From Thermotogaceae bacterium (lineage in GTDB: Bacteria > Thermotogota > Thermotogae > Thermotogales > Thermotogaceae): 57,777 nt of DNA. Shown piece after piece: positions 1 to 57,777 of this stretch (position 1 is the first letter of the stretch; every line of letters begins with the position of its first letter). The DNA lies in contig JALWSA010000057.1 of NCBI GenBank assembly GCA_026993805.1, positions 1 to 57,777 of the forward strand, read 5' to 3'. Both the position numbers and the translations under genes were made by a program. The notes beneath the pieces were generated by a model. It saw only the letters and a list, made by a program, of their open reading frames with translations, had not been told where the DNA came from and did no database searches.

Positions 1-185
1 TCATTGAAGAGAGGTTTTTCGAGGGATTGGAGAAGGTTAAACTCCCTGAGTACGGTTTGAAAGTCTCCGCCAGCATAGGCACGGCCGTTTATGGTGTTGA
101 TGGGACGGACCCCGATGAACTTTTGAATGTGGCGGATATGCGCATGTACAAAAACAAGGAAAGCAAAAAATCAATGAGAAGGTGA
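1..185 (+). CDS. GGDEF-domain diguanylate cyclase, C-terminal end (partial)
   Basis: Open reading from the window edge, in frame from base 3, stopping at TGA 183-185 after 60 codons. The residues match the last part of a GGDEF domain: a 'SASIGTAVY' strand followed by the closing helix 'ADMRMYKNKE', the usual A-D-x-x-M-Y-x-x-K ending. Such domains make cyclic di-GMP from GTP. The GGDEF motif itself lies upstream of the window, so catalytic competence and any sensor domains cannot be judged. The apolipoprotein N-acyltransferase gene begins 25 bases downstream on the same strand, so the two are probably co-transcribed. Confidence 0.82.
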   Translation, partial: IEERFFEGLEKVKLPEYGLKVSASIGTAVYGVDGTDPDELLNVADMRMYKNKESKKSMRR

Positions 186-210
186 CTCACCTGTCTCAGG
201 GGGGATCGAG

Positions 211-1647
211 TTGATACCGGAGATCTTGGCAGTTATTTCAGGGGCACTTTATGCATTTTCCATGCCGGGCTTTTCTATGGAATTTCTTTCCATCCTCTCT
301 CTGATTATTCTTTTTAGAATTCTGGACAGCGTCGAATTGGTCAGAGGGGCCTTTGCATCTATGCTTTATTTCTTCACCGCTATTCTAATCTCCCATTTCT
401 GGCTTCTCGGAACCCTGATCACTAATTTTTCGAGATTTCTGGGATACCCCCCTTATATGGGTTTTCTTACCTTTTTGCTCTTTGCCTTTTATGAATCCCT
501 CTTTTACCTTGGATTCGGCGCCGCATATGTGCTCTTTCGGGATAGAATGAACGAATTGGTGCATTCTTACATATTCGTTCCTTCGTTGTTCGCTTTGATA
601 GAGCTTTTGAGAGGTATGGGAGATTTGGGCTTTACAGGCGCGTCCCTTTCCGACGCTTTCTTTAAAAACGAAATAGCGCTTTGGATAGTCTCGCTTGTTG
701 GAAAATACGGGCTCATATATCTGGTGGTAGCAGGAGCGGAATATCTGAAGAGGTTTCGCTATAGAGATCTCGTGCTAATTCTTGGAGCGATTTACCTGGT
801 GTTTTATATACCCAAGGTGGTGAAAAACCCGGTTTTGAACCTGGAAGGTCAACTCTTGACGCTTTACCAGACGAGTCAAGATCCTGTTGAGAGGTACAGC
901 GTCGAGCCAAAAGTGTCTCTTGAAAAGATTTCTGACTTAGAACCAAAAGGGATTCTTGTGACTCCTGAAGCTTTTGTTTCATCATTGCCTGTTTCGAAAA
1001 GAGTTCTGGATTATCTTCCGGAGGGTGCTATTCTGGGAGTTGTATACAAGGATGAGAGGGGTTATCACAACGCCGCGGTCTATCGAGAAGGGAAGAACAT
1101 TAACATTTACGATAAGGTACGTCTTTTCCCATTTGCCGAGATGCTTCCTTATCCCAAGGTCTTCTCGTTCCTGAAATTTTTGAAAAAGCTCCATTATTAC
1201 ACACCCGGAAAATCTTATAAACCCATGGTGGTTAATGGCAAGAGTGTAGGAGTTTTAATCTGCTTTGAAAGCTACTTTGAGGAAGGTGCGCTAACTTACG
1301 CGAACGAAGGTGCGGATTTTCTCTTGGTCATAAGCAACGACGGGTGGTTTAAAAGCAAAAAAGCTCTGATGCAACACTTTGCAAAGGCCGTCATTCGAGC
1401 TGCAGAGTCGGGACTTTGGGTGGTTCAGGTTTCCAACACGGGGATAACCGGTGTGGTGGACGGCAGAGGAAATATCCGAGTCATGCTCCCTCCATTTACC
1501 GAAAGGGCAGTACATACATACGTGGGGAAACCTTCCCCCACGCTTTACAGCAAATATTGGAAAAGCGTTCCTTTCATTTTAATAGCTTTGCTTGTGGTTT
1601 CCGTTTCCTTCTCTCGAAGGAGAAGAGTTCTTAAGGTGTGGAAGTGA
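211..1647 (+). CDS. lnt: Apolipoprotein N-acyltransferase (Lnt family)
   Basis: 478-residue membrane enzyme that would add the third acyl chain to the N-terminal cysteine of lipoproteins. About seven hydrophobic segments fill residues 1-200, followed by a carbon-nitrogen-hydrolase domain. The expected catalytic triad is visible as E253 ('TPEAF'), K302 ('YDKVRLFPF') and C351 ('LICFES'); the MLPYP stretch after the lysine is also typical. A final hydrophobic segment precedes a basic tail. The start is TTG at 211, seven bases after GGGGGGA. The 3' end overlaps the convergent downstream gene by 17 bases. Lnt fits an organism with an outer sheath or membrane that sorts lipoproteins. Family assignment is strong; the acyl donor is not evident from sequence. 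Confidence 0.9.
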   Translation: MIPEILAVISGALYAFSMPGFSMEFLSILSLIILFRILDSVELVRGAFASMLYFFTAILISHFWLLGTLITNFSRFLGYPPYMGFLTFLLFAFYESLFYLGFGAAYVLFRDRMNELVHSYIFVPSLFALIELLRGMGDLGFTGASLSDAFFKNEIALWIVSLVGKYGLIYLVVAGAEYLKRFRYRDLVLILGAIYLVFYIPKVVKNPVLNLEGQLLTLYQTSQDPVERYSVEPKVSLEKISDLEPKGILVTPEAFVSSLPVSKRVLDYLPEGAILGVVYKDERGYHNAAVYREGKNINIYDKVRLFPFAEMLPYPKVFSFLKFLKKLHYYTPGKSYKPMVVNGKSVGVLICFESYFEEGALTYANEGADFLLVISNDGWFKSKKALMQHFAKAVIRAAESGLWVVQVSNTGITGVVDGRGNIRVMLPPFTERAVHTYVGKPSPTLYSKYWKSVPFILIALLVVSVSFSRRRRVLKVWK

Positions 1648-4600
1648 TCTTTTCGTATTCTTCTATCGTCTTGTGAAAGTTCTCCAAGAGCTTTTCAGCT
1701 TCACTGGGGCTTGAAACACCAAGATTTTTTAGCGTCGTTTCTGGATCTTCGTTGAGTAGTTTTTTGACGTTTTCGTAAAGGGCGTTTGAATCATTCAAAA
1801 GGAGTTTGTAATGCGCTTTAAAGCGGATATAACGTTCATATACCAGAAGTGAGAATGTTGGACTCAGCTGACTGTAAATTTCTCGGTAATCTCCGCCTAA
1901 CCTTTCTATGAGAAGCTTTGCTATCTCTCTTCTCAAAGATTCCCATGGATTGTACTTGGCACGCATGTTTCCCTTCAGGAATTCTTTAATTTCTCTAACT
2001 TGAAGGCTTATCCACATCTTCTCATTGGAAAATTCTCTCAGGGCTTTTTCAAGATAGGCCAGGACGCTAGTTTCTTGTTCGCCGCGAAAATCCTTTTCGG
2101 ATAACCCTTTAGCCATTCTCTCTATATCGTTTTCGGCTCTCCTTCTCCACATTGGAAGTTCTTTTTCGATTCTTTTATAGCTCTCTGAGTACATACTCAG
2201 CATTTTCTCGTATTCTTCTATGGAATCTTTCAACTGTTTTTTGTAGGCCATGATGTTCGCCATAGAGTGGAGAAAATCTATGAGAGCATCAGGGACTCCC
2301 CAGACGCCTCTTTTGCTCATCATTTCAGTAGCCCATATCTCTTTATTGGCAAGCCAGTGGAGAAATTCTTTGTTTTCTTTCGAATCTATCGGTTTTATCT
2401 TGACGGCTATCTCGGCAAAATACCTGTATATATCCTGACCGTTTACAGCTTTTCTCAGATCGTAGTTCTTCCAATCGGGGAATCTGTTCCAGGAACCCGG
2501 AAGGTTGTGGATCGTGATCATGGCATATTCCCGGAAGTTGTCGTAATACCTTTGAGAGGCTTTTTCAAGCTCCTCTTTAACCGGTTTTGCGTTTGGACTA
2601 TCTGGAAGCCTTGATCTCAGAAGTTTGCTCAGATTGTCGAGACTTGCAAATCTTCCAGCTAAAGCTTTATAAGTGTTTCTTTCGTTGAAGACGAGGAGCG
2701 ATGTTTCGTACAGAGAGACGGCGTCAAGAAGTTGCTGGAAAAGGAGAAGGTTGCCTTTACCGAGTGAATTTTCGATCTTTGCTTGACCTTCTTTTTCCAT
2801 GAGCTTTACTATTGGAAGCAGATCTTCGCGTTTTTTCAAGGGATGGATGAATTTTTGGAAGATGTCAAACTCTTGCTCCGCTAAGCGGCGATAATCATCG
2901 ATGGTTTTAACGGTGTTCCTCAGCGAAACGAGTCTTTCTGGCTGGACAGCAAGGGCTGCCATGTAGAAGTATGCTTTCCCGTAAGCGTGATTTATCTTCA
3001 AACAGGTGCTCAGTTCTTTCAGTGCTTCTGCATAATATTTTGCGCTATCGATTTCTATTTTTTTCATCAGTTCTTTTGCCTGATCCATTTTCTTCTTTAT
3101 GACTTCGTAAAGCTTTTTGATCTCTTCCAGCCTGGCCCTTTCAAGTTCCACGTTGCTCATGGTGAATATTTTTCCACCGAGTTCTTTTGCTTTTGCAGCT
3201 TTGTAGCTTTCAAGGTCTTTCAGGTAAGAATACTTTCCCGTCTTTTTTTGGAGGTCTTCCAGATCCTTTTCCAACATGGGTAGCTGATTTTTCAAGTCGT
3301 TTTGGTACTTTCTGAATCTCATGAGAGCAAGGTAGTACGAATTGCCGCTCTTGAAATGTACTTCCGAGATGAAATATCTCCACCTCATGTATGTGGATGT
3401 GTATGTCAGAATGAGGGCTGCGGCGAGAAGAAAGACGGCCGCTTTCTTGCTTGCATCGACTTTTAACTTGAGGGTCAGCCACTCGTCTTTGTTGAAATAT
3501 CCAGATACGGCAGTAGATGCCAGGAACATTGCCGTCAGGGCGTTGGGCAGAAGGTGCCCTGGGAACGAGAAGAAAGATTGTATCGCGAAATCGGCAAAAC
3601 CCATTGATAGGGCAAGAAATAGGAGCGCATCGTCTTTGTCGTCAAGGCGCCGCAACGTTCTGAAAAAGTAAATCACGAGATAAAGGAGAAGAACTATCAT
3701 GAAGAATGTTCCAACGATTCCTGTTTCTCCAAGGACCTGGAAATAATCGTTGTGAGTCCTCTTGAAGTTATTCCATCCCCATATGAATCTCGGATGCTTT
3801 TTGATGATGTCTCCCATGTAGCTTATGGTAAGTATCTGATACGTTCCTATTCCGGTTCCAAAAATCTTGTGATCTTTCCATTGCTCGTACGAGGAGAACC
3901 ATGCGAGCATTCTTTCATCCCAGCTGCTGGTGGATAACATCGCTTCAACTCTCTTTGCAGCTGTGAACTTTCCGTGACCTGTAAGAGGGGTTGGTAAGTT
4001 ATAAAGAACAATTATGAAAGCGGTAGCTATGGCGGCAATTATTATAAGGAGCTTTTGCACAGAGGAAAGTTTTTTAGCGAGTTCTGGTGATGTTTTTTCC
4101 AGTTCCTGACGAGCAACATCCTTTTTCTCTTTCCTTTTTACATATATGAAGTAAAAGATGAAGAAGAAAAGGTTGGTTAGAAAGACGCCGCCGTATTCGG
4201 ATCTCGTCTGGCTGACTATTACGGTTATAAGCATAAGTATCAATGAGAGAGTTGCAAGGGATTTTATTAGGAGGACTTTTGTGTAGTTTTTAATGTTTTT
4301 CCACCCGAAATTGTATGAGAGGATGAAATAGAGTGTAGTCGGTATTACCATTCCAAGGTAATTTGCCACGAAGATGGTGTTTCCTATGCTTGCTTTTATA
4401 GATGCCCTTGTAAAGGGAGTGCCTATTTTGCCCAGGAGCAAGTCAAAACCCGCGTAAAAGTTGAGCAGGGCGTCGTAGGATATGAAACCTGCTGTAAGGA
4501 TAACCACGAACAAAAAGCGTGTGATTTTGTCCTTTTCTTTATAGTAATTGCTTATGTAAACCGCAAGGAATGCGTTCAGGAGCGTGTAAAGTGCGATATC

Positions 4601-4879
4601 TATGGAGTAGACTAAGTAAAACGGTCTGTCTCTGAATACGTTTATTGTGGAAAGCAGAGCCGAAACTGCAAAGCCAAAGAAGAGCAAATGAGCGAAGTTG
4701 AATTTTAAGGTTCCTTTCTTTTTCAAAAGTCTTATTATGGCTATGGTCAGGAGTATAGAGAATCCGAGCGAAAGGATAGCGTATTTGGGCACACTGAATT
4801 CGTAAGTGAGCTTTTTGTGAGCGAACAGCGCAACGACCACATAGAGCACCGTGAAGAAAATCTCTTCGAATTTCGTCAA
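1631..4879 (-). CDS. O-antigen ligase/polymerase-like membrane protein with long helical C-terminal domain
   Basis: 1082 residues. Roughly residues 5-490 hold a dozen hydrophobic segments and the Wzy_C/WaaL hallmark 'RTHNDYFQVLGETGIVG' at 374-390, with an 'RSEYG' loop near 226. This family joins or polymerises lipid-linked glycans on the outer face of the cytoplasmic membrane. After the last membrane segment there is a further ~590-residue, charged, almost wholly helical region with coiled-coil and TPR-like character, much longer than in standard ligases. Start TTG at 4879, preceded by AAAGGGGGTCG. A good promoter lies upstream (4916-4944). The gene is transcribed alone and converges on lnt. 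Substrate is unknown; surface polysaccharide or glycoprotein glycan transfer are both possible. Confidence 0.75.
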   Translation of the reverse strand: MTKFEEIFFTVLYVVVALFAHKKLTYEFSVPKYAILSLGFSILLTIAIIRLLKKKGTLKFNFAHLLFFGFAVSALLSTINVFRDRPFYLVYSIDIALYTLLNAFLAVYISNYYKEKDKITRFLFVVILTAGFISYDALLNFYAGFDLLLGKIGTPFTRASIKASIGNTIFVANYLGMVIPTTLYFILSYNFGWKNIKNYTKVLLIKSLATLSLILMLITVIVSQTRSEYGGVFLTNLFFFIFYFIYVKRKEKKDVARQELEKTSPELAKKLSSVQKLLIIIAAIATAFIIVLYNLPTPLTGHGKFTAAKRVEAMLSTSSWDERMLAWFSSYEQWKDHKIFGTGIGTYQILTISYMGDIIKKHPRFIWGWNNFKRTHNDYFQVLGETGIVGTFFMIVLLLYLVIYFFRTLRRLDDKDDALLFLALSMGFADFAIQSFFSFPGHLLPNALTAMFLASTAVSGYFNKDEWLTLKLKVDASKKAAVFLLAAALILTYTSTYMRWRYFISEVHFKSGNSYYLALMRFRKYQNDLKNQLPMLEKDLEDLQKKTGKYSYLKDLESYKAAKAKELGGKIFTMSNVELERARLEEIKKLYEVIKKKMDQAKELMKKIEIDSAKYYAEALKELSTCLKINHAYGKAYFYMAALAVQPERLVSLRNTVKTIDDYRRLAEQEFDIFQKFIHPLKKREDLLPIVKLMEKEGQAKIENSLGKGNLLLFQQLLDAVSLYETSLLVFNERNTYKALAGRFASLDNLSKLLRSRLPDSPNAKPVKEELEKASQRYYDNFREYAMITIHNLPGSWNRFPDWKNYDLRKAVNGQDIYRYFAEIAVKIKPIDSKENKEFLHWLANKEIWATEMMSKRGVWGVPDALIDFLHSMANIMAYKKQLKDSIEEYEKMLSMYSESYKRIEKELPMWRRRAENDIERMAKGLSEKDFRGEQETSVLAYLEKALREFSNEKMWISLQVREIKEFLKGNMRAKYNPWESLRREIAKLLIERLGGDYREIYSQLSPTFSLLVYERYIRFKAHYKLLLNDSNALYENVKKLLNEDPETTLKNLGVSSPSEAEKLLENFHKTIEEYEKITSTP

Positions 4880-4915
4880 GGTAACGACCCCCTTTCACAG
4901 CACACCACGAGCAAG

Positions 4916-4944
4916 ATTATGCCAAAAAAGAACTTTTTCATCAA
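4916..4944 (-). promoter_or_regulatory. Promoter of the O-antigen-ligase-like gene
   Basis: On the minus strand TTGATG (4944-4939) is followed after exactly 17 bases by CATAAT (4921-4916), a near-consensus sigma-70/sigma-A promoter. It lies about 37 bases before the TTG start with a good ribosome binding site in between. Confidence 0.6.
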
Positions 4945-4952
4945 CGATGTGA

Positions 4953-4961
4953 TGATAAAAT
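4953..4961 (+). promoter_or_regulatory. Extended -10 candidate for cysS
   Basis: TGATAAAAT, i.e. a TGn extension plus TAAAAT, about 45 bases before the cysS start, in the divergent gap with the ligase gene. No clear -35 is visible (TTTTTC at a plausible distance). The same 9-base pattern recurs before several other genes in the window. Confidence 0.4.
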
Positions 4962-5004
4962 ACTCAGGATTGTTATTGAAGAACTGCACTGAGGGGTGAT
5001 GACA

Positions 5005-6417
5005 TTGCTGAGAATAATGAACACTTTTACTGGTAAAAAGGAAGAGTTCGTTCCGCTCAAAGATGGATGGGTGAGAATGTATGTGTGCGGTCCCACCGTT
5101 TATAGTCTCATCCACGTTGGAAACGCAAGGCCAGCGGTTGTCTTCGATGCGTTTAGAAGGTATCTGGAATACAGGGGATACAAGGTTGTGATGGTCCAGA
5201 ATTTCACTGACATAGACGATAAGATAATAAACAGAGCCAATGAACTGGGCGTTGATTGGTACGATTTTGCAAGCGCGATGATAGCCGAGTATTTCAGAGA
5301 TGCGAATGAGCTTGGTATCAGGAGCGCGAATTTTCATCCGAGAACGACGGATTACGTAAAAGAGATAATCCAGATCATCCAGGGGCTGATAGACAAAGGA
5401 TATGCTTATGTTGCCAGTAACGGTGATGTTTACTTTTCCGTCAGGAAATTTGAGGGGTATGGCCAGCTTTCCGGGAAGAAGATAGAGGAGCTCATGGCAG
5501 GTGCGAGGATAGAGCCTGGCGAAGAAAAGAAGGATCCCTTGGATTTTGCCCTGTGGAAAGCTGCAAAGCCCGGTGAACCCTGGTGGGATTCTCCGTGGTG
5601 TAAGGGAAGACCGGGGTGGCACATCGAATGTTCTGCGATGAGCATGACGCTTCTTGGTGAGAGCTTTGACATCCACGCAGGCGGGGAGGATCTTGTCTTC
5701 CCTCATCATGAGAACGAGAGAGCCCAGTCCGAAGCCTACACTGGCAAGATCTTCGCGAAGTACTGGATGCACAACGGGATGATAAGAATCAAAGGAGAAA
5801 AGATGAGCAAGTCTATAGGTAACATTTTCCTTATTAGAAACGCTTTGAGAGCTTTTGGAAGAGATGCCGTCAGGTTATTTCTCCTTTCCAAGCATTACAG
5901 GTCTCCGATAGATTTCTCTGAGGATATAATGAGAGACCATAAGAGAGCCGTTGAGAGGGCATGGGAAGCTCTGAGAAAGTTTGAGAGCAGGTACGAGGAC
6001 CTTGTGCCCGTTCCAAAACGCGACCAGTGGATGGAGGAGAAGAAGGAAGCTTTTGTTGAGGCTTTAGATGATGATTTCAACACTCCAAAGGCCGTAGCTT
6101 TGATTTTCGATCTAATAAAGGAGCTCAACAAAGCCATGGACGACGGGAATGAAGACAAAGCACTGAAAATCTATCATTTGATAAGAAGGGAGTTTGGTCC
6201 CGTGCTTGGACTCTTTGATCTTGAAGAAGAGAGAGAAGAGGCGACAGGAATAGAAGAAGGGCTTTTGAATTTGATCGTGGATATAAGGAGTGAGCTCAGG
6301 AAGGAGAAGAGGTTCGATCTTGCAGATTCAATAAGAGATCGTCTGAAAGATATGGGAGTGATTTTAAAGGATACACGCGAGGGAACCATTTGGGAAGTGA
6401 AGAGGAAGAATGTATAA
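5005..6417 (+). CDS. cysS: Cysteinyl-tRNA synthetase
   Basis: 470 residues, normal for the family. Class I signatures are plain: the HIGH-type motif as HVGN at 37-40 inside '[15 protein letters not shown]' and KMSKS at 266-270. Zinc ligand motifs C-G-P-T, 'WHIECSAM' and 'HHENE' are in place. It charges tRNA-Cys in the cytoplasm. I start it at TTG 5005, five bases after a good Shine-Dalgarno (GAGGGGTGAT, 4991-5000). GTG 4996 and ATG 4999 are in frame but sit inside that site, and ATG 5017 is also possible. A ferredoxin gene follows after 41 bases. Confidence 0.95.
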
Positions 6418-6458
6418 TTACTGCTTGGAATGATGAACGAAGGAGAGGAGGATAAACC

Positions 6459-6680
6459 TTGCCGAGAAAAGCTTATCGCATTGAGATTAACTTCTCGTGG
6501 TGCAAACAGTGTGGACTTTGTTATTGGATATGTCCCACAAAGGCCCTTGTGGAAGGCGATCTCCTCTATCCAAAGATAGACAATGAAGATAAGTGCATAG
6601 GATGTATGCTGTGTGAAAACATCTGCCCAGAGATGGCTATAGATGTTCTTCCAAAGGAAGAGGTCAAGACGGAAGCTTGA
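6459..6680 (+). CDS. Small 2[4Fe-4S] ferredoxin-like protein
   Basis: 73 residues with two complete C-x2-C-x2-C-x3-C-P cluster motifs ('CKQCGLCYWICP' and 'CIGCMLCENICP'), so two cubane clusters are expected. The short basic N-terminus and spacing resemble the delta subunit of 2-oxoacid:ferredoxin oxidoreductases (KorD/VorD type), but no alpha, beta or gamma subunit lies in the window, so an independent electron carrier is equally possible. TTG start, after GGAGAGGAGGATAAACC. It follows cysS by 41 bases and its last 17 bases overlap the convergent acetyltransferase gene. Confidence 0.85.
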   Translation: MPRKAYRIEINFSWCKQCGLCYWICPTKALVEGDLLYPKIDNEDKCIGCMLCENICPEMAIDVLPKEEVKTEA

Positions 6681-7518
6681 AACACATTTCTTTCTGTTCG
6701 AAAATCACTTTATATCCGGAGCTCTTAGCAGCTTCATAAAGGAGATCATCTTCTGGCACAGAAGAGATGGTTACCAGCGGCCGGCCCGTTTCGCTTAATA
6801 CCCAATTTGTAAAGTTCCTCAACATGTTTGCATAAACATGCGAGTTTTTGAGTGGCGAAAGATCGACTATGAAGGCACTATCGGGCGTCGTTCCCCAAAC
6901 AGCAAATCCCTCTTCACCGTGGAATATGAATCTCGATAAGTTGTACCTTCCATTGGATAGAAGCAATGTCAGGGGTTCTCTCTGCCAGTTCGGTTTTCTC
7001 TGAAGTGTTATTTCAGCTTCAAGAGCTGCTCTGTGTATCCATCTGGGATCGGTCTTGAAGACCCTGAAGCTGTCCGGAATGTCTTCTTCCTCTGATTTTT
7101 TTGCAAGCGTGTAAAGGTTCCTCAATTCTCTGAATCCATTCTTTTGATAAAACCTGAATGCTCTCGGGTCACTCGATGCGACTTCAAGGATAACCCTTTC
7201 GACACCTTTCCATTTTAGTGCTTCAAGGGCGTGCTGCAAAATTCTATCGGCCAAGCCAGTACCTCTCTTTTCCCTCACTACACCCATTGCATCGATTCTT
7301 CCTCGATTCTTTCTGATGCCTGTTACCACGAATCCAACGGCTCTTTTGTTCTCGTAGAAGACATACGAAGTGTCGAGGTTAAGGGAGTTTTCCCGTACAT
7401 CCAAACGGAAATTAAGCACGTCCCAGTTTACAGGTATGGCGTAGTCCTTGAAAATCTCATTTACGAGATTGACGAAATCGATCAAAGACACTTCGTTTAA
7501 AGTTTTTATTTCGTACAT
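6664..7518 (-). CDS. GNAT-family N-acetyltransferase
   Basis: 284 residues. The N-terminal ~150 residues form a GNAT domain: a strand 'GRIDAMGVV' followed by the acetyl-CoA loop 'REKRGTGLADRILQHAL' (R-x-x-G-x-G/A type), then 'SDPRAFRFYQKNGF' in the usual C-terminal position. The remaining ~130 residues may be a second, degenerate GNAT-like half. The substrate cannot be inferred. Start ATG 7518, after GAGGTGAAAGT. It is the last gene of the alaS run, nine bases after fliS, and overlaps the convergent ferredoxin gene by 17 bases. Confidence 0.8.
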   Translation of the reverse strand: MYEIKTLNEVSLIDFVNLVNEIFKDYAIPVNWDVLNFRLDVRENSLNLDTSYVFYENKRAVGFVVTGIRKNRGRIDAMGVVREKRGTGLADRILQHALEALKWKGVERVILEVASSDPRAFRFYQKNGFRELRNLYTLAKKSEEEDIPDSFRVFKTDPRWIHRAALEAEITLQRKPNWQREPLTLLLSNGRYNLSRFIFHGEEGFAVWGTTPDSAFIVDLSPLKNSHVYANMLRNFTNWVLSETGRPLVTISSVPEDDLLYEAAKSSGYKVIFEQKEMCFKLPS

Positions 7519-7527
7519 ACTTTCACC

Positions 7528-7950
7528 TCAGATGTTTATATCCAATCCGGATTTGTGGGTATCCCGGGCTATTTCGAGGGTATTTCCAGCTTTTTTCATG
7601 ACCTCTCTCCAGGTTCCAAGGAGCTCTTCGAGCATTGAACGAACTTCCTTGAAAGCCTCAGCGTCTTTTTTTACATTTCCGTTCAGAAGCCTCTGGAACA
7701 TGTAGTTGTAAAGGGCCCGGAGGTTTTGAGCAATCTGCCCGCCCCTCTGAACATCGAGGGACATGTTGAGCTCCATTATTATGTCCTCAACCTTTTTCAC
7801 CCTCTCGTTTACTCCTTTGTAGTCTTTCTTTTCAAGCAAGTCGAGAGCTTCGTTCAGAAGCTCTATGGATCTTTGATAGAGAAGTTCCACGAGTTTTGCG
7901 GGACTTGCGGTTTTGATCATATTTTCTATATAAGCGTTTTTGCTGTTCAA
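7528..7950 (-). CDS. fliS: Flagellar export chaperone FliS
   Basis: 140 residues, all helical, with the typical FliS opening 'NAYIENMIKTASPAKLVELLY' and the later 'AQNLRALYNYM' helix. FliS binds the C-terminus of flagellin in the cytoplasm, prevents early polymerisation and hands it to the export gate. TTG start at 7950, after AAGGGGGAATTTC. It lies 13 bases after an unknown protein gene and inside a run begun by alaS rather than a flagellar cluster. A FliD-like gene is found far away at 35.4-36.6 kb; no flagellin gene is in the window. Confidence 0.9.
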   Translation of the reverse strand: MNSKNAYIENMIKTASPAKLVELLYQRSIELLNEALDLLEKKDYKGVNERVKKVEDIIMELNMSLDVQRGGQIAQNLRALYNYMFQRLLNGNVKKDAEAFKEVRSMLEELLGTWREVMKKAGNTLEIARDTHKSGLDINI

Positions 7951-7963
7951 AGAAATTCCCCCT

Positions 7964-8572
7964 TCAGCTGAGCTTTTGCTTCATCAGATCCCTGACTTTT
8001 TCGAAATACTCTTTGTAGTATTTAAGAACTTTCGGGAGCTGATATTCTATTATATCAGACAATTCAATGACATCTCTCTTTTCAAGGCTGTCCATGAAAC
8101 TTTTCAAAATTTCAACGACTTCTGTCTCTCTTTCCTCGGCCATGCCTATGTCCTTTGGAGAAAGGTTGGATATCTTTTCGGTGTTCTTTCTCAAGTCTTC
8201 CACGGCCGACAGCCCTTCGGATAGATCTCTTATGGCATTGTAGCCTTTTTCAGTATCCGCTATCATGTCTTCCGAGACCTTTGGGAGCAGTGACAGGACT
8301 TTGTCCAGATATTTGATTATATTATCGAGCATGGAGAGCAGGAACTCTTTCACAGGTTTATATTCGAGTTCGATCGTCAACCCTTCTTCATCTATGATAG
8401 CCTTTCTGAGTTCGTCTACATGTATCATAGGCACCTCTTTCCCGTTGACCACCACCTTAGACAACACTTTGTTTTTGAATTCGCTCTGAAGCTTATCTAA
8501 AAGCTCTCCGAAGTTTTGATAATCTTTAGGATTTATTTCTCTCTCTTCACCGTTCACTATGAGCTTTACCAT
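7964..8572 (-). CDS. Unknown protein, predicted beta-grasp N-terminus plus helical bundle
   Basis: 202 residues, no family recognised. Residues 1-75 look like a small beta-grasp fold of ThiS/ubiquitin type: strands 'VKLIVNGEER' and 'VVVNGKEVP' around a helix, ending in 'LTIELEY'. The remainder is helical, leucine- and charge-rich, ending with a basic helix. There are no cysteines, signal peptide or membrane segments, so it should be cytoplasmic. It starts at ATG 8572, directly after the Nudix stop codon, and is followed 13 bases later by fliS. The location suggests, but does not prove, a link to flagellar assembly, for example a FliT-like chaperone. Confidence 0.7.
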   Translation of the reverse strand: MVKLIVNGEEREINPKDYQNFGELLDKLQSEFKNKVLSKVVVNGKEVPMIHVDELRKAIIDEEGLTIELEYKPVKEFLLSMLDNIIKYLDKVLSLLPKVSEDMIADTEKGYNAIRDLSEGLSAVEDLRKNTEKISNLSPKDIGMAEERETEVVEILKSFMDSLEKRDVIELSDIIEYQLPKVLKYYKEYFEKVRDLMKQKLS

Positions 8573-9118
8573 TCATATCCCTCCCTTTAATTTGTGCCAT
8601 GCCCTCATGATGGCGACATTCGTTTTCGAATCCGGTATCTCCCCTTCCACGCACATTTTAACAGCTTCTTCGAAGTCCATTTCGACGATTTCTAAGAATT
8701 CGTCTTCGTCCGCTTCTTTTTTCTTATCGACGAGATCCGTGGCAAGATAAAGGTATATCTTTTCGGTTGCAAAACCCGGCGAAGTGTAGATGTATCCCAA
8801 CGGAATTAGCGTTCTGGCGTCTTTTCCGATTTCTTCCATGAGCTCTTCTCGTGTTCTCCACTCCGGGTCTTCATCGTCTGAATCTAATTTACCTGCAGGT
8901 ATCTCAAGAAGATGAGTCTGTGCAGCATAGCGAAACTGCCTTACAAGGTAAATTTTGCCGTCTTGCACGGGAACTGCCGCGACGGCTCCGCGATGGCGAA
9001 CGATTTCCCTGTAACCTTTCTTCCCGTTGGGAAGGAGCACTGTTTCTTTGTAGACCTTTATCACTTTTCCGTCGAAGACGAGATTGGAAGAGATCGGTTT
9101 TTCCGTGAAATCCTTCAT
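8573..9118 (-). CDS. Nudix hydrolase, ADP-ribose pyrophosphatase type
   Basis: 181 residues. The context of an ADP-ribose pyrophosphatase is clear: 'RGAVAAVPVQDGKIYLVRQ', then 'LEIPAGKLD' leading into the Nudix helix 'REELMEEIG', then 'YTSPGFATEKIYLYLA'. Members hydrolyse ADP-ribose to AMP and ribose-5-phosphate. The Nudix box is slightly off: one extra residue lies between the G and the first acidic residue, and the arginine of the R-E-x-x-E-E core appears replaced by glutamate. ATG start with GGAGG seven bases upstream; its start overlaps the stop of the M55 gene by four bases, indicating coupled translation. Confidence 0.88.
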   Translation of the reverse strand: MKDFTEKPISSNLVFDGKVIKVYKETVLLPNGKKGYREIVRHRGAVAAVPVQDGKIYLVRQFRYAAQTHLLEIPAGKLDSDDEDPEWRTREELMEEIGKDARTLIPLGYIYTSPGFATEKIYLYLATDLVDKKKEADEDEFLEIVEMDFEEAVKMCVEGEIPDSKTNVAIMRAWHKLKGGI

Positions 9119-9951
9119 GGCAACCTCCCCATCATGCTTCCTATTGTGGCCATCAAAAGCAATGTGTCAAAGACAACGGCGTAATCGTCGTGGATGAACT
9201 TAAGGGTTCTTCCGTCGAGCCTTTCGGTTCCGGGAATCATCTCAAGGGCATCCGCAAACTCGGTTTTGTTCGTTTCGACCTTCAGCTCTATAGGTGGCTC
9301 GAATCTGTAAACCCAGAGATCTTCCCTTGGCTTTTGCATCATTCTCTTCACCGCTCTTTCGATCTCTTCTTTTACCCTCTTTTTCGAGTAAAACCTTGCG
9401 GAGAACCTTCCGAGCCCTTCCTTCGTGCTGACATACTCGACCTTGTCCAGGAATTCTTCAAGCTCTTTCTTGAGCGCTTCATCACCGACGACCATCGCCA
9501 AAGGCACACCAAGGTATCCGGCATAAGCGGCGTTTATCAGAGCTTCGTTCATTCTGAGCCCGTTTATCCACACATTGTGAAATGTCGTGTTCGAATAGGT
9601 ATGATCCATCAAGGCAGCGATGCTTCCAACACCTGCGTGGTATCCGAAGAATATCACCCTGTCGAAACTGCTATCAAGGCCCGCCATCATGTACCTTTTT
9701 CTCGGAAATCCGGATATTAGCTCCACCCTTTCGTCAAGCTCTGTTATCGAATACGGAATGTTGTCTCCCACGGAATGAGAGTCAACTATGAGGATCTGCT
9801 CCACTCTTTCGTCTTCAAGGAGCGGCTGGACCAGCCACTTTAGCTGCTCTTCGAGCTCTTTCCACTTGTAGTGCGGATCTCCGAATGTCACATCTTTCCA
9901 GGTATGGATCCCCCCGACGCCTTCCATGTCAACGGAGATGTATATCTTCAT
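9115..9951 (-). CDS. M55-family D-aminopeptidase (DppA-like)
   Basis: 278 residues. The family's N-terminal metal motif S-x-D-x-E-G is seen as '[10 protein letters not shown]', followed by 'ILIVDSHS' and 'FFGYHAGVG', which supply the remaining zinc ligands. DppA-type enzymes are self-compartmentalising cytoplasmic decamers that cleave D-Ala-containing peptides, consistent with peptidoglycan turnover. The start codon overlaps the stop of the upstream B12-binding gene (ATGA) and the end overlaps the Nudix start by four bases. No oligopeptide ABC transporter accompanies it; an OPT transporter lies elsewhere in the window. Confidence 0.88.
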
Positions 9952-10355
9952 ACGGCAGCACCTGCCTTGCCGTGGATCTCTTTTATCTTGTCTATTATCT
10001 CGCTCAAGGGAGTACCCGGCCCAAAGACTTCTGCTATTCCCATTTCTTTCAGCTTTTGCGCATCATCTGGCGGTATTATTCCACCGACGAAGACGGGAAC
10101 ATTGAGCCCTTCTTCTCTCATGAGCTTTAATAGCTTTTCACATATTCTCATGTGGGCCCCAGAGAGTATCGAAAGACCGATTATGTCAACATCTTCTTGA
10201 GTAGCGGTTTTGACTATCTGCTCGACGCTCTGGCGCAAGCCCGTGTAGATGACTTCAAAGCCGGCATCCCTTAAAGCCCTCGCCACAACCTTGGCGCCCC
10301 TATCGTGACCGTCAAGCCCAGGTTTTGCTATCAGAACCCTTATCTTCTTTTCCAT
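9948..10355 (-). CDS. Stand-alone cobalamin-binding domain protein (methylmalonyl-CoA mutase small-subunit type)
   Basis: 135 residues consisting only of a Rossmann-like B12-binding domain. The base-off/His-on signature D-x-H-x-x-G is present as 'LDGHDRG' near residue 16, followed by '[10 protein letters not shown]' and the C-terminal '[11 protein letters not shown]' and '[10 protein letters not shown]' segments found in methylmalonyl-CoA mutase C-terminal domains. In split mutases this piece pairs with a separate catalytic subunit, but none lies in the window. It sits between alaS and dppA. Of two in-frame ATGs, 10355 has the better spacing from AAGGGGGA; 10361 directly overlaps the alaS stop. 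Confidence 0.85.
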
Positions 10356-10357
10356 GA

Positions 10358-12949
10358 TCATTCCCCCTTGATGATTTTTTCCAGTTCTATTATAGCTTTT
10401 TTAATCTCCTTTGGATCCCTTCCGCCGGCCTGCGCGAAATCATCCCTGCCGCCACCGCCTCCGCCCAGGATCGTCGCAAGGCGCTTTGCGATCTGACCTG
10501 CTTTGAACCTTCCGACCAGATCCTTCGACACCTTCACAACGAGCGTTACCTTCTCCCCGTCTTTGTTGAAGACCACTGCTATTCCGCTCTTTATCTTGGA
10601 AATCAGGGTATCCGCGGTGTTTCTCAGAACATCTCCGGAAACCCCTTCAAGCTCCATTACCGCGTACTTTACCCCATCTATTTCTTTTGCCGTCTCGGAA
10701 GAAGCGCCTGAAATCTGCTTCATCTGAAGCTCTTTTATCTTCTTTTCCTGCTCTTTTACCGTGCTAATAAGCTTTTTCACCCTTTCAACAAGCCTGTCTT
10801 CTGGCGCGTCAAGAAGCTCTCTGATGTCCCTGATGAGCCCTTCAACTTTCCGAGCTCTTTTCAAACTCTCCATTCCAGTTATGGCCGTTATTCTTCTCAC
10901 TCCCGCAGAGATCGCTTCTTCTGAGACTATTTTGAACAGGCCTATCTGGCCGGTATTTGAAACATGCGTTCCGCCGCAGAGCTCTTCAGAAAAGTCCGCA
11001 ATCTTCACGACCCTTACAACATCCCCGTATTTCTCTTCAAAGAGCGCCATAGCCCCTTCTTTCACTGCTTCTTCGTACTTTTTCTGCTCCACAACAACCG
11101 GTATAGCCTCGAGAATCTTTTCGTTCACAAGGCCTTCTATCCTTTCTATCTCGTCTTCGGAGAGAGCCTGATAGTGCGTGAAGTCAAACCTTAACCTGTC
11201 GGGCGCTACGAGCGATCCGGCCTGTCTTACATGCGTTCCCAAAACCTTTCTAAGAGCGGCGTGAAGAAGGTGTGTGGCGGTGTGATTTCTCATTATGCTC
11301 TTTCTTCTTTCGATGTCTATTTCCATTCTCACATTATCGCCAACGCTTAAAGTTCCCTGAACCACCTTCACTTTATGGAGAATGACCCCTTCTACCGGTT
11401 CCTGGACATCCAGAACCTGGGCCTTCCCGCCGCTCCATTCTATCTTTCCGGTATCTGCAACCTGCCCGCCTTTCTCTGCGTAAAACGGCGTGACATCCAC
11501 CACGACGAACCCTTCCTGTCCTTCTTTGAGCCTTTCCACCTTCTCTTTATCCTTTAAAAGGTACAAAACCCTGGCATCTTCCGCAAAGCTTTCATACCCC
11601 GTGAATACCGTCTTTGCATTCCTTGCTATCTCTTCGTAGACCCTTTCGACCTTCGCATACTCTACTTCTCCCATGGCCTTCCTTGCCCTTTCCCTTTGCT
11701 CTTGCATGTAGCGCTCAAAGCCTTCGACATCCACATCTACTCCCTTTTCCCTTGCTATCTCTATCGTAAGGTCTATCGGAAAGCCATAAGTGTCGTAAAG
11801 CTTGAACGCATCCTGCCCGCTTATCCTTCCCTTTTCAAGGAGCTTTTCAAGAAGCCGCATACCCTGATCCAGTGTCTTCAAGAACCTTTCCTCTTCCCCT
11901 TTCAGGACCTCTTCAACGAGCTTTCTCTTTTCAACTATCTCAGGGTAAATCTTTCCCATCTTGTTAACGACCGCTTCCACTATCTTGTAAAGGAACGGCT
12001 CTTTCATTCCTATGAGAGATCCATGCCTTAGAGCCCTTCTGATGATCCTTCTAAGGACATACCCCCGCCCCTCGTTGGAAGGAAAGACCCCGTCCGCTAT
12101 AACGAAAGTTATCGCCCTTATGTGGTCTGCTATGACCCTTATCGATGTGTCTCTTTCCGGCGTTTCGCCATACTTCACTTCGGTTACATCCTGGATTCTC
12201 TGTATTATCGGCTCGAAAAGGTCCGTGTCGAAGTTGCTCCTGACGCCCTGAAGAACGGCGGCAAACCTTTCAAGACCTGCTCCCGTGTCTATGTTTTTGT
12301 TTTTGAGCGGGTGGAGCTTTCCTTCTTCGTCCTGATATAGCTCGGTAAAGACAAGATTCCAGATCTCGAGGAATTTGTCCTCGTCCTTGTCTGGTGAGCA
12401 GTCCATGCAGTTTTCGTCTAAAAGATAATGTATCTCAGAATCGGGCCCGCAGGGTCCGGTTGGACCCGCAGGACCCCAGAAATTCTCTTCCTTTCCCATT
12501 CTCACGATCTTTCTGTCCGGAAGCCCTATGACCTTGGACCAGATCTCGTAAGCTTCGTCGTCTTCCTCGTAAATCGAAACCCAGAGCCTTTCGGGCGGTA
12601 TCTGGAGAACCTGCGTCACGAACTCCCACGCCCACTCTATCGCTTCCCTTTTGAAATAATCCCCAAAGGAAAAATTCCCCAGCATCTCAAAGAAAGTGTG
12701 ATGCCTTGGAGTCCTTCCGACATTCTCTATATCCGTAGTTCTTAGACACTTTTGGCATGTCGCAACCCTGCGGTAAACGGGCTTTACCTTCCCCCAGAAT
12801 ATCGGCTTGAATGGAACCATTCCCGCTACCGTGAAAAGAAGCTGCGGGTCATCTGGAACCAGAGACGCGCTCGGCAAAATCTTGTGTCCTTTTTTCTCGA
12901 AGAACTTCAAAAACTCCGACCTTATCTCTTCAGACGAGAGCTTCCGCAC
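10358..12949 (-). CDS. alaS: Alanyl-tRNA synthetase
   Basis: 863 residues, full length for a bacterial AlaS. Order of domains: class II catalytic core (motif 2 around '[19 protein letters not shown]'), tRNA-recognition helices, the editing domain with zinc ligands '[11 protein letters not shown]' and '[13 protein letters not shown]', then a coiled coil and the C-Ala/DHHA1 domain ending in a glycine-rich '[12 protein letters not shown]' loop. It charges tRNA-Ala and hydrolyses Ser/Gly-tRNA-Ala. I start it at GTG 12949 with AAAGGAGGAGAG upstream; TTG 12967 is in frame but precedes that site. It heads a seven-gene run reaching to 6.66 kb in which gaps never exceed 13 bases. Confidence 0.97.
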
Positions 12950-12973
12950 CCTCTCTCCTCCTTTCAAACCTGA

Positions 12974-12982
12974 ATTCTATCA
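12974..12982 (-). promoter_or_regulatory. Extended -10 candidate for the alaS operon
   Basis: TGATAGAAT on the minus strand, 25 bases before the GTG start of alaS. The -35 region is not convincing. It belongs to a recurring TGATA(A/G/C)AAT pattern in this window. Confidence 0.4.
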
Positions 12983-13069
12983 CGCCGCGCCTTGATGATG
13001 GGAGCATTGTGCAGTTTTTTCATAGGCAGAGCGCGCCGCTGTGAAGGGCCGTAAAGGGCACACGGCGGG

Positions 13070-13095
13070 AAAAGAAAAGCGAGCCAGAGGCTCGC
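13070..13095 (-). terminator. Rho-independent terminator after the propeller-repeat gene
   Basis: Read on the minus strand: stem GCGAGCC / GGCTCGC (7 bp, three-base loop) followed by TTTTCTTT. It lies 34 bases after the stop of the 13129-13389 gene and insulates it from the alaS operon. Confidence 0.8.
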
Positions 13096-13128
13096 TGATG
13101 AGATCCAAAACTGTATGATTTGTCAATT

Positions 13129-13389
13129 TCAATATACTGGTTCAAGTTTCACCACCCAAAAGTCCATCCATCCATGATTCCCCGACACATCCCCATTGTT
13201 TGACTTGGTATACCCAGCCACGATGTATCCACCATCGCTGGTTTGTTGGATAAAAACCCCAGCATCATCGGATGATCCGCCAAATGTCTTTTGCCACTCG
13301 ATGTAAACCTTCCCTTCACTGCCGGCGCCGAACGCACATGCAGCAAGTGAGACCAAAATTATGGCCGCTGCCCAAAAAGGCCTCTTCAT
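13129..13389 (-). CDS. Small secreted protein with a single beta-propeller-like repeat (possible gene remnant)
   Basis: 86 residues. Residues 1-22 are a good signal peptide (K-R, hydrophobic core 'AAAIILVSLAACAFG'). What follows is one copy of a repeat usually found many times in large secreted proteins: 'WQKTFGGSSDDAGVFIQQ', 'TSDGGYIVAGYT', 'GDVSGNHG', 'DFWVVKL'. Normally several copies form a propeller; here the frame stops straight after the first. Either the gene was cut down to its signal peptide and first repeat, or a short product is used as such. Its ATG has TGAGGGAT upstream and a proper terminator follows, so expression remains possible. The cysteine in the signal region could be read as a weak lipobox (L-A-A-C). 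Confidence 0.6.
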   Translation of the reverse strand: MKRPFWAAAIILVSLAACAFGAGSEGKVYIEWQKTFGGSSDDAGVFIQQTSDGGYIVAGYTKSNNGDVSGNHGWMDFWVVKLEPVY

Positions 13390-13825
13390 GAGGATCCCTC
13401 ATTTGGTTTTGCTTTAATGCTCTACACTTAAATCCCATTATCACACACATTGTTTAATACGCCGTAGAGCTTTTACCAATTTCTACAGCATCATCTTGTA
13501 TTACTACCTTGAACAAATCGTAGAAAAAGTATTGGGAAAATGCAAGTATGCATAATCTTCAAGGTGTGAATAAAGAAACAAAAACGTGATAAGCGGTGTG
13601 ATAGATGACGAAGATCTTTATGGATAGAAAAATGATTCTGTGAAAATCGGAAGTCGTTTGGTTAGCGGAAGACAATGCTTTGCATGGACTAGCATGACAA
13701 GTATAGGGCGTGTCAGGATAGAACCCTCCAAGAAGATTTAACGTCTAAAGAGAAGATCCTACTATGAATAAGTTGAATTTTCGGGTAAAATTCTATTGGG
13801 CGCAGGGAATTGGAGGTGGTTCAAG
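13390..13825 (+). other. Longest gene-free stretch, upstream of clpC
   Basis: About 435 bases with no credible gene on either strand. It must hold the clpC promoter; the only -10-like element near the gene is TAAAAT at 13786-13791, without a good -35. A small inverted repeat (ATGCA-AGTA-TGCAT) lies at 13541-13554. Bases 13705-13760 begin GGGCGTGTCAGGATAGAACC and have the look of an insertion-sequence terminus, but no partner end or transposase piece is visible. Confidence 0.5.
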
Positions 13826-16279
13826 ATGTTTTTTGAGAAGTTCTCGGAAAAGGCAGCGCAGGTTTTCGTTACGGCCCAAGAAGAAGCGAAAGAGCTTGGT
13901 CATTCTTACGTCGGAACGGAGCATATATTGCTCGGACTCCTGAAAGTCGGTAATAGCCCCGCCAGCGAGGTATTGGCTGGTATGGGTGTTACATACAGCA
14001 GAACAAAGAGCGAAATCATTTCCATGGTCGGTATGGGAATGAGGGGTTTCATAACCTCTCCTCAGATGACCCCAAGGGCCAAGAGAGTGACGGAGTTGGC
14101 TTATGAGGAAGCCAAAATCCTCGGAAATGACAAAATTCAACCCGAGCACCTTCTCCTTGGGATAATCAGAGAAGGCGAGGGTATCGCGGTACATGTTCTG
14201 ATGAAGCTCGGAGTGGACCTTCAGGTTTTGAGGAGGGAGGTCATCGATCTCGTTTCTGTTGGAGAGGCACTGCCGGACAGGAGAAAGGCGGCTTCTCATG
14301 GCGCTGTCAGGCAGCTTGAGGGATTTGGAATAGATCTCACGGAAATGGCGGCGAAGGGTCAGCTCGATCCGATCATAGGCAGGGAAGAAGAGATAGAGAG
14401 AATAATGCAGATATTGGTTAGAAGGAAGAAGAACAACCCTGTGCTCATAGGAGAGCCGGGAGTTGGAAAGACAGCCATCGTTGAAGGACTTGCGCAGAGA
14501 ATCGTTGCAGGCGAGGTTCCGGAGCCTTTGAGAAATAAGACAATATTCTCTCTGGATGTTGCGGCGCTCGTTGCAGGAACGAAGTACAGGGGAGAGTTCG
14601 AAAAGAGAATGAAAAAGCTCCTTCAGGTAGTCACTAAGGATAAGAACATAATACTCTTCATAGATGAGCTTCACATGATCGTCGGTGCAGGATCTGCTGA
14701 AGGAGCGGTGGATGCTGCGAACATTTTGAAACCCGCTTTGGCAAGAGGAGATATAAGATGTATAGGTGCCACAACACCAGATGAGTACAGAAAGTACATC
14801 GAGAAAGATGCGGCTCTTGAGAGGAGGTTCCAGAAAGTTTATGTGAGAGAGCCTTCCGAAGAAGAGACTCTGGATATTTTGCAAGGTCTCCGGTCAAGGT
14901 ACGAGAATCACCACAAAGTTCGCTATACTGATGAGGCCATAAACGCTGCTGTAACTCTTTCGAAGAGGTATATAACGGATCACTTCCTTCCTGACAAGGC
15001 GATAGATTTGATAGACGAGGCGGGAGCGAGGGCAAGGCTTCAGGTTTTCACTATACCGCCAGAGCTCAAGTTTCTCAAAATGCGCCTTGATGGGATAAAG
15101 GCAGAGAAGGAACTTGCAGTTAGAAATCAAGATTATGAGAAAGCGGCTGCTTTGAAGGAGGAGGAAAGGAAGTTAGAGAAAGAGTACAGGCAGAAGTATC
15201 AGGAATGGAAGCTTAGCGTAGATTCCAAAATCGTTACTGTTACAGCTGAGGATATAGCAGAGGTTGTTTCAAGTTGGACAGGGATACCGTTGAAGAAATT
15301 GGAAGAGACCGAATCCGAGAAGCTGCTGAAGATAGAGGAGGCGCTTCATGAAAGAATAGTCGGTCAGGATGACGCAATTACCGCAGTTGCAAGAGCTATA
15401 AGGCGTGCGAGGTCGGGTCTTAAAGATCCGAGGAGGCCTATAGGTGTGTTCCTTTTCCTTGGACCTACTGGAGTTGGAAAGACGGAACTTGCCAAGGCTC
15501 TCGCAGAGCATTTATTCGGAGAAGAATCGGCTTTGATAAGGTTTGATATGAGCGAGTACATGGAAAGATTCGCGATGTCGAGACTCATAGGGGCACCTCC
15601 GGGATACGTCGGCTACGAAGAGGGAGGTTCTTTAACTGAAAAGGTGAGAAGAAGGCCGTTCTCTGTGATTCTCTTTGACGAGATAGAGAAGGCACATCCG
15701 GATATCTTTAACCTCCTCCTTCAGATAATGGACGAAGGAAGATTGACAGATAGCCAGGGAAGGGAAGTTGATTTCAGGAATACGATAATCATAATGACCA
15801 GTAACCTCGGCGGTGAGATTATAAATAGGAGCAAGAAATCGATGGGATTTGCCGTGGAGGAGGATTTCCAGAGTCAGTATGAGGCCATGAAGAAGCTGGT
15901 CCTTTCTGAGGTTAAGAGGACCTTCAGACCAGAGTTCTTGAACCGAATAGACGAGGTTGTGGTCTTCCACTCGCTCACAAAAGAGCATGTGTTCCAGATC
16001 ATAGACATTATCTTGAGAGATTTGAGAAGAAGATTGAGAGAAAGAGATATGGAGTTAAAGCTTACCAAAGAAGCAAAGGAGCTGCTGCTTGAGAAAGGAT
16101 ACGATCCCATATATGGGGCAAGACCTATGAAGAGAGCGATTCAAAGATACATAGAAGATCCACTGGCAGAAGATCTCATAAAGGGAAGATTTTCAGAGGG
16201 CGATGTAATTGTCGTCAGAAGAAACGGAGATGTTTTGAAGTTCACGAAACAGAAGAAAAAGGTCGAGGCAAAAAGCTAA
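13826..16279 (+). CDS. clpC: ATP-dependent Clp protease ATPase subunit ClpC
   Basis: 817 residues. Two N-terminal Clp-N repeats (about 1-145, opening '[21 protein letters not shown]'), first AAA+ module with Walker A GEPGVGKT at 209-216, a UVR-type middle domain near 410-445 ('[19 protein letters not shown]'), second AAA+ module with Walker A GPTGVGKT at 546-553, then the C-terminal Clp D2-small domain. It unfolds substrates and feeds them to ClpP. ATG 13826 is chosen because GGAGGTGGT stands at 13812-13820. The gene stands alone, with a terminator behind it; no ctsR, mcsA or mcsB is adjacent, unlike in Firmicutes. Confidence 0.95.
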
Positions 16280-16332
16280 TATGGTGTATTGGAAATTAGC
16301 AAAGAAGTTGAGAAAATTCGATAAAAGTCATT

Positions 16333-16360
16333 GAAGGGGAGGAGTCTCCCCTTCTTTTTT
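16333..16360 (+). terminator. Rho-independent terminator after clpC
   Basis: Stem GAAGGGGA / TCCCCTTC with a six-base loop, followed by six T residues, 54 bases after the clpC stop. Confidence 0.85.
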
Positions 16361-16513
16361 GAAAAAGCACAATGTTTTGCTAAATTAAAAAGAGTTTTTG
16401 AAGATGTTACTACTTAGATATTCGTGAATTTTATGTGAAAATATCTGTAGTAAATTTTCTTTGACAGAGGCAGACCCTGAAGAATTTTGGAGTATTGTGC
16501 GAGGTGATTTCGA

Positions 16514-17587
16514 ATGGTGGAGGAACTTCTGGAAAAAATAAAACTGATTTCACCGGGCAGTCCACTCAGAAGGGCTTTGGATGACATTATGAGGGCGAAC
16601 ACAGGAGCTCTCATCGTTCTTTTGGATGATCCAGATCAGTATCAAGATATCATTCAAGGGGGCTTCAGAATAGACGTTCCTTTCGAGCCGGAGTATCTTT
16701 ATGAGCTTTCCAAAATGGATGGTGCCATAGTTATTTCCGAGGATGTGACCAGAATATATTACGCTAATGTGCATCTCGTTCCAGATCCAACGATACCCAC
16801 GCACGAGACCGGTATGAGACACAGGACTGCCGAGAGATTTGCGCGCCAGCTTGGGAAAGTTGCGATAGCTGTATCAAGAAGGAGAAACCTAATAACCCTT
16901 TACTATAAGAGCTACAAGTATGTCGTTAACGATACTGCGCTTGTGCTCAGCAGAGTCACACAGGCGATAAATACACTGGAAAAGTATCGTAAGAATTTTG
17001 ACAAGCTTTTGCTGGAACTCGACATAATGGAGCTGGAAAATAGGACGACGCTCATGGACGTTGCAAAGGTTATGGAGAAAGGATTGATGGTTTTGAAGAT
17101 AAGCGAAGAGATTAAGCCGTTCTTGGTCGAGCTTGGTGAGGAAGCGCGGCTCGCCAAGATGCAGGTGGCAGAACTCACCGAGAACGCTTCCGATATTCTG
17201 GAGCTTCTTGTTATGGATTATTCCGATAAAGAAGTGGAAAAAGAGAGTGCAGAGGAGATCGTGATGAACCTTACCAAGTCTCCAACTCTGGATCTTGTCA
17301 AGATAGCTCGCTCAATGGGATATTCCGTTCAGGCCGCAACTCAGCTTGATGACATACAGGTAGAAGCGCGCGGATACAGGCTTCTGAAATACATAGCCAA
17401 GATTCCAATGAGCATAAGTCGAAAAGTGGTGGACATGTTCAAGAACATATTCGAGATAAGCAAGGCTTCGATCGACGATTTGAAGTCTGTTGAAGGAATA
17501 GGTAATAAGAGGGCAAGGGCGATAGTAGACAGCATACATTCGCTCAAGATGAGAAAGACGGCGGCCGCGGAGGGAGAAGAGCAGTGA
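16514..17587 (+). CDS. disA: Diadenylate cyclase DisA, DNA integrity scanning protein
   Basis: 357 residues, the length of the structurally known Thermotoga DisA. The N-terminal DAC domain carries D-G-A at 69-71 and R-H-R at 102-104, the ATP-binding and catalytic signatures; a helical linker follows and the C-terminus is a RuvA-like helix-hairpin-helix domain ('VEGIGNKRARAIVDSI'). It makes cyclic di-AMP from two ATP, and binding to branched DNA switches this off. ATG start with GAGGTGATTTCGA upstream. A TTGACA lies at 16461-16466, but its -10 partner is poor. The stop overlaps the rtcB GTG start by four bases. Confidence 0.95.
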   Translation: MVEELLEKIKLISPGSPLRRALDDIMRANTGALIVLLDDPDQYQDIIQGGFRIDVPFEPEYLYELSKMDGAIVISEDVTRIYYANVHLVPDPTIPTHETGMRHRTAERFARQLGKVAIAVSRRRNLITLYYKSYKYVVNDTALVLSRVTQAINTLEKYRKNFDKLLLELDIMELENRTTLMDVAKVMEKGLMVLKISEEIKPFLVELGEEARLAKMQVAELTENASDILELLVMDYSDKEVEKESAEEIVMNLTKSPTLDLVKIARSMGYSVQAATQLDDIQVEARGYRLLKYIAKIPMSISRKVVDMFKNIFEISKASIDDLKSVEGIGNKRARAIVDSIHSLKMRKTAAAEGEEQ

Positions 17588-19011
17588 AAATAGAAAGAGA
17601 GGGGAAGTATGTCTGGAGGATAAGAAGAGAGGGAAGAATGCGAGTCGATGCCGTCGTTTTCTTGGATTCTGAGATGGTGAACGACCCGCAGTTTCAGGCA
17701 GCTTTCAAGCAGCTTATGAATGTCGCAACCCTTCCGGGTGTCGTCAAGGAAGTTTACGGGATGCCGGACATACACTGGGGGTACGGATTTCCAATAGGCG
17801 GTGTTGCGGCTTTTGATGCTTCCGGTGAAGGGATTATCTCGCCCGGGGCCGTTGGGTTTGACATAAACTGCGGCGTCAGGCTCATGAAGACTCCATTGAC
17901 TTACGAGCAGGTAAAGGGAAGGATAAAAAAGCTCGTTCAGGAGATCTACAATCTCATTCCCGTGGGAGTGGGAAGCAGGGGGAGTTTGCGCCTTGGAAAG
18001 AAGGGGCTTTCGAAGGTGTGCAGGGAAGGAGCCGCTTGGGCGGTAAAGGCTGGGTACGGCACCGAAGAGGATTTGAAGTTCATAGAAGACGGTGGGAAGA
18101 TCGCTTTTGCCGATCCAAACACAGTTTCAAAGACGGCGTTCGAAAGAGGAGAAGACGAGCTTGGAACTCTGGGGGGCGGCAATCACTTCATAGAAATCCA
18201 AAGAGTGGAAGAGATTTTTGATCCGAATGCTGCGGAAGTTTTCGGGCTCTTTCTTGATCAGATCGTGATAATGATTCACACGGGAAGCAGAGGATTCGGA
18301 CATCAAATAGCCACGGATTACATAAAGATGATGAGAGACAACCTAAAAAGCCACAACGCCGATCTTCCGGACAAGCAGCTCATAAATGCTCCGTTCACTC
18401 ACCCGCTCGGGCAAAGCTATTTTGCCGCCATGGCATCTGCCGCGAACTACGCTTTTGCCAACAGGCAGATAATAGGTCATCTTGTGAGAAAGGCCGTTTG
18501 GAGGGTATTTGGCGGTGATGTGGATGTAACGCTCCTTTACGACCTTGCGCACAACATTGCAAAGGTAGAAGAGTACGAAATAGATGGAAAGAAAAGAAAG
18601 CTCATAGTCCACAGAAAGGGGGCAACGAGGGCTTTTGGCCCAGAAAACCCAAGGGTTCCTGAAAGTTACAGAAGAGTTGGCCAGCCCGTTCTTATACCGG
18701 GGGACATGGGAAGTGCTTCCTATGTTTTGGTGGGTACCAGAAAAGCCGAAAGCTGGACTTTTGGGAGCTCGGCGCATGGGGCAGGAAGGGTTCTTGGAAG
18801 AAGGGAAGCTCTCAGACGGCTGAGCTATCAGGAAGTTCTTGAAGAGCTCCACAGCAAAGGAATAGAAGTCATGAGCAGGGGGAAAAAGACACTCGTTGAA
18901 GAAGCTCCGGAAGCCTACAAAGATGTCGATGTCGTTGTGAAGATAACGGATGCTCTGGGAATAGCCAGAAAGGTGGCAAGGCTTGTTCCCGTGGGTGTCG
19001 TAAAAGGGTGA
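17584..19011 (+). CDS. rtcB: RNA-splicing ligase RtcB
   Basis: 475 residues, standard size. Manganese and GTP-binding signatures are in order: 'DINCGVRL', 'GGGNHFIE', 'HTGSRGFGH', 'LAHNIAKVE', and 'SSAHGAGR' containing the histidine that is guanylylated. RtcB ligates 2',3'-cyclic phosphate (or 3'-phosphate) RNA ends to 5'-OH ends in RNA repair or tRNA splicing. GTG start at 17584 inside the disA stop (GTGA), so translation is coupled to disA. The archease partner often needed for RtcB turnover is not in the window. Confidence 0.95.
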   Translation: MKIEREGKYVWRIRREGRMRVDAVVFLDSEMVNDPQFQAAFKQLMNVATLPGVVKEVYGMPDIHWGYGFPIGGVAAFDASGEGIISPGAVGFDINCGVRLMKTPLTYEQVKGRIKKLVQEIYNLIPVGVGSRGSLRLGKKGLSKVCREGAAWAVKAGYGTEEDLKFIEDGGKIAFADPNTVSKTAFERGEDELGTLGGGNHFIEIQRVEEIFDPNAAEVFGLFLDQIVIMIHTGSRGFGHQIATDYIKMMRDNLKSHNADLPDKQLINAPFTHPLGQSYFAAMASAANYAFANRQIIGHLVRKAVWRVFGGDVDVTLLYDLAHNIAKVEEYEIDGKKRKLIVHRKGATRAFGPENPRVPESYRRVGQPVLIPGDMGSASYVLVGTRKAESWTFGSSAHGAGRVLGRREALRRLSYQEVLEELHSKGIEVMSRGKKTLVEEAPEAYKDVDVVVKITDALGIARKVARLVPVGVVKG

Positions 19012-19027
19012 ACTGCCGAAAAATTTT

Positions 19028-19036
19028 TGATACACT
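19028..19036 (+). promoter_or_regulatory. Extended -10 candidate before the CoA-disulfide reductase gene
   Basis: TGATACACT, a TGn-extended TACACT hexamer, 33 bases before the chosen TTG start and just after rtcB. No -35 is evident. Confidence 0.3.
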
Positions 19037-19069
19037 ACACTGGAGAATGTGATATGGGAGGGATCAAGC

Positions 19070-20407
19070 TTGAAATACGACATCTTGATAATAGGTGGAG
19101 TTGCTGCGGGAACGAGTGCGGGAGCTGCGGCGAAAAGGCAAGACTCTTCTCTGTCCGTTTTGCTCGTCCAGAAAGAAAAGTACATCTCTTACGGCGGCTG
19201 CGGCCTTCCATATTATGTCGAAGGGATAGTTGACACCATAGACAAAGTTATAGAGTTCACGCCCGAGAAGTTCAGGGAGAAGAAGGGGGTTGAAGTTTTA
19301 ACACTTCATGAAGTGGAGCAGGTCGATTTCGAAAAGAAGATCGCGAAGGTAAGAAGCCTTGAGAGCGGCGAAGTTTTCGAAGTCGAATATGGAAAACTGG
19401 TCATATCTACAGGAGCTTCGGCCGTTCTTCCGCCTTTTGCAAAGCTTGATGATGAAAGGATCTTCACTATAAGGAATCCCGAAGATGCTATGAGAATAAG
19501 GAATTTCCTTGAAAGCAAACGCCCGAAAACGGCTGTGGTAATAGGTGGCGGGTACATAGGGCTTGAGATGAGCGAAGCGATAGCCGCTTATGGAACGAAA
19601 GTGACGATAGTAGAAGCACTCGACCACCTTCTTGGAAACGCTATGCCCGAGATAAATGGTGTCATAGTAGAAGGTCTCAAATCAAGCGGCGTTGAAGTCC
19701 TTCTGGAGACGGTGGTAAAAGAGATAGAGCCCGGAGAGAAGATAAAGGTTAAAACGAGCAAAGGTGACATTGAAGCTGACATGGTGCTCGTTGCCGTGGG
19801 TGTGAAGCCAAACACGGAGATATTCACGGGTCTTGAGCTTTCAGTCAAGGGTGCAATCAGGGTGGATGAGCTTTCGAGGACGAATATTTCCGATGTTTTC
19901 GCTGCCGGAGACTGCGCGACGGCAAAGCATGTTATAACCGGAGACGATGTTTACATCCCGCTCGGAACGACGGCGAACAAGCAGGGAAGGGTTGCAGGAA
20001 GGGTTGCAGCAGGCGGAATAGACCGATTTCCGGGAGTGGTTGGTTCTTCTGTGACGAAGATCTTTGACATGGAGTTCGCAAGAACGGGACTTTCCGAGCA
20101 GGAAGCTAAAAGAGCGGGTTTTGACGCATCTCATGTTTTCATAAAGTCGAGGAGTAAGGCCGGCTATTACCCGTCAACGGCCCCTATATACATAGCGCTC
20201 GTTTTTGATAAGAAGACCGGGAGAGTTCTTGGAGCCCAGATAGTCGGAAAGGAAGTTCACAGAAGAATAGATGTCGTGGCAGCTGCGATATACGGAAGGC
20301 TCACGGTTATGGATATCGGATACATGGACCTGGCATACGCACCGCCGTTCTCACCGGTTTGGGATCCAATTCTGATAGCGGGGAATGTTGCGAGGAGGGA
20401 GCTCTGA
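19070..20407 (+). CDS. CoA-disulfide reductase / NADH oxidase-type flavoprotein
   Basis: 445 residues. N-terminal FAD fold ('YDILIIGGVAAGTSAG'), redox cysteine C44 in 'SYGGCGLPYY', NAD(P) fold 'AVVIGGGYIGLEMSEA', a second FAD motif 'DVFAAGDCAT', then the dimerisation domain. The single cysteine in this context marks the CoA-disulfide reductase/Nox group, which reduces CoA disulfide, polysulfide or oxygen with NAD(P)H. No rhodanese domain is fused. TTG 19070 is the best start (GGGAGGGA at 19056-19063); an upstream ATG at 19049 lies before that site. One base separates its stop from the next GTG start. Confidence 0.88.
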   Translation: MKYDILIIGGVAAGTSAGAAAKRQDSSLSVLLVQKEKYISYGGCGLPYYVEGIVDTIDKVIEFTPEKFREKKGVEVLTLHEVEQVDFEKKIAKVRSLESGEVFEVEYGKLVISTGASAVLPPFAKLDDERIFTIRNPEDAMRIRNFLESKRPKTAVVIGGGYIGLEMSEAIAAYGTKVTIVEALDHLLGNAMPEINGVIVEGLKSSGVEVLLETVVKEIEPGEKIKVKTSKGDIEADMVLVAVGVKPNTEIFTGLELSVKGAIRVDELSRTNISDVFAAGDCATAKHVITGDDVYIPLGTTANKQGRVAGRVAAGGIDRFPGVVGSSVTKIFDMEFARTGLSEQEAKRAGFDASHVFIKSRSKAGYYPSTAPIYIALVFDKKTGRVLGAQIVGKEVHRRIDVVAAAIYGRLTVMDIGYMDLAYAPPFSPVWDPILIAGNVARREL

Positions 20408-21280
20408 GTGAAGAAGGGTCGTGTTGGAGGTCAGGCAGTTATAGAAGGAGTTTTGATGCTTGGGAAAAGGGCGGTTATTGCGGTTAGAAGGGAAGATGGA
20501 CAGATAGTCGTGGAAGAGATGGGGAAGCTGAAAAGCGGATTCTGGAAGAAAATTCCCTTCGTCAGGGGGATATTTAACCTTTATTATTCGCTCCTTTTCG
20601 GTATCAAGGCTTTGAACAGATCTGCGGAGATCGCCTACAACGAGGAGATGAAAAAGGGAGAAGGGATTTTTGCAATATTTATGGCAGTACTTCTGGCGGT
20701 TGGGCTCTTTTTCATCCTTCCCATGTTTCTGACGAGCCTTCTTAAGGGCCTGAGATCTAACGAATTTCTCTTTTCGCTTGTAGAAGGCTTCATAAGAATA
20801 GGAATATTCCTTGCATATGTCTGGACACTTTCTTTGTTCAAGGAGATAAAAAGGATCTTTCAATACCATGGTGCTGAGCACAAAACGATAAACGCTTATG
20901 AGGCAGGGCTTGAGCTGACCGCAGATGAGGTCTCAAAATGTAGCAGGATACATCCAAGATGCGGAACGAATTTTCTCATGATATTTCTCATAGCTTCTGT
21001 GTTCGTTTTCAGCTTTCTTTCGCTCTTTTTCAAGCCGACCCTTACATATAGGCTTGTATCGAGAGTAGTGATGATTCCGGTGATAGCTTCCCTGTCTTAC
21101 GAGATATTGGTCGGGCTTTCTCTTTTGCCAGATGCAGTTATGAAAGCTTTGGCTTTTCCGGGGCTTTTGCTACAGTTTTTGACAACATCAGAGCCGGATA
21201 GGTCTCAAATAGAAGTAGCCATAAAGGCCTTGGAAGGTGCGCTTGAGGGTGAGGGCGAGGAAGCTGATATAATGGCGTGA
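20408..21280 (+). CDS. DUF1385 family membrane protein (YqhQ-like)
   Basis: 290 residues. The family's opening 'GGQAVIEGVLMLGKR' and central 'YHGAEHKTINAYEAG' and 'SRIHPRCGTNFLM' motifs are present, with about four hydrophobic segments between residues 90 and 240. The function is not established; the conserved H-x-x-E-H and R-x-H-P-R-C-G-T residues look catalytic or metal binding. GTG start directly after the flavoprotein stop. The sequence TGATATAAT close to its end (21265-21273) could serve as a promoter for the next gene. Confidence 0.85.
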   Translation: MKKGRVGGQAVIEGVLMLGKRAVIAVRREDGQIVVEEMGKLKSGFWKKIPFVRGIFNLYYSLLFGIKALNRSAEIAYNEEMKKGEGIFAIFMAVLLAVGLFFILPMFLTSLLKGLRSNEFLFSLVEGFIRIGIFLAYVWTLSLFKEIKRIFQYHGAEHKTINAYEAGLELTADEVSKCSRIHPRCGTNFLMIFLIASVFVFSFLSLFFKPTLTYRLVSRVVMIPVIASLSYEILVGLSLLPDAVMKALAFPGLLLQFLTTSEPDRSQIEVAIKALEGALEGEGEEADIMA

Positions 21281-21744
21281 TGGGTATGAAGGTGCTGTGC
21301 ATCGTTGGAAAGAGTCTCTTTCAACCGTTTAAGGCGGCTCTTGTGCTGGGGAATGTCGAAGAAGCTCTGGCGTTTTTGAAAAGAAACGATTACAAGGGGG
21401 AAGAAATAAGGGTTTTAGAAGCAATAGACGAAAGATTCGGGGTTCAAAGAGCAGTTTTTTTGACAATTGATGACGAAAGAGAAAGGTTCATGACGGAAGT
21501 TAGGAAGGAATATTTCAGGGAAAGGTTTGAGGTTGCAGTAGAAAAGCTCTCATTTAATCCAAAGAGAGTCGACGAGCGAGCGGCAAAAGAGCTTTACGAG
21601 ATTTTTGGGAGATACTCAGATCACATTTTGGCGGCAGGGTGTCAGGACAAGCCTTTGTCGAACATAGCTGTATGGGCGGCAGTCAAAAGAGGAATGAAGG
21701 TGGCTTTGATGGGACATAACGGCACGGCGTTTATATTGGAGTAG
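21277..21744 (+). CDS. Unknown conserved-looking protein
   Basis: 155 residues; no family recognised. It opens with a strand 'MKVLCIVGK' and alternates short strands and helices, ending 'DHILAAGCQDKPLSNIAVW' then 'GMKVALMGHNGTAFILE', a Rossmann-like or PIN/NYN-like alternation, but no catalytic set can be named. No signal peptide or membrane segment. Possible starts are GTG 21277 (overlapping the DUF1385 stop), ATG 21280 and ATG 21286; none has a clear Shine-Dalgarno. Coupling to the upstream gene or a leaderless message from the TGATATAAT element would each explain that. Confidence 0.65.
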   Translation: MMGMKVLCIVGKSLFQPFKAALVLGNVEEALAFLKRNDYKGEEIRVLEAIDERFGVQRAVFLTIDDERERFMTEVRKEYFRERFEVAVEKLSFNPKRVDERAAKELYEIFGRYSDHILAAGCQDKPLSNIAVWAAVKRGMKVALMGHNGTAFILE

Positions 21745-21773
21745 ATAACACTGCGATGGAAGGAGGTGAGGTC

Positions 21774-22016
21774 ATGCCATTTTACAGGTATGTGTGTAAG
21801 AATTGTGGACATGAAAAGGTGATTATGCACTCCATGAATGAATCTCCTAATGTAGTTTGTGATGTCTGCGGGGCTCCCATGAAGAAAGCGGTTGGAAGAG
21901 TAGGGATTGTCTTTAAGGGAAGCGGCTTTTATATAACAGATTCGAGGAAAGGGAATGGGAAATCCTCGAACAGCGGAAATTCTGAGACTAAGAAAGAGGA
22001 GAAGAAAGCAAGCTGA
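21774..22016 (+). CDS. FmdB-family zinc-ribbon protein
   Basis: 80 residues. The first 45 residues are the FmdB zinc ribbon with ligand pairs 'CKNCG' and 'CDVCG' and the usual 'MPFYRYVCKNCGHE' opening; 'GIVFKGSGFYITDSR' is the standard family ending, followed by a serine/lysine-rich tail. Its role is not established; zinc binding and a regulatory function are the usual guess. ATG 21774 is chosen for the strong AGGAGGTGAG at 21761-21770. A perfect palindromic terminator starts three bases after the stop. Confidence 0.88.
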   Translation: MPFYRYVCKNCGHEKVIMHSMNESPNVVCDVCGAPMKKAVGRVGIVFKGSGFYITDSRKGNGKSSNSGNSETKKEEKKAS

Positions 22017-22018
22017 TT

Positions 22019-22048
22019 CCCCACCATATGGTGGGGTTTTGTAATTTT
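22019..22048 (+). terminator. Rho-independent terminator after the FmdB gene
   Basis: Perfect 18-base palindrome CCCCACCATATGGTGGGG (22019-22036) followed by TTTT and further T-rich sequence. It ends the group that includes disA to the FmdB gene. Confidence 0.85.
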
Positions 22049-22069
22049 TTGAGACCAGGGGTGAGAAGG

Positions 22070-22567
22070 TTGAGGGGGATGAGACTTTACGTTATTTTGA
22101 TTTTGACAGCTTTTTTCTCGGTATTTGCTTTTGCTGGTTCTCAAAGCAGTTTTGAGAGCACGGTTGATGCGAGCATAACGATGCTCAACAACAGAGTGAG
22201 TGCCGTCATGGGTTATATTGAAGGAAGGTTGGCGGAGCTTGAAGATACGGTGGATAGGAAGCTCTATGGTGTGGAGAGAAGGGTTGAAAACCTGGAAAAA
22301 GGACTTGAAGTGGTGAATAAGATCATAACCGGGCTTAACGATACTTTAAAAACGGTATATCAGAATCAAGTTTCCATAACAGCCCTTGTTAAAAAGATCG
22401 CCGAGAAGCTGCAGGATTTGGAGAGGATTTCATTGGAGAACAAGAAGGAGATTGATTCACTTAAGAATGATAAGGAGAAGGAATATGACCGTTTGCTTAT
22501 TTACACTTCGCTGGCTGTATCGGCTCTTAACACATTGCTGATTTTGCTCGTGATTTACTTTAAGTGA
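22070..22567 (+). CDS. Secreted coiled-coil protein with C-terminal membrane helix, no SLH domain
   Basis: 165 residues from TTG 22070, which has GGGGTGAGAAGG in front; ATG 22079 is in frame but its GAGGGGG is too close. An N-terminal signal peptide ('MRLYVILILTAFFSVFAFAG') is followed by about 110 residues of heptad-like coiled coil ('VERRVENLEKGLEVVNKII') and a final membrane helix ('LLIYTSLAVSALNTLLILL'). The order matches the SLH rod proteins at 31.8-34.9 kb minus the SLH domain, so it may be a shorter periplasmic spacer or an assembly partner. No enzymatic motifs. It converges on dprA with one base between stops. Confidence 0.75.
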   Translation: MRGMRLYVILILTAFFSVFAFAGSQSSFESTVDASITMLNNRVSAVMGYIEGRLAELEDTVDRKLYGVERRVENLEKGLEVVNKIITGLNDTLKTVYQNQVSITALVKKIAEKLQDLERISLENKKEIDSLKNDKEKEYDRLLIYTSLAVSALNTLLILLVIYFK

Positions 22568-22568
22568 C

Positions 22569-23573
22569 TCATTTCAAGACATAGTATTTGCCGTTATCAC
22601 TGAGTATTTTGCCCTCGAGCTCAAGTTCTGATAGCTTGATGAGTATGTCTTTCAGAGGCAAGTTCAGTCTTTCCGCGATTTCTTCCGCTCCCAAACTTTC
22701 GTTTTGGAGTATTTTGATTATTGGATCTGAGGTTTCTTCGATTTGGTTTTCAAGGGTTTTGCCGTAATATTCCAGAATATCCGAGGGATGTGTTACCAAC
22801 AAGGCACCTTGTTTTATAAGCCAGTTGTTACCTTCCGAATTTTTTCTCCATACATCCCATGGAAGAGCGAATACGTCTCTTCCATTTTCTGCAGCGTGTT
22901 TTGCGGTAATGAGAGAACCGCTCTTGATAGGGGCTTCAACGACGAGACATCCAATGCCCAGAGTTGCCATAATGTAGTTTCTTTCAACGAATCTGTGCTT
23001 TTTCGCGCCTTCTCCTAAAGGATATGTACTTATCACCGCACCGCTCTTTAAGATTCTTCTATAAAGCGCTTCGTTTGATTTTGGAGTTGGAACATCGACG
23101 CCGCTTGCGAGCACGGCAATGGTGGTTCCACTTTCCAGAGCTCCTTCATGCGCTGCTGAGTCTATTCCGAAAGCCAAACCGCTGACTATAACGAAATGTT
23201 TTGCAAGTTCTTTGGCGAAGTCTTTAGCAAGTTGCAAACCATATTTGCCAGCTCTTCTCGTTCCCACGATGGTGAAGGCTTCTTCTTTTAAAACTTGACA
23301 GTTTCCAGCACAGAAAAACGCTGGAGGAGGGTTTATAGAGTTGCGAAGACTTTCGGGATAAAGGTCGTCCCAGTAGGTTATGAGCTGGACTTGGTTTTCA
23401 TTCATTCTCGATCGTTGATCTTGTATATGACTTTCTATTCGCGCCAAAAGCACTTTTCTCTTCTCATCGGGAATGAGACACTCAAGATCGAACTTGCATT
23501 TCTCGAAGTCTTGAACTGAGCGGTTTAGAAGGTAATAGAGGGAGTGTATCAAGAGCGGATCCGACCTTGCCAT
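22569..23573 (-). CDS. dprA: DNA processing protein DprA
   Basis: 334 residues. The extended Rossmann domain shows 'FTIVGTRRAGKYGLQLA', 'VSGLAFGIDSAAHEGAL', 'VLASGVDVPTPKSN' and 'EAPIKSGSLITAKHAAENG', all diagnostic of DprA/Smf; a DprA-type winged helix closes the protein. It binds incoming single-stranded DNA and loads RecA during natural transformation. ATG start with GGAGAAG upstream, two bases after the apbE stop. It is the last gene of the PFK-led minus-strand run. Confidence 0.95.
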   Translation of the reverse strand: MARSDPLLIHSLYYLLNRSVQDFEKCKFDLECLIPDEKRKVLLARIESHIQDQRSRMNENQVQLITYWDDLYPESLRNSINPPPAFFCAGNCQVLKEEAFTIVGTRRAGKYGLQLAKDFAKELAKHFVIVSGLAFGIDSAAHEGALESGTTIAVLASGVDVPTPKSNEALYRRILKSGAVISTYPLGEGAKKHRFVERNYIMATLGIGCLVVEAPIKSGSLITAKHAAENGRDVFALPWDVWRKNSEGNNWLIKQGALLVTHPSDILEYYGKTLENQIEETSDPIIKILQNESLGAEEIAERLNLPLKDILIKLSELELEGKILSDNGKYYVLK

Positions 23574-23575
23574 GT

Positions 23576-24634
23576 TTACTTCTCCTTTTCGAAAGAGCTG
23601 AAACCCTCACTTTTAACTGTTTTTCCGCCATCGAGAACCATGAATACCTGACCGCCAAGCTCGGGGAATTTCAGAAGAACGAATCTGTAGTCTTTCCCTA
23701 AGACGAATCCGGCTGTCGAGAGAACATCTGCCGTAACGGCATCTTTTGCCACAACGGTGACGCTCCATACGCCTCTTGCTGGTTTGCCGGTTTTCGGGTC
23801 CATGATGTGATGATACCTTACACCGTCAATAATGAAGTATCTTTCATAGTCTCCAGAAGTTGCTACAGCACCTTCTTTGAGGTATATCATGTCGACTATG
23901 CCCTCGCCGCGTGGATTCTTAATCCCTATGGTCCAACAGCTTGTGCCAAACTTCGGACCGATTATTCTTATATCTCCGCCGGCATCTATGAAACCAGTGG
24001 CATTCTTATCCACGGCCTTGATCTTTTTGTAAGCCCTTTCGAGCGCGTATCCTTTGACCATTCCACCCAAATCTATCCATGCACCGTCTTTCATGTAAAC
24101 TCTGGAATTTTTTGAGTCGATTACTATTTTATCGTAGCCAGATCTTTTAAGTTCTCTCTCTATTTCATAGTCGCTTGGTACGTGGAGTTCAGAGGCATTT
24201 TTAGAGGAGAACTCGTCGAACCCCCAGAGTCTTATGATTCTCCCAAGTGCGGGGTCGAAAGCTCCTTCAGTACTCTTTGCAAAACCTATTGCTGCTTTTA
24301 TAAGCCCGAGTGTTTCTTCATCGACTTCTGTCCATGTGGATGAGTGGTTTATCTTGTAAAGGATGCTCCCGGGTCTGTATGGATCGTACTTTTGGTCCAG
24401 TCTTCTGAACTCTTCTATTGCCATCTGAGCCAAGATCTTGGAAGGCATTTTGTCACCGGCCACATATACTCTAACTCGTGTCCCCATCACAAACTCTGTG
24501 AGTTCGTAATACACTCCCCTCGTTTTTCCAAGTACAATGTAGAGTAGAATGGAAAGAACTAACAGGAGAGAAGCGGCAGAGATAAGGAGGATCTTTCTGG
24601 TCCTCAGAAAATCCTTGCGATCTGAAAACCGCAT
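23576..24634 (-). CDS. apbE: FAD:protein FMN transferase ApbE
   Basis: 352 residues. One N-terminal membrane anchor without a lipobox ('ILLISAASLLLVLSILLYIV'), then the ApbE domain with 'DPYRPGSILYKIN', 'DLGGMVKGYALERA', 'FIDAGGDIRIIG' and the metal-binding 'HHIMDPKTGKPA' and 'VTADVLSTAGFVLG'. The enzyme attaches FMN by a phosphoester bond to threonines of exported proteins such as RnfG/RnfD or NqrB/C; no such target is in the window. ATG 24634 has AGGTAGGTG six bases upstream; GTG 24643 is the alternative. Its start overlaps the end of the radical SAM gene by 31 bases. Confidence 0.93.
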   Translation of the reverse strand: MRFSDRKDFLRTRKILLISAASLLLVLSILLYIVLGKTRGVYYELTEFVMGTRVRVYVAGDKMPSKILAQMAIEEFRRLDQKYDPYRPGSILYKINHSSTWTEVDEETLGLIKAAIGFAKSTEGAFDPALGRIIRLWGFDEFSSKNASELHVPSDYEIERELKRSGYDKIVIDSKNSRVYMKDGAWIDLGGMVKGYALERAYKKIKAVDKNATGFIDAGGDIRIIGPKFGTSCWTIGIKNPRGEGIVDMIYLKEGAVATSGDYERYFIIDGVRYHHIMDPKTGKPARGVWSVTVVAKDAVTADVLSTAGFVLGKDYRFVLLKFPELGGQVFMVLDGGKTVKSEGFSSFEKEK

Positions 24635-25596
24635 TTGCTGCACCTACCTTCCTCGTCCATTCCTGAGGTATCCACAGTGTATCCATGCCTTCGAATCACA
24701 ACATTACCGCATTTAGGACATACTGTGGTCTCGTATTTTGGATCCCAAAGATTTCCTATATAAACGAAATGCAGGTATTTTTTGGCAACTTCGTATACTT
24801 TTTGGAGCGTTTCAATTGGCGTTGGTGGAATGGTGTATTTGTAATGGGGGAAATACCTACTGAGGTGAAGCGGTATATCCTCGCTGATAGAAGCCAGCCA
24901 TTTGAATTCTTCTTCAAGTTCCTCCATGTTGTCGTTCTTACCGGGGATAATAAGAGTGGTGACTTCTACATGTACACCGGCTTTGTAAGCCAGTTCTATA
25001 GTTCTCATGACCACTTCTTTTTTACCGCCGATTTCCTTTAGATAAAACTCGTCGTTCCAACCTTTGAGATCTATGTTCATGGCGTGGATAGATTGGAGAA
25101 GCAGTTTCAATGGGTCTTCTTCGATGTATCCGTTTGTCACGAGGACGTTGTACAAACCTTCTTTTGAGGCGATTCTCGCGGTATCCAAAACGAATTCAAA
25201 CCATATTACGGGTTCGTTGTAAGTGTAAGCTATTCCCTTGGAACCCCTTTCTACTGCTATTCTGACGAGCTGCTCTGGGGTGACGCGTCTCGTTGGTGCC
25301 ATCTCGTGGGCTATTTCCCAATTCTGACAGAATGGACACCTCAGGTTGCATCCTACTGTGCTGACAGACAGAATCTTATCACCAGGGTTGAAATGAAAGA
25401 GTGGCTTTTTCTCAATGGGATCCATGGCTATGGCACTGACTTCACCGTAGTTCAGTGTGACGAGTATTCCGTTTTCGTTTACCCTGACCTTGCAGAGGCC
25501 AGCTTGGCCAGGTTTCAACACACATTTATGAGGGCATAACGTGCACCTCACGGTTTTTTCGTCGATGTTTTCAAATTGCAAAGCCATTTTCTTCAT
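24604..25596 (-). CDS. amrS: AmmeMemoRadiSam-type radical SAM enzyme (AmrS)
   Basis: 330 residues. Radical SAM cluster motif C-x3-C-x2-C ('CNLRCPFC') near residue 75, an N-terminal 'CTLCPHKC'/'AGLCKVR' pair typical of this subgroup, 'GIAYTYNEPVIWFEF', and a C-terminal zinc-ribbon-like 'CPKCG'/'CSKCG'. The family travels with AMMECR1 and Memo proteins; its substrate is unsettled, although it was long annotated as a pyruvate formate-lyase activase homologue. AMMECR1 lies 11 bases upstream, whereas Memo is absent here. ATG start with GAGGTGATTTACG upstream. Confidence 0.9.
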   Translation of the reverse strand: MKKMALQFENIDEKTVRCTLCPHKCVLKPGQAGLCKVRVNENGILVTLNYGEVSAIAMDPIEKKPLFHFNPGDKILSVSTVGCNLRCPFCQNWEIAHEMAPTRRVTPEQLVRIAVERGSKGIAYTYNEPVIWFEFVLDTARIASKEGLYNVLVTNGYIEEDPLKLLLQSIHAMNIDLKGWNDEFYLKEIGGKKEVVMRTIELAYKAGVHVEVTTLIIPGKNDNMEELEEEFKWLASISEDIPLHLSRYFPHYKYTIPPTPIETLQKVYEVAKKYLHFVYIGNLWDPKYETTVCPKCGNVVIRRHGYTVDTSGMDEEGRCSKCGFQIARIF

Positions 25597-25607
25597 CGTA
25601 AATCACC

Positions 25608-26144
25608 TCAGTGATATCTTTCGACTGTGAATTTGTAAATTATCTCGGGTTTTTCATAAGGGTACATGATGCCGGCTTTCCAGCAAGCGATTCTTATCTG
25701 TTCTTCTACATCGTCAACGCCTTCTATATCTGGGAGGAGAAGCCCCCTTCTGTTCCCGCTTACCACGATTATTCCGTATTTTTTAGGGTCCAATTCTTCG
25801 ATTCTTCTGATGGCCACAGGTTCGTGAAGGACGTCTACTGATACAACTATATCGTCTAACTCATTTGGTGTGACTGGAGTGAATCTTGGATCTCTCGTGG
25901 CAGCGGCTATGGCGTTTTCTCTTATCTCGAGAGCCAGATTTTCCTGCGTTGGCAAGAAAGTTCCAATGCAGCCACGCAGGCTGCCATCCAGCTTGTGAAG
26001 AGTTACAAAAGCCCCTGCTTTTCTTTCGAAAAGCTCCTTAGGTAGCCTCGGATGAGGCTCTATTCTCTTTCCGTGTTTGATGTAGTTCTCTATAACCTCT
26101 ATTGCCCATTTAACGTACGGATGCTCTCCTTTCAGCGTTATCAC
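25608..26144 (-). CDS. amrA: AMMECR1-domain protein (AmmeMemoRadiSam system protein A)
   Basis: 178 residues covering the whole AMMECR1 domain. The family core 'GAFVTLHKLDGSLRGCIG' with the invariant L-R-G-C-I-G is followed by 'AATRDPRFTPVTPNEL' and 'YGIIVVSGNRRGLLLPDI'. Biochemical role unknown; genomic linkage to the radical SAM enzyme is the main clue. Start is ambiguous: GTG 26144 sits next to the upstream gene's stop with a weak ribosome site, while a perfect GAGGTGAT lies four bases before an in-frame CTG at 26135, which would remove three residues. Confidence 0.9.
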   Translation of the reverse strand: MITLKGEHPYVKWAIEVIENYIKHGKRIEPHPRLPKELFERKAGAFVTLHKLDGSLRGCIGTFLPTQENLALEIRENAIAAATRDPRFTPVTPNELDDIVVSVDVLHEPVAIRRIEELDPKKYGIIVVSGNRRGLLLPDIEGVDDVEEQIRIACWKAGIMYPYEKPEIIYKFTVERYH

Positions 26145-26145
26145 C

Positions 26146-27168
26146 TCATCCGAAGAATGTCATTGCGAGTTTGTAGTACTCATAAGGAACGAATTTCTTG
26201 ACGCTTACACCGTATTCAATCGGTATTGAGACTATGTCGTTTCCTTTAAGAGCTACCATCCTTCCAAAATCGCCTTGGATAACGAGCTCCATTGCTTTAA
26301 CCCCATACTTGGTTCCCAAAATCCTGTCGAATGCCGTCGGAGTTCCTCCCCTGAGAAGGTGTCCCAGAACCACTGCACGAGTTTCATACCCGGTCCTCTC
26401 GCTCACAACCTTTGCAAGTACGTGGCCTATTCCACCGAGTTGTATGTGTCCAAACTCATCTGTTCTGGTATCTATCGTTATCTGGGTTTCGAAATCTGTT
26501 GGTTTGAATCCTTCAGCTACTGCTACAACAGCGTATTTCTTTCTCTTCATTCTTCTATCCAATATATGGATGATTTCTTCCAATGTCATGGGAAACTCCG
26601 GTATCAATATCAAGTGTGCTCCAGCGGCCAGCCCTGCTTCTATCGTTATCCATCCTGTGTCTCTGCCCATAAGCTCTACAAATATGATTCTTTCATGTGA
26701 TTTTGCTGTGGAATGAAGCCGGTCTATGGCATCTGCTCCGACGTTAACAGCAGTGTGGAATCCAAATGTGTAATCGGTGTTTGATATGTCGTTGTCTATC
26801 GTCTTTGGCACTCCCACGACATTCAAACCCATGGCGTGATATTTCGCCGCGACTGAAAGCGTGTCATCTCCTCCTATTGCTATAAGTGCATCCAAGCGAA
26901 GTTTCTTGATGTTCTCTAAAACTTTGTCTCTCGTTTCAACGCTCTTGAAAGGATTCGTTCTGCTCGTTCCGAGTATGGTTCCGCCCAGTATGTGGATTCC
27001 CTCTACATCGTCATCTGTGAGTTTCACATACTCCAAATCTATTAGTCCTTTCCAACCATGTTTGATCCCAATGATTTCGATGTCTTTTGGAGCGGACTTT
27101 ACTATACCCCTGATGACTGCGTTTAGACCTGGACAATCTCCACCTCCTGTCAGAATTCCAACACGCAT
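26146..27168 (-). CDS. pfp: Diphosphate-dependent phosphofructokinase (PfkA superfamily)
   Basis: 340 residues. Fructose-6-phosphate site motifs 'TGGGDCPGLNAVIRG', 'PKTIDNDI' (121-128) and 'MGRDTGWIT' are clear. Two residues separate PPi- from ATP-using enzymes: here the nucleotide loop reads GGDDT (99-103), not GGDGS, and K122 precedes TIDND where ATP enzymes have G. Both point to pyrophosphate as phosphoryl donor, as in the enzyme characterised from Thermotoga maritima, making the step reversible. ATG 27168 follows GGGGGTGCGCAAG. It leads the minus-strand run to dprA. Confidence 0.92.
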   Translation of the reverse strand: MRVGILTGGGDCPGLNAVIRGIVKSAPKDIEIIGIKHGWKGLIDLEYVKLTDDDVEGIHILGGTILGTSRTNPFKSVETRDKVLENIKKLRLDALIAIGGDDTLSVAAKYHAMGLNVVGVPKTIDNDISNTDYTFGFHTAVNVGADAIDRLHSTAKSHERIIFVELMGRDTGWITIEAGLAAGAHLILIPEFPMTLEEIIHILDRRMKRKKYAVVAVAEGFKPTDFETQITIDTRTDEFGHIQLGGIGHVLAKVVSERTGYETRAVVLGHLLRGGTPTAFDRILGTKYGVKAMELVIQGDFGRMVALKGNDIVSIPIEYGVSVKKFVPYEYYKLAMTFFG

Positions 27169-27209
27169 CTTGCGCACCCCCAGATGATAGATTTTGCACA
27201 CTGCATGAT

Positions 27210-27218
27210 ATTTTATCA
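27210..27218 (-). promoter_or_regulatory. Extended -10 candidate for the PFK-led operon
   Basis: TGATAAAAT on the minus strand, about 42 bases before the ATG of the phosphofructokinase gene; -35 not obvious (TTTTCC region). Confidence 0.4.
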
Positions 27219-27316
27219 CAAATTCTTAGGAAAAGTTTTTCGTGTCGTATAGAGGATTTTTTGACAAATTGAAGACGGGATTAAGGGTGCCGATAAGAGT
27301 GATGGAGGTGATTGGG

Positions 27317-27859
27317 ATGCGTGTGAGCCAAGTAAACGCGCATGTGGGGTCCGCTCATGAGCATCTCAAACCCAAGGAAGGTCAGACCCTCCTCAGAATT
27401 ACCTATGAAAAAGAGGTTTATTACTACAAAAGCATCAAGGTCGAGTACGCTGATACCTACCATGTCTCCTTCGGAAGAGGTGTTTTGGAATCCCTTAGGA
27501 AGTGGCTAAGAGATCTACTGAATGACGAACTGAAGAAGCTCAAGAAATTGCTGAAGGAAATGAAAAAGGAAATAGCAAGGAGTTCTGCCAAGATCATGGC
27601 TGTGGCGATTTTAGAAGGGTCTTACAAAAGCGTTAAGGGTAGCAAGATTGTTTTGCCAAAAGTTAAAGAGACGGTTCTCGATGTGATAGACGAGATGATA
27701 GAGGAGATCAAGGGAATCAAGAAATTTTTGGAAAGTCTTAAGGAAATGCTTCGAGAAGGATTCGGAGCTTGGGAAAAGGAAGGTCATAAAGGGCTTGAAA
27801 TTTATTATGAGGAGCTGGGGGTGAGCGTTGAAAGGATGGAAATTGAGATCCTTGCTTGA
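27317..27859 (+). CDS. Unknown helical protein
   Basis: 180 residues from ATG 27317, chosen because a textbook GGAGGTGAT stands four bases upstream; GTG 27242 would add 25 poorly supported residues. The first 60 residues look like strands ('QVNAHVGSAHEHLKPKEG', then 'LLRITYEKEVYYYKSIKVEY'); the rest is lysine- and glutamate-rich helix with coiled-coil character. No cysteine, signal peptide or membrane segment; no family recognised. It stands between the divergent phosphofructokinase operon and the racemase gene, 26 bases before the latter. Confidence 0.6.
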   Translation: MRVSQVNAHVGSAHEHLKPKEGQTLLRITYEKEVYYYKSIKVEYADTYHVSFGRGVLESLRKWLRDLLNDELKKLKKLLKEMKKEIARSSAKIMAVAILEGSYKSVKGSKIVLPKVKETVLDVIDEMIEEIKGIKKFLESLKEMLREGFGAWEKEGHKGLEIYYEELGVSVERMEIEILA

Positions 27860-27865
27860 TAAAAT
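27857..27865 (+). promoter_or_regulatory. Extended -10 candidate before the racemase gene
   Basis: TGATAAAAT beginning at the stop codon of the preceding gene, 21 bases before the racemase ATG. Confidence 0.35.
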
Positions 27866-27885
27866 AAAACACCAGGGGTGAATAG

Positions 27886-28929
27886 ATGTTTCCAAGACTT
27901 GTCATTGATTTGTCAAAGATAAGGAGAAACACCGAAAAACTCCTGTCTATTCTTTCGGAGAAGAACATTGATTTGGTGGGAGTTACAAAGCTTTTCATGG
28001 GGAATCCCAAGCTTGCTGAGGCGTATAAAAAAGCTGGGGTTGGAATCCTGGCGGATTCGAGATTTGAAAACCTGAGAAGGATCAAAGAAGCGGGTATAGA
28101 AGGTCCTTTCATGATGATAAGGATTCCTCCCCTCTCCCATATACCTAAGATGATGGATCTTGTCGATTATTTTCTCGTTTCTGAGCCTGAGGTTTGTTTT
28201 AAGTTGGATGAGAGTGTGGATAGGCCTGTTAAGCTCATCTACATGGTCGATGTTGGAGACCTTAGAGAGGGGGTTATGTACGACAAAGCGGTCGATGAGA
28301 TTTTGAATGTTCGAAAAAATTTGAAGAAAGCAGCCGTGGTCGGTGTGGGAACGAATGTTGGTTGTTTCGGGGGGGTCCTTCCCACCAAAGACAATCTGAA
28401 ATTTTTAATAGATGTAGCGAAAGAGATTGAAGCCGAAGTGGTGTCGGTGGGCGGAACGGTGTATCTATTGGCACTTGAAAATGGAATCCTGCCCAGTGAG
28501 ATCAACCAGTTTAGAATAGGCGAGGCGGTTTTGCTTGGAACTGATGTTACAGGGAACAGGGATATACCGTATTTAGAGCAGGAGACGGTTATCCTCGAAG
28601 CAGAAGTCATTGAGGTGAAGTGGAAACCTTCAAAGCCCATTGGTCCCACCGGTTTGGATTCCATGGGAAGAAAACCAGAGTTCGAGGATAAAGGAGAGCG
28701 GCTCAGAGCAATTTTGGCCGTTGGTGAGCAGGATATTAACCCTTTGGGGTTGAAGCCATTGGATGAAGGTGCGGAAGTTGTTCATGCTTCGAGTGATCAC
28801 TTGATCGTGGATATAACTGAGGTTGAAAGACCAATAAAGGTTGGGGACATCATGAGGTTTAGGACGAATTACTCGGCAACTTTGAGAGCGGTAACTTCTC
28901 CGTATGTGGAAAAAGTTTATATTGAATGA
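27886..28929 (+). CDS. PLP-dependent alanine/ornithine racemase family protein
   Basis: 347 residues. Fold-type III TIM barrel: 'LVIDLSKIRRNTEKLL' then the pyridoxal lysine in 'LVGVTKLFMG' (K44), 'VGTNVGCFGG', and a C-terminal beta domain with 'FRIGEAVLLGTDVTG'. This pattern is that of the ornithine racemase (OrrA/YhfX) branch rather than canonical Alr, whose active-site tyrosine motif is not seen. Likely reaction is racemisation of a basic or small amino acid, perhaps for D-amino acids in the wall, but the substrate is inferred only. ATG start with AGGGGTGA upstream; a terminator follows. Confidence 0.8.
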   Translation: MFPRLVIDLSKIRRNTEKLLSILSEKNIDLVGVTKLFMGNPKLAEAYKKAGVGILADSRFENLRRIKEAGIEGPFMMIRIPPLSHIPKMMDLVDYFLVSEPEVCFKLDESVDRPVKLIYMVDVGDLREGVMYDKAVDEILNVRKNLKKAAVVGVGTNVGCFGGVLPTKDNLKFLIDVAKEIEAEVVSVGGTVYLLALENGILPSEINQFRIGEAVLLGTDVTGNRDIPYLEQETVILEAEVIEVKWKPSKPIGPTGLDSMGRKPEFEDKGERLRAILAVGEQDINPLGLKPLDEGAEVVHASSDHLIVDITEVERPIKVGDIMRFRTNYSATLRAVTSPYVEKVYIE

Positions 28930-28965
28930 TAATTGCTGATAATTCGATGTAACTGCGTATATGTA

Positions 28966-28990
28966 GGGAGCTCTGGCTCCCTTTTCTTTT
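28966..28990 (+). terminator. Rho-independent terminator after the racemase gene
   Basis: Stem GGGAGC / GCTCCC with a four-base loop, then TTTTCTTTTT, 36 bases past the stop codon. Confidence 0.85.
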
Positions 28991-29128
28991 TATCACGCAC
29001 ATACCAAGAATCCTGTTCCTGCTGCATTAAGATAAATTATTTTGAATTATTTCCGTTTTTCTTCGTCAGATTCCTTTTTGCTGATTTTTGCGAATTTTTC
29101 TCATATTGTTCTCGCTGTGGTAGGCTCC

Positions 29129-29161
29129 CTATGGGGAATGTGAAAAACCTACCAAGGGAGG
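29129..29161 (+). promoter_or_regulatory. Inverted repeat in the gdhA leader, able to hide the ribosome site
   Basis: TGGTAGG and CCTACCA flank a loop that contains GCTCCCT; the latter could also pair with the AGGGAG of the gdhA ribosome binding site (29155-29160). Two mutually exclusive structures are thus drawable directly before the gene. Regulatory function is inference. Confidence 0.3.
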
Positions 29162-29170
29162 ATGAGAGCC

Positions 29171-30412
29171 GTGGGCAGGAACCCTTACGAAATCTTCTTG
29201 ACTCAGCTGGAAAAAGGAGCAAAAGTTTTGAAGCTCGAAGATTATGTGGTGGAAGTTCTTAAAGAACCGGAAAGGGTCATCGAGGTTTCGATACCGGTTA
29301 AGATGGACGACGGAACGGTAAAGGTTTTCAAAGGATGGAGATCAAATCACAACACCGCGCTTGGGCCGGCAAAGGGAGGTATAAGATATCACTGGGAAGT
29401 CACCAAGGAAGAGGTCATGGCTCTTTCTGCATGGATGAGCATGAAGAATGCGTTGATGGATCTTCCTTATGGAGGAGGTAAAGGTGGAATAAGGGTGAAC
29501 CCCAAGGAACTCTCCGAAAACGAATTGGAGAGGCTTTCGAGGGGATTCATCGATAAAATTTACAAGTACATCGGTCCTGATCAAGATGTTCCAGCACCCG
29601 ATGTTTACACAAATCCAAAGATAATGGCTTGGATGATGGATGAGTATGAAAAATTGGTTGGTAGGAAAGCTCCCGGTGTTATCACTGGAAAGCCATTGAT
29701 CGTTGGGGGATCTGAAGGGAGGGGCCACTCCACAGCTTTAGGAGGTTTCTTCGTTTTGAGAGAAGCCCTGAAAGTTAAGGGAGAAAGCTATGAAGGAAAA
29801 ACAGCAGCTATTCAAGGATTTGGGAACGCGGGATCCTTCATGGCTAAGTTCCTTTACGAAGCCGGTGTGAAAGTCGTTGCGGTTTCTGATTCCAAGGGAG
29901 GAATTTACAAAGCGGACGGGCTTCCAATTCCAGAGGTTATAAAGCATAAGCAGGAAAAAGGTACGGTTGCCACTTTCCCTGGAGTCGAGACCATCAGCAA
30001 CGAAGATGTGCTCCTGTTAGATGTTGACATTCTGGTTCCGGCTGCTCTGGAGAATGTCATCACGGACAAGAACGCCAATGATATTAAGGCAAGGTATGTC
30101 GTTGAGCTTGCCAATGGTCCAGTTACCCCGGAAGCGGACGAGATACTCTACTCTAAGGACGTATTCGTGCTTCCCGATATCCTCGCTAATGCCGGAGGAG
30201 TCACCGTTTCTTACTTCGAATGGGTCCAGAACAGGATGGGCTACTACTGGGATCTCGAAGAGGTCGAGGAAAAGTTGGACAAGAAGATGTCCAAAGCTTT
30301 CAGGGAAGTATATGAAGCCATGAACGAGTACAAGATAGGCTCCAGGGAAGCTGCTTATGTCGTAGCACTCAGAAGGATAGTCGAGGCTATGAAAGCAAGA
30401 GGCATCATCTGA
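29171..30412 (+). CDS. gdhA: Glutamate dehydrogenase
   Basis: 413 residues, the size of the hexameric Glu/Leu/Phe/Val dehydrogenases. Visible motifs: 'GPAKGGIRY', the catalytic-lysine loop '[10 protein letters not shown]', '[15 protein letters not shown]', and the NAD(P) fold '[16 protein letters not shown]'. It interconverts glutamate with 2-oxoglutarate and ammonia. An aspartate in 'VSDSKGGI' after the second strand tells little about NAD versus NADP choice. GTG 29171 sits nine bases after AAGGGAGG; ATG 29162 abuts that site and is less likely. A strong bidirectional terminator follows. Confidence 0.95.
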
Positions 30413-30444
30413 GGTTCAGTAGCTGGAGAGAATGTACAGCGGTA

Positions 30445-30479
30445 AAAGGGCGGGGCGGGTCCCGCCCTTTGGTTTTATT
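30445..30479 (+). terminator. Bidirectional terminator between gdhA and the AEC transporter gene
   Basis: Ten-base-pair stem AAAGGGCGGG / CCCGCCCTTT with a six-base loop, followed on the plus strand by GGTTTTATTT and flanked on the other side by AAAA, so it can stop both convergent transcripts. Confidence 0.85.
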
Positions 30480-31362
30480 TGAGAAAAGCAATTATCATTG
30501 AGAGTGTTATTGCAGAGAGCAGTGTGGACATTGCTATCTCTGTGCTCACAATTTCTGGATCTTTTTTGATGGAGTCCGCTATCACTGCTGCGTTCATAGC
30601 TGTGGGCATTGAGGACTCTACTATAAAAACGGTCTTGAATAACCCTTCCATGGGAATTATCGTGGTGACCAGGTAGGCTATTAGAGGAACCACGAGAAGC
30701 CTGTGCAGACTCGCTATAAGAGCGGAAGAAAGGACGTCCTTTTTGAATTTCACAGAAGACATGCTAACGCCCAGGAATACGGTTATGACCGGTATTGCAG
30801 CTTCGTTTATCATATTTAATGACCTTGCTATGGGTAATGGAAAATCGTGCCAGTTGATTCCAGAGTAACCCAAGACCAACCCGATTATCACCGCGTACAT
30901 AAAAGGTAGTTTTAAGAGGTTCTTAAGGCTTTCCCTTAGATTTTTGAGCATAGATGCTACTCCCAAGGTGTTCACAATGCTGACAGAGATCACGGAGTAG
31001 ATCACTCCGTAAGCTACGGCTGTCTCACCGAATGCGAGTCTCAAAACAGGGTATCCGAGATATCCGGTGTTACCAAAGACAGAAGTTAAAAAGAAAAGAT
31101 CGCTCATGCGTTTTTTCCTCAAGATCATTTTGAATAAAAGGAAGTTGTAAAGGAATATCAGTGCAAAAGCTGATCCGTAGACCATTATGTCCTTAAAAGA
31201 AGGAGGATGGTCGTTCACGAATGAAAAGGTCAATACTGTGGCGAAGACCCAGAGAGTGAGTTTGGATAAGACGATTTTGTCTCCAGGAAACATCTTCCCT
31301 ATAAACCATCCTATGGCTATAAGAGTCATTAGAGGTAGAATGGCGTTTATAAATACCTCCAA
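30475..31362 (-). CDS. AEC-family transporter (auxin efflux carrier type)
   Basis: 295 residues with about ten hydrophobic segments in the two five-helix halves of the AEC/PIN family. Conserved pieces include 'NTGYLGYPVLRLAFGE' and the C-terminal 'ESSMPTAMNAAVIADSI', which surround the substrate-binding crossover helices. Bacterial relatives move organic anions such as malate. TTG 31362 is selected because GGGAGGTG lies seven bases upstream; a far upstream in-frame ATG would add a non-hydrophobic 94-residue extension. It diverges from the NifX-like gene across a 66-base gap. Confidence 0.85.
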   Translation of the reverse strand: MEVFINAILPLMTLIAIGWFIGKMFPGDKIVLSKLTLWVFATVLTFSFVNDHPPSFKDIMVYGSAFALIFLYNFLLFKMILRKKRMSDLFFLTSVFGNTGYLGYPVLRLAFGETAVAYGVIYSVISVSIVNTLGVASMLKNLRESLKNLLKLPFMYAVIIGLVLGYSGINWHDFPLPIARSLNMINEAAIPVITVFLGVSMSSVKFKKDVLSSALIASLHRLLVVPLIAYLVTTIIPMEGLFKTVFIVESSMPTAMNAAVIADSIKKDPEIVSTEIAMSTLLSAITLSMIIAFLK

Positions 31363-31385
31363 CGAATGCACCTCCCACAGGCTGG

Positions 31386-31409
31386 ATTGTATCAAAATTA
31401 TGATAGAAT
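31386..31409. promoter_or_regulatory. Overlapping divergent promoters for the AEC and NifX-like genes
   Basis: Within 24 bases the minus strand has TGATACAAT (31394-31386) and the plus strand has TGATAGAAT (31401-31409), each correctly placed before the start of its gene (24 and 20 bases). -35 boxes are not evident. Confidence 0.4.
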
Positions 31410-31428
31410 TTGCGGGGAGGTGATGAGT

Positions 31429-31776
31429 GTGAAAATAGCGGTTCCAGCAAACGGAAGAGATCTGAGCAATCCAGTGGCTGATAGGTTTGCAAGGGCGGAA
31501 TTTTTCATAATATATGATGATTCCACGGGAAATTTTGATGTTTTGGAGAATAGTTCTCTTGGCTCTCATGGGGCTGGTCCGAGAGTTGTTCAGTTTTTGG
31601 CGTCTCAGGGGGTAGATGTTTTGATAGTCCCCGGTATGGGACAAAATGCCTTCGGGGCAATGATGGCTGCGGGTCTTAGAGCTTATCTTGCAGTTCCTGG
31701 TAGCGTCGGAGAAAACATAGAACTTTTTAAAAGTGGTAAATTAGAGGAAATGAGATTTCCCACGAGAGCGGGATGA
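31429..31776 (+). CDS. NifX/NifB-associated (dinitrogenase iron-molybdenum cofactor) family protein
   Basis: 115 residues, one complete domain. The opening 'VKIAVPANGRDLSNPVADRFARAEFFIIYD' pattern (split here across known motifs), 'GAGPRVVQFLASQGVDVLI' and 'FGAMMAAGLRAYLAVPG' are characteristic. Nitrogen fixation genes are not seen; in non-fixers these small proteins are thought to bind iron-sulfur or metal clusters. GTG 31429 follows GGGGAGGTGATGA at good spacing; ATG 31423 is closer to the site than usual. It precedes the SLH gene set by 12 bases and is probably co-transcribed with it. Confidence 0.85.
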   Translation: MKIAVPANGRDLSNPVADRFARAEFFIIYDDSTGNFDVLENSSLGSHGAGPRVVQFLASQGVDVLIVPGMGQNAFGAMMAAGLRAYLAVPGSVGENIELFKSGKLEEMRFPTRAG

Positions 31777-31788
31777 GGAGGGATATCT

Positions 31789-32751
31789 ATGAAGAAAGTT
31801 TTGGTGGTTGTCTTCGCTTTATTGATCTCACTCGCAGCGTTTTCCATGGCCTTTAAAGATGTCCCGAAGTCGCACTGGGCTTACGAAGCTGTGAATGCGC
31901 TTTCTGACTGGCATATTCTCACCGGCTTCGAAGATGGGACTTTCAGAGGTTCTGAAGTTGTTACGAGGTACCAGCTGGCTGTTGCACTTTATAGGGCCAT
32001 AGAGTATCTAAAGAGCCAGATCGGCGGTGCGGGAAGTGTGGGAACGACGGCTCTCCCAAGTGATAAATTAAGTCTGGCTTTCCAGAAGATAGCCAAAAAT
32101 GAGATAGCTATAGCAAATTTGGAGAAACTCATTGCGGATATGAGAAAGAAGATGGGAATGACACCCGTTCAGGCAGGTGTACATGCGGAGGATGTTAAGG
32201 CGGCTTTGGAGCTTGCGAAGGATGCAAAAAGCTTAGCAGAGGAAAATAAGGCTGCTATTGCAGCGTTGGATTCGAAGTTGCAAATGCTTGAGATGAATTT
32301 AAAAGCGGGTAAAGGGGAAGTGACGCTCCCAGAAGAAGTCAACAGGAAACTCGAAAACCTTCTTGCAACCGTTTCTGGGATGAAAACGGATCTATCCGAA
32401 ATTGATGTTTTAAAAGAGAGATATGGAAATCTTTCGAAGAAAGTGATTTACCTCGAGCAGCAGGTCAATGAAGCGAGCGGGAAGGCTGAAAAGGTAAAGG
32501 AAGAATTTGATGCTTTGAAAAAAGACTTCGAAGATCTCTCGAAGAAAGTGCAGGATCTTTCCACTAACCTCGGAAAGGTTGACGAGATTGGAAAGAAAGT
32601 AGGAAGTTTGGAAAGCAGGGTTAGCTCTTTGGAAGAGACAGTTAGAAACATGCCAAAGGCTGGTGGATTCAGCTTCTGGGATTTTCTTTCAATAGCTTCT
32701 ATGTTGATGTCGGTTGTGGCTTTGGTTTTTGTCTTTACAGTGGGGAAGTGA
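31789..32751 (+). CDS. Omp-alpha-like SLH/coiled-coil envelope rod protein, copy 1
   Basis: 320 residues. Signal peptide (1-21, 'MKKVLVVVFALLISLAAFSM'), one SLH domain at about 22-75 ('AFKDVPKSHWAYEAVNAL', 'FEDGTFRGSEVVTRYQLA'), a linker, then long coiled coil from about 95 to 290, and a C-terminal membrane helix ('FLSIASMLMSVVALVFVF'). This is the plan of Thermotoga Omp-alpha, which spans the periplasm with the SLH end on the cell wall and the hydrophobic end in the outer toga. ATG start with GAGGAGGGATATC. First of three paralogues in tandem. Confidence 0.85.
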   Translation: MKKVLVVVFALLISLAAFSMAFKDVPKSHWAYEAVNALSDWHILTGFEDGTFRGSEVVTRYQLAVALYRAIEYLKSQIGGAGSVGTTALPSDKLSLAFQKIAKNEIAIANLEKLIADMRKKMGMTPVQAGVHAEDVKAALELAKDAKSLAEENKAAIAALDSKLQMLEMNLKAGKGEVTLPEEVNRKLENLLATVSGMKTDLSEIDVLKERYGNLSKKVIYLEQQVNEASGKAEKVKEEFDALKKDFEDLSKKVQDLSTNLGKVDEIGKKVGSLESRVSSLEETVRNMPKAGGFSFWDFLSIASMLMSVVALVFVFTVGK

Positions 32752-32755
32752 AGAG

Positions 32756-32974
32756 ATGGAGAGATTTGCAAAGGCAGTTTCAAATGTTTTGAAGAGATTT
32801 GTTGATGCAGGCATGGAAGAGATAGATCTTTACGATGTGTGGATAGAGACTTCTATACCAATGGATATCATCGAAGAGGTTGTTAGGGAGAAGATGGCGG
32901 AGATCCCAGAAGGAGTTAAAGAGCTTAGTTTGAAGGGGAAGGTCATCTGGAGGAGGGAAGAACATGAAGAGTAG
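32756..32974 (+). CDS. Small unknown protein between SLH genes
   Basis: 72 residues from ATG 32756, with GGGGAAGTGAAGAG upstream. Acidic, mixed helix/strand, no signal peptide, cysteine or membrane segment, so apparently cytoplasmic although flanked by exported proteins. Contains 'DVWIETSIPMDIIEEVVREK'. It follows the first SLH gene by four bases and overlaps the second by eleven, so it is translated within the same message. No family recognised. Confidence 0.65.
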   Translation: MERFAKAVSNVLKRFVDAGMEEIDLYDVWIETSIPMDIIEEVVREKMAEIPEGVKELSLKGKVIWRREEHEE

Positions 32975-33920
32975 GGCGGTGATGCTCGCCCTGATTTTTT
33001 TTGCTGCAGTCTCCTTTTCAACGGCTTTTAAAGACGTTCCCATTAATCATTGGGCGTATGATGCTGTTATGAGTGTTTCGGAGTTGGGCATAATTTCAGG
33101 TTATCCTGATGGTACTTTTCGAGGAGTTGACTATGTCAGCAGGTATCAGCTGGCGGTGGCTATATATAGGACTATCCAGTACATAACAAAAGCTTTGGGA
33201 GCCCCCCAAGGAGGGGGTGTTGTTGGAAAGGGAGTTGTCGATGAGCTTGATAGGAAGATACAAAATTTGAAAGAAGTTCTTGCCAATTTGAAGAGTGATT
33301 ACGAAAGTAAGATGAGAGATGTTGACGCCAAGCTGACCCAGCTCAGCTTGGATGTTTCGGGGCTATCAGAAAGTTTCAGTCAAATCAGCGAAAAGTTAGA
33401 GAAGAAGTTGGCCACTCTTGATGGGAGTATTAAGAGCTACAGCCTGAGGGTTACCAAGGTTGAAAAGGATGTTCTCGATCTGAAAGACGATGTTAGTACT
33501 ATCAGGAATAGTCTCATAGCCATTGAAAAAGTGGCATCTAAGAATGAAACATCGGTAAAAGATCTGTACTCGAGAGTGAACATGTTAAATCTAACTGTGG
33601 ATTCAAGTCTGGTAGATTTGAGAAACGAATTCAAGTCAGATTTGAGAGAAGTGAAAGATGATTTGTTGAAATCGTTGAAGAAAACGGAGATAGCTGTTTC
33701 AAAGAACTCCAGTTCTCTTCTCATTTTAGAAAAAAATGTTAGTCAGCTCAGGGAGGAGGTTTTGACCAAGGCTTCCAACATGGATATGGCTAAAATATCA
33801 CAGCGTTTGAGTTCTCAAGAAGCGGATAGTAAAGTGCAGTGGGTTTTCATAATCCTTATATCTCTCGCCGTGATAGCAGAAGGTGTGTTCCTATACATCA
33901 ACGGAGGTGGAATTAGATGA
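32964..33920 (+). CDS. Omp-alpha-like SLH/coiled-coil envelope rod protein, copy 2
   Basis: 318 residues. Signal peptide 1-20 ('AVMLALIFFAAVSFSTA'), one SLH domain ('AFKDVPINHWAYDAVMSV', 'YPDGTFRGVDYVSRYQLA'), coiled coil from about 90 to 285, C-terminal membrane helix ('WVFIILISLAVIAEGVFLYI'). The SLH domain is close to its neighbours while the rod has diverged, so the paralogues probably form different fibres or spacers. ATG start after GGAGGAGGGAAGAAC; overlaps the small upstream gene by 11 bases and the next SLH gene by 4. Confidence 0.85.
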   Translation: MKSRAVMLALIFFAAVSFSTAFKDVPINHWAYDAVMSVSELGIISGYPDGTFRGVDYVSRYQLAVAIYRTIQYITKALGAPQGGGVVGKGVVDELDRKIQNLKEVLANLKSDYESKMRDVDAKLTQLSLDVSGLSESFSQISEKLEKKLATLDGSIKSYSLRVTKVEKDVLDLKDDVSTIRNSLIAIEKVASKNETSVKDLYSRVNMLNLTVDSSLVDLRNEFKSDLREVKDDLLKSLKKTEIAVSKNSSSLLILEKNVSQLREEVLTKASNMDMAKISQRLSSQEADSKVQWVFIILISLAVIAEGVFLYINGGGIR

Positions 33921-34921
33921 AAAAGTTTTGGGTTGTCTTAGGTGTAGTAGTGATGGCAGTGCAGCTTATGGCTTTCAAAGATGTTCCACGGTCACATTGG
34001 GCTTATAAGGCGGTTATTGCGCTTTCAAAATTGGGAATACTGACTGGATATCCTGATAACACTTTCAGAGGAGAAAATACCGTCTCAAGGTATCAACTTG
34101 CCTATGCTCTGTACAAAATGGTGATATACGTTCAAGAGTACGTTGAGAATGAAGTGAGTAATACGGATTATTTGGCATCATTGAAACGGGAACTCTCACG
34201 TATTTCTGACATGAGTGCAAAGGCTTACAAGTGGGCCATGGAAAATTCGGACGAGATTTCACGATTGAAATTGCGAATGGACGAAATGGAGAAGAAGATC
34301 GAGAGCGGAAGCGGCGAGGGTATTAGCAATGTTTTTGAGGAGATAGCGTCCTTGAAGAGTGAATTTGATCAGAAGCTTCAGGGGATTTCGGTTAGACTTG
34401 ATGGAAAATACTCGAATCTTGAGAAGCGTGTAAAGACATTAGAAGATAAGATCAGCAGTTTTGACTTTTCCCAAATTGTGGACTTCAAAAAGGCCATAGA
34501 AGATGTTAAAGGTGTGAGCTTGGATGTTGAGGTTTTGAGAAGGGATCTGGTGAGTGTTGAATCGAGCCTTGTCAATCTATCTGCTTCTATGACATCTCTT
34601 AAAGAAGCGTTTTCAAGTTTGAGAGAGGAAGTTTCAGAAGAGGTTAAGGAATACAGTACCAGTATAACAAGTAGCGTGACCGCACTTGCGGAAGCTCTTG
34701 GAAGTACTCAGGCATCTGTCACCACTCTCGGTTCTGATGTGCGCGTATTGAAAGAGACTACATCGAATTTGGAGAAAATGCTTAAAGATGATATAGGGGA
34801 GCTAAGGCGTGACGTAGACGAGCTTTACAAGAAGCGTTCATCCACGCAGCTTTATATCTTTTCATATCTGTTTTCACTTGTGCTGTTTGGCGTGGCTGTT
34901 TATATAGCAATTGCGTATTGA
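33917..34921 (+). CDS. Omp-alpha-like SLH/coiled-coil envelope rod protein, copy 3
   Basis: 334 residues. Signal peptide 1-18, SLH domain ('AFKDVPRSHWAYKAVIAL', 'YPDNTFRGENTVSRYQLA'), a long coiled coil from about 85 to 305 and a C-terminal membrane helix ('LYIFSYLFSLVLFGVAVYI'). Its serine-rich heptads ('TSLKEAFSSLREEVSEE') differ from those of copies 1 and 2. Start ATG overlaps the stop of copy 2 (ATGA) with GGAGGTGGAATTAG upstream, so synthesis of the two is coupled. Confidence 0.85.
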   Translation: MKKFWVVLGVVVMAVQLMAFKDVPRSHWAYKAVIALSKLGILTGYPDNTFRGENTVSRYQLAYALYKMVIYVQEYVENEVSNTDYLASLKRELSRISDMSAKAYKWAMENSDEISRLKLRMDEMEKKIESGSGEGISNVFEEIASLKSEFDQKLQGISVRLDGKYSNLEKRVKTLEDKISSFDFSQIVDFKKAIEDVKGVSLDVEVLRRDLVSVESSLVNLSASMTSLKEAFSSLREEVSEEVKEYSTSITSSVTALAEALGSTQASVTTLGSDVRVLKETTSNLEKMLKDDIGELRRDVDELYKKRSSTQLYIFSYLFSLVLFGVAVYIAIAY

Positions 34922-34936
34922 TCGAGGGGAAAGGCC

Positions 34937-35353
34937 TTGGTTTATGTGCTTTTCGTAAAGCTTGTGGGATCATCTGACGTGTGGCGAAAGATAGCAGTTC
35001 CTGGTGAAAAGACTTTTTCGGATCTAAGTGAGACCATATTGAATGTTTTCGATTTGGACAAAGTACACCATATGCATGAGTTCGTTTTGACGGATCCGAA
35101 AAGTGGTTTATGTGTGAAGATGAAGAATGAAACTGGTTGGATCTTACGTCCGTTGGATGTGTTTAATGAAGGTAGCGAAAAGCTTAAAGACTGGATCACT
35201 TATGCTTGGGATATCGTTTATGTCTATGATTTTGAAAACCCTGTGATTTTTACAATCCAACTTGAAAAAGTTTTGGATATTCCTTTGAACAGAATCATGT
35301 ATATAGATGGGGAGGGATTTGTCTCCCTCCCCACCGGTGTCGCTTCTTCGTGA
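34937..35353 (+). CDS. pRiA4b ORF-3-like domain protein
   Basis: 138 residues. The order 'SSDVWRKIAVPGEKTFSDL', 'HHMHEFVLTDP' and 'WDIVYVYDFENPVIFTIQLE' matches the PRiA4_ORF3 family (VWR-x-I-x-V at the front, then a Y-x-Y-D-F core). The family is widespread and its function unknown; early examples came from plasmids and insertion elements. No signal peptide, so it is cytoplasmic although it closes the SLH operon. TTG 34937 with GAGGGGAAAGGCC upstream. The last 50 bases of the gene contain a strong hairpin. Confidence 0.75.
   Translation: MVYVLFVKLVGSSDVWRKIAVPGEKTFSDLSETILNVFDLDKVHHMHEFVLTDPKSGLCVKMKNETGWILRPLDVFNEGSEKLKDWITYAWDIVYVYDFENPVIFTIQLEKVLDIPLNRIMYIDGEGFVSLPTGVASS
35309..35332. 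repeat. Strong hairpin inside the 3' end of the pRiA4b-like gene
   Basis: Nine-base-pair stem GGGGAGGGA / TCCCTCCCC with a six-base loop, 20 bases before the stop codon and between two convergent genes. No T run follows on either strand, so it is not a classical terminator; it could block 3' exonucleases or help Rho-dependent termination of either transcript. Confidence 0.5.
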
Positions 35354-35366
35354 AGTTTTAGATCTT

Positions 35367-36602
35367 TTATGCGTAGGTGTAGGGGTTGTTCACGGAAAAG
35401 TATGTCATCATCATGTTGAGTGCGAGAAGTCTCTCCGTCATATAGGGGTTGTAGCTGTATGTGTAGTAATTTGAGAACGGGTTGTAGTTCGTGTTTTGGA
35501 AGAGCGCGTAGGTTGGAATGTTCCTCATAGCGTTTGCCATGTTTTGAGCGCTTGCAGCAGTGCTTGCGAACGCTGGCATGACGAGGTTTTGAATCGTTTC
35601 AGGGTTTTCCAAGGCTTGCTCGAACTGCTCCGTAATTTGCAAGCCGTTTTCAGTTGGTACTATGCCTATTCCCTGCATTATTGGGTTATTCCTTATCACG
35701 TTAAGAGAAGCTTCTATTGCTGGAGAATACTGTGCGAGATTTTGAGCTTGTTCGTATAAGTTGTTGAAGCTTTCGACAAAATTCTGAGCTGCTTCCCGGA
35801 TTTCCTGGGTGTTGTAGTTCACTTCAACCGTATACTCGCCTGTTTGTGTTGCCGTCAAGTTGACACCTTGTATGGCCGTTATCTCGTTGGTCGCATTTTC
35901 GTGTCTTACGCCATTAACTTCATAGATCAAGTTTTGAGCATTTTGCGTAATGTTTTGCAGGCCAGCGGCCTCAACGATGTTACCAGTTATGTCTTCTACC
36001 GTGAACGCGTTTTCTTCACCCGTTTCACCGGTTAAAACCAATCTCGCTTGAGAGCCTTGGACTTGAACCTCTGCTGTGATTCCAATTCCTGCTTCATTTA
36101 TCTGCTGGGCTAAGTTTGTCAGAACGTTCATGTTGTTCATTTCCTCAGTTACGTTTACAGTGAAGGTGTAATTGGTATTGTTGAGGTTTATTGAAATAGT
36201 GTTGGTACCCGTTTGGAAGTTGTTTTCGGTTGCGTTGAGCCAGGCTCCTGTATTGACTTGTGATTGTGCGAGTTGAGTGACGTTGATCTCGTAGCTTCCT
36301 ATGGGGGTGTTCTCTTCAACCGTTCCGGTTAATCCCTCACCGGAGATGGCGAGTGTTCTGCTTGAAAATACTGTTCCAAGATTCTCGGCTGCTGTTTGAA
36401 ACTCGTTTAAAGCGTTTTGATATCTCGTTACTTCTTGAGCGTATTCCTGAACATTGAAGCCCGTTGTGTAGATCGATGATATCGGCTGGTAGTAAAAAGA
36501 TGTGACGTTTTGTGATTGCTGAACAGTAGAAATAGGCTGCAGAGAACTAAGGAGCGTTGGGAAGTAGGTGTAATACCAATAGTTGTTCATTATCGGGTCC
36601 AT
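35367..36602 (-). CDS. FliD-like flagellar cap / hook-associated protein, lysine-free
   Basis: 411 residues. Blocks match FliD in order: 'FSSRTLAISG', 'GSYEINVTQLAQSQ', 'GITAEVQVQGSQARLVLTG', 'YEVNGVRHENATNEI', 'GEYTVEVNYNTQEI', and 'FVESFNNLYEQAQ'. The coiled ends typical of FliD are weak, and both termini are rich in Tyr, Asn and Phe. The composition is extraordinary: no lysine and no cysteine, only two aspartates and eight arginines, but many Asn, Gln, Thr and Glu. It is expected to be exported and to sit at a filament tip or form an adhesive. ATG 36602 with GGGGGTGG upstream. It follows the OPT gene by 54 bases. Confidence 0.65.
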   Translation of the reverse strand: MDPIMNNYWYYTYFPTLLSSLQPISTVQQSQNVTSFYYQPISSIYTTGFNVQEYAQEVTRYQNALNEFQTAAENLGTVFSSRTLAISGEGLTGTVEENTPIGSYEINVTQLAQSQVNTGAWLNATENNFQTGTNTISINLNNTNYTFTVNVTEEMNNMNVLTNLAQQINEAGIGITAEVQVQGSQARLVLTGETGEENAFTVEDITGNIVEAAGLQNITQNAQNLIYEVNGVRHENATNEITAIQGVNLTATQTGEYTVEVNYNTQEIREAAQNFVESFNNLYEQAQNLAQYSPAIEASLNVIRNNPIMQGIGIVPTENGLQITEQFEQALENPETIQNLVMPAFASTAASAQNMANAMRNIPTYALFQNTNYNPFSNYYTYSYNPYMTERLLALNMMMTYFSVNNPYTYA

Positions 36603-36656
36603 TACACCACCCCCTTTTCATTAAATATGATCGACTCAGGGGTGAAAAAGTTCAGA

Positions 36657-38126
36657 TCAAAACTTAGTAGGAAGCAGGAGTCCGATTATCACTCCCGTTA
36701 TACCCTCACCGCCCAGGAGACCAGAAGCTATTGCCATACCACTTTCTATATTACCACTTTTTGTTTTGTCTAAAATAATTCTTATCCCGCCCCCCAGAGC
36801 TACGGGCAGAGTTATGTAGAAAGGAAGATACATCCCTATTCCAAACGTGAGAGCAGGTATGTCAAAGAGTTGAAGGATAACTGCTGTCAGAATTCCAAGG
36901 GAGAATTCTTTTGCCACGAGGCCGCCAGAGATGAATTGTGCCACGGCACTTGCCTGGGGTACTGGAAAGAGATTTCCAGCACCAAATGCACCCGAGCCAT
37001 ACTTTGAATGAAGAGTGATAAGGACCCAGGAAGCCACAAAGACCCCCACCAGTGCTCCTAATGCCTCAGAAATGAGCTGAGCTCGTGGATTGGTTTTCAA
37101 AATATAACCTGTTTTCATGTCTTGCAGCGAGTCTCCGGCGATTCCAGTTGCTACAGCGATCACGGCAGCAGAGAACACCATGGATTTTACGTCCATGTCA
37201 ACGATGGCTCTCATTATCATTAGAACAATTATCGCGAAGACTTCCATTGGATCAATGCCGGTCGTTCCATCAACGGCCCCGGCCATATGGACTATGAAAA
37301 GTCCCAGAAGTGCGAGAAGGCCGCTTTCTACCACTCCCAAACCCGTGAGAGTCGAGAATATGAAGATCACTCCTATCACTATGAGATCTGTCTTGCTTAT
37401 AGCAGCGAACTTTTTTGCTTTGAAGAGTCCCTTCAGAAGCATTCCAATCCCGCCGCCTATGATCATCCCCAGACCGAACCTTTTCACAACATCACCGCAT
37501 GGTCCCAGAGCAATGGCTGTTATTCCACCGCCAAGCCAACTCATGGTATAAAGTCCGCCTATAATGAAACCTATTCCAACTGCCATTGGAAACATTCCAA
37601 AGCCCTTGTAAATCACCGGTATGATTCCAAGTCCATCTCTTAGATATGTGAAAAGAGCCGAAAGTCCCATAGAGGAAAATAGTGTGATAGCTTTTTTACC
37701 TCCTTCGTCACCTGCTTTCAAAGTTTCTGCGGCTGCTATTCCCATTGGGAATGGAAGATTCTGGTTTACGACGTATTCTCTCCTCGTGCTCATTGTCATC
37801 CCGACACCGAGTGCACTTCCTATGGCAGCTGCCAAAATCACACTCTTGTAGCCCATTGAGCCCTTTCCGAGCACCCATAGTGCGGGGATGGTAAAGGCGA
37901 GACCTCCAGCTACTAACCCCCCAGCTGATATGCCTGTATGAGCGACGTTTATCTCATGAAGAGATGCTTTGAAGAATTTCAGTATAAACATGGAAAAAAG
38001 AGCCGCAAAAACTGTTGGCCAAGGAAGAGCCCCCATTTTCAGTGCGATGTAAATAGAGCTCATGCTCACGAGGAATGAACCAACAGCGGAGACGATGAGA
38101 GCCTTTGTACTAAGATGTTTTTCCAC
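36657..38126 (-). CDS. OPT-family oligopeptide/metal-chelate transporter
   Basis: 489 residues with about fourteen hydrophobic segments. Family traits include the opening 'SIYIALKMGALPWPTVFAAL', 'TGISAGGLVAGGLAF' and 'TMSTRREYVVNQNLPFPMG', the last containing the N-x-x-F-P-x-G element common in OPT/YSL proteins. Members import small peptides or metal chelates by proton coupling; the substrate here is unknown. GTG start with AAGGGGGGCG upstream, 14 bases after the phosphate butyryltransferase gene, so it belongs to that run. Confidence 0.88.
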   Translation of the reverse strand: MEKHLSTKALIVSAVGSFLVSMSSIYIALKMGALPWPTVFAALFSMFILKFFKASLHEINVAHTGISAGGLVAGGLAFTIPALWVLGKGSMGYKSVILAAAIGSALGVGMTMSTRREYVVNQNLPFPMGIAAAETLKAGDEGGKKAITLFSSMGLSALFTYLRDGLGIIPVIYKGFGMFPMAVGIGFIIGGLYTMSWLGGGITAIALGPCGDVVKRFGLGMIIGGGIGMLLKGLFKAKKFAAISKTDLIVIGVIFIFSTLTGLGVVESGLLALLGLFIVHMAGAVDGTTGIDPMEVFAIIVLMIMRAIVDMDVKSMVFSAAVIAVATGIAGDSLQDMKTGYILKTNPRAQLISEALGALVGVFVASWVLITLHSKYGSGAFGAGNLFPVPQASAVAQFISGGLVAKEFSLGILTAVILQLFDIPALTFGIGMYLPFYITLPVALGGGIRIILDKTKSGNIESGMAIASGLLGGEGITGVIIGLLLPTKF

Positions 38127-38140
38127 AATCCGCCCCCCTT

Positions 38141-39028
38141 TTAATGAGCTGCTATGGCCAATGCTATGGACATGAGTTTAGATCTCGCAGTGTCCGCCCT
38201 CGAGACTATAACTATCGGAGCTTTAGCGCCTACTACCACGCCTGCTATGGTTCCTCCACCCACGTATACGAAGGATTTTCCAAGGAAATTGCCGGAATGT
38301 ATGTCTGGTACAACCAGTATATCTGCCTTTCCGGCTACTTCTCCTTTTACTCCCTTTATCTTCGCAGCAAGCTCACTCATAGCATTGTCAACACCGAATG
38401 GCCCGTCCACGATGGCTCCCTTTATCTGCCCTCTATCTGCCATCTTTGCTATTATCGCTGCTTCCATTGTTTCTGGCATGTCCGGGTTTACGACCTCAAC
38501 AGCGGCTATCAAAGCCACCCTTGGCTTTTCGTAGCCAAGCTTGTGGGCCAGTTCGACTGCGTTCTGGATTATCTGAACTTTTTGTTCCAGGGTTGGTTTA
38601 ATGACCATACCCCCGTCTGTGATGAAGAAAACCCTGTCTACGTGTGGGGAGTGGGCCAGTATAACATGTGAAAGGAGCCTGCCTGTTCTCAATCCCCATT
38701 CCTTGTTCAGAGCGGCTTTTAGAAGAATAGAAGTCTTTATGAGACCCTTCATCAAAACTTGTGCTTTACCAGAGGAGACTTGTTTGACGGCAACTTCAGC
38801 AGTTTCTTCATCCGTATCTGTGGGAATGAATTCGTAATCAACGCCAACTTCTTTCATGTTTTGTTCTGTCTTTTCCTTTTTGCCAGCGACGATCACATGA
38901 CTCACGATGCCGGCTTCCTCCGCCTCTTTTAGGGCTTTCAATGCCTCGATGTCTTCTCCACCTGCCAGTGCTACAGCAGCTTTTCTGCCTTGAGCGAGCT
39001 TGAGCAGCTCTTCCAAGTTCTTAAGCAC
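38141..39028 (-). CDS. ptb: Phosphate butyryltransferase-like phosphotransacylase
   Basis: 295 residues, the length of Ptb rather than of Pta. Recognisable parts: 'GKAQVLMKGLIKTSILLKA', 'RLLSHVILAHSPH', 'FITDGGMVIKPTLEQKVQI', 'GAIVDGPFGVDNAMS' and the closing 'VVGAKAPIVIVSRADTARSKL'. The enzyme exchanges CoA for phosphate on butyryl- or other short acyl-CoAs, giving an acyl phosphate for ATP formation. No butyrate kinase is adjacent, so a branched or acetyl substrate and a distant kinase are possible. GTG start after AAAGGGGGG. Confidence 0.88.
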   Translation of the reverse strand: MLKNLEELLKLAQGRKAAVALAGGEDIEALKALKEAEEAGIVSHVIVAGKKEKTEQNMKEVGVDYEFIPTDTDEETAEVAVKQVSSGKAQVLMKGLIKTSILLKAALNKEWGLRTGRLLSHVILAHSPHVDRVFFITDGGMVIKPTLEQKVQIIQNAVELAHKLGYEKPRVALIAAVEVVNPDMPETMEAAIIAKMADRGQIKGAIVDGPFGVDNAMSELAAKIKGVKGEVAGKADILVVPDIHSGNFLGKSFVYVGGGTIAGVVVGAKAPIVIVSRADTARSKLMSIALAIAAH

Positions 39029-39040
39029 AGAATCCCCCCT

Positions 39041-39505
39041 TTATGCTACTGCTATAAAGCTTTCTTTCAGGGCTTCTTGTAAAGCGTGTATATTCACTAT
39101 GATTCCAGCCGCTATGAGCTTACCATTTTTGTCGTAAAAGTAGAAAATCTTGTGAAGGGAATCCTTTTTTCTCAGAAGCTTTCTGACGATCTCATCTTCC
39201 TTGGAACTCAGCAAGGCACAATTCTCACAGGGAGGAATGTATTGAAACTCGGTAGGCCCTTCCTCTAATTTTTTCTCCGTTGGCATAGTATTGCTCAGCG
39301 TGTTTATAGGACTCCTTAGCAGATATCCTCTTTCCAAAGATGTGAAGACCGCATTGTATGTTCCATACACCTTGAAGTCTATTCTTCCATTCCTGACAGT
39401 CTCAGAGAAGCTCTTTTCGAGCTGCTGTCCTATGTATTTGATGATTTTGTTTTCTCTTTTTTCCAATTTGATCGGACCAAATGAGAGCGTGGTTACGATT
39501 CTCAT
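39041..39505 (-). CDS. Unknown protein downstream of the HD-GYP gene
   Basis: 154 residues; no family recognised. No signal peptide or membrane segment. Two cysteines stand as 'PPCENCALL' near residue 93, possibly a metal site needing a partner. The C-terminal part 'HKIFYFYDKNGKLIAAGIIV' has the strand-turn-strand look of a PAS- or cystatin-like sheet. The ATG overlaps the HD-GYP stop by four bases, so the two are made together, and phosphate butyryltransferase follows after 12 bases. A role in signalling with the HD-GYP protein is the most economical guess. Confidence 0.6.
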   Translation of the reverse strand: MRIVTTLSFGPIKLEKRENKIIKYIGQQLEKSFSETVRNGRIDFKVYGTYNAVFTSLERGYLLRSPINTLSNTMPTEKKLEEGPTEFQYIPPCENCALLSSKEDEIVRKLLRKKDSLHKIFYFYDKNGKLIAAGIIVNIHALQEALKESFIAVA

Positions 39506-41328
39506 GATCCATAAAGCCTCCCGAAGTATCTGTAAGCTGCATCCGCAACATCGGGATCCCAGATTTTTCCTTCATTTTCTTTAATGAATTTTAATGCCTC
39601 TGATGGTGACATGTTGATTCCAAATTTCTTTGGTCTCTTGAGATTGTCGAATGCATTCACCACAGATATGATTCTCGAGCAGAGTGGAATTTCCTCTCCT
39701 TTAAGTCCATGAGGAAATCCCTTTCCATCCCATCTCTCGTGATGATAGAGAACGCACTCGGCTAAATCATGCATGCCTTTTATCCTTGAAAGAATTTCAA
39801 AACCAACGGTTGTGTGGGTCTTTATCAGCTCAAATTCCTTGTGGCTGATATTTGGAGAGGAATATATCCCCATTGGTAGTGCGATCTTTCCTATATCGTG
39901 AAGAAGTCCCGCGAGTCTTATGAGAGACGTCTCGGATCTTGAGTGGCCCAAATACTTTGAGAGCATCATGGCGTTGTCCGACACGAAAGACGAATGGCCT
40001 CTCTCAAGGTATGGCTTGCCAATTTCGGCGTCTAACGATATTTGGGTGAGAATGTTTAAAAAGCTACTTTTCAAGTTAGAGGTTTCGAGTTCGTGACCAT
40101 AGAATATGCTCAAAAGGGATGCGAAGAACTCAGCCATTTTTGTCTCCATTTTTTCGAATTTCTGGCTTTTTAGAGAATCGAGCCAAAACTCTCCCACTAT
40201 TTCTCCTTTGTATTTTATCGGGCAGAAAAGGCTTACGCTTAGGTCATCAGCACCTGCGAGCTCGAATCTTTTAGAAACTTCCAGAGGAAGATTCATAGAA
40301 TTTTGGCTCACCCTCCAATTGATCATCGTGGGTTTAGTGGAAGGATATGGGGGAAGCTTTATGCCTTTTAGAAATTCATCTTTGTATCCAATGGAGGCTA
40401 TTAAATACGCGGAGCCTTTTTCACGTATATACACACTTCCAGCATCAGCTGTGGGAATGGTGTTCACGGCCATTTCCAAGATCGTCTTAGCGGCTTCTCT
40501 AAAACCCGTTTTTCTTTCCAATTGCAAAATCATCCCTGTACCTTGGACCATTACCTCCAGGTCCTTTTTCAAAGAGGTAACTTTAGATGTGAGATCGTTT
40601 ATTTTCTCCGCTAATTTCGAAATCGCGCTGTTGAATCTGACCCGCGCCTTTTCGAAATCTTTTAAATAACTCGGATCACTGACTAAGTACGCCTCACCTT
40701 CGACTTCGAGATTTTCCAGCGCCTGTATAAATCTCTTGATGGGTTTTAAAAAGCTCTCGTTCATTTTCAGCATCAGATACCGTGTGGTTATGAGAGCGAG
40801 CATTATCAAAGCTGATATATGAATTCCCATAAAAACGGCGGGAATTTTTTCGAGTTCCGGAACGTATTCCGGCAGAATGTATAGATCTTTTCCTAAAATA
40901 TCTATTTTTAAAAACGACCTATCTGGTTTGGGGGAAGATCTTATTTCAAAAGAATTCAAATGATCCCTGATGTAGGAGAGGATGCCGTTGAAGTCATAAT
41001 AAACTTTTTTTGCGAGTTTTTTATCAACTTGCACTACCTCGAAGACCAATCCATTTTCCCACGTATATTTTTTAGCCGTAAGCAGGTCCTTTTCCAGTTT
41101 TGAGAGGGAGTTCATAGGAATCCATTCGTACATTACGGCAAATCGTTTTTTGGCTTCTTTGATGATTTCATTCATTAAGTTTCTGATATCTTCTAACTGT
41201 CTCTCCACCAATGCTTTAACATGCTTGTTGAGAACCACACCGCTGTACAAGAAAATGACCATGTCTATTAAAACGAGTAAGATGAAGACAGTGGTAATTA
41301 CCTTCCAGATGAAGGTTCGGAGGCTCAT
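39502..41328 (-). CDS. Membrane-bound GAF/HD-GYP protein (probable c-di-GMP phosphodiesterase)
   Basis: 608 residues. One membrane helix at the N-terminus ('VITTVFILLVLIDMVIFLYS'), an extracytoplasmic sensor of about 140 residues, a second membrane helix ('VFMGIHISALIMLALITT'), a HAMP-like/coiled linker, a GAF domain ('ADAGSVYIREKGSAYLI' to 'GEFWLDSLKS') and a C-terminal HD-GYP domain with 'LLHDIGKIALP' and 'HHERWDGKGFPHGLKGEEI' (GFP in place of GYP). Such proteins hydrolyse cyclic di-GMP. ATG 41328 is used, after AGGTGA and five bases past rsfS; a longer frame would add a non-membrane extension overlapping rsfS. Confidence 0.88.
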   Translation of the reverse strand: MSLRTFIWKVITTVFILLVLIDMVIFLYSGVVLNKHVKALVERQLEDIRNLMNEIIKEAKKRFAVMYEWIPMNSLSKLEKDLLTAKKYTWENGLVFEVVQVDKKLAKKVYYDFNGILSYIRDHLNSFEIRSSPKPDRSFLKIDILGKDLYILPEYVPELEKIPAVFMGIHISALIMLALITTRYLMLKMNESFLKPIKRFIQALENLEVEGEAYLVSDPSYLKDFEKARVRFNSAISKLAEKINDLTSKVTSLKKDLEVMVQGTGMILQLERKTGFREAAKTILEMAVNTIPTADAGSVYIREKGSAYLIASIGYKDEFLKGIKLPPYPSTKPTMINWRVSQNSMNLPLEVSKRFELAGADDLSVSLFCPIKYKGEIVGEFWLDSLKSQKFEKMETKMAEFFASLLSIFYGHELETSNLKSSFLNILTQISLDAEIGKPYLERGHSSFVSDNAMMLSKYLGHSRSETSLIRLAGLLHDIGKIALPMGIYSSPNISHKEFELIKTHTTVGFEILSRIKGMHDLAECVLYHHERWDGKGFPHGLKGEEIPLCSRIISVVNAFDNLKRPKKFGINMSPSEALKFIKENEGKIWDPDVADAAYRYFGRLYGS

Positions 41329-41333
41329 GAGCT

Positions 41334-41675
41334 TCACCTGCTCAGTATTTCGAGCCTTTTCGCATCTATCCAAAGTCCTTCGAGATCGTAGAAATTTCTG
41401 CCTCTTTCTGTAAAGATGTGTATCACGATGTCGCCGGCATCGATTAACATCCAATCGTATCCTTCACCTTTGTCGTAGTAGATCAAAGGCAGTTTCGAGG
41501 ATTTTATGAAGGAAACGATTCTATCCCTTAGGCTCTTCATGTGTATGCTTGAGTTGGCTGTCATTATTACGAAATAACTTGTAGGAATAGGAGTTTGACT
41601 CATATCCAAGGCAACAGGATCTACGGCTTCCATCTCCTCCAAAATCTCAAAAAGGTCTTTTAATATTCTTTCCAC
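41334..41675 (-). CDS. rsfS: Ribosome silencing factor RsfS
   Basis: 113 residues, the complete RsfS/Iojap domain. Typical segments: 'DPVALDMSQTPIPTSYFVI', 'GYDWMLIDAGDIVIHIF' and 'RNFYDLEGLWIDAKRL'. It binds ribosomal protein uL14 and keeps the subunits apart under starvation. GTG start at 41675 after GGGAGGTGAGAGGTA. It sits between a predicted outer-membrane barrel gene (45 bases upstream) and the HD-GYP gene (5 bases downstream); the usual nadD neighbour is not present. Confidence 0.93.
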   Translation of the reverse strand: MERILKDLFEILEEMEAVDPVALDMSQTPIPTSYFVIMTANSSIHMKSLRDRIVSFIKSSKLPLIYYDKGEGYDWMLIDAGDIVIHIFTERGRNFYDLEGLWIDAKRLEILSR

Positions 41676-41720
41676 TACCTCTCACCTCCCGGTACTTATT
41701 ATCTCACAAACTGCAGGATG

Positions 41721-43079
41721 CTATTTCCATAGTTTCAGGTTGGCTGAAATTCCTAATATTATTGAAATGTTGAAGAGATTTTCATCTCCGGGAACAAGGA
41801 TGTATCCTTCTCCGTCACTACCTTGGATAGGTTCGAGTTTGTTTGAAATCCAGTGGAGGTTTAATTTTCCAAAAAGTGTCATAAAGCCAAGCGTCTTCTC
41901 CACGTTCAAAAAAATCCGGAAGTTCTTCTCTATGGGATTTTCATCGAGTAGGTGTGTTCCGGGCGGAAAATTTTTGAGTTCGTGCCAGGGGTTGTTGTAG
42001 GATTTACTGCCGGATAACACGTATTCAGCTCCTATCTCGGTTTTCATTTCTGAAAATTCTCCCTGCCAGCCTACCATGAAAGCCAATGTATTTTCTCCAT
42101 ATTTGAAACCGATGTAGTTTTCCTCGGGAAAAACAACACGTGTAGCGTTTCCAAGAGGAGCTATCGTTTGGGGAAAGTAAACGTATCCGTAAGGGTTATC
42201 GTGCGAGAAAGGTTCAAAAGTGTATTTCGTTGCTCCTGCATGGTAAGCGTAGATTTTTCCAAAAGAGGTTTTCAGGTAGCCACCAAGGGACCAAGCTATT
42301 TTGTCAGGGTTTTGAAAACTTTCAGGATATAGAAATCTGTTCATGTTCATATCATCTATGAGTATCTGGGCATAGGCATAAGTTTCATGGAAAAAGTAAT
42401 CAAAGAAAAAGCCCATCATCGAGTTGTCGTTAGTGCCCTGTTTGAAAGGCCTGCCAGAGTAATTTGCGTATTGGATAAAGAAATTAGGGACTGGACTTGC
42501 AAAGTATTCAAGATCGAAGAATCTTCCTGTGTAAACAGCGACTTCTTGAAATCCTATCCTGAGAGCGCCGATTTTTATCCCATAACACTTGTAATTGGCA
42601 CCTCTGTCAGGAAAATCGTACAATATTGGTTTTTCAACCCTGATCTGTTTTGTGAGGCCTATCCACAAGCTTTTATAAAAAAAGTGTGAATTTTCGTACT
42701 CGATAGTGGCTGAAAGCGGTGTTTTGGGTTCGGAGGATATGAAAAGGGAATACGGACTCTCAATGGCATCTTTTAAATATGATTTTCCAAGAATAATTTT
42801 GAGCTCTTTGAGTTTGAGTCCAACGTATCCTGTTGTGGGTTGAAAATAATATCCAAAGTAGTAGCTTCCAAGATAATTCCAGTATAAATTGTCATTTGAG
42901 AGGTACATCCCTGCTCCCATCGTGAGGTTTTCAAAATCCACCAACACGGAAATATCAAGTTTGTTTTGGAAGTTTGTTAAATCAACATCGATCATGGTGT
43001 TAATATCGATGGAAAGAGTAGAGATATATGAGAAAACAAACAATAAGGTAAAGGCAATTCGTGAAAAAACGTGCCTCAA
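41721..43079 (-). CDS. Predicted outer-membrane beta-barrel protein
   Basis: 452 residues. Signal peptide at 1-22 ('FSRIAFTLLFVFSYISTLS'), then no further hydrophobic helix but many alternating strands rich in Tyr, Phe, Gly and Asn ('NLYWNYLGSYYFGYYFQ'), ending with strand 'ISIILGISANLKLWK'. That is the profile of a 16-20-stranded outer-membrane barrel, possibly Wzi-like, but I cannot name the family. A thermophile with an outer toga would place it there. TTG 43079 is preferred since GGAGGTGAAAACC precedes it. It diverges from tldE with about 75 bases between starts and leads the run to the FliD-like gene. Confidence 0.65.
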   Translation of the reverse strand: MRHVFSRIAFTLLFVFSYISTLSIDINTMIDVDLTNFQNKLDISVLVDFENLTMGAGMYLSNDNLYWNYLGSYYFGYYFQPTTGYVGLKLKELKIILGKSYLKDAIESPYSLFISSEPKTPLSATIEYENSHFFYKSLWIGLTKQIRVEKPILYDFPDRGANYKCYGIKIGALRIGFQEVAVYTGRFFDLEYFASPVPNFFIQYANYSGRPFKQGTNDNSMMGFFFDYFFHETYAYAQILIDDMNMNRFLYPESFQNPDKIAWSLGGYLKTSFGKIYAYHAGATKYTFEPFSHDNPYGYVYFPQTIAPLGNATRVVFPEENYIGFKYGENTLAFMVGWQGEFSEMKTEIGAEYVLSGSKSYNNPWHELKNFPPGTHLLDENPIEKNFRIFLNVEKTLGFMTLFGKLNLHWISNKLEPIQGSDGEGYILVPGDENLFNISIILGISANLKLWK

Positions 43080-43110
43080 GGTTTTCACCTCCGCCGCAAG
43101 TTCGCTATTA

Positions 43111-43119
43111 TGATAGGAT
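43111..43119 (+). promoter_or_regulatory. Extended -10 candidate before tldE
   Basis: TGATAGGAT, 35 bases before the chosen tldE start in the divergent gap with the barrel gene. It deviates by one base from the pattern shared with other genes here. Confidence 0.3.
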
Positions 43120-43153
43120 ATCATTAAGGGATTTGCGAAGGGAGGGAGTGGAG

Positions 43154-44473
43154 TTGGTTGAGTTTGCTATAGAGAAGATTAAAGAGAAAAAAGCAGAAGG
43201 CCTTGTTTTCAGGATGCTTGATATTAGCAGGTCTGTATCTTCTACCATGGAAGGTCCTGAGAGGATTATAGAGAGAAGAAGAGAAGGTCTTGGAATGATG
43301 GTTATTAAGGATGGAAAAAGGGTTTTTGTGAATGTCTCGGATTTGAGCGAGGAAAGTGTTGATCGGGCCATAGAGCAAGCCATTCAGATGTGTGAGTATG
43401 TTCAGGCAGATGATGGAAATGTAGTATCGGATGATGTTGAGACGAAAGAGCAGGAAGGTTTCTATGTTGAGAGTGTAGAAAAGGTGGATTTGGCAAAGCT
43501 GAAGGATCTTTCCTTATCAATGGTGGAAAAGGCCAAAGGATATGATCCGAGGATAAAGTTCATCCGAGGTGCCAGCGTAGGGATTAATGTCGTGGAGCAG
43601 GAGGTTGCCACGACTCGCGGAGTTCATAAGAGGTTTAAAGCGACAGCAGTTCAAGCTTCCGCGATGTGCAGCGCTATAGATAAAAGCGGCGGTAGCATGG
43701 GATTTTGGTGGGCGGTGGGAAGGTCGTTCGATGATCTGGATCCGTTATCCGTTGCTGAGAAAGCTGCCAAAAGAGCCGTTGATGGTCTGGGAGCTGAGGT
43801 CGAGAAGACGGGCGTTTACGATGTTATCTTCGATCCCAGCGCGATAGCACTTCTTTTCATGAATGCATTTCTCCCGTTTTCTGGTGAAGAAGTCTATAAG
43901 AAATCTTCTTTCCTGAAGCCAGACGATATAGGGAAGAAGCTCTTTGGAGATAAAGTCTCTCTCGTTAACGATCCCACGGATCCAAAACTCGTCGGTTCGA
44001 TGCCCTTTGACTCCGAGGGCACAAACACTCGGAAATTCTATATAGTCGAAAACGGCGTTTTGAAGTCTTTCTTCCACAATCTCTACAGCGCTACGAAACT
44101 CGGGATGAAGCCCACCGGAAATGCCGTTGCAAGATCTTTCAGAAGAGAACCTTCTATCATGCCTTTGAACCTCAGATTTGAAGCGAACGCAAAGAGAGAT
44201 GAGGTTCTTTCTGCCGTCGAAAGGGGCATATATGTGACGAACATGATGGGTGTTCACACGCTCGATCCAGTTTCAGGTAGATTTTCGGTGCAGATTTCCG
44301 GATTCTTAGTTGAAAATGGTGAATTCAAAAAACCAATCAGAGGCATGGCGCTTTCGGGATATCTCAAAGACCTTTTGAGCGGGGTTGATATGGTAGCCGA
44401 CGATTATGTCCACTTTGGTCCAGTCTCAGGAAGTACCGTCCTCGTCAAGGGGATGAGCGTGGGTGGAAGATGA
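43154..44473 (+). CDS. pmbA: TldE/PmbA-type subunit of the TldD-TldE protease
   Basis: 439 residues. Family hallmarks are 'NVSDLSEESVDRAIEQA', 'GVYDVIFDPSAIALLF', 'TRKFYIVENGVLKSFFHNL' and the carboxy-terminal 'HFGPVSGSTVLVKGMSVGG'. The zinc motif H-E-x-x-x-H of catalytic TldD is absent, so this is the TldE/PmbA partner that shapes the proteolytic chamber for unfolded peptides. No tldD is in the window. TTG 43154 has GGAGGGAG five bases upstream; a reading frame open back to 43061 overlaps the divergent gene and is less likely. The next gene starts within its last 11 bases. Confidence 0.88.
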   Translation: MVEFAIEKIKEKKAEGLVFRMLDISRSVSSTMEGPERIIERRREGLGMMVIKDGKRVFVNVSDLSEESVDRAIEQAIQMCEYVQADDGNVVSDDVETKEQEGFYVESVEKVDLAKLKDLSLSMVEKAKGYDPRIKFIRGASVGINVVEQEVATTRGVHKRFKATAVQASAMCSAIDKSGGSMGFWWAVGRSFDDLDPLSVAEKAAKRAVDGLGAEVEKTGVYDVIFDPSAIALLFMNAFLPFSGEEVYKKSSFLKPDDIGKKLFGDKVSLVNDPTDPKLVGSMPFDSEGTNTRKFYIVENGVLKSFFHNLYSATKLGMKPTGNAVARSFRREPSIMPLNLRFEANAKRDEVLSAVERGIYVTNMMGVHTLDPVSGRFSVQISGFLVENGEFKKPIRGMALSGYLKDLLSGVDMVADDYVHFGPVSGSTVLVKGMSVGGR

Positions 44474-44939
44474 GCTGAAATTCTTTTGCGACAGAATGCT
44501 GGGGAAGCTGGCGAAGAAGCTCAGAATCCTGGGTTTCGATGCGGAATACTATGCTGATATAGGCGAGGACGAGATATTAGAGAAAAGCAAGGGTAGAATA
44601 CTTCTGACGAGAGATAAGATTCTTTACAGAAAGGCACTGAAGAGGGGATTAAGGGCTTTTTACATTAAATCGGATAAATGGAGGTCGCAGCTGAAAGCCG
44701 TTTCAAATCTCTTTCCAATAGAGGAAAACGCCAAACCTTTTACAAGGTGCAGTGTTTGTAATACGCCATTAAAGGATGTGGAAAAGGAAGAGGTGAGAGG
44801 AAAGGTACCAGAGTACGTCTATATGACACACGAACAGTTCAAGATATGTCCGAAATGTGGGAAGGTGTATTGGAAGGGCAGTCATATGGAGCTCATAAGA
44901 AAGGATATGGGAAAGCTGGTGAAAGTATGGAAAGTATGA
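44463..44939 (+). CDS. Mut7-C (DUF82) RNase-domain protein with zinc ribbon
   Basis: 158 residues. N-terminal PIN-like Mut7-C fold: 'KFFCDRMLGKLAKKLRILG', 'ILLTRDKILYRKAL' with conserved acidic and basic residues; C-terminal zinc ribbon 'CSVCNTPL' and 'CPKCGKVYWKGSH'. The family is named after the exonuclease Mut-7 C-terminus; stand-alone bacterial members are presumed RNases or RNA binders without assigned substrate. GTG start inside the end of tldE (11-base overlap); its end overlaps the histidine kinase start. Confidence 0.85.
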   Translation: MEDELKFFCDRMLGKLAKKLRILGFDAEYYADIGEDEILEKSKGRILLTRDKILYRKALKRGLRAFYIKSDKWRSQLKAVSNLFPIEENAKPFTRCSVCNTPLKDVEKEEVRGKVPEYVYMTHEQFKICPKCGKVYWKGSHMELIRKDMGKLVKVWKV

Positions 44940-47677
44940 CTTGGACGATTTTCAATTGTGTTAGTGAGTTTCTTAAAAAGGGATACGAAGGCAAATCGAT
45001 GGACGAGGTAGCCAGGGTATTGTCTGAGGGAATAAATGTCGAGAATGTAGCGATCTTCGTGTATGAGAGGGTGAAGGATTCTTTAAGACTTGTGGGAACT
45101 ACCGATAAATCCTTGAAGGAATACGTCGGTTCTTTAAAGATAACCGATTTGAAAGACCTGGAAAATGTACCTTCGTTGATTTTGGCCTCCTTTGATGCTT
45201 CAAGGCTTGATGAGAGGCTTGGTGGTTATGATCATGTCCTCAGACTCTCCCATGATGATGAGTTGGTGGGCTTCGTTTTTGTGAAAGGTTCGTGTGGCAT
45301 AGATGAGAAGCAGATGAAAGTGCTTGCCCAAGATCTAACGATGGCACTCCGGTTTCTGGTCAAATACATGCACATGGAGGATTCTCTGAAAAAGTTTTCT
45401 CTTTTGGGAAAGTTTACGGATCTTTTTGAAAGATCTCGCGAGGAAGATGAGCTGATAGAAGGCGTTTTAGATACCGCGATGGAGGTTTTGGAAGCAGAGG
45501 CAGCTTTTGTGATGGAAAAGGCAAATGGATGTTACAAAGTGAGGATATCAAAGAATATAGATTTTAACGTGGATTGCGTTCAAAGAGATCATCCTTTGAT
45601 AGTGGAGCTCGAAGGAAAAGGGGAACAGCTTTTAACCAGGTCGAAGATAAAAGAAATGGCTTTGGAAGAGATAACGGACTATCCGGTGAAATCCCTGATA
45701 GGAGTTCATTTCAAAGCCGATGATGGTACAAGGGGCATGGTTGTTTTGGTGAACAAATTGGAAAGAGAGGGTTATAGGCCGTACAAGCATTTCGATGAGA
45801 TAGATCTTTCGGTTTTGAAAGAAATTGTTCGTCGCTACACCCTTGCAAGTTCTCGACTCAGGTATTACCGAACGATAAAAAGAGAGGTTGAGAAATTAGA
45901 AGAGCTCAGGAAAAAGCATGAAGACTTGATTTCGATGTTAAGAGAACACATCAGGAAACTCAACTCTGTTTACGTTGTGAGTCAGGCAATGAGATCGAGC
46001 TACAATCTCACCAATGTTTACAAAATCCTCTTGCTGGGCGTCACTTCTCCGAGGGGACTGGAGTTTGATAGAGCTCTGCTTCTTGTGAAGGATCCGAAAA
46101 AACAGGTTCTGGTTGGAAAAATGTGGGCGGGGTTTGAGACCAAGGAAGAGCTGGAAAGCTATAGAAAGAAAGCCTCTCAGAGGGCTTTGAGATATGGCGA
46201 TGCTGTCCAGTATTTCAGAGAAGAAGCTCTTACGATGGATTTCTCGGGGGGACTCACAAAACTCATCGAAGATAAGGTCTTTCATTACAAAGGTCATTCC
46301 ATTTTGGAACGAGTCGTTTTGAGAAAGAAGGTTTATCATGTAACTCCCAATCTTGCCAGGAGATCTTCAGCAGAACTCTACGATTTGGTGGAACTCGTTG
46401 GAACAGAAGATTTTGTGATAATGCCACTCGTGGGAAGGTGGGACACCATAGGTGTCGTGATTTTAGACAACAAATTGACGGGAAATCCCATAAGTGATAT
46501 GGACGTTGAGATCTTGAAGCTCGTGGCTGAAAGTGCGGGGTTGGCGATTGAGAATGTCATGAATTACGAGGAGTTGAAGAACAAGACACTGTTCCTTGAA
46601 AGGCAAAAAAATCTGATTGATTATCTGAGGAGGTTCTCAGAGAGTATTCTTCAGAATTTAGATACTTCGGTAGTTGTGGTAGATGATTCGGGTAAGGTCC
46701 TTGAGTGGAATAGAAAAGCGGAGCAAACTTTTGGAAGACCGAGAGAAAGTATGTTGGGAACGCAGCTATCTTGGCTCAGCCCTGAGTTCGAAGATATATG
46801 GGCAGTTGCAGGTAGGGTTTTTGAAACGAGAGAGGTTCTTTATCTCTCAAATTATCTTTTGAACATAAGTGGGGAGGAGAGGTACTTTGATGTAAAATTC
46901 TCCCCGCTGTGGAGCTCTGATGGTAGGAAAATAGAAGGTGTGATAATAACATTTGAAGACGTAACAGCGAGGTATTTGCTGGAAGTCGAGAGGAAGAGAC
47001 AGGAGAAATTGGCTGCTTTGGGTGAGATGGCTGCACGAGTGGCTCATGAATTGAGAAATCCCATTTCTGTAATAGGAGGGTTTGTGGGAAGGTTGAGAAA
47101 GCATGCAGATAATCCAGAACTTCGTGAAAGATATATAGAAATACTTCAGGGCGAGATAGAAAGGCTGGAAAATATCGTTAATGAAATCCTTGAATTCAGT
47201 AAAGATGTACGAAAGTTGGATTTCAGCGAGTTCAATATGGTTGAATTGATAAGAGAAGTGTATCTGTTGCATGAGGAGAAATTGGAGGATAAAGGGGTGG
47301 AATTTGAGATAGTAAGCGATAAAGGTGAAGTGGAAGTTTTTGCGGATAGAAGTAGGATAAAACAGGTTCTTATAAACCTCGTCCAAAATGCTATTGATGC
47401 TGTTCCAAATGGTAGTGGTAAGATAAAAGTAACTGTTGAAGATGAAGGGGATAAGGTGAGGGTGGAGGTTTGGAACAATGGAGATCCAATACCACCTGAT
47501 ATAAAAGAAAAGATATTCACCCCGTTTTTCACCACAAAGGTTCATGGCACAGGGCTGGGGCTTCCAATATCTAAGAAGATCATGGAAGACGAACACGGTG
47601 GTAAGATATGGGTTGAGAGCTCGGAAAAGCGGGGGACTGCTTTTATATTTGAGATACCCAGGGAGAAGGGGGATTGA
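44927..47677 (+). CDS. Soluble multi-GAF/PAS histidine kinase
   Basis: 916 residues without membrane segments. Approximate order: GAF-like 8-145, GAF 160-310, coiled coil, GAF 350-535, PAS 570-680 ('VVVVDDSGKVLEWNRKAEQ'), HisKA with the phospho-histidine H707 in 'RVAHELRNP', and HATPase with 'NLVQNAIDAV', 'PFFTTKVHGTGLGLPISKK'. It should autophosphorylate in response to a cytoplasmic signal and pass phosphate to the receiver gene three bases downstream. ATG 44927 has GGTGA at four bases; ATG 44936, which forms an ATGA overlap with the previous stop, is the alternative. Confidence 0.9.
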   Translation: MESMTWTIFNCVSEFLKKGYEGKSMDEVARVLSEGINVENVAIFVYERVKDSLRLVGTTDKSLKEYVGSLKITDLKDLENVPSLILASFDASRLDERLGGYDHVLRLSHDDELVGFVFVKGSCGIDEKQMKVLAQDLTMALRFLVKYMHMEDSLKKFSLLGKFTDLFERSREEDELIEGVLDTAMEVLEAEAAFVMEKANGCYKVRISKNIDFNVDCVQRDHPLIVELEGKGEQLLTRSKIKEMALEEITDYPVKSLIGVHFKADDGTRGMVVLVNKLEREGYRPYKHFDEIDLSVLKEIVRRYTLASSRLRYYRTIKREVEKLEELRKKHEDLISMLREHIRKLNSVYVVSQAMRSSYNLTNVYKILLLGVTSPRGLEFDRALLLVKDPKKQVLVGKMWAGFETKEELESYRKKASQRALRYGDAVQYFREEALTMDFSGGLTKLIEDKVFHYKGHSILERVVLRKKVYHVTPNLARRSSAELYDLVELVGTEDFVIMPLVGRWDTIGVVILDNKLTGNPISDMDVEILKLVAESAGLAIENVMNYEELKNKTLFLERQKNLIDYLRRFSESILQNLDTSVVVVDDSGKVLEWNRKAEQTFGRPRESMLGTQLSWLSPEFEDIWAVAGRVFETREVLYLSNYLLNISGEERYFDVKFSPLWSSDGRKIEGVIITFEDVTARYLLEVERKRQEKLAALGEMAARVAHELRNPISVIGGFVGRLRKHADNPELRERYIEILQGEIERLENIVNEILEFSKDVRKLDFSEFNMVELIREVYLLHEEKLEDKGVEFEIVSDKGEVEVFADRSRIKQVLINLVQNAIDAVPNGSGKIKVTVEDEGDKVRVEVWNNGDPIPPDIKEKIFTPFFTTKVHGTGLGLPISKKIMEDEHGGKIWVESSEKRGTAFIFEIPREKGD

Positions 47678-47680
47678 GGG

Positions 47681-48037
47681 ATGGGAAAGAAGGTTTTGGT
47701 TGTGGACGATGAACCTAACATGAGACTTCTCATTAAGGAAGAGCTTGAGGAGATGGGGTTGGAGGTCGATGAAGCTGCCAACGGCGAAGAAGCTTTGGAG
47801 AAGTTTCAGAAATCCAATTACGATTTGGTAACATTGGACATCGAGATGCCCGGCACGAATGGCTTAGAAGTTGCTGGTAAGATGCGGGAGATGAAGAAGG
47901 ATGCTAAGATAATACTCCTCACGGCCTACTCGCATTATAAGAGTGATTTGGCTTCGTGGGCTGCTGATGCGTATGTGGTAAAGTCGATGGATTTCACAGA
48001 ACTTAAAGAAGAAGTAGGAAGGCTACTAAATCTTTGA
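47681..48037 (+). CDS. Single-domain response regulator (CheY-like receiver)
   Basis: 118 residues, receiver domain only. Acid pair D9-D10, phospho-acceptor D53 ('VTLDIEMPG'), switch T81 ('LLTAYS') and K101 ('VVKSMDF'); the usual proline after the lysine is replaced by methionine two places on. With no output domain it probably works by protein contact or as a phosphorelay shuttle, as CheY or Spo0F do. Start ATG three bases after the kinase stop, with GGGGGATTGAGGG upstream; it is most likely the kinase's partner. Confidence 0.93.
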   Translation: MGKKVLVVDDEPNMRLLIKEELEEMGLEVDEAANGEEALEKFQKSNYDLVTLDIEMPGTNGLEVAGKMREMKKDAKIILLTAYSHYKSDLASWAADAYVVKSMDFTELKEEVGRLLNL

Positions 48038-48050
48038 GGAGAGTCGTGCT

Positions 48051-48872
48051 GTGAAAAAGCTCATTTTGGCTGTTTTGATCGTTGCTTTAACTTTTACGGC
48101 TCTATCGGAGTACTTTTTGCTCCATTATTATGTGAAATTTGGAGACACCCTAATCGAGATAGCCGATTCGTTTGGGGTGTCACCTTCCACCATACTCGAT
48201 TGGAACCCAAACATAGATCCAAGGTATTTGAAAGCCGGCCAAGAACTTCTTATTCCCATCCCGGATGGAATCATTTACGAGGTAAAAAAGGGTGACACTT
48301 TGGACACAATAGCCAAGAGGTTTTTCACTGTTGTTGATGTGATAAAAGAAGCCAACAATTTGATAGGTTCCATAATATTTCCAGGCCAGAAACTTTTCAT
48401 ACCTTTGGAAGCTGTGGGTATAGCGTTCAACGACACCAAAACACTCATATGGCCCGTATATGGTGAGATATCCTCTCCTTTTGGCTGGAGGATACACCCC
48501 ATAACGAAAAGATGGTCCTTTCACACTGGCATAGATATCGCTGCTCCGGAAGGCACTCCGATTTTTGCCGCTGATAGCGGGGTAGTGGAATATGCTGGTT
48601 GGAAAAGCGGGTATGGCAATTTCATAATTATCAACCATGGATTGTATAAGACGGCTTATGGTCATCTTTCAAAGATAGATGTGTTTGTAGGTCAGTACGT
48701 CACCAGAGGAGAATTAATAGGTCGGGTTGGAAACACGGGTATAAGCACGGGTCCGCACCTTCATTTTGAGGTTAGATATAGAAACCGATACACGAATCCC
48801 GTCACTTATCTTCCCTCTCCTGCAAAGAAGTATGTTCTCAGTGTTGAGAGAAGATGGATGGGCGGAAAATGA
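48051..48872 (+). CDS. LysM / M23-family cell-wall metallopeptidase
   Basis: 273 residues. Signal peptide or anchor 1-19, two LysM modules at about 25-70 and 76-118 ('VKFGDTLIEIADSFGV', 'VKKGDTLDTIAKRFF'), and a full peptidase M23 domain with zinc ligands H158 and D162 ('HTGID') and H238 ('HLHFE'), plus catalytic H205 and H236. It should be exported, bind glycan by LysM and cut peptidoglycan cross-bridges, or act as a LytM-type amidase activator if inactive, although all ligands are present here. GTG start with GAGGAGAG upstream. The next gene overlaps its stop. Confidence 0.92.
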   Translation: MKKLILAVLIVALTFTALSEYFLLHYYVKFGDTLIEIADSFGVSPSTILDWNPNIDPRYLKAGQELLIPIPDGIIYEVKKGDTLDTIAKRFFTVVDVIKEANNLIGSIIFPGQKLFIPLEAVGIAFNDTKTLIWPVYGEISSPFGWRIHPITKRWSFHTGIDIAAPEGTPIFAADSGVVEYAGWKSGYGNFIIINHGLYKTAYGHLSKIDVFVGQYVTRGELIGRVGNTGISTGPHLHFEVRYRNRYTNPVTYLPSPAKKYVLSVERRWMGGK

Positions 48873-49324
48873 GAATAATGGTAAGCGCTTGTCTTTTAGG
48901 TCTGTCAACGAGATACGATGGAAAAAGCAAACCCTGTCAGAGCGTATTATCTCTTCTTGAACGACATGTATTGGTGCCTTTCTGTCCCGAACAATTGGGA
49001 GGACTCCCCACTCCTCGAGAAAAGTCGGAGATACAAGGTGGCAAAGGATACGCCGAAGGTGTGCGAGTTGTTACGGAATCTGGAAGGGATGTAACGGAAA
49101 ATTACATAAGGGGTGCCTTGGAGACCTTGAAGTTGGCAAGGCTTTTTAAGCCGGATTTGATAATCCTGAAAAGCAAGAGTCCAGCTTGCGGTTTGGGAGA
49201 GGTCTATGATGGAACTTTTTCAGGAAAGTTAGTAAAGGGGGACGGTGTTACCGCCTATCATCTAAAGAGAGAAGGTTATAAATTGATCACAGAGAAAGAT
49301 CTCGGGAGGTATTTCGAGTTATGA
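48869..49324 (+). CDS. DUF523 family protein
   Basis: 151 residues. The family's cysteine motifs are both present: 'VSACLLGLSTRYDG' at the start and 'KSKSPACGLG' in the second half, with 'PFCPEQLGGLPTPR' between. The conserved cysteines suggest a metal or sulfur chemistry site; the role is not established, though relatives occur fused to YbgA-type domains. ATG 48869 forms an ATGA overlap with the M23 stop, and its own stop overlaps the next ATG by four bases. Confidence 0.88.
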   Translation: MRIMVSACLLGLSTRYDGKSKPCQSVLSLLERHVLVPFCPEQLGGLPTPREKSEIQGGKGYAEGVRVVTESGRDVTENYIRGALETLKLARLFKPDLIILKSKSPACGLGEVYDGTFSGKLVKGDGVTAYHLKREGYKLITEKDLGRYFEL

Positions 49325-50622
49325 AAATAGCACTCGTTCATTACAGAGCAGGACTTATGGATGGGGTTTCCCTTGAAATGGAAAAGTGGAAAAGGGTTTT
49401 GGAAGAAATGGGACACGAGGTGAAAATCGTAGCTGGCAACAGCGGACCAGGTGTTGACATAAGCCTTCAGCAGCTATCTTTTGATGTCAGCTGGAATCAA
49501 GAGCTCCAGAAAAGATTTTTTGGCGTATCTGGGAAAATGACAGTTGATGATGTTTTGGAGGAAATAGAGAAGAGAAAGAGTGCTATTCACCACGTTCTGG
49601 TAGAAACTCTAAGCGACTTTGACGTAATAATTCCCAACAACATTTGGTCTTTGGCGCTTTCGATTCCTCTTGGGTTGGCTCTTGAGGATTTCGCGCGAGA
49701 ATCAGAAAAAGTTTTCATTGCCCATCACCACGATTTTTGGTGGGAGAGAGAACACCTCAGGAAAGTCTCAGTACCGGAGTTTCGACAGATGCTTGAAGAG
49801 CATTTTCCGCCGAACCTGGAAAATATCCGGCATGTTGTTATCAACTCGAAAGCTCGGGAAGAACTCTTTAGACGAAGAGGAATTCAAAGCACTGTTATTC
49901 CAAATGTTTTCGATTTCTCAAAAGCAGTTAGTTCTGATGTTAAGAAAGAAGAATTGCGAAGGTATTATGGGATACCAGAAGGTAGGGTTGTGGCTCTTCA
50001 AGCTACTCGTATAACCGAAAGAAAAGCAATAGAGCTTTCCGTTGGTTTAGTGCGCACTCTTATGGATATATCCCAGGAGATGGTGGGGAAAAAGCTGTAC
50101 GATGGAAGAACGTACGATGGTAGAACCGTTTTGGCGTTTTCCGGCATGTGTGAAGGTGATTCGAAAGAATATGAAAATAGAATAATGGGTTTGGCGTTCG
50201 AGTTAGGTGTGGAAGTTTTGAACATCTATAGGGATGTGAAAAACGGCAAGCTTAGTTTTTGGGATGCCTATAGCATAGCCGACTTTATTACCTACCCATC
50301 GATATTAGAAGGCTGGGGGAATCAGCTTTTAGAAGCTATTGCGGCAAAAAAGCCGATTGTTCTGTTTGAATACGAGATTTTCGAAAGGGACATTAAAAAT
50401 AGCGGGATAGAGTATATCAGCCTTGGAAGGGAATATGGTATGAAAGATGGTTTTGTGGAGGTCTCACCGAAGAGGCTTGATGAAGCGGCTGAAAAAGTAA
50501 TGGAAATCCTATTCGATGAGAGCAAATACAGAGCAATGGTGGAAAAGAATTTCGAAATCGGTAGGAAGTACTACAGCTTGGAGAGGTTGAGAGAGTATTT
50601 AGAAAAGCTTTTAGGAGGGTGA
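49321..50622 (+). CDS. GT4-like glycosyltransferase, candidate mannosylglucosylglycerate pathway enzyme
   Basis: 433 residues, GT-B fold. N-terminal 'IALVHYRAGLMDGVSLEME' and the C-terminal donor site 'YPSILEGWGNQLLEAIAAK' with the E-x7-E style retaining GT4 element. It is paired with a glucosyl-3-phosphoglycerate synthase, an arrangement that fits transfer of a mannose to glucosylglycerate or its phosphate, giving mannosylglucosylglycerate, a solute known in Petrotoga. That specificity is inferred. A 15-base tandem duplication gives 'YDGRTYDGRT' near residue 260. Start overlaps the DUF523 stop by four bases. Confidence 0.72.
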   Translation: MKIALVHYRAGLMDGVSLEMEKWKRVLEEMGHEVKIVAGNSGPGVDISLQQLSFDVSWNQELQKRFFGVSGKMTVDDVLEEIEKRKSAIHHVLVETLSDFDVIIPNNIWSLALSIPLGLALEDFARESEKVFIAHHHDFWWEREHLRKVSVPEFRQMLEEHFPPNLENIRHVVINSKAREELFRRRGIQSTVIPNVFDFSKAVSSDVKKEELRRYYGIPEGRVVALQATRITERKAIELSVGLVRTLMDISQEMVGKKLYDGRTYDGRTVLAFSGMCEGDSKEYENRIMGLAFELGVEVLNIYRDVKNGKLSFWDAYSIADFITYPSILEGWGNQLLEAIAAKKPIVLFEYEIFERDIKNSGIEYISLGREYGMKDGFVEVSPKRLDEAAEKVMEILFDESKYRAMVEKNFEIGRKYYSLERLREYLEKLLGG

Positions 50623-50627
50623 TATTT

Positions 50628-51818
50628 GTGTTTTCAGTTTCTGAAGAGATTTTGGAAGCTTTGAAGAGAAGTGGAATAGATGTTGTGGTTGGGATACCGA
50701 GTTTTAACAACGCTTCCACTATAAGGTACGTTGCCGAGACAGCAGCAGAAGGAATCTTAAAGTTCTTCGATGGGAAGGGTGTCATCATAAATTCGGACGG
50801 AGGATCAACGGACGGGACCAAAGAAGCTTTCATGAGTTCTGACACTAAGGAGATTCAGAAGATATCGTTTGTGTATAGAGGTGTTCCCGGGAAAGGAAGC
50901 GCCATGAGAGCTGTTTTCGAATTGGCAAGTAGAGTAGATGCGAAAGCCATAGTGTTTCTCGATTCGGATCTGAGAAGCGTGCAACCTTGGTGGGTAGAAA
51001 GGCTTGCAAAGCCAATCGTCATGGATCTTGCTGACTATGTTTCTCCATATTACATAAGGCACAAGTACGATGCCACGATCACCAACCACATATGTTATCC
51101 AATGACCGCGATGCTCTACGGGAAGAAAATCCGTCAGCCCATAGGTGGAGATTTCGGTGTCGGTAAAAAGGCTTATGAACTCTATCTTGTGGCACCAGAT
51201 AATGTGTGGGAAAGCAATGTTGCGCGTTTTGGAATAGACATATGGATGACAACGATGGCCGTTGCAAACGGCCTTAGGGTAATGCAAGCAGCGTTGGGAG
51301 CAAAGGTACATGACGTTAAGGATCCGGGAAAACACTTGGGCCCAATGTTCCGACAGGTGGTTAGCACGCTCTTTGCTCTTATGGTCGATTTTGAGCATGT
51401 TTGGAAAGATGTAAAAGGTGTAGAAGAAGTGGAAATTTATGGGGATATGCCTGAAGTGGAGTTGGAAGAGATTGTAGTGGATTTAGAAAACCTGGTGGCC
51501 AAGGCCAAGGATGGAGTTAAGCAATACAGAACTAAATTGGAATCCTTCATAAAGAAAGAGCTTTTAGACGAAGTTGAAGAAAGTGGCATTTTGAATGTGG
51601 ATGAGTGGATAGAGATAGTCTTTCATTTCGCAAAAAAGTTCAAGAGAACCAGGGATGAAGAAATAGTCGATATGATGGTTCCCATGTACTTCGCGCGAGT
51701 GGCTGGATTTGTTAAATCTACCCAGGATTTGACCACGGATGAAGCAGAAAAAGTTGTGGAGGAGCAGCTCAGCGAGTTTGTATCTAAGAAAGATTATTTG
51801 ATGTCCATATGGTTTTGA
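50628..51818 (+). CDS. gpgS: Glucosyl-3-phosphoglycerate synthase (GT81 type)
   Basis: 396 residues, GT-A fold. Visible are 'VVVGIPSFNNASTIRYV', 'INSDGGSTDGT', 'PGKGSAMRAVF', the metal-binding D-x-D in 'FLDSDLRS', and 'QPIGGDFGVGKKAYEL', all typical of GpgS/MpgS-like enzymes. It would join glucose from a nucleotide sugar to 3-phosphoglycerate, the first step to glucosylglycerate-type solutes used against salt or heat. GTG 50628 lies five bases after AGGAGGGTGAT; an upstream GTG at 50619 lies inside that site. No phosphatase gene follows; rubrerythrin comes next. Confidence 0.8.
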   Translation: MFSVSEEILEALKRSGIDVVVGIPSFNNASTIRYVAETAAEGILKFFDGKGVIINSDGGSTDGTKEAFMSSDTKEIQKISFVYRGVPGKGSAMRAVFELASRVDAKAIVFLDSDLRSVQPWWVERLAKPIVMDLADYVSPYYIRHKYDATITNHICYPMTAMLYGKKIRQPIGGDFGVGKKAYELYLVAPDNVWESNVARFGIDIWMTTMAVANGLRVMQAALGAKVHDVKDPGKHLGPMFRQVVSTLFALMVDFEHVWKDVKGVEEVEIYGDMPEVELEEIVVDLENLVAKAKDGVKQYRTKLESFIKKELLDEVEESGILNVDEWIEIVFHFAKKFKRTRDEEIVDMMVPMYFARVAGFVKSTQDLTTDEAEKVVEEQLSEFVSKKDYLMSIWF

Positions 51819-51841
51819 AGGATAGATAAGGGGGTGGTTTT

Positions 51842-52345
51842 GTGAAGAAGATGACGGAAAGATTTCTGTGGGATGCATTTGCAGGAGAGTCGCAGGCTCA
51901 CATGAAGTATTCGATATTCGCGGAAGAAGCTGAAAAAAGAGGGAAGAAAAACTTGGCCAGGCTTTTCAGAGCCATAGCTTACGCTGAATACGTTCACGCG
52001 AAAAATCACTTGAGACAGCTCGGCGGGATAGGTAATGACGTTGATAACTTAGATGTGGCTATAGCCGGTGAGACGTTTGAGGTTGAGGAGATGTATCCAG
52101 TTTACAATGAAACGGCCAAGATGCAGGGAGAGCGCGGAGCAGAGGTTTCCACGAGGTTTGCTCTCGAAGCTGAGAAGATCCACGCGGAGCTTTACAGGAA
52201 AGCCAAGAAGATGGCCGAGGAAGGGAAGGACTACGAAGAGGTTGATATATACATCTGTCCTGTATGTGGTTACACGGTTGAAGGAGAGCCGCCAGATAGA
52301 TGTCCCATATGTGGTGCAAAGAGAGAGGATTTTAAAAAGTTTTAA
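51842..52345 (+). CDS. rbr: Rubrerythrin
   Basis: 167 residues. N-terminal four-helix diiron domain with 'AFAGESQAHMKYSIFAEEA', 'YAEYVHAKNH' and 'EAEKIHAELYRKA' supplying glutamate and histidine ligands; C-terminal rubredoxin-like domain with 'CPVCGY' and 'CPICGA'. It reduces hydrogen peroxide using electrons from rubredoxin or NADH oxidoreductases in anaerobes. GTG start after AGGGGGTGGTTTT. Last gene of the long plus-strand run, followed by a strong terminator. Confidence 0.95.
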   Translation: MKKMTERFLWDAFAGESQAHMKYSIFAEEAEKRGKKNLARLFRAIAYAEYVHAKNHLRQLGGIGNDVDNLDVAIAGETFEVEEMYPVYNETAKMQGERGAEVSTRFALEAEKIHAELYRKAKKMAEEGKDYEEVDIYICPVCGYTVEGEPPDRCPICGAKREDFKKF

Positions 52346-52356
52346 AGGGCAAAATG

Positions 52357-52384
52357 AAAGGGGCGTAACGCCCCTTTTCTTTAT
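52357..52384. terminator. Bidirectional terminator between rubrerythrin and tRNA-Thr
   Basis: Nine-base-pair stem AAAGGGGCG / CGCCCCTTT with loop TAA, followed on plus by TTCTTTATTT and on minus by TCATTTTG. It can close both the rubrerythrin transcript and the minus-strand tRNA transcript. Confidence 0.85.
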
Positions 52385-52392
52385 TTATTTTG

Positions 52393-52466
52393 AGCCGGCG
52401 GTGGGACTCGAACCCACACCCTCCGCCTTACCAAGGCGGCGCTCCACCTCTTGAAGCTACGCCGGC
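52393..52466 (-). tRNA. tRNA-Thr (anticodon GGT)
   Basis: Complete cloverleaf on the minus strand: acceptor GCCGGCG / CGCCGGC, D arm with G-T pairs, anticodon stem CCGCC / GGCGG enclosing TTGGTAA (anticodon GGT, reads ACC/ACU), T arm GTGGG-TTCGAGT-CCCAC, discriminator T. CCA is not encoded. It lies 14 bases after tRNA-Asp in the same transcript. Confidence 0.95.
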
Positions 52467-52480
52467 TTTTCAAAAAAAGG

Positions 52481-52558
52481 TGGCGGGGACGACGGGATTT
52501 GAACCCGCGACCACCGGTTTGACAGACCGGCGTGCTAACCGGGCTGCACCACGTCCCC
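52481..52558 (-). tRNA. tRNA-Asp (anticodon GTC)
   Basis: Minus-strand cloverleaf with acceptor GGGGACG / CGTCCCC, anticodon stem CCGGT / ACCGG around CTGTCAA (anticodon GTC), T loop TTCGAAT, discriminator G. Unlike its tRNA-Thr neighbour the CCA end is encoded (52483-52481). Confidence 0.95.
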
Positions 52559-52569
52559 TCCGGGTGGAG

Positions 52570-52599
52570 TTTATATCATAGCAGACTGGAGCGTGTCAA
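52570..52599 (-). promoter_or_regulatory. Promoter of the tRNA-Asp/tRNA-Thr unit
   Basis: On the minus strand a perfect TTGACA (52599-52594), 18-base spacer, then TATAAA (52575-52570) preceded by TGA. The tRNA-Asp 5' end is 12 bases downstream, as expected for a strong tRNA promoter. Confidence 0.8.
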
Positions 52600-52722
52600 G
52601 GTTTTAAATGAAGCTATAGAGATGAATTTGAGTGTATCTTAAGCTTATTCATGACACAGAGATTCGACGATCGAAATTGGCCTTTGAAAACAACGTTCTT
52701 GATTTTTTTCCCACATGGGTAG

Positions 52723-52754
52723 TAATATAATGGCGGAGACCCACCAGTGTCTCC
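52723..52754 (+). promoter_or_regulatory. Candidate promoter and leader hairpin before the FSA-like gene
   Basis: TAATATAAT (52723-52731) offers a perfect TATAAT -10; TTGATT upstream (52699-52704) is 18 bases before TAATAT. Directly after comes a hairpin GGAGAC / GTCTCC (52735-52754) without a T run, about 40 bases before the gene. Nothing else is visible in 52600-52720. Confidence 0.45.
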
Positions 52755-52795
52755 CCTAACCAAGTCTTAATTGAAATTCGCCCGGAGGTGAAAAA

Positions 52796-53461
52796 ATGAA
52801 AATATTCCTTGACACAGCTAACCTCGATGAGATAAGGAAGGGAGTGGAGTGGGGAGTCGTCGATGGTGTGACGACCAATCCTACACTGATAGCCAGAGAG
52901 AAAGCCCCTTTCAAAGAGAGGATTAAGGAGATTTGTGAAGTGGTCAAAGGGCCCGTGTCTGCAGAAGTGACGGCGCTTGATTGGAAAGGCATGGTTGAAG
53001 AGGCGAAAGAGCTTGCTAAGATCGACGAGCATGTGGTTATTAAGATTCCATTGACGCAGGATGGGGTCAGAGCGATAAAAGCTTTAAGCGTGGAAGGAAT
53101 CAGGACGAACGCAACGCTGGTTTTCTCACCGATGCAGGCCGTTTTGGCTGCCAAAGCTGGCGCGAGTTATGTCAGCCCGTTCATAGGAAGAGTGGATGAT
53201 GTTTCCTCTGACGGCTTGAAGATGTTAGATGAGATCGTGAGAATATTTGAGATCTATGCCTTTGATACCGAGATAATCGCTGCGTCCATCCGGCACCCCA
53301 TGCATGTTGTTGAGGCAGCACTCATGGGAGTGGATATCGTTACTATGCCATTCTCAGTTTTAGAGAAGCTCTTCAAACATCCACTAACGGACATAGGTAT
53401 AGAGAGGTTTATGAAGGACTGGGAGGAGTACAGGAAAACCGTGGGAGGTGAAGTGATTTGA
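52796..53461 (+). CDS. fsa: Fructose-6-phosphate aldolase / transaldolase-like protein
   Basis: 221 residues, a short TIM-barrel of the TalC/FSA subfamily. '[16 protein letters not shown]', '[12 protein letters not shown]', the Schiff-base lysine K83 in 'VVIKIPLT', '[18 protein letters not shown]' and 'SPFIGRVDD' are typical. It either transfers dihydroxyacetone in the pentose phosphate pathway or cleaves fructose-6-phosphate; sequence alone cannot separate these, though short forms of thermophiles often act as transaldolase. ATG with CGGAGGTGAAAAA upstream. Its stop overlaps the TTG start of rho by four bases. Confidence 0.92.
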
Positions 53462-54747
53462 GTGGAGGTGCTGTTGAAGCTTTTGACATAACAGAGCTTG
53501 AGAATATGACGGTCAAAGAGCTCTACAAACTCGCCAAGAAATACGGAGTGCCGCGCTATACGAGTTATAGAAAAAGAGAGTTGATAAACGAGATCTTGAA
53601 AAAGCAGCAGGAAAAGATGGGTTATTTCATTGGAGAAGGAGTTTTGGATATAACAGATAAAGGTTATGGCTTTTTGAGATCTATAAAAGACAACCTTCTT
53701 CCTTCCTCGAATGACATCTATGTTTCTCAGTCGCAGATAAGAAAATTCGATCTGAACACAGGTGATATTATTCGAGGCATTTTAAGGCCACCGAAAGGAG
53801 AAGAAAACAATTTTGCTCTTATAAAGATAACCGCGGTGAATGGCCAGCCACCTGAGAGAAGCGAAGAAAGAATAAATTTTGAAAATCTCACTCCGGACTA
53901 CCCTCGCGAGAAGTTCATCTTGGAAACAGAGCAACATGTTCTCAGCACAAGAATAATAGACCTTTTCGCTCCGATTGGAAAAGGACAGCGTGGAATGATA
54001 GTCTCACCGCCAAAGGCAGGAAAGACGACTATTCTCAAGGAGATCGCCAACGGGATTGCCCAGAACCATCCCGATACTTTCAGAATAATACTTCTCATAG
54101 ATGAAAGGCCTGAGGAAGTGACTGATATCAGAGAATCCACAGATGCGATCGTCATAGCTGCACCTTTTGATATGGAACCCAAGCATCAAACGAAAGTGGC
54201 AGAGCTCACGTTAGAGATGGCGAAGCGTCAAGTTGAATATGGAAAAGATGTGGTAATACTTTTGGATTCTCTGACAAGACTCGCGAGGGTTTACAACATT
54301 TCTGTTGAGCCAAGTGGAAAACTTTTGTCTGGTGGTGTGGATCCCGCAGCTCTTGTGAAACCAAAGAAATTTTTCGGTGCGGCGAGAAATACTCGAGAGG
54401 GTGGGTCTCTCACCATAGTGGCCACGGCACTCATAGAAACTGGCTCGAAGATGGACGAAGTTATATTCGAAGAGTTCAAGGGAACAGGAAACATGGAGCT
54501 TGTCCTTTCAAGGCAGCTTTCGAATAAAAGAATCTTCCCGGCCATAAATATAATGCTTTCCGGTACGAGAAGAGAAGAGCTGCTGCTCGATGAAGGCACG
54601 TTGAAAAAAGTGTGGCTGCTCAGAAGAATGTTGGCAACTATGAGTGAAGAAGAAGGCTTGTCTCTGATTCTGAAAAAGCTCGCTGAGACGAAGTCAAATG
54701 AGGAATTTTTGGCTCTTATCGACGCTGAAAAAGCCAAGAGTTATTGA
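53458..54747 (+). CDS. rho: Transcription termination factor Rho
   Basis: 429 residues, without large insertions. N-terminal Rho-N/SAP domain ('[16 protein letters not shown]'), RNA-binding cold-shock-like domain ('[15 protein letters not shown]', '[15 protein letters not shown]'), then the ATPase with Walker A 'PPKAGKTT', Walker B '[16 protein letters not shown]' and the R-loop '[16 protein letters not shown]'. The hexamer tracks nascent RNA and stops transcription. TTG start at 53458 overlaps the fsa stop, with GGAGGTGAAGTGA upstream, so translation is coupled. No terminator hairpin follows. Confidence 0.95.
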
Positions 54748-54787
54748 TTCCTTCTGCCTTTATCCTTTGTAAGCCCGAATTCTTTTT

Positions 54788-56304
<1,517 letters not shown>

Positions 56305-56308
56305 TAGA

Positions 56309-57777
56309 ATGGTGGTGGTTGTGGATTACGGTTCGCAGTACACCAGATTGCTTCTGCGTCTTATCAGAAAGCTTGGTAATTACTCTGAAGTTGTTCCGCC
56401 TACTCATGTACCTTCTATATCCTCTATCGACGCTGTGGTTCTTTCAGGAGGTCCCAGAAGTGTTTATGAAGAAGATGCTCCAAAGCTTCCAAAATGGTTC
56501 GAAAGTTTGGATGTTCCCATCTTGGGTATATGTTACGGTATGCAGCTTATTTCCAAAGAGCTTGGCGGAGAAGTGAAGAGAGGCAGAGCCGAGTATGGGA
56601 GAGCTCATGTCAGGGTTGTGAAAGAGGATCCACTTGTTGAAGGCCTACCAAAGGAATTTTCGGTCTGGATGAGTCACGCTGATGAAGTGAAAAAGCCCCC
56701 GGTGGGTTTCGATGTCATAGGTGTGAGCGATTCGGGAGTGATCTCCATAATCAGAAAGGGAAGGATAGCGGCCCTTCAGTTCCATCCAGAAGTTCATCAC
56801 ACATGCTGTGGCGAGCTTATAGTCGAGAACTTTCTGCGAAAGATAGCCAAACTTTCCGTTGACTGGGAAATGGGGGAGATAGTGTCCAAGAAGATAGAGG
56901 AGATAAGAGAAACGGTCGGGAATGGGAGAGTAATAGGAGCGGTTTCAGGTGGTGTTGATTCGACAGTCGCAGCCGTTCTCACTTCCCGTGCAATTGGCGA
57001 CAGATTCCTTGGGATCTTCGTAGATCACGGTCTTTTAAGAAAAAGTGAAAGACAGGAAGTGGAAAAGGCTTTGAAAGAGCTCGGCGTTAATTTCGTCACT
57101 GTAGATGCGTCGAATGTCTTCTTAGAAAAGCTGAGGGGTGTCAGCGATCCTGAGAAAAAGAGAAGGATAATAGGAGAGACGTTCATAAGGGTTTTTGAGA
57201 AAGAAGCTTCGAAATACGATGCGCAGTGGCTTTTGCAGGGAACCATATATTCAGATGTGATTGAAAGCGGTGGGGGGCATGGGGCCAGCAAGATAAAGAG
57301 CCACCACAATGTTGGAGGACTTCCAAGCGTTATGAATTTGAAGTTACTTGAACCCCTGAGGGACCTTTTCAAGGACGAGGTAAGAGAAATAGGAGCTTTG
57401 CTTGGGATTCCAAAGAACCTTTTGGAAAGGCATCCATTTCCAGGTCCCGGACTTGCTGTAAGGATTCCAGGTGAAGTCACGCCGGAGAAAGTGAAGATCT
57501 TGCAAGAAGTTGATGCAATATACATCGATACTTTGAAAAAGTTTGGGCTTTACGAAAAGGTTTGGCAGGCTTTTGCCGTTCTTCTTCCAGTGAGAACAAC
57601 GGGTGTGAAGGGTGATGAGAGGGACTACGGATATGCCGTCTCTTTGAGAGCAGTTTGGAGCAGGGAAGGGATGACCGCTGAATGGGCAAAGCTTCCACAT
57701 GAGTTTTTGGAGGAGGTTTCTCGAAGAATTTTGAGAGAAGTTCCAGAGGTTACAAGAGTTCTCTACGATATTTCAAA
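56309..57777 (+). CDS. guaA: GMP synthase (glutamine-hydrolysing), 3' end cut by the window
   Basis: 489 codons are present; comparison with normal lengths suggests only a dozen or so residues are missing. Glutamine amidotransferase domain first: oxyanion/nucleophile 'PILGICYGMQLI' and 'ALQFHPEVHH'; then the ATP pyrophosphatase domain with P-loop 'VSGGVDSTVAAV', 'LLQGTIYSDVIES', and the dimerisation domain starting 'HPFPGPGLAVRIPGE'. It aminates XMP to GMP. ATG 56309 lies four bases after guaB; the two form a GMP operon. Twin cysteines in 'HHTCCGEL' directly after the active-site region are uncommon. Confidence 0.96.
   Translation, partial: MVVVVDYGSQYTRLLLRLIRKLGNYSEVVPPTHVPSISSIDAVVLSGGPRSVYEEDAPKLPKWFESLDVPILGICYGMQLISKELGGEVKRGRAEYGRAHVRVVKEDPLVEGLPKEFSVWMSHADEVKKPPVGFDVIGVSDSGVISIIRKGRIAALQFHPEVHHTCCGELIVENFLRKIAKLSVDWEMGEIVSKKIEEIRETVGNGRVIGAVSGGVDSTVAAVLTSRAIGDRFLGIFVDHGLLRKSERQEVEKALKELGVNFVTVDASNVFLEKLRGVSDPEKKRRIIGETFIRVFEKEASKYDAQWLLQGTIYSDVIESGGGHGASKIKSHHNVGGLPSVMNLKLLEPLRDLFKDEVREIGALLGIPKNLLERHPFPGPGLAVRIPGEVTPEKVKILQEVDAIYIDTLKKFGLYEKVWQAFAVLLPVRTTGVKGDERDYGYAVSLRAVWSREGMTAEWAKLPHEFLEEVSRRILREVPEVTRVLYDIS

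Follow-up and report, generated by a model that had tools for sequence, protein, structure and literature searches.

FliD is usually viewed as a single-job protein that builds the tip of the flagellar filament, with its D0 ends as the working parts. What, then, is a FliD-like protein without these ends, and why does it contain no lysine? Both questions are raised by a gene at 35367..36602 in the window, that is, the whole stretch of 57,777 nucleotides analysed here (Thermotogaceae bacterium, assembly GCA_026993805.1, contig JALWSA010000057.1). A first-pass annotation of this DNA gave the coordinates correctly but not the strand: the gene lies on the minus strand, and the plus strand of the interval is full of stops. 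In Salmonella and Campylobacter, the D0 ends form the lining of the cap cavity, keep hold of flagellin and determine the pentamer, and the capture and insertion of flagellin are the job of D0 (PMC12221982, PMC7316729).

The 411-residue translation contains 0 Lys, 0 Cys, 2 Asp, 1 His, 8 Arg and 2 Trp, and its commonest residues are Asn (56), Thr (47), Ala (36), Gln (35), Glu (34) and Tyr (26), so that Asp is scarce but Glu plentiful. The first-pass annotation had reported the same counts of Lys, Cys, Asp, His and Arg, together with the abundance of Asn, Gln, Thr, Tyr and Glu, and had rightly called the neighbouring proteins lysine-rich: the other 47 window genes, taken as longest open reading frames, average 8.06% Lys, 5.16% Asp, 3.06% Asn and 1.93% Gln, and the lowest Lys content among them is 5.1%. 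With these genes as the background (8.1% Lys), the probability of finding no lysine among 411 residues is about 1e-15. The cause is found at the protein level, because the GC content of the gene (44.4%) is that of the window (44.8%) and AAR triplets are abundant in both alternative frames of the coding strand (40 and 28), whereas the gene itself uses AAY (Asn) 56 times and AAR (Lys) never. Base composition and codon bias are thereby rejected as explanations, in line with the earlier view that base composition was not responsible. The gene is real, since a full-length homologue with 49% identity occurs in a sister genus in the same gene order. Directly before its ATG, a ribosome-binding-like stretch, AAAGGGGGTGG, can be read from the sequence (36607..36618, minus strand).

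The protein belongs to the FliD superfamily at the level of fold and lies outside the canonical FliD cap family. Pfam FliD_N matches it partially (profile positions 16-97; 32.2 bits against a gathering threshold of 24.8), and FliD_C matches over positions 1-77 of 236 only (residues 222-293; 39.1 bits against 25.4). The best NCBIfam FliD score is 67.9 bits, below the equivalog cut-off of 387, and a PDB sequence search returned FliD matches only. In an AlphaFold2 model built from a 28-row alignment, pLDDT is at least 90 over 266 residues, nearly all within 50-360. In a Foldseek comparison with the PDB, the best 37 matches were all FliD (E-values down to 1.5e-20). TMt is about 0.76 for the crystal structures of D2-D3; over whole chains, the TM-scores to FliD are only 0.4-0.6, because the hinges and the ends differ. 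The model thus predicts a FliD D1-D2-D3 fold in the same order as in the FliD/HAP2 cap (PF02465 and PF07195; E. coli 5h5v, Salmonella 9gnz, C. jejuni 6sih). The first-pass annotation had read FliD domains in order from the letters alone and had proposed a structural comparison with FliD D1-D3; the Pfam matches, the model and its 37 closest PDB folds agree with that reading. Along the minus strand, the modelled parts are the D1 N-terminal helix (residues 51-80, 36363..36452), the D2-D3 beta head (residues 82-263, 35814..36359) and the D1 C-terminal helices (residues 265-360, 35523..35810). Within the head, Y104, V108, QLA 110-112, A177 and G195 are conserved, and the YxxxVxQLA motif is shared with FliD/HAP2 caps, as are the absence of cysteine and the low lysine content.

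The FliD D0 parts are missing at both ends. A Tyr/Asn-rich tail (residues 1-47, 36462..36602, minus strand) stands in place of the D0 N-terminus; its pLDDT is below 50, the alignment finds no GxGSGLD motif there, and the FliD_N match begins beyond the start of the profile. At the other end, an Asn/Tyr/Phe/Met-rich tail (residues 370-411, 35370..35495, minus strand), most of it again with pLDDT below 50, replaces the D0 C-terminal helix. The earlier description of aromatic and Asn-rich termini without the D0 coiled coil is therefore upheld by alignment and model alike. The missing D0 ends are a property of the protein and not of the alignment, because a control, the canonical FliD of an actinomycete MAG modelled on the same alignment, reached a mean pLDDT of 89 with a confident C-terminal helix at 381-440. 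In each of the four members tested from Thermotogota and Bacillota, the FliD_N match likewise missed the start of the profile; it began at profile position 30-35 in the homologues and at 16 in the window protein. Since the tails are modelled at low confidence, it is possible that a partner induces their fold. The first Lys or Arg of the protein is R60; because no basic residue precedes it, a Sec/Tat-type n-region of the usual kind is absent.

Relatives of this protein are sparse in its own phylum. Any match was found in 5 of 103 Thermotogota genomes (a FliD_C match above cut-off occurs in 78 of the 103), and three of these are further members: G087 of the sister genus (409 aa, 49% identity), G088 of the same genus (an N-terminal fragment) and G053 of another family (415 aa, 28% identity). 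The fifth match, G004, was rejected, having 36 Lys and a far better FliD_C match. A scan of named genomes yielded one more clear member, L063 in a Bacillota MAG, and a sample of 391 genomes from the class of that MAG contained 14 genomes with members; three other matches in this sample were ordinary FliDs in fliD clusters. No relative was found on viral contigs. Like the window protein, the Clostridia proteins (L142, L146, L149, L151 and L063/L141) lack D0, often have an aromatic N-terminus, retain a FliD core and coexist with canonical FliD; they differ in their higher lysine content, in a C-terminal tail that often reads ...YSGMMFNxY, and in having glycan or NusG gene neighbours. The end of L063 and the start of L141, both in genome G103, carry the same 45-residue FliD-like stretch with one difference, and represent either a single gene broken up in assembly or two copies that are almost identical. 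Neither Pfam nor NCBIfam has a dedicated model for these D0-less proteins, and a search limited to open-licence literature, hence a weak negative, found no paper that deals with FliD paralogues lacking D0 or with flagellar proteins free of lysine.

How old is this group? In a tree of all alignment columns, a single branch separates the D0-less proteins of both Thermotogota and Clostridia from the canonical FliDs encoded in the same genomes (SH-aLRT 99). The missing ends cannot drive this split, because it was repeated on core columns alone (residues 50-300), with 100/98 support and in 200 of 200 bootstrap trees. The window protein does not group with the FliD of its own phylum, and a tree forcing the Thermotogota D0-less proteins together with canonical Thermotogota FliD was rejected (AU p 9.8e-5). 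A recent duplication of the genome's own FliD is rejected on the same AU test and on an identity of 20% in a non-significant BLASTP alignment. As judged from these sequence trees, the gene belongs to an old FliD side branch that is common to Thermotogota and Clostridia; where exactly the window protein belongs on its side is less certain, because some branches are long and its composition is odd. As a separate observation, the FliD of a Gallionella MAG (L103:7695-9134) has a Tyr/Pro-rich N-terminus without GxGSGLD and a fuller C-terminal domain, groups with canonical FliD, and may represent an independent change of D0.

Genome content links the side branch to flagella, and gene neighbourhoods mostly do not. 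The gene for FlhA, the flagellar export gate, and a canonical FliD are present in 18 of the 18 member genomes examined. In the class sample, flhA occurs in 147 of 391 genomes and in 14 of 14 with members, which gives P 7.5e-7 under an assumption of independence, with related species counted repeatedly. In one Bacillota MAG, the member gene is convergent with flgN-fliS-fliD. Elsewhere the gene lies outside flagellar clusters, in the window (where it is in no fliD operon) as in the sister genus, G053 and most Clostridia; this survey covered short flanks, and several of the member genomes are MAGs. The Clostridia genes L148, L152, L146 and L154 adjoin UDP-galactopyranose mutase or nusG rather than flagellar genes, and glycan genes are also among the neighbours of Clostridia members. 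Upstream of the window gene is an OPT-family transporter (36657..38126, minus strand), which we regard as context with no part in function; the order of transporter and FliD-like gene is kept in both sister-genus genomes. A beta-barrel neighbour in common between the window and G053 was considered and discarded for want of significant similarity. A FliS flagellin chaperone gene is found at 7528-7950, beside neither a flagellin gene, fliD nor the FliD-like gene.

The region before the gene contains a sigma28-like site, TGAACTTT-N11-GTCGATCA (36628..36654, minus strand), which agrees with the consensus at 12 of 16 positions and is the best among the 48 window genes. It is suggestive only; clear conservation was not found in relatives, and the Clostridia members look sigma70-driven. 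No known riboswitch or RNA leader was found upstream of the window gene or of most homologues. A purine riboswitch lies directly downstream of the Clostridia member L144, and the related Clostridia genes L143, L148 and L151 are preceded, between a TATAAT-like box and the FliD-like gene, by a common 5' leader, GTAACTAAA-GTG-CTA...CCCT-G-GCG..., that has no Rfam match.

Taken with the fold, these data point to an accessory flagellar protein that probably leaves the cell by way of the flagellar type III system and is presented at the tip or along the filament, and the first-pass suggestion of a specialised tip or surface protein is plausible. Such a protein would pass unfolded through the type III apparatus. 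It would be unable to insert flagellin as the canonical cap does, because D0, which insertion needs, is missing. In its final position (at the filament tip, close to it, or along the filament surface), the protein might use its head for contact with surfaces or contribute it to a mixed cap with FliD, and the aromatic, Asn-rich tails may bind a filament protein. A different function, as a surface or envelope protein outside the flagellum that has taken over the FliD head and co-occurs with flagella through common lifestyle or ancestry, would suit the mostly non-flagellar neighbourhoods and the glycan genes in Clostridia. We consider it unlikely, given FlhA and canonical FliD in every member genome examined, the lack of a Sec-type signal and the one member beside flgN-fliS-fliD.

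The first-pass annotation had proposed to look for a second, normal FliD in the genome. An ordinary FliD was found (G000:C39; 626 aa, 5.9% Lys) behind a FlaG-like open reading frame; it shares the FliD core with the window protein and differs in its full D0. The same genome encodes a second, short flagellin of 276 aa with 4 Lys (1.4%), 12.0% Asn and 9.1% Gln, found at G000:C57:102221-102601 (locus L051), outside the window and beside an ordinary flagellin. Second flagellins of the same length in this genome, G087 and G088 have 1.4-1.8% Lys, 12.0-12.7% Asn and 9.1-9.4% Gln, and all three genomes have both this flagellin and the FliD-like gene. Could this lysine-poor, Asn/Gln-rich flagellin build a second filament of which the window protein is the dedicated cap or tip partner? 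A common filament and a common environment would then account for the similar composition of the two proteins, and the match in three genomes speaks for this idea. We think it quite improbable, since a similar short flagellin occurs in G098, where the FliD-like gene is absent, and G053 combines the gene with ordinary flagellins. The protein moreover has no D0 ends, which a cap needs, and the second flagellin gene is far from it on the contig. A broader proposal, which we also hold to be improbable, joins this filament to the accessory reading: a widespread, undescribed flagellar family, with a FliD head and without the capping D0, would stand beside the true cap in Thermotogota and Clostridia with a second, non-capping function at the tip or surface, and here would join the second flagellin in a separate outer filament almost devoid of lysine. 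Should an old branch in two phyla have retained nothing but the display part, always in company with the true cap, FliD heads would have been reused as a non-capping flagellar component; the lysine-free member also serves as a natural test of which residues are dispensable to an exported flagellar protein.

Is the absence of lysine itself conserved? It is not, and very low or zero lysine is confined within the side branch to the window protein and the sister genus. The G087 homologue has 5 Lys (1.2%), the G088 fragment 3.7% Lys, and the G053 homologue 14 Lys (3.4%) with no Arg at all; most Clostridia members have 4.8-8.5%, and the range is about 9-13% for L144 and G103, with the L063/L141 fragments of the latter at 9-11%. 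Set beside FliDs, the window protein stands out less than beside its neighbours: canonical Thermotogota FliDs range from 2.8 to 7.7% and other FliDs from 1.05 to 6.4%. The lack of cysteine is ordinary for FliD, being found in 56 of 59 other FliDs. Because the homologues carry lysine from 1.2% upward, zero lysine is, on comparison of these sequences, the endpoint of a tendency within a single lineage, one that the short second flagellins of this genome, G087 and G088 also show; the zero-lysine state may reflect lineage-specific drift or selection within an exported-protein lineage already poor in Lys, Arg and Cys. The first-pass annotation had proposed that lysine modification or glycation is avoided in the heat. 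A selective disadvantage of lysine on hot exposed surfaces, through its glycation, acetylation or methylation, would agree with the 56 AAY and no AAR codons, and with the Q, Q, E, E and T found in the window protein at the five Lys sites of the sister homologue. Asn and Gln, however, are the residues most prone to deamidation by heat, and they make up 22% of the protein, so that heat hardening is an unlikely reason for the missing lysine. Arg is glycated as Lys is, and eight Arg are kept. With the trait unconserved and 5.9% Lys in the FliD of the same cell, we regard this explanation as very unlikely. That the gene is a degenerate FliD copy on its way to loss, for which the missing D0 at both ends and the patchy spread in Thermotogota might be cited, is scarcely credible for an old branch common to two phyla whose reading frame is open over 409-415 aa in three genera and whose head motifs are conserved.

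On the plus strand at 31789-34921 lie three tandem genes whose products have an N-terminal SLH domain, a long coiled coil and a C-terminal hydrophobic stretch, and which we take to resemble the outer-membrane-spacer (Omp-alpha) type of Thermotoga.
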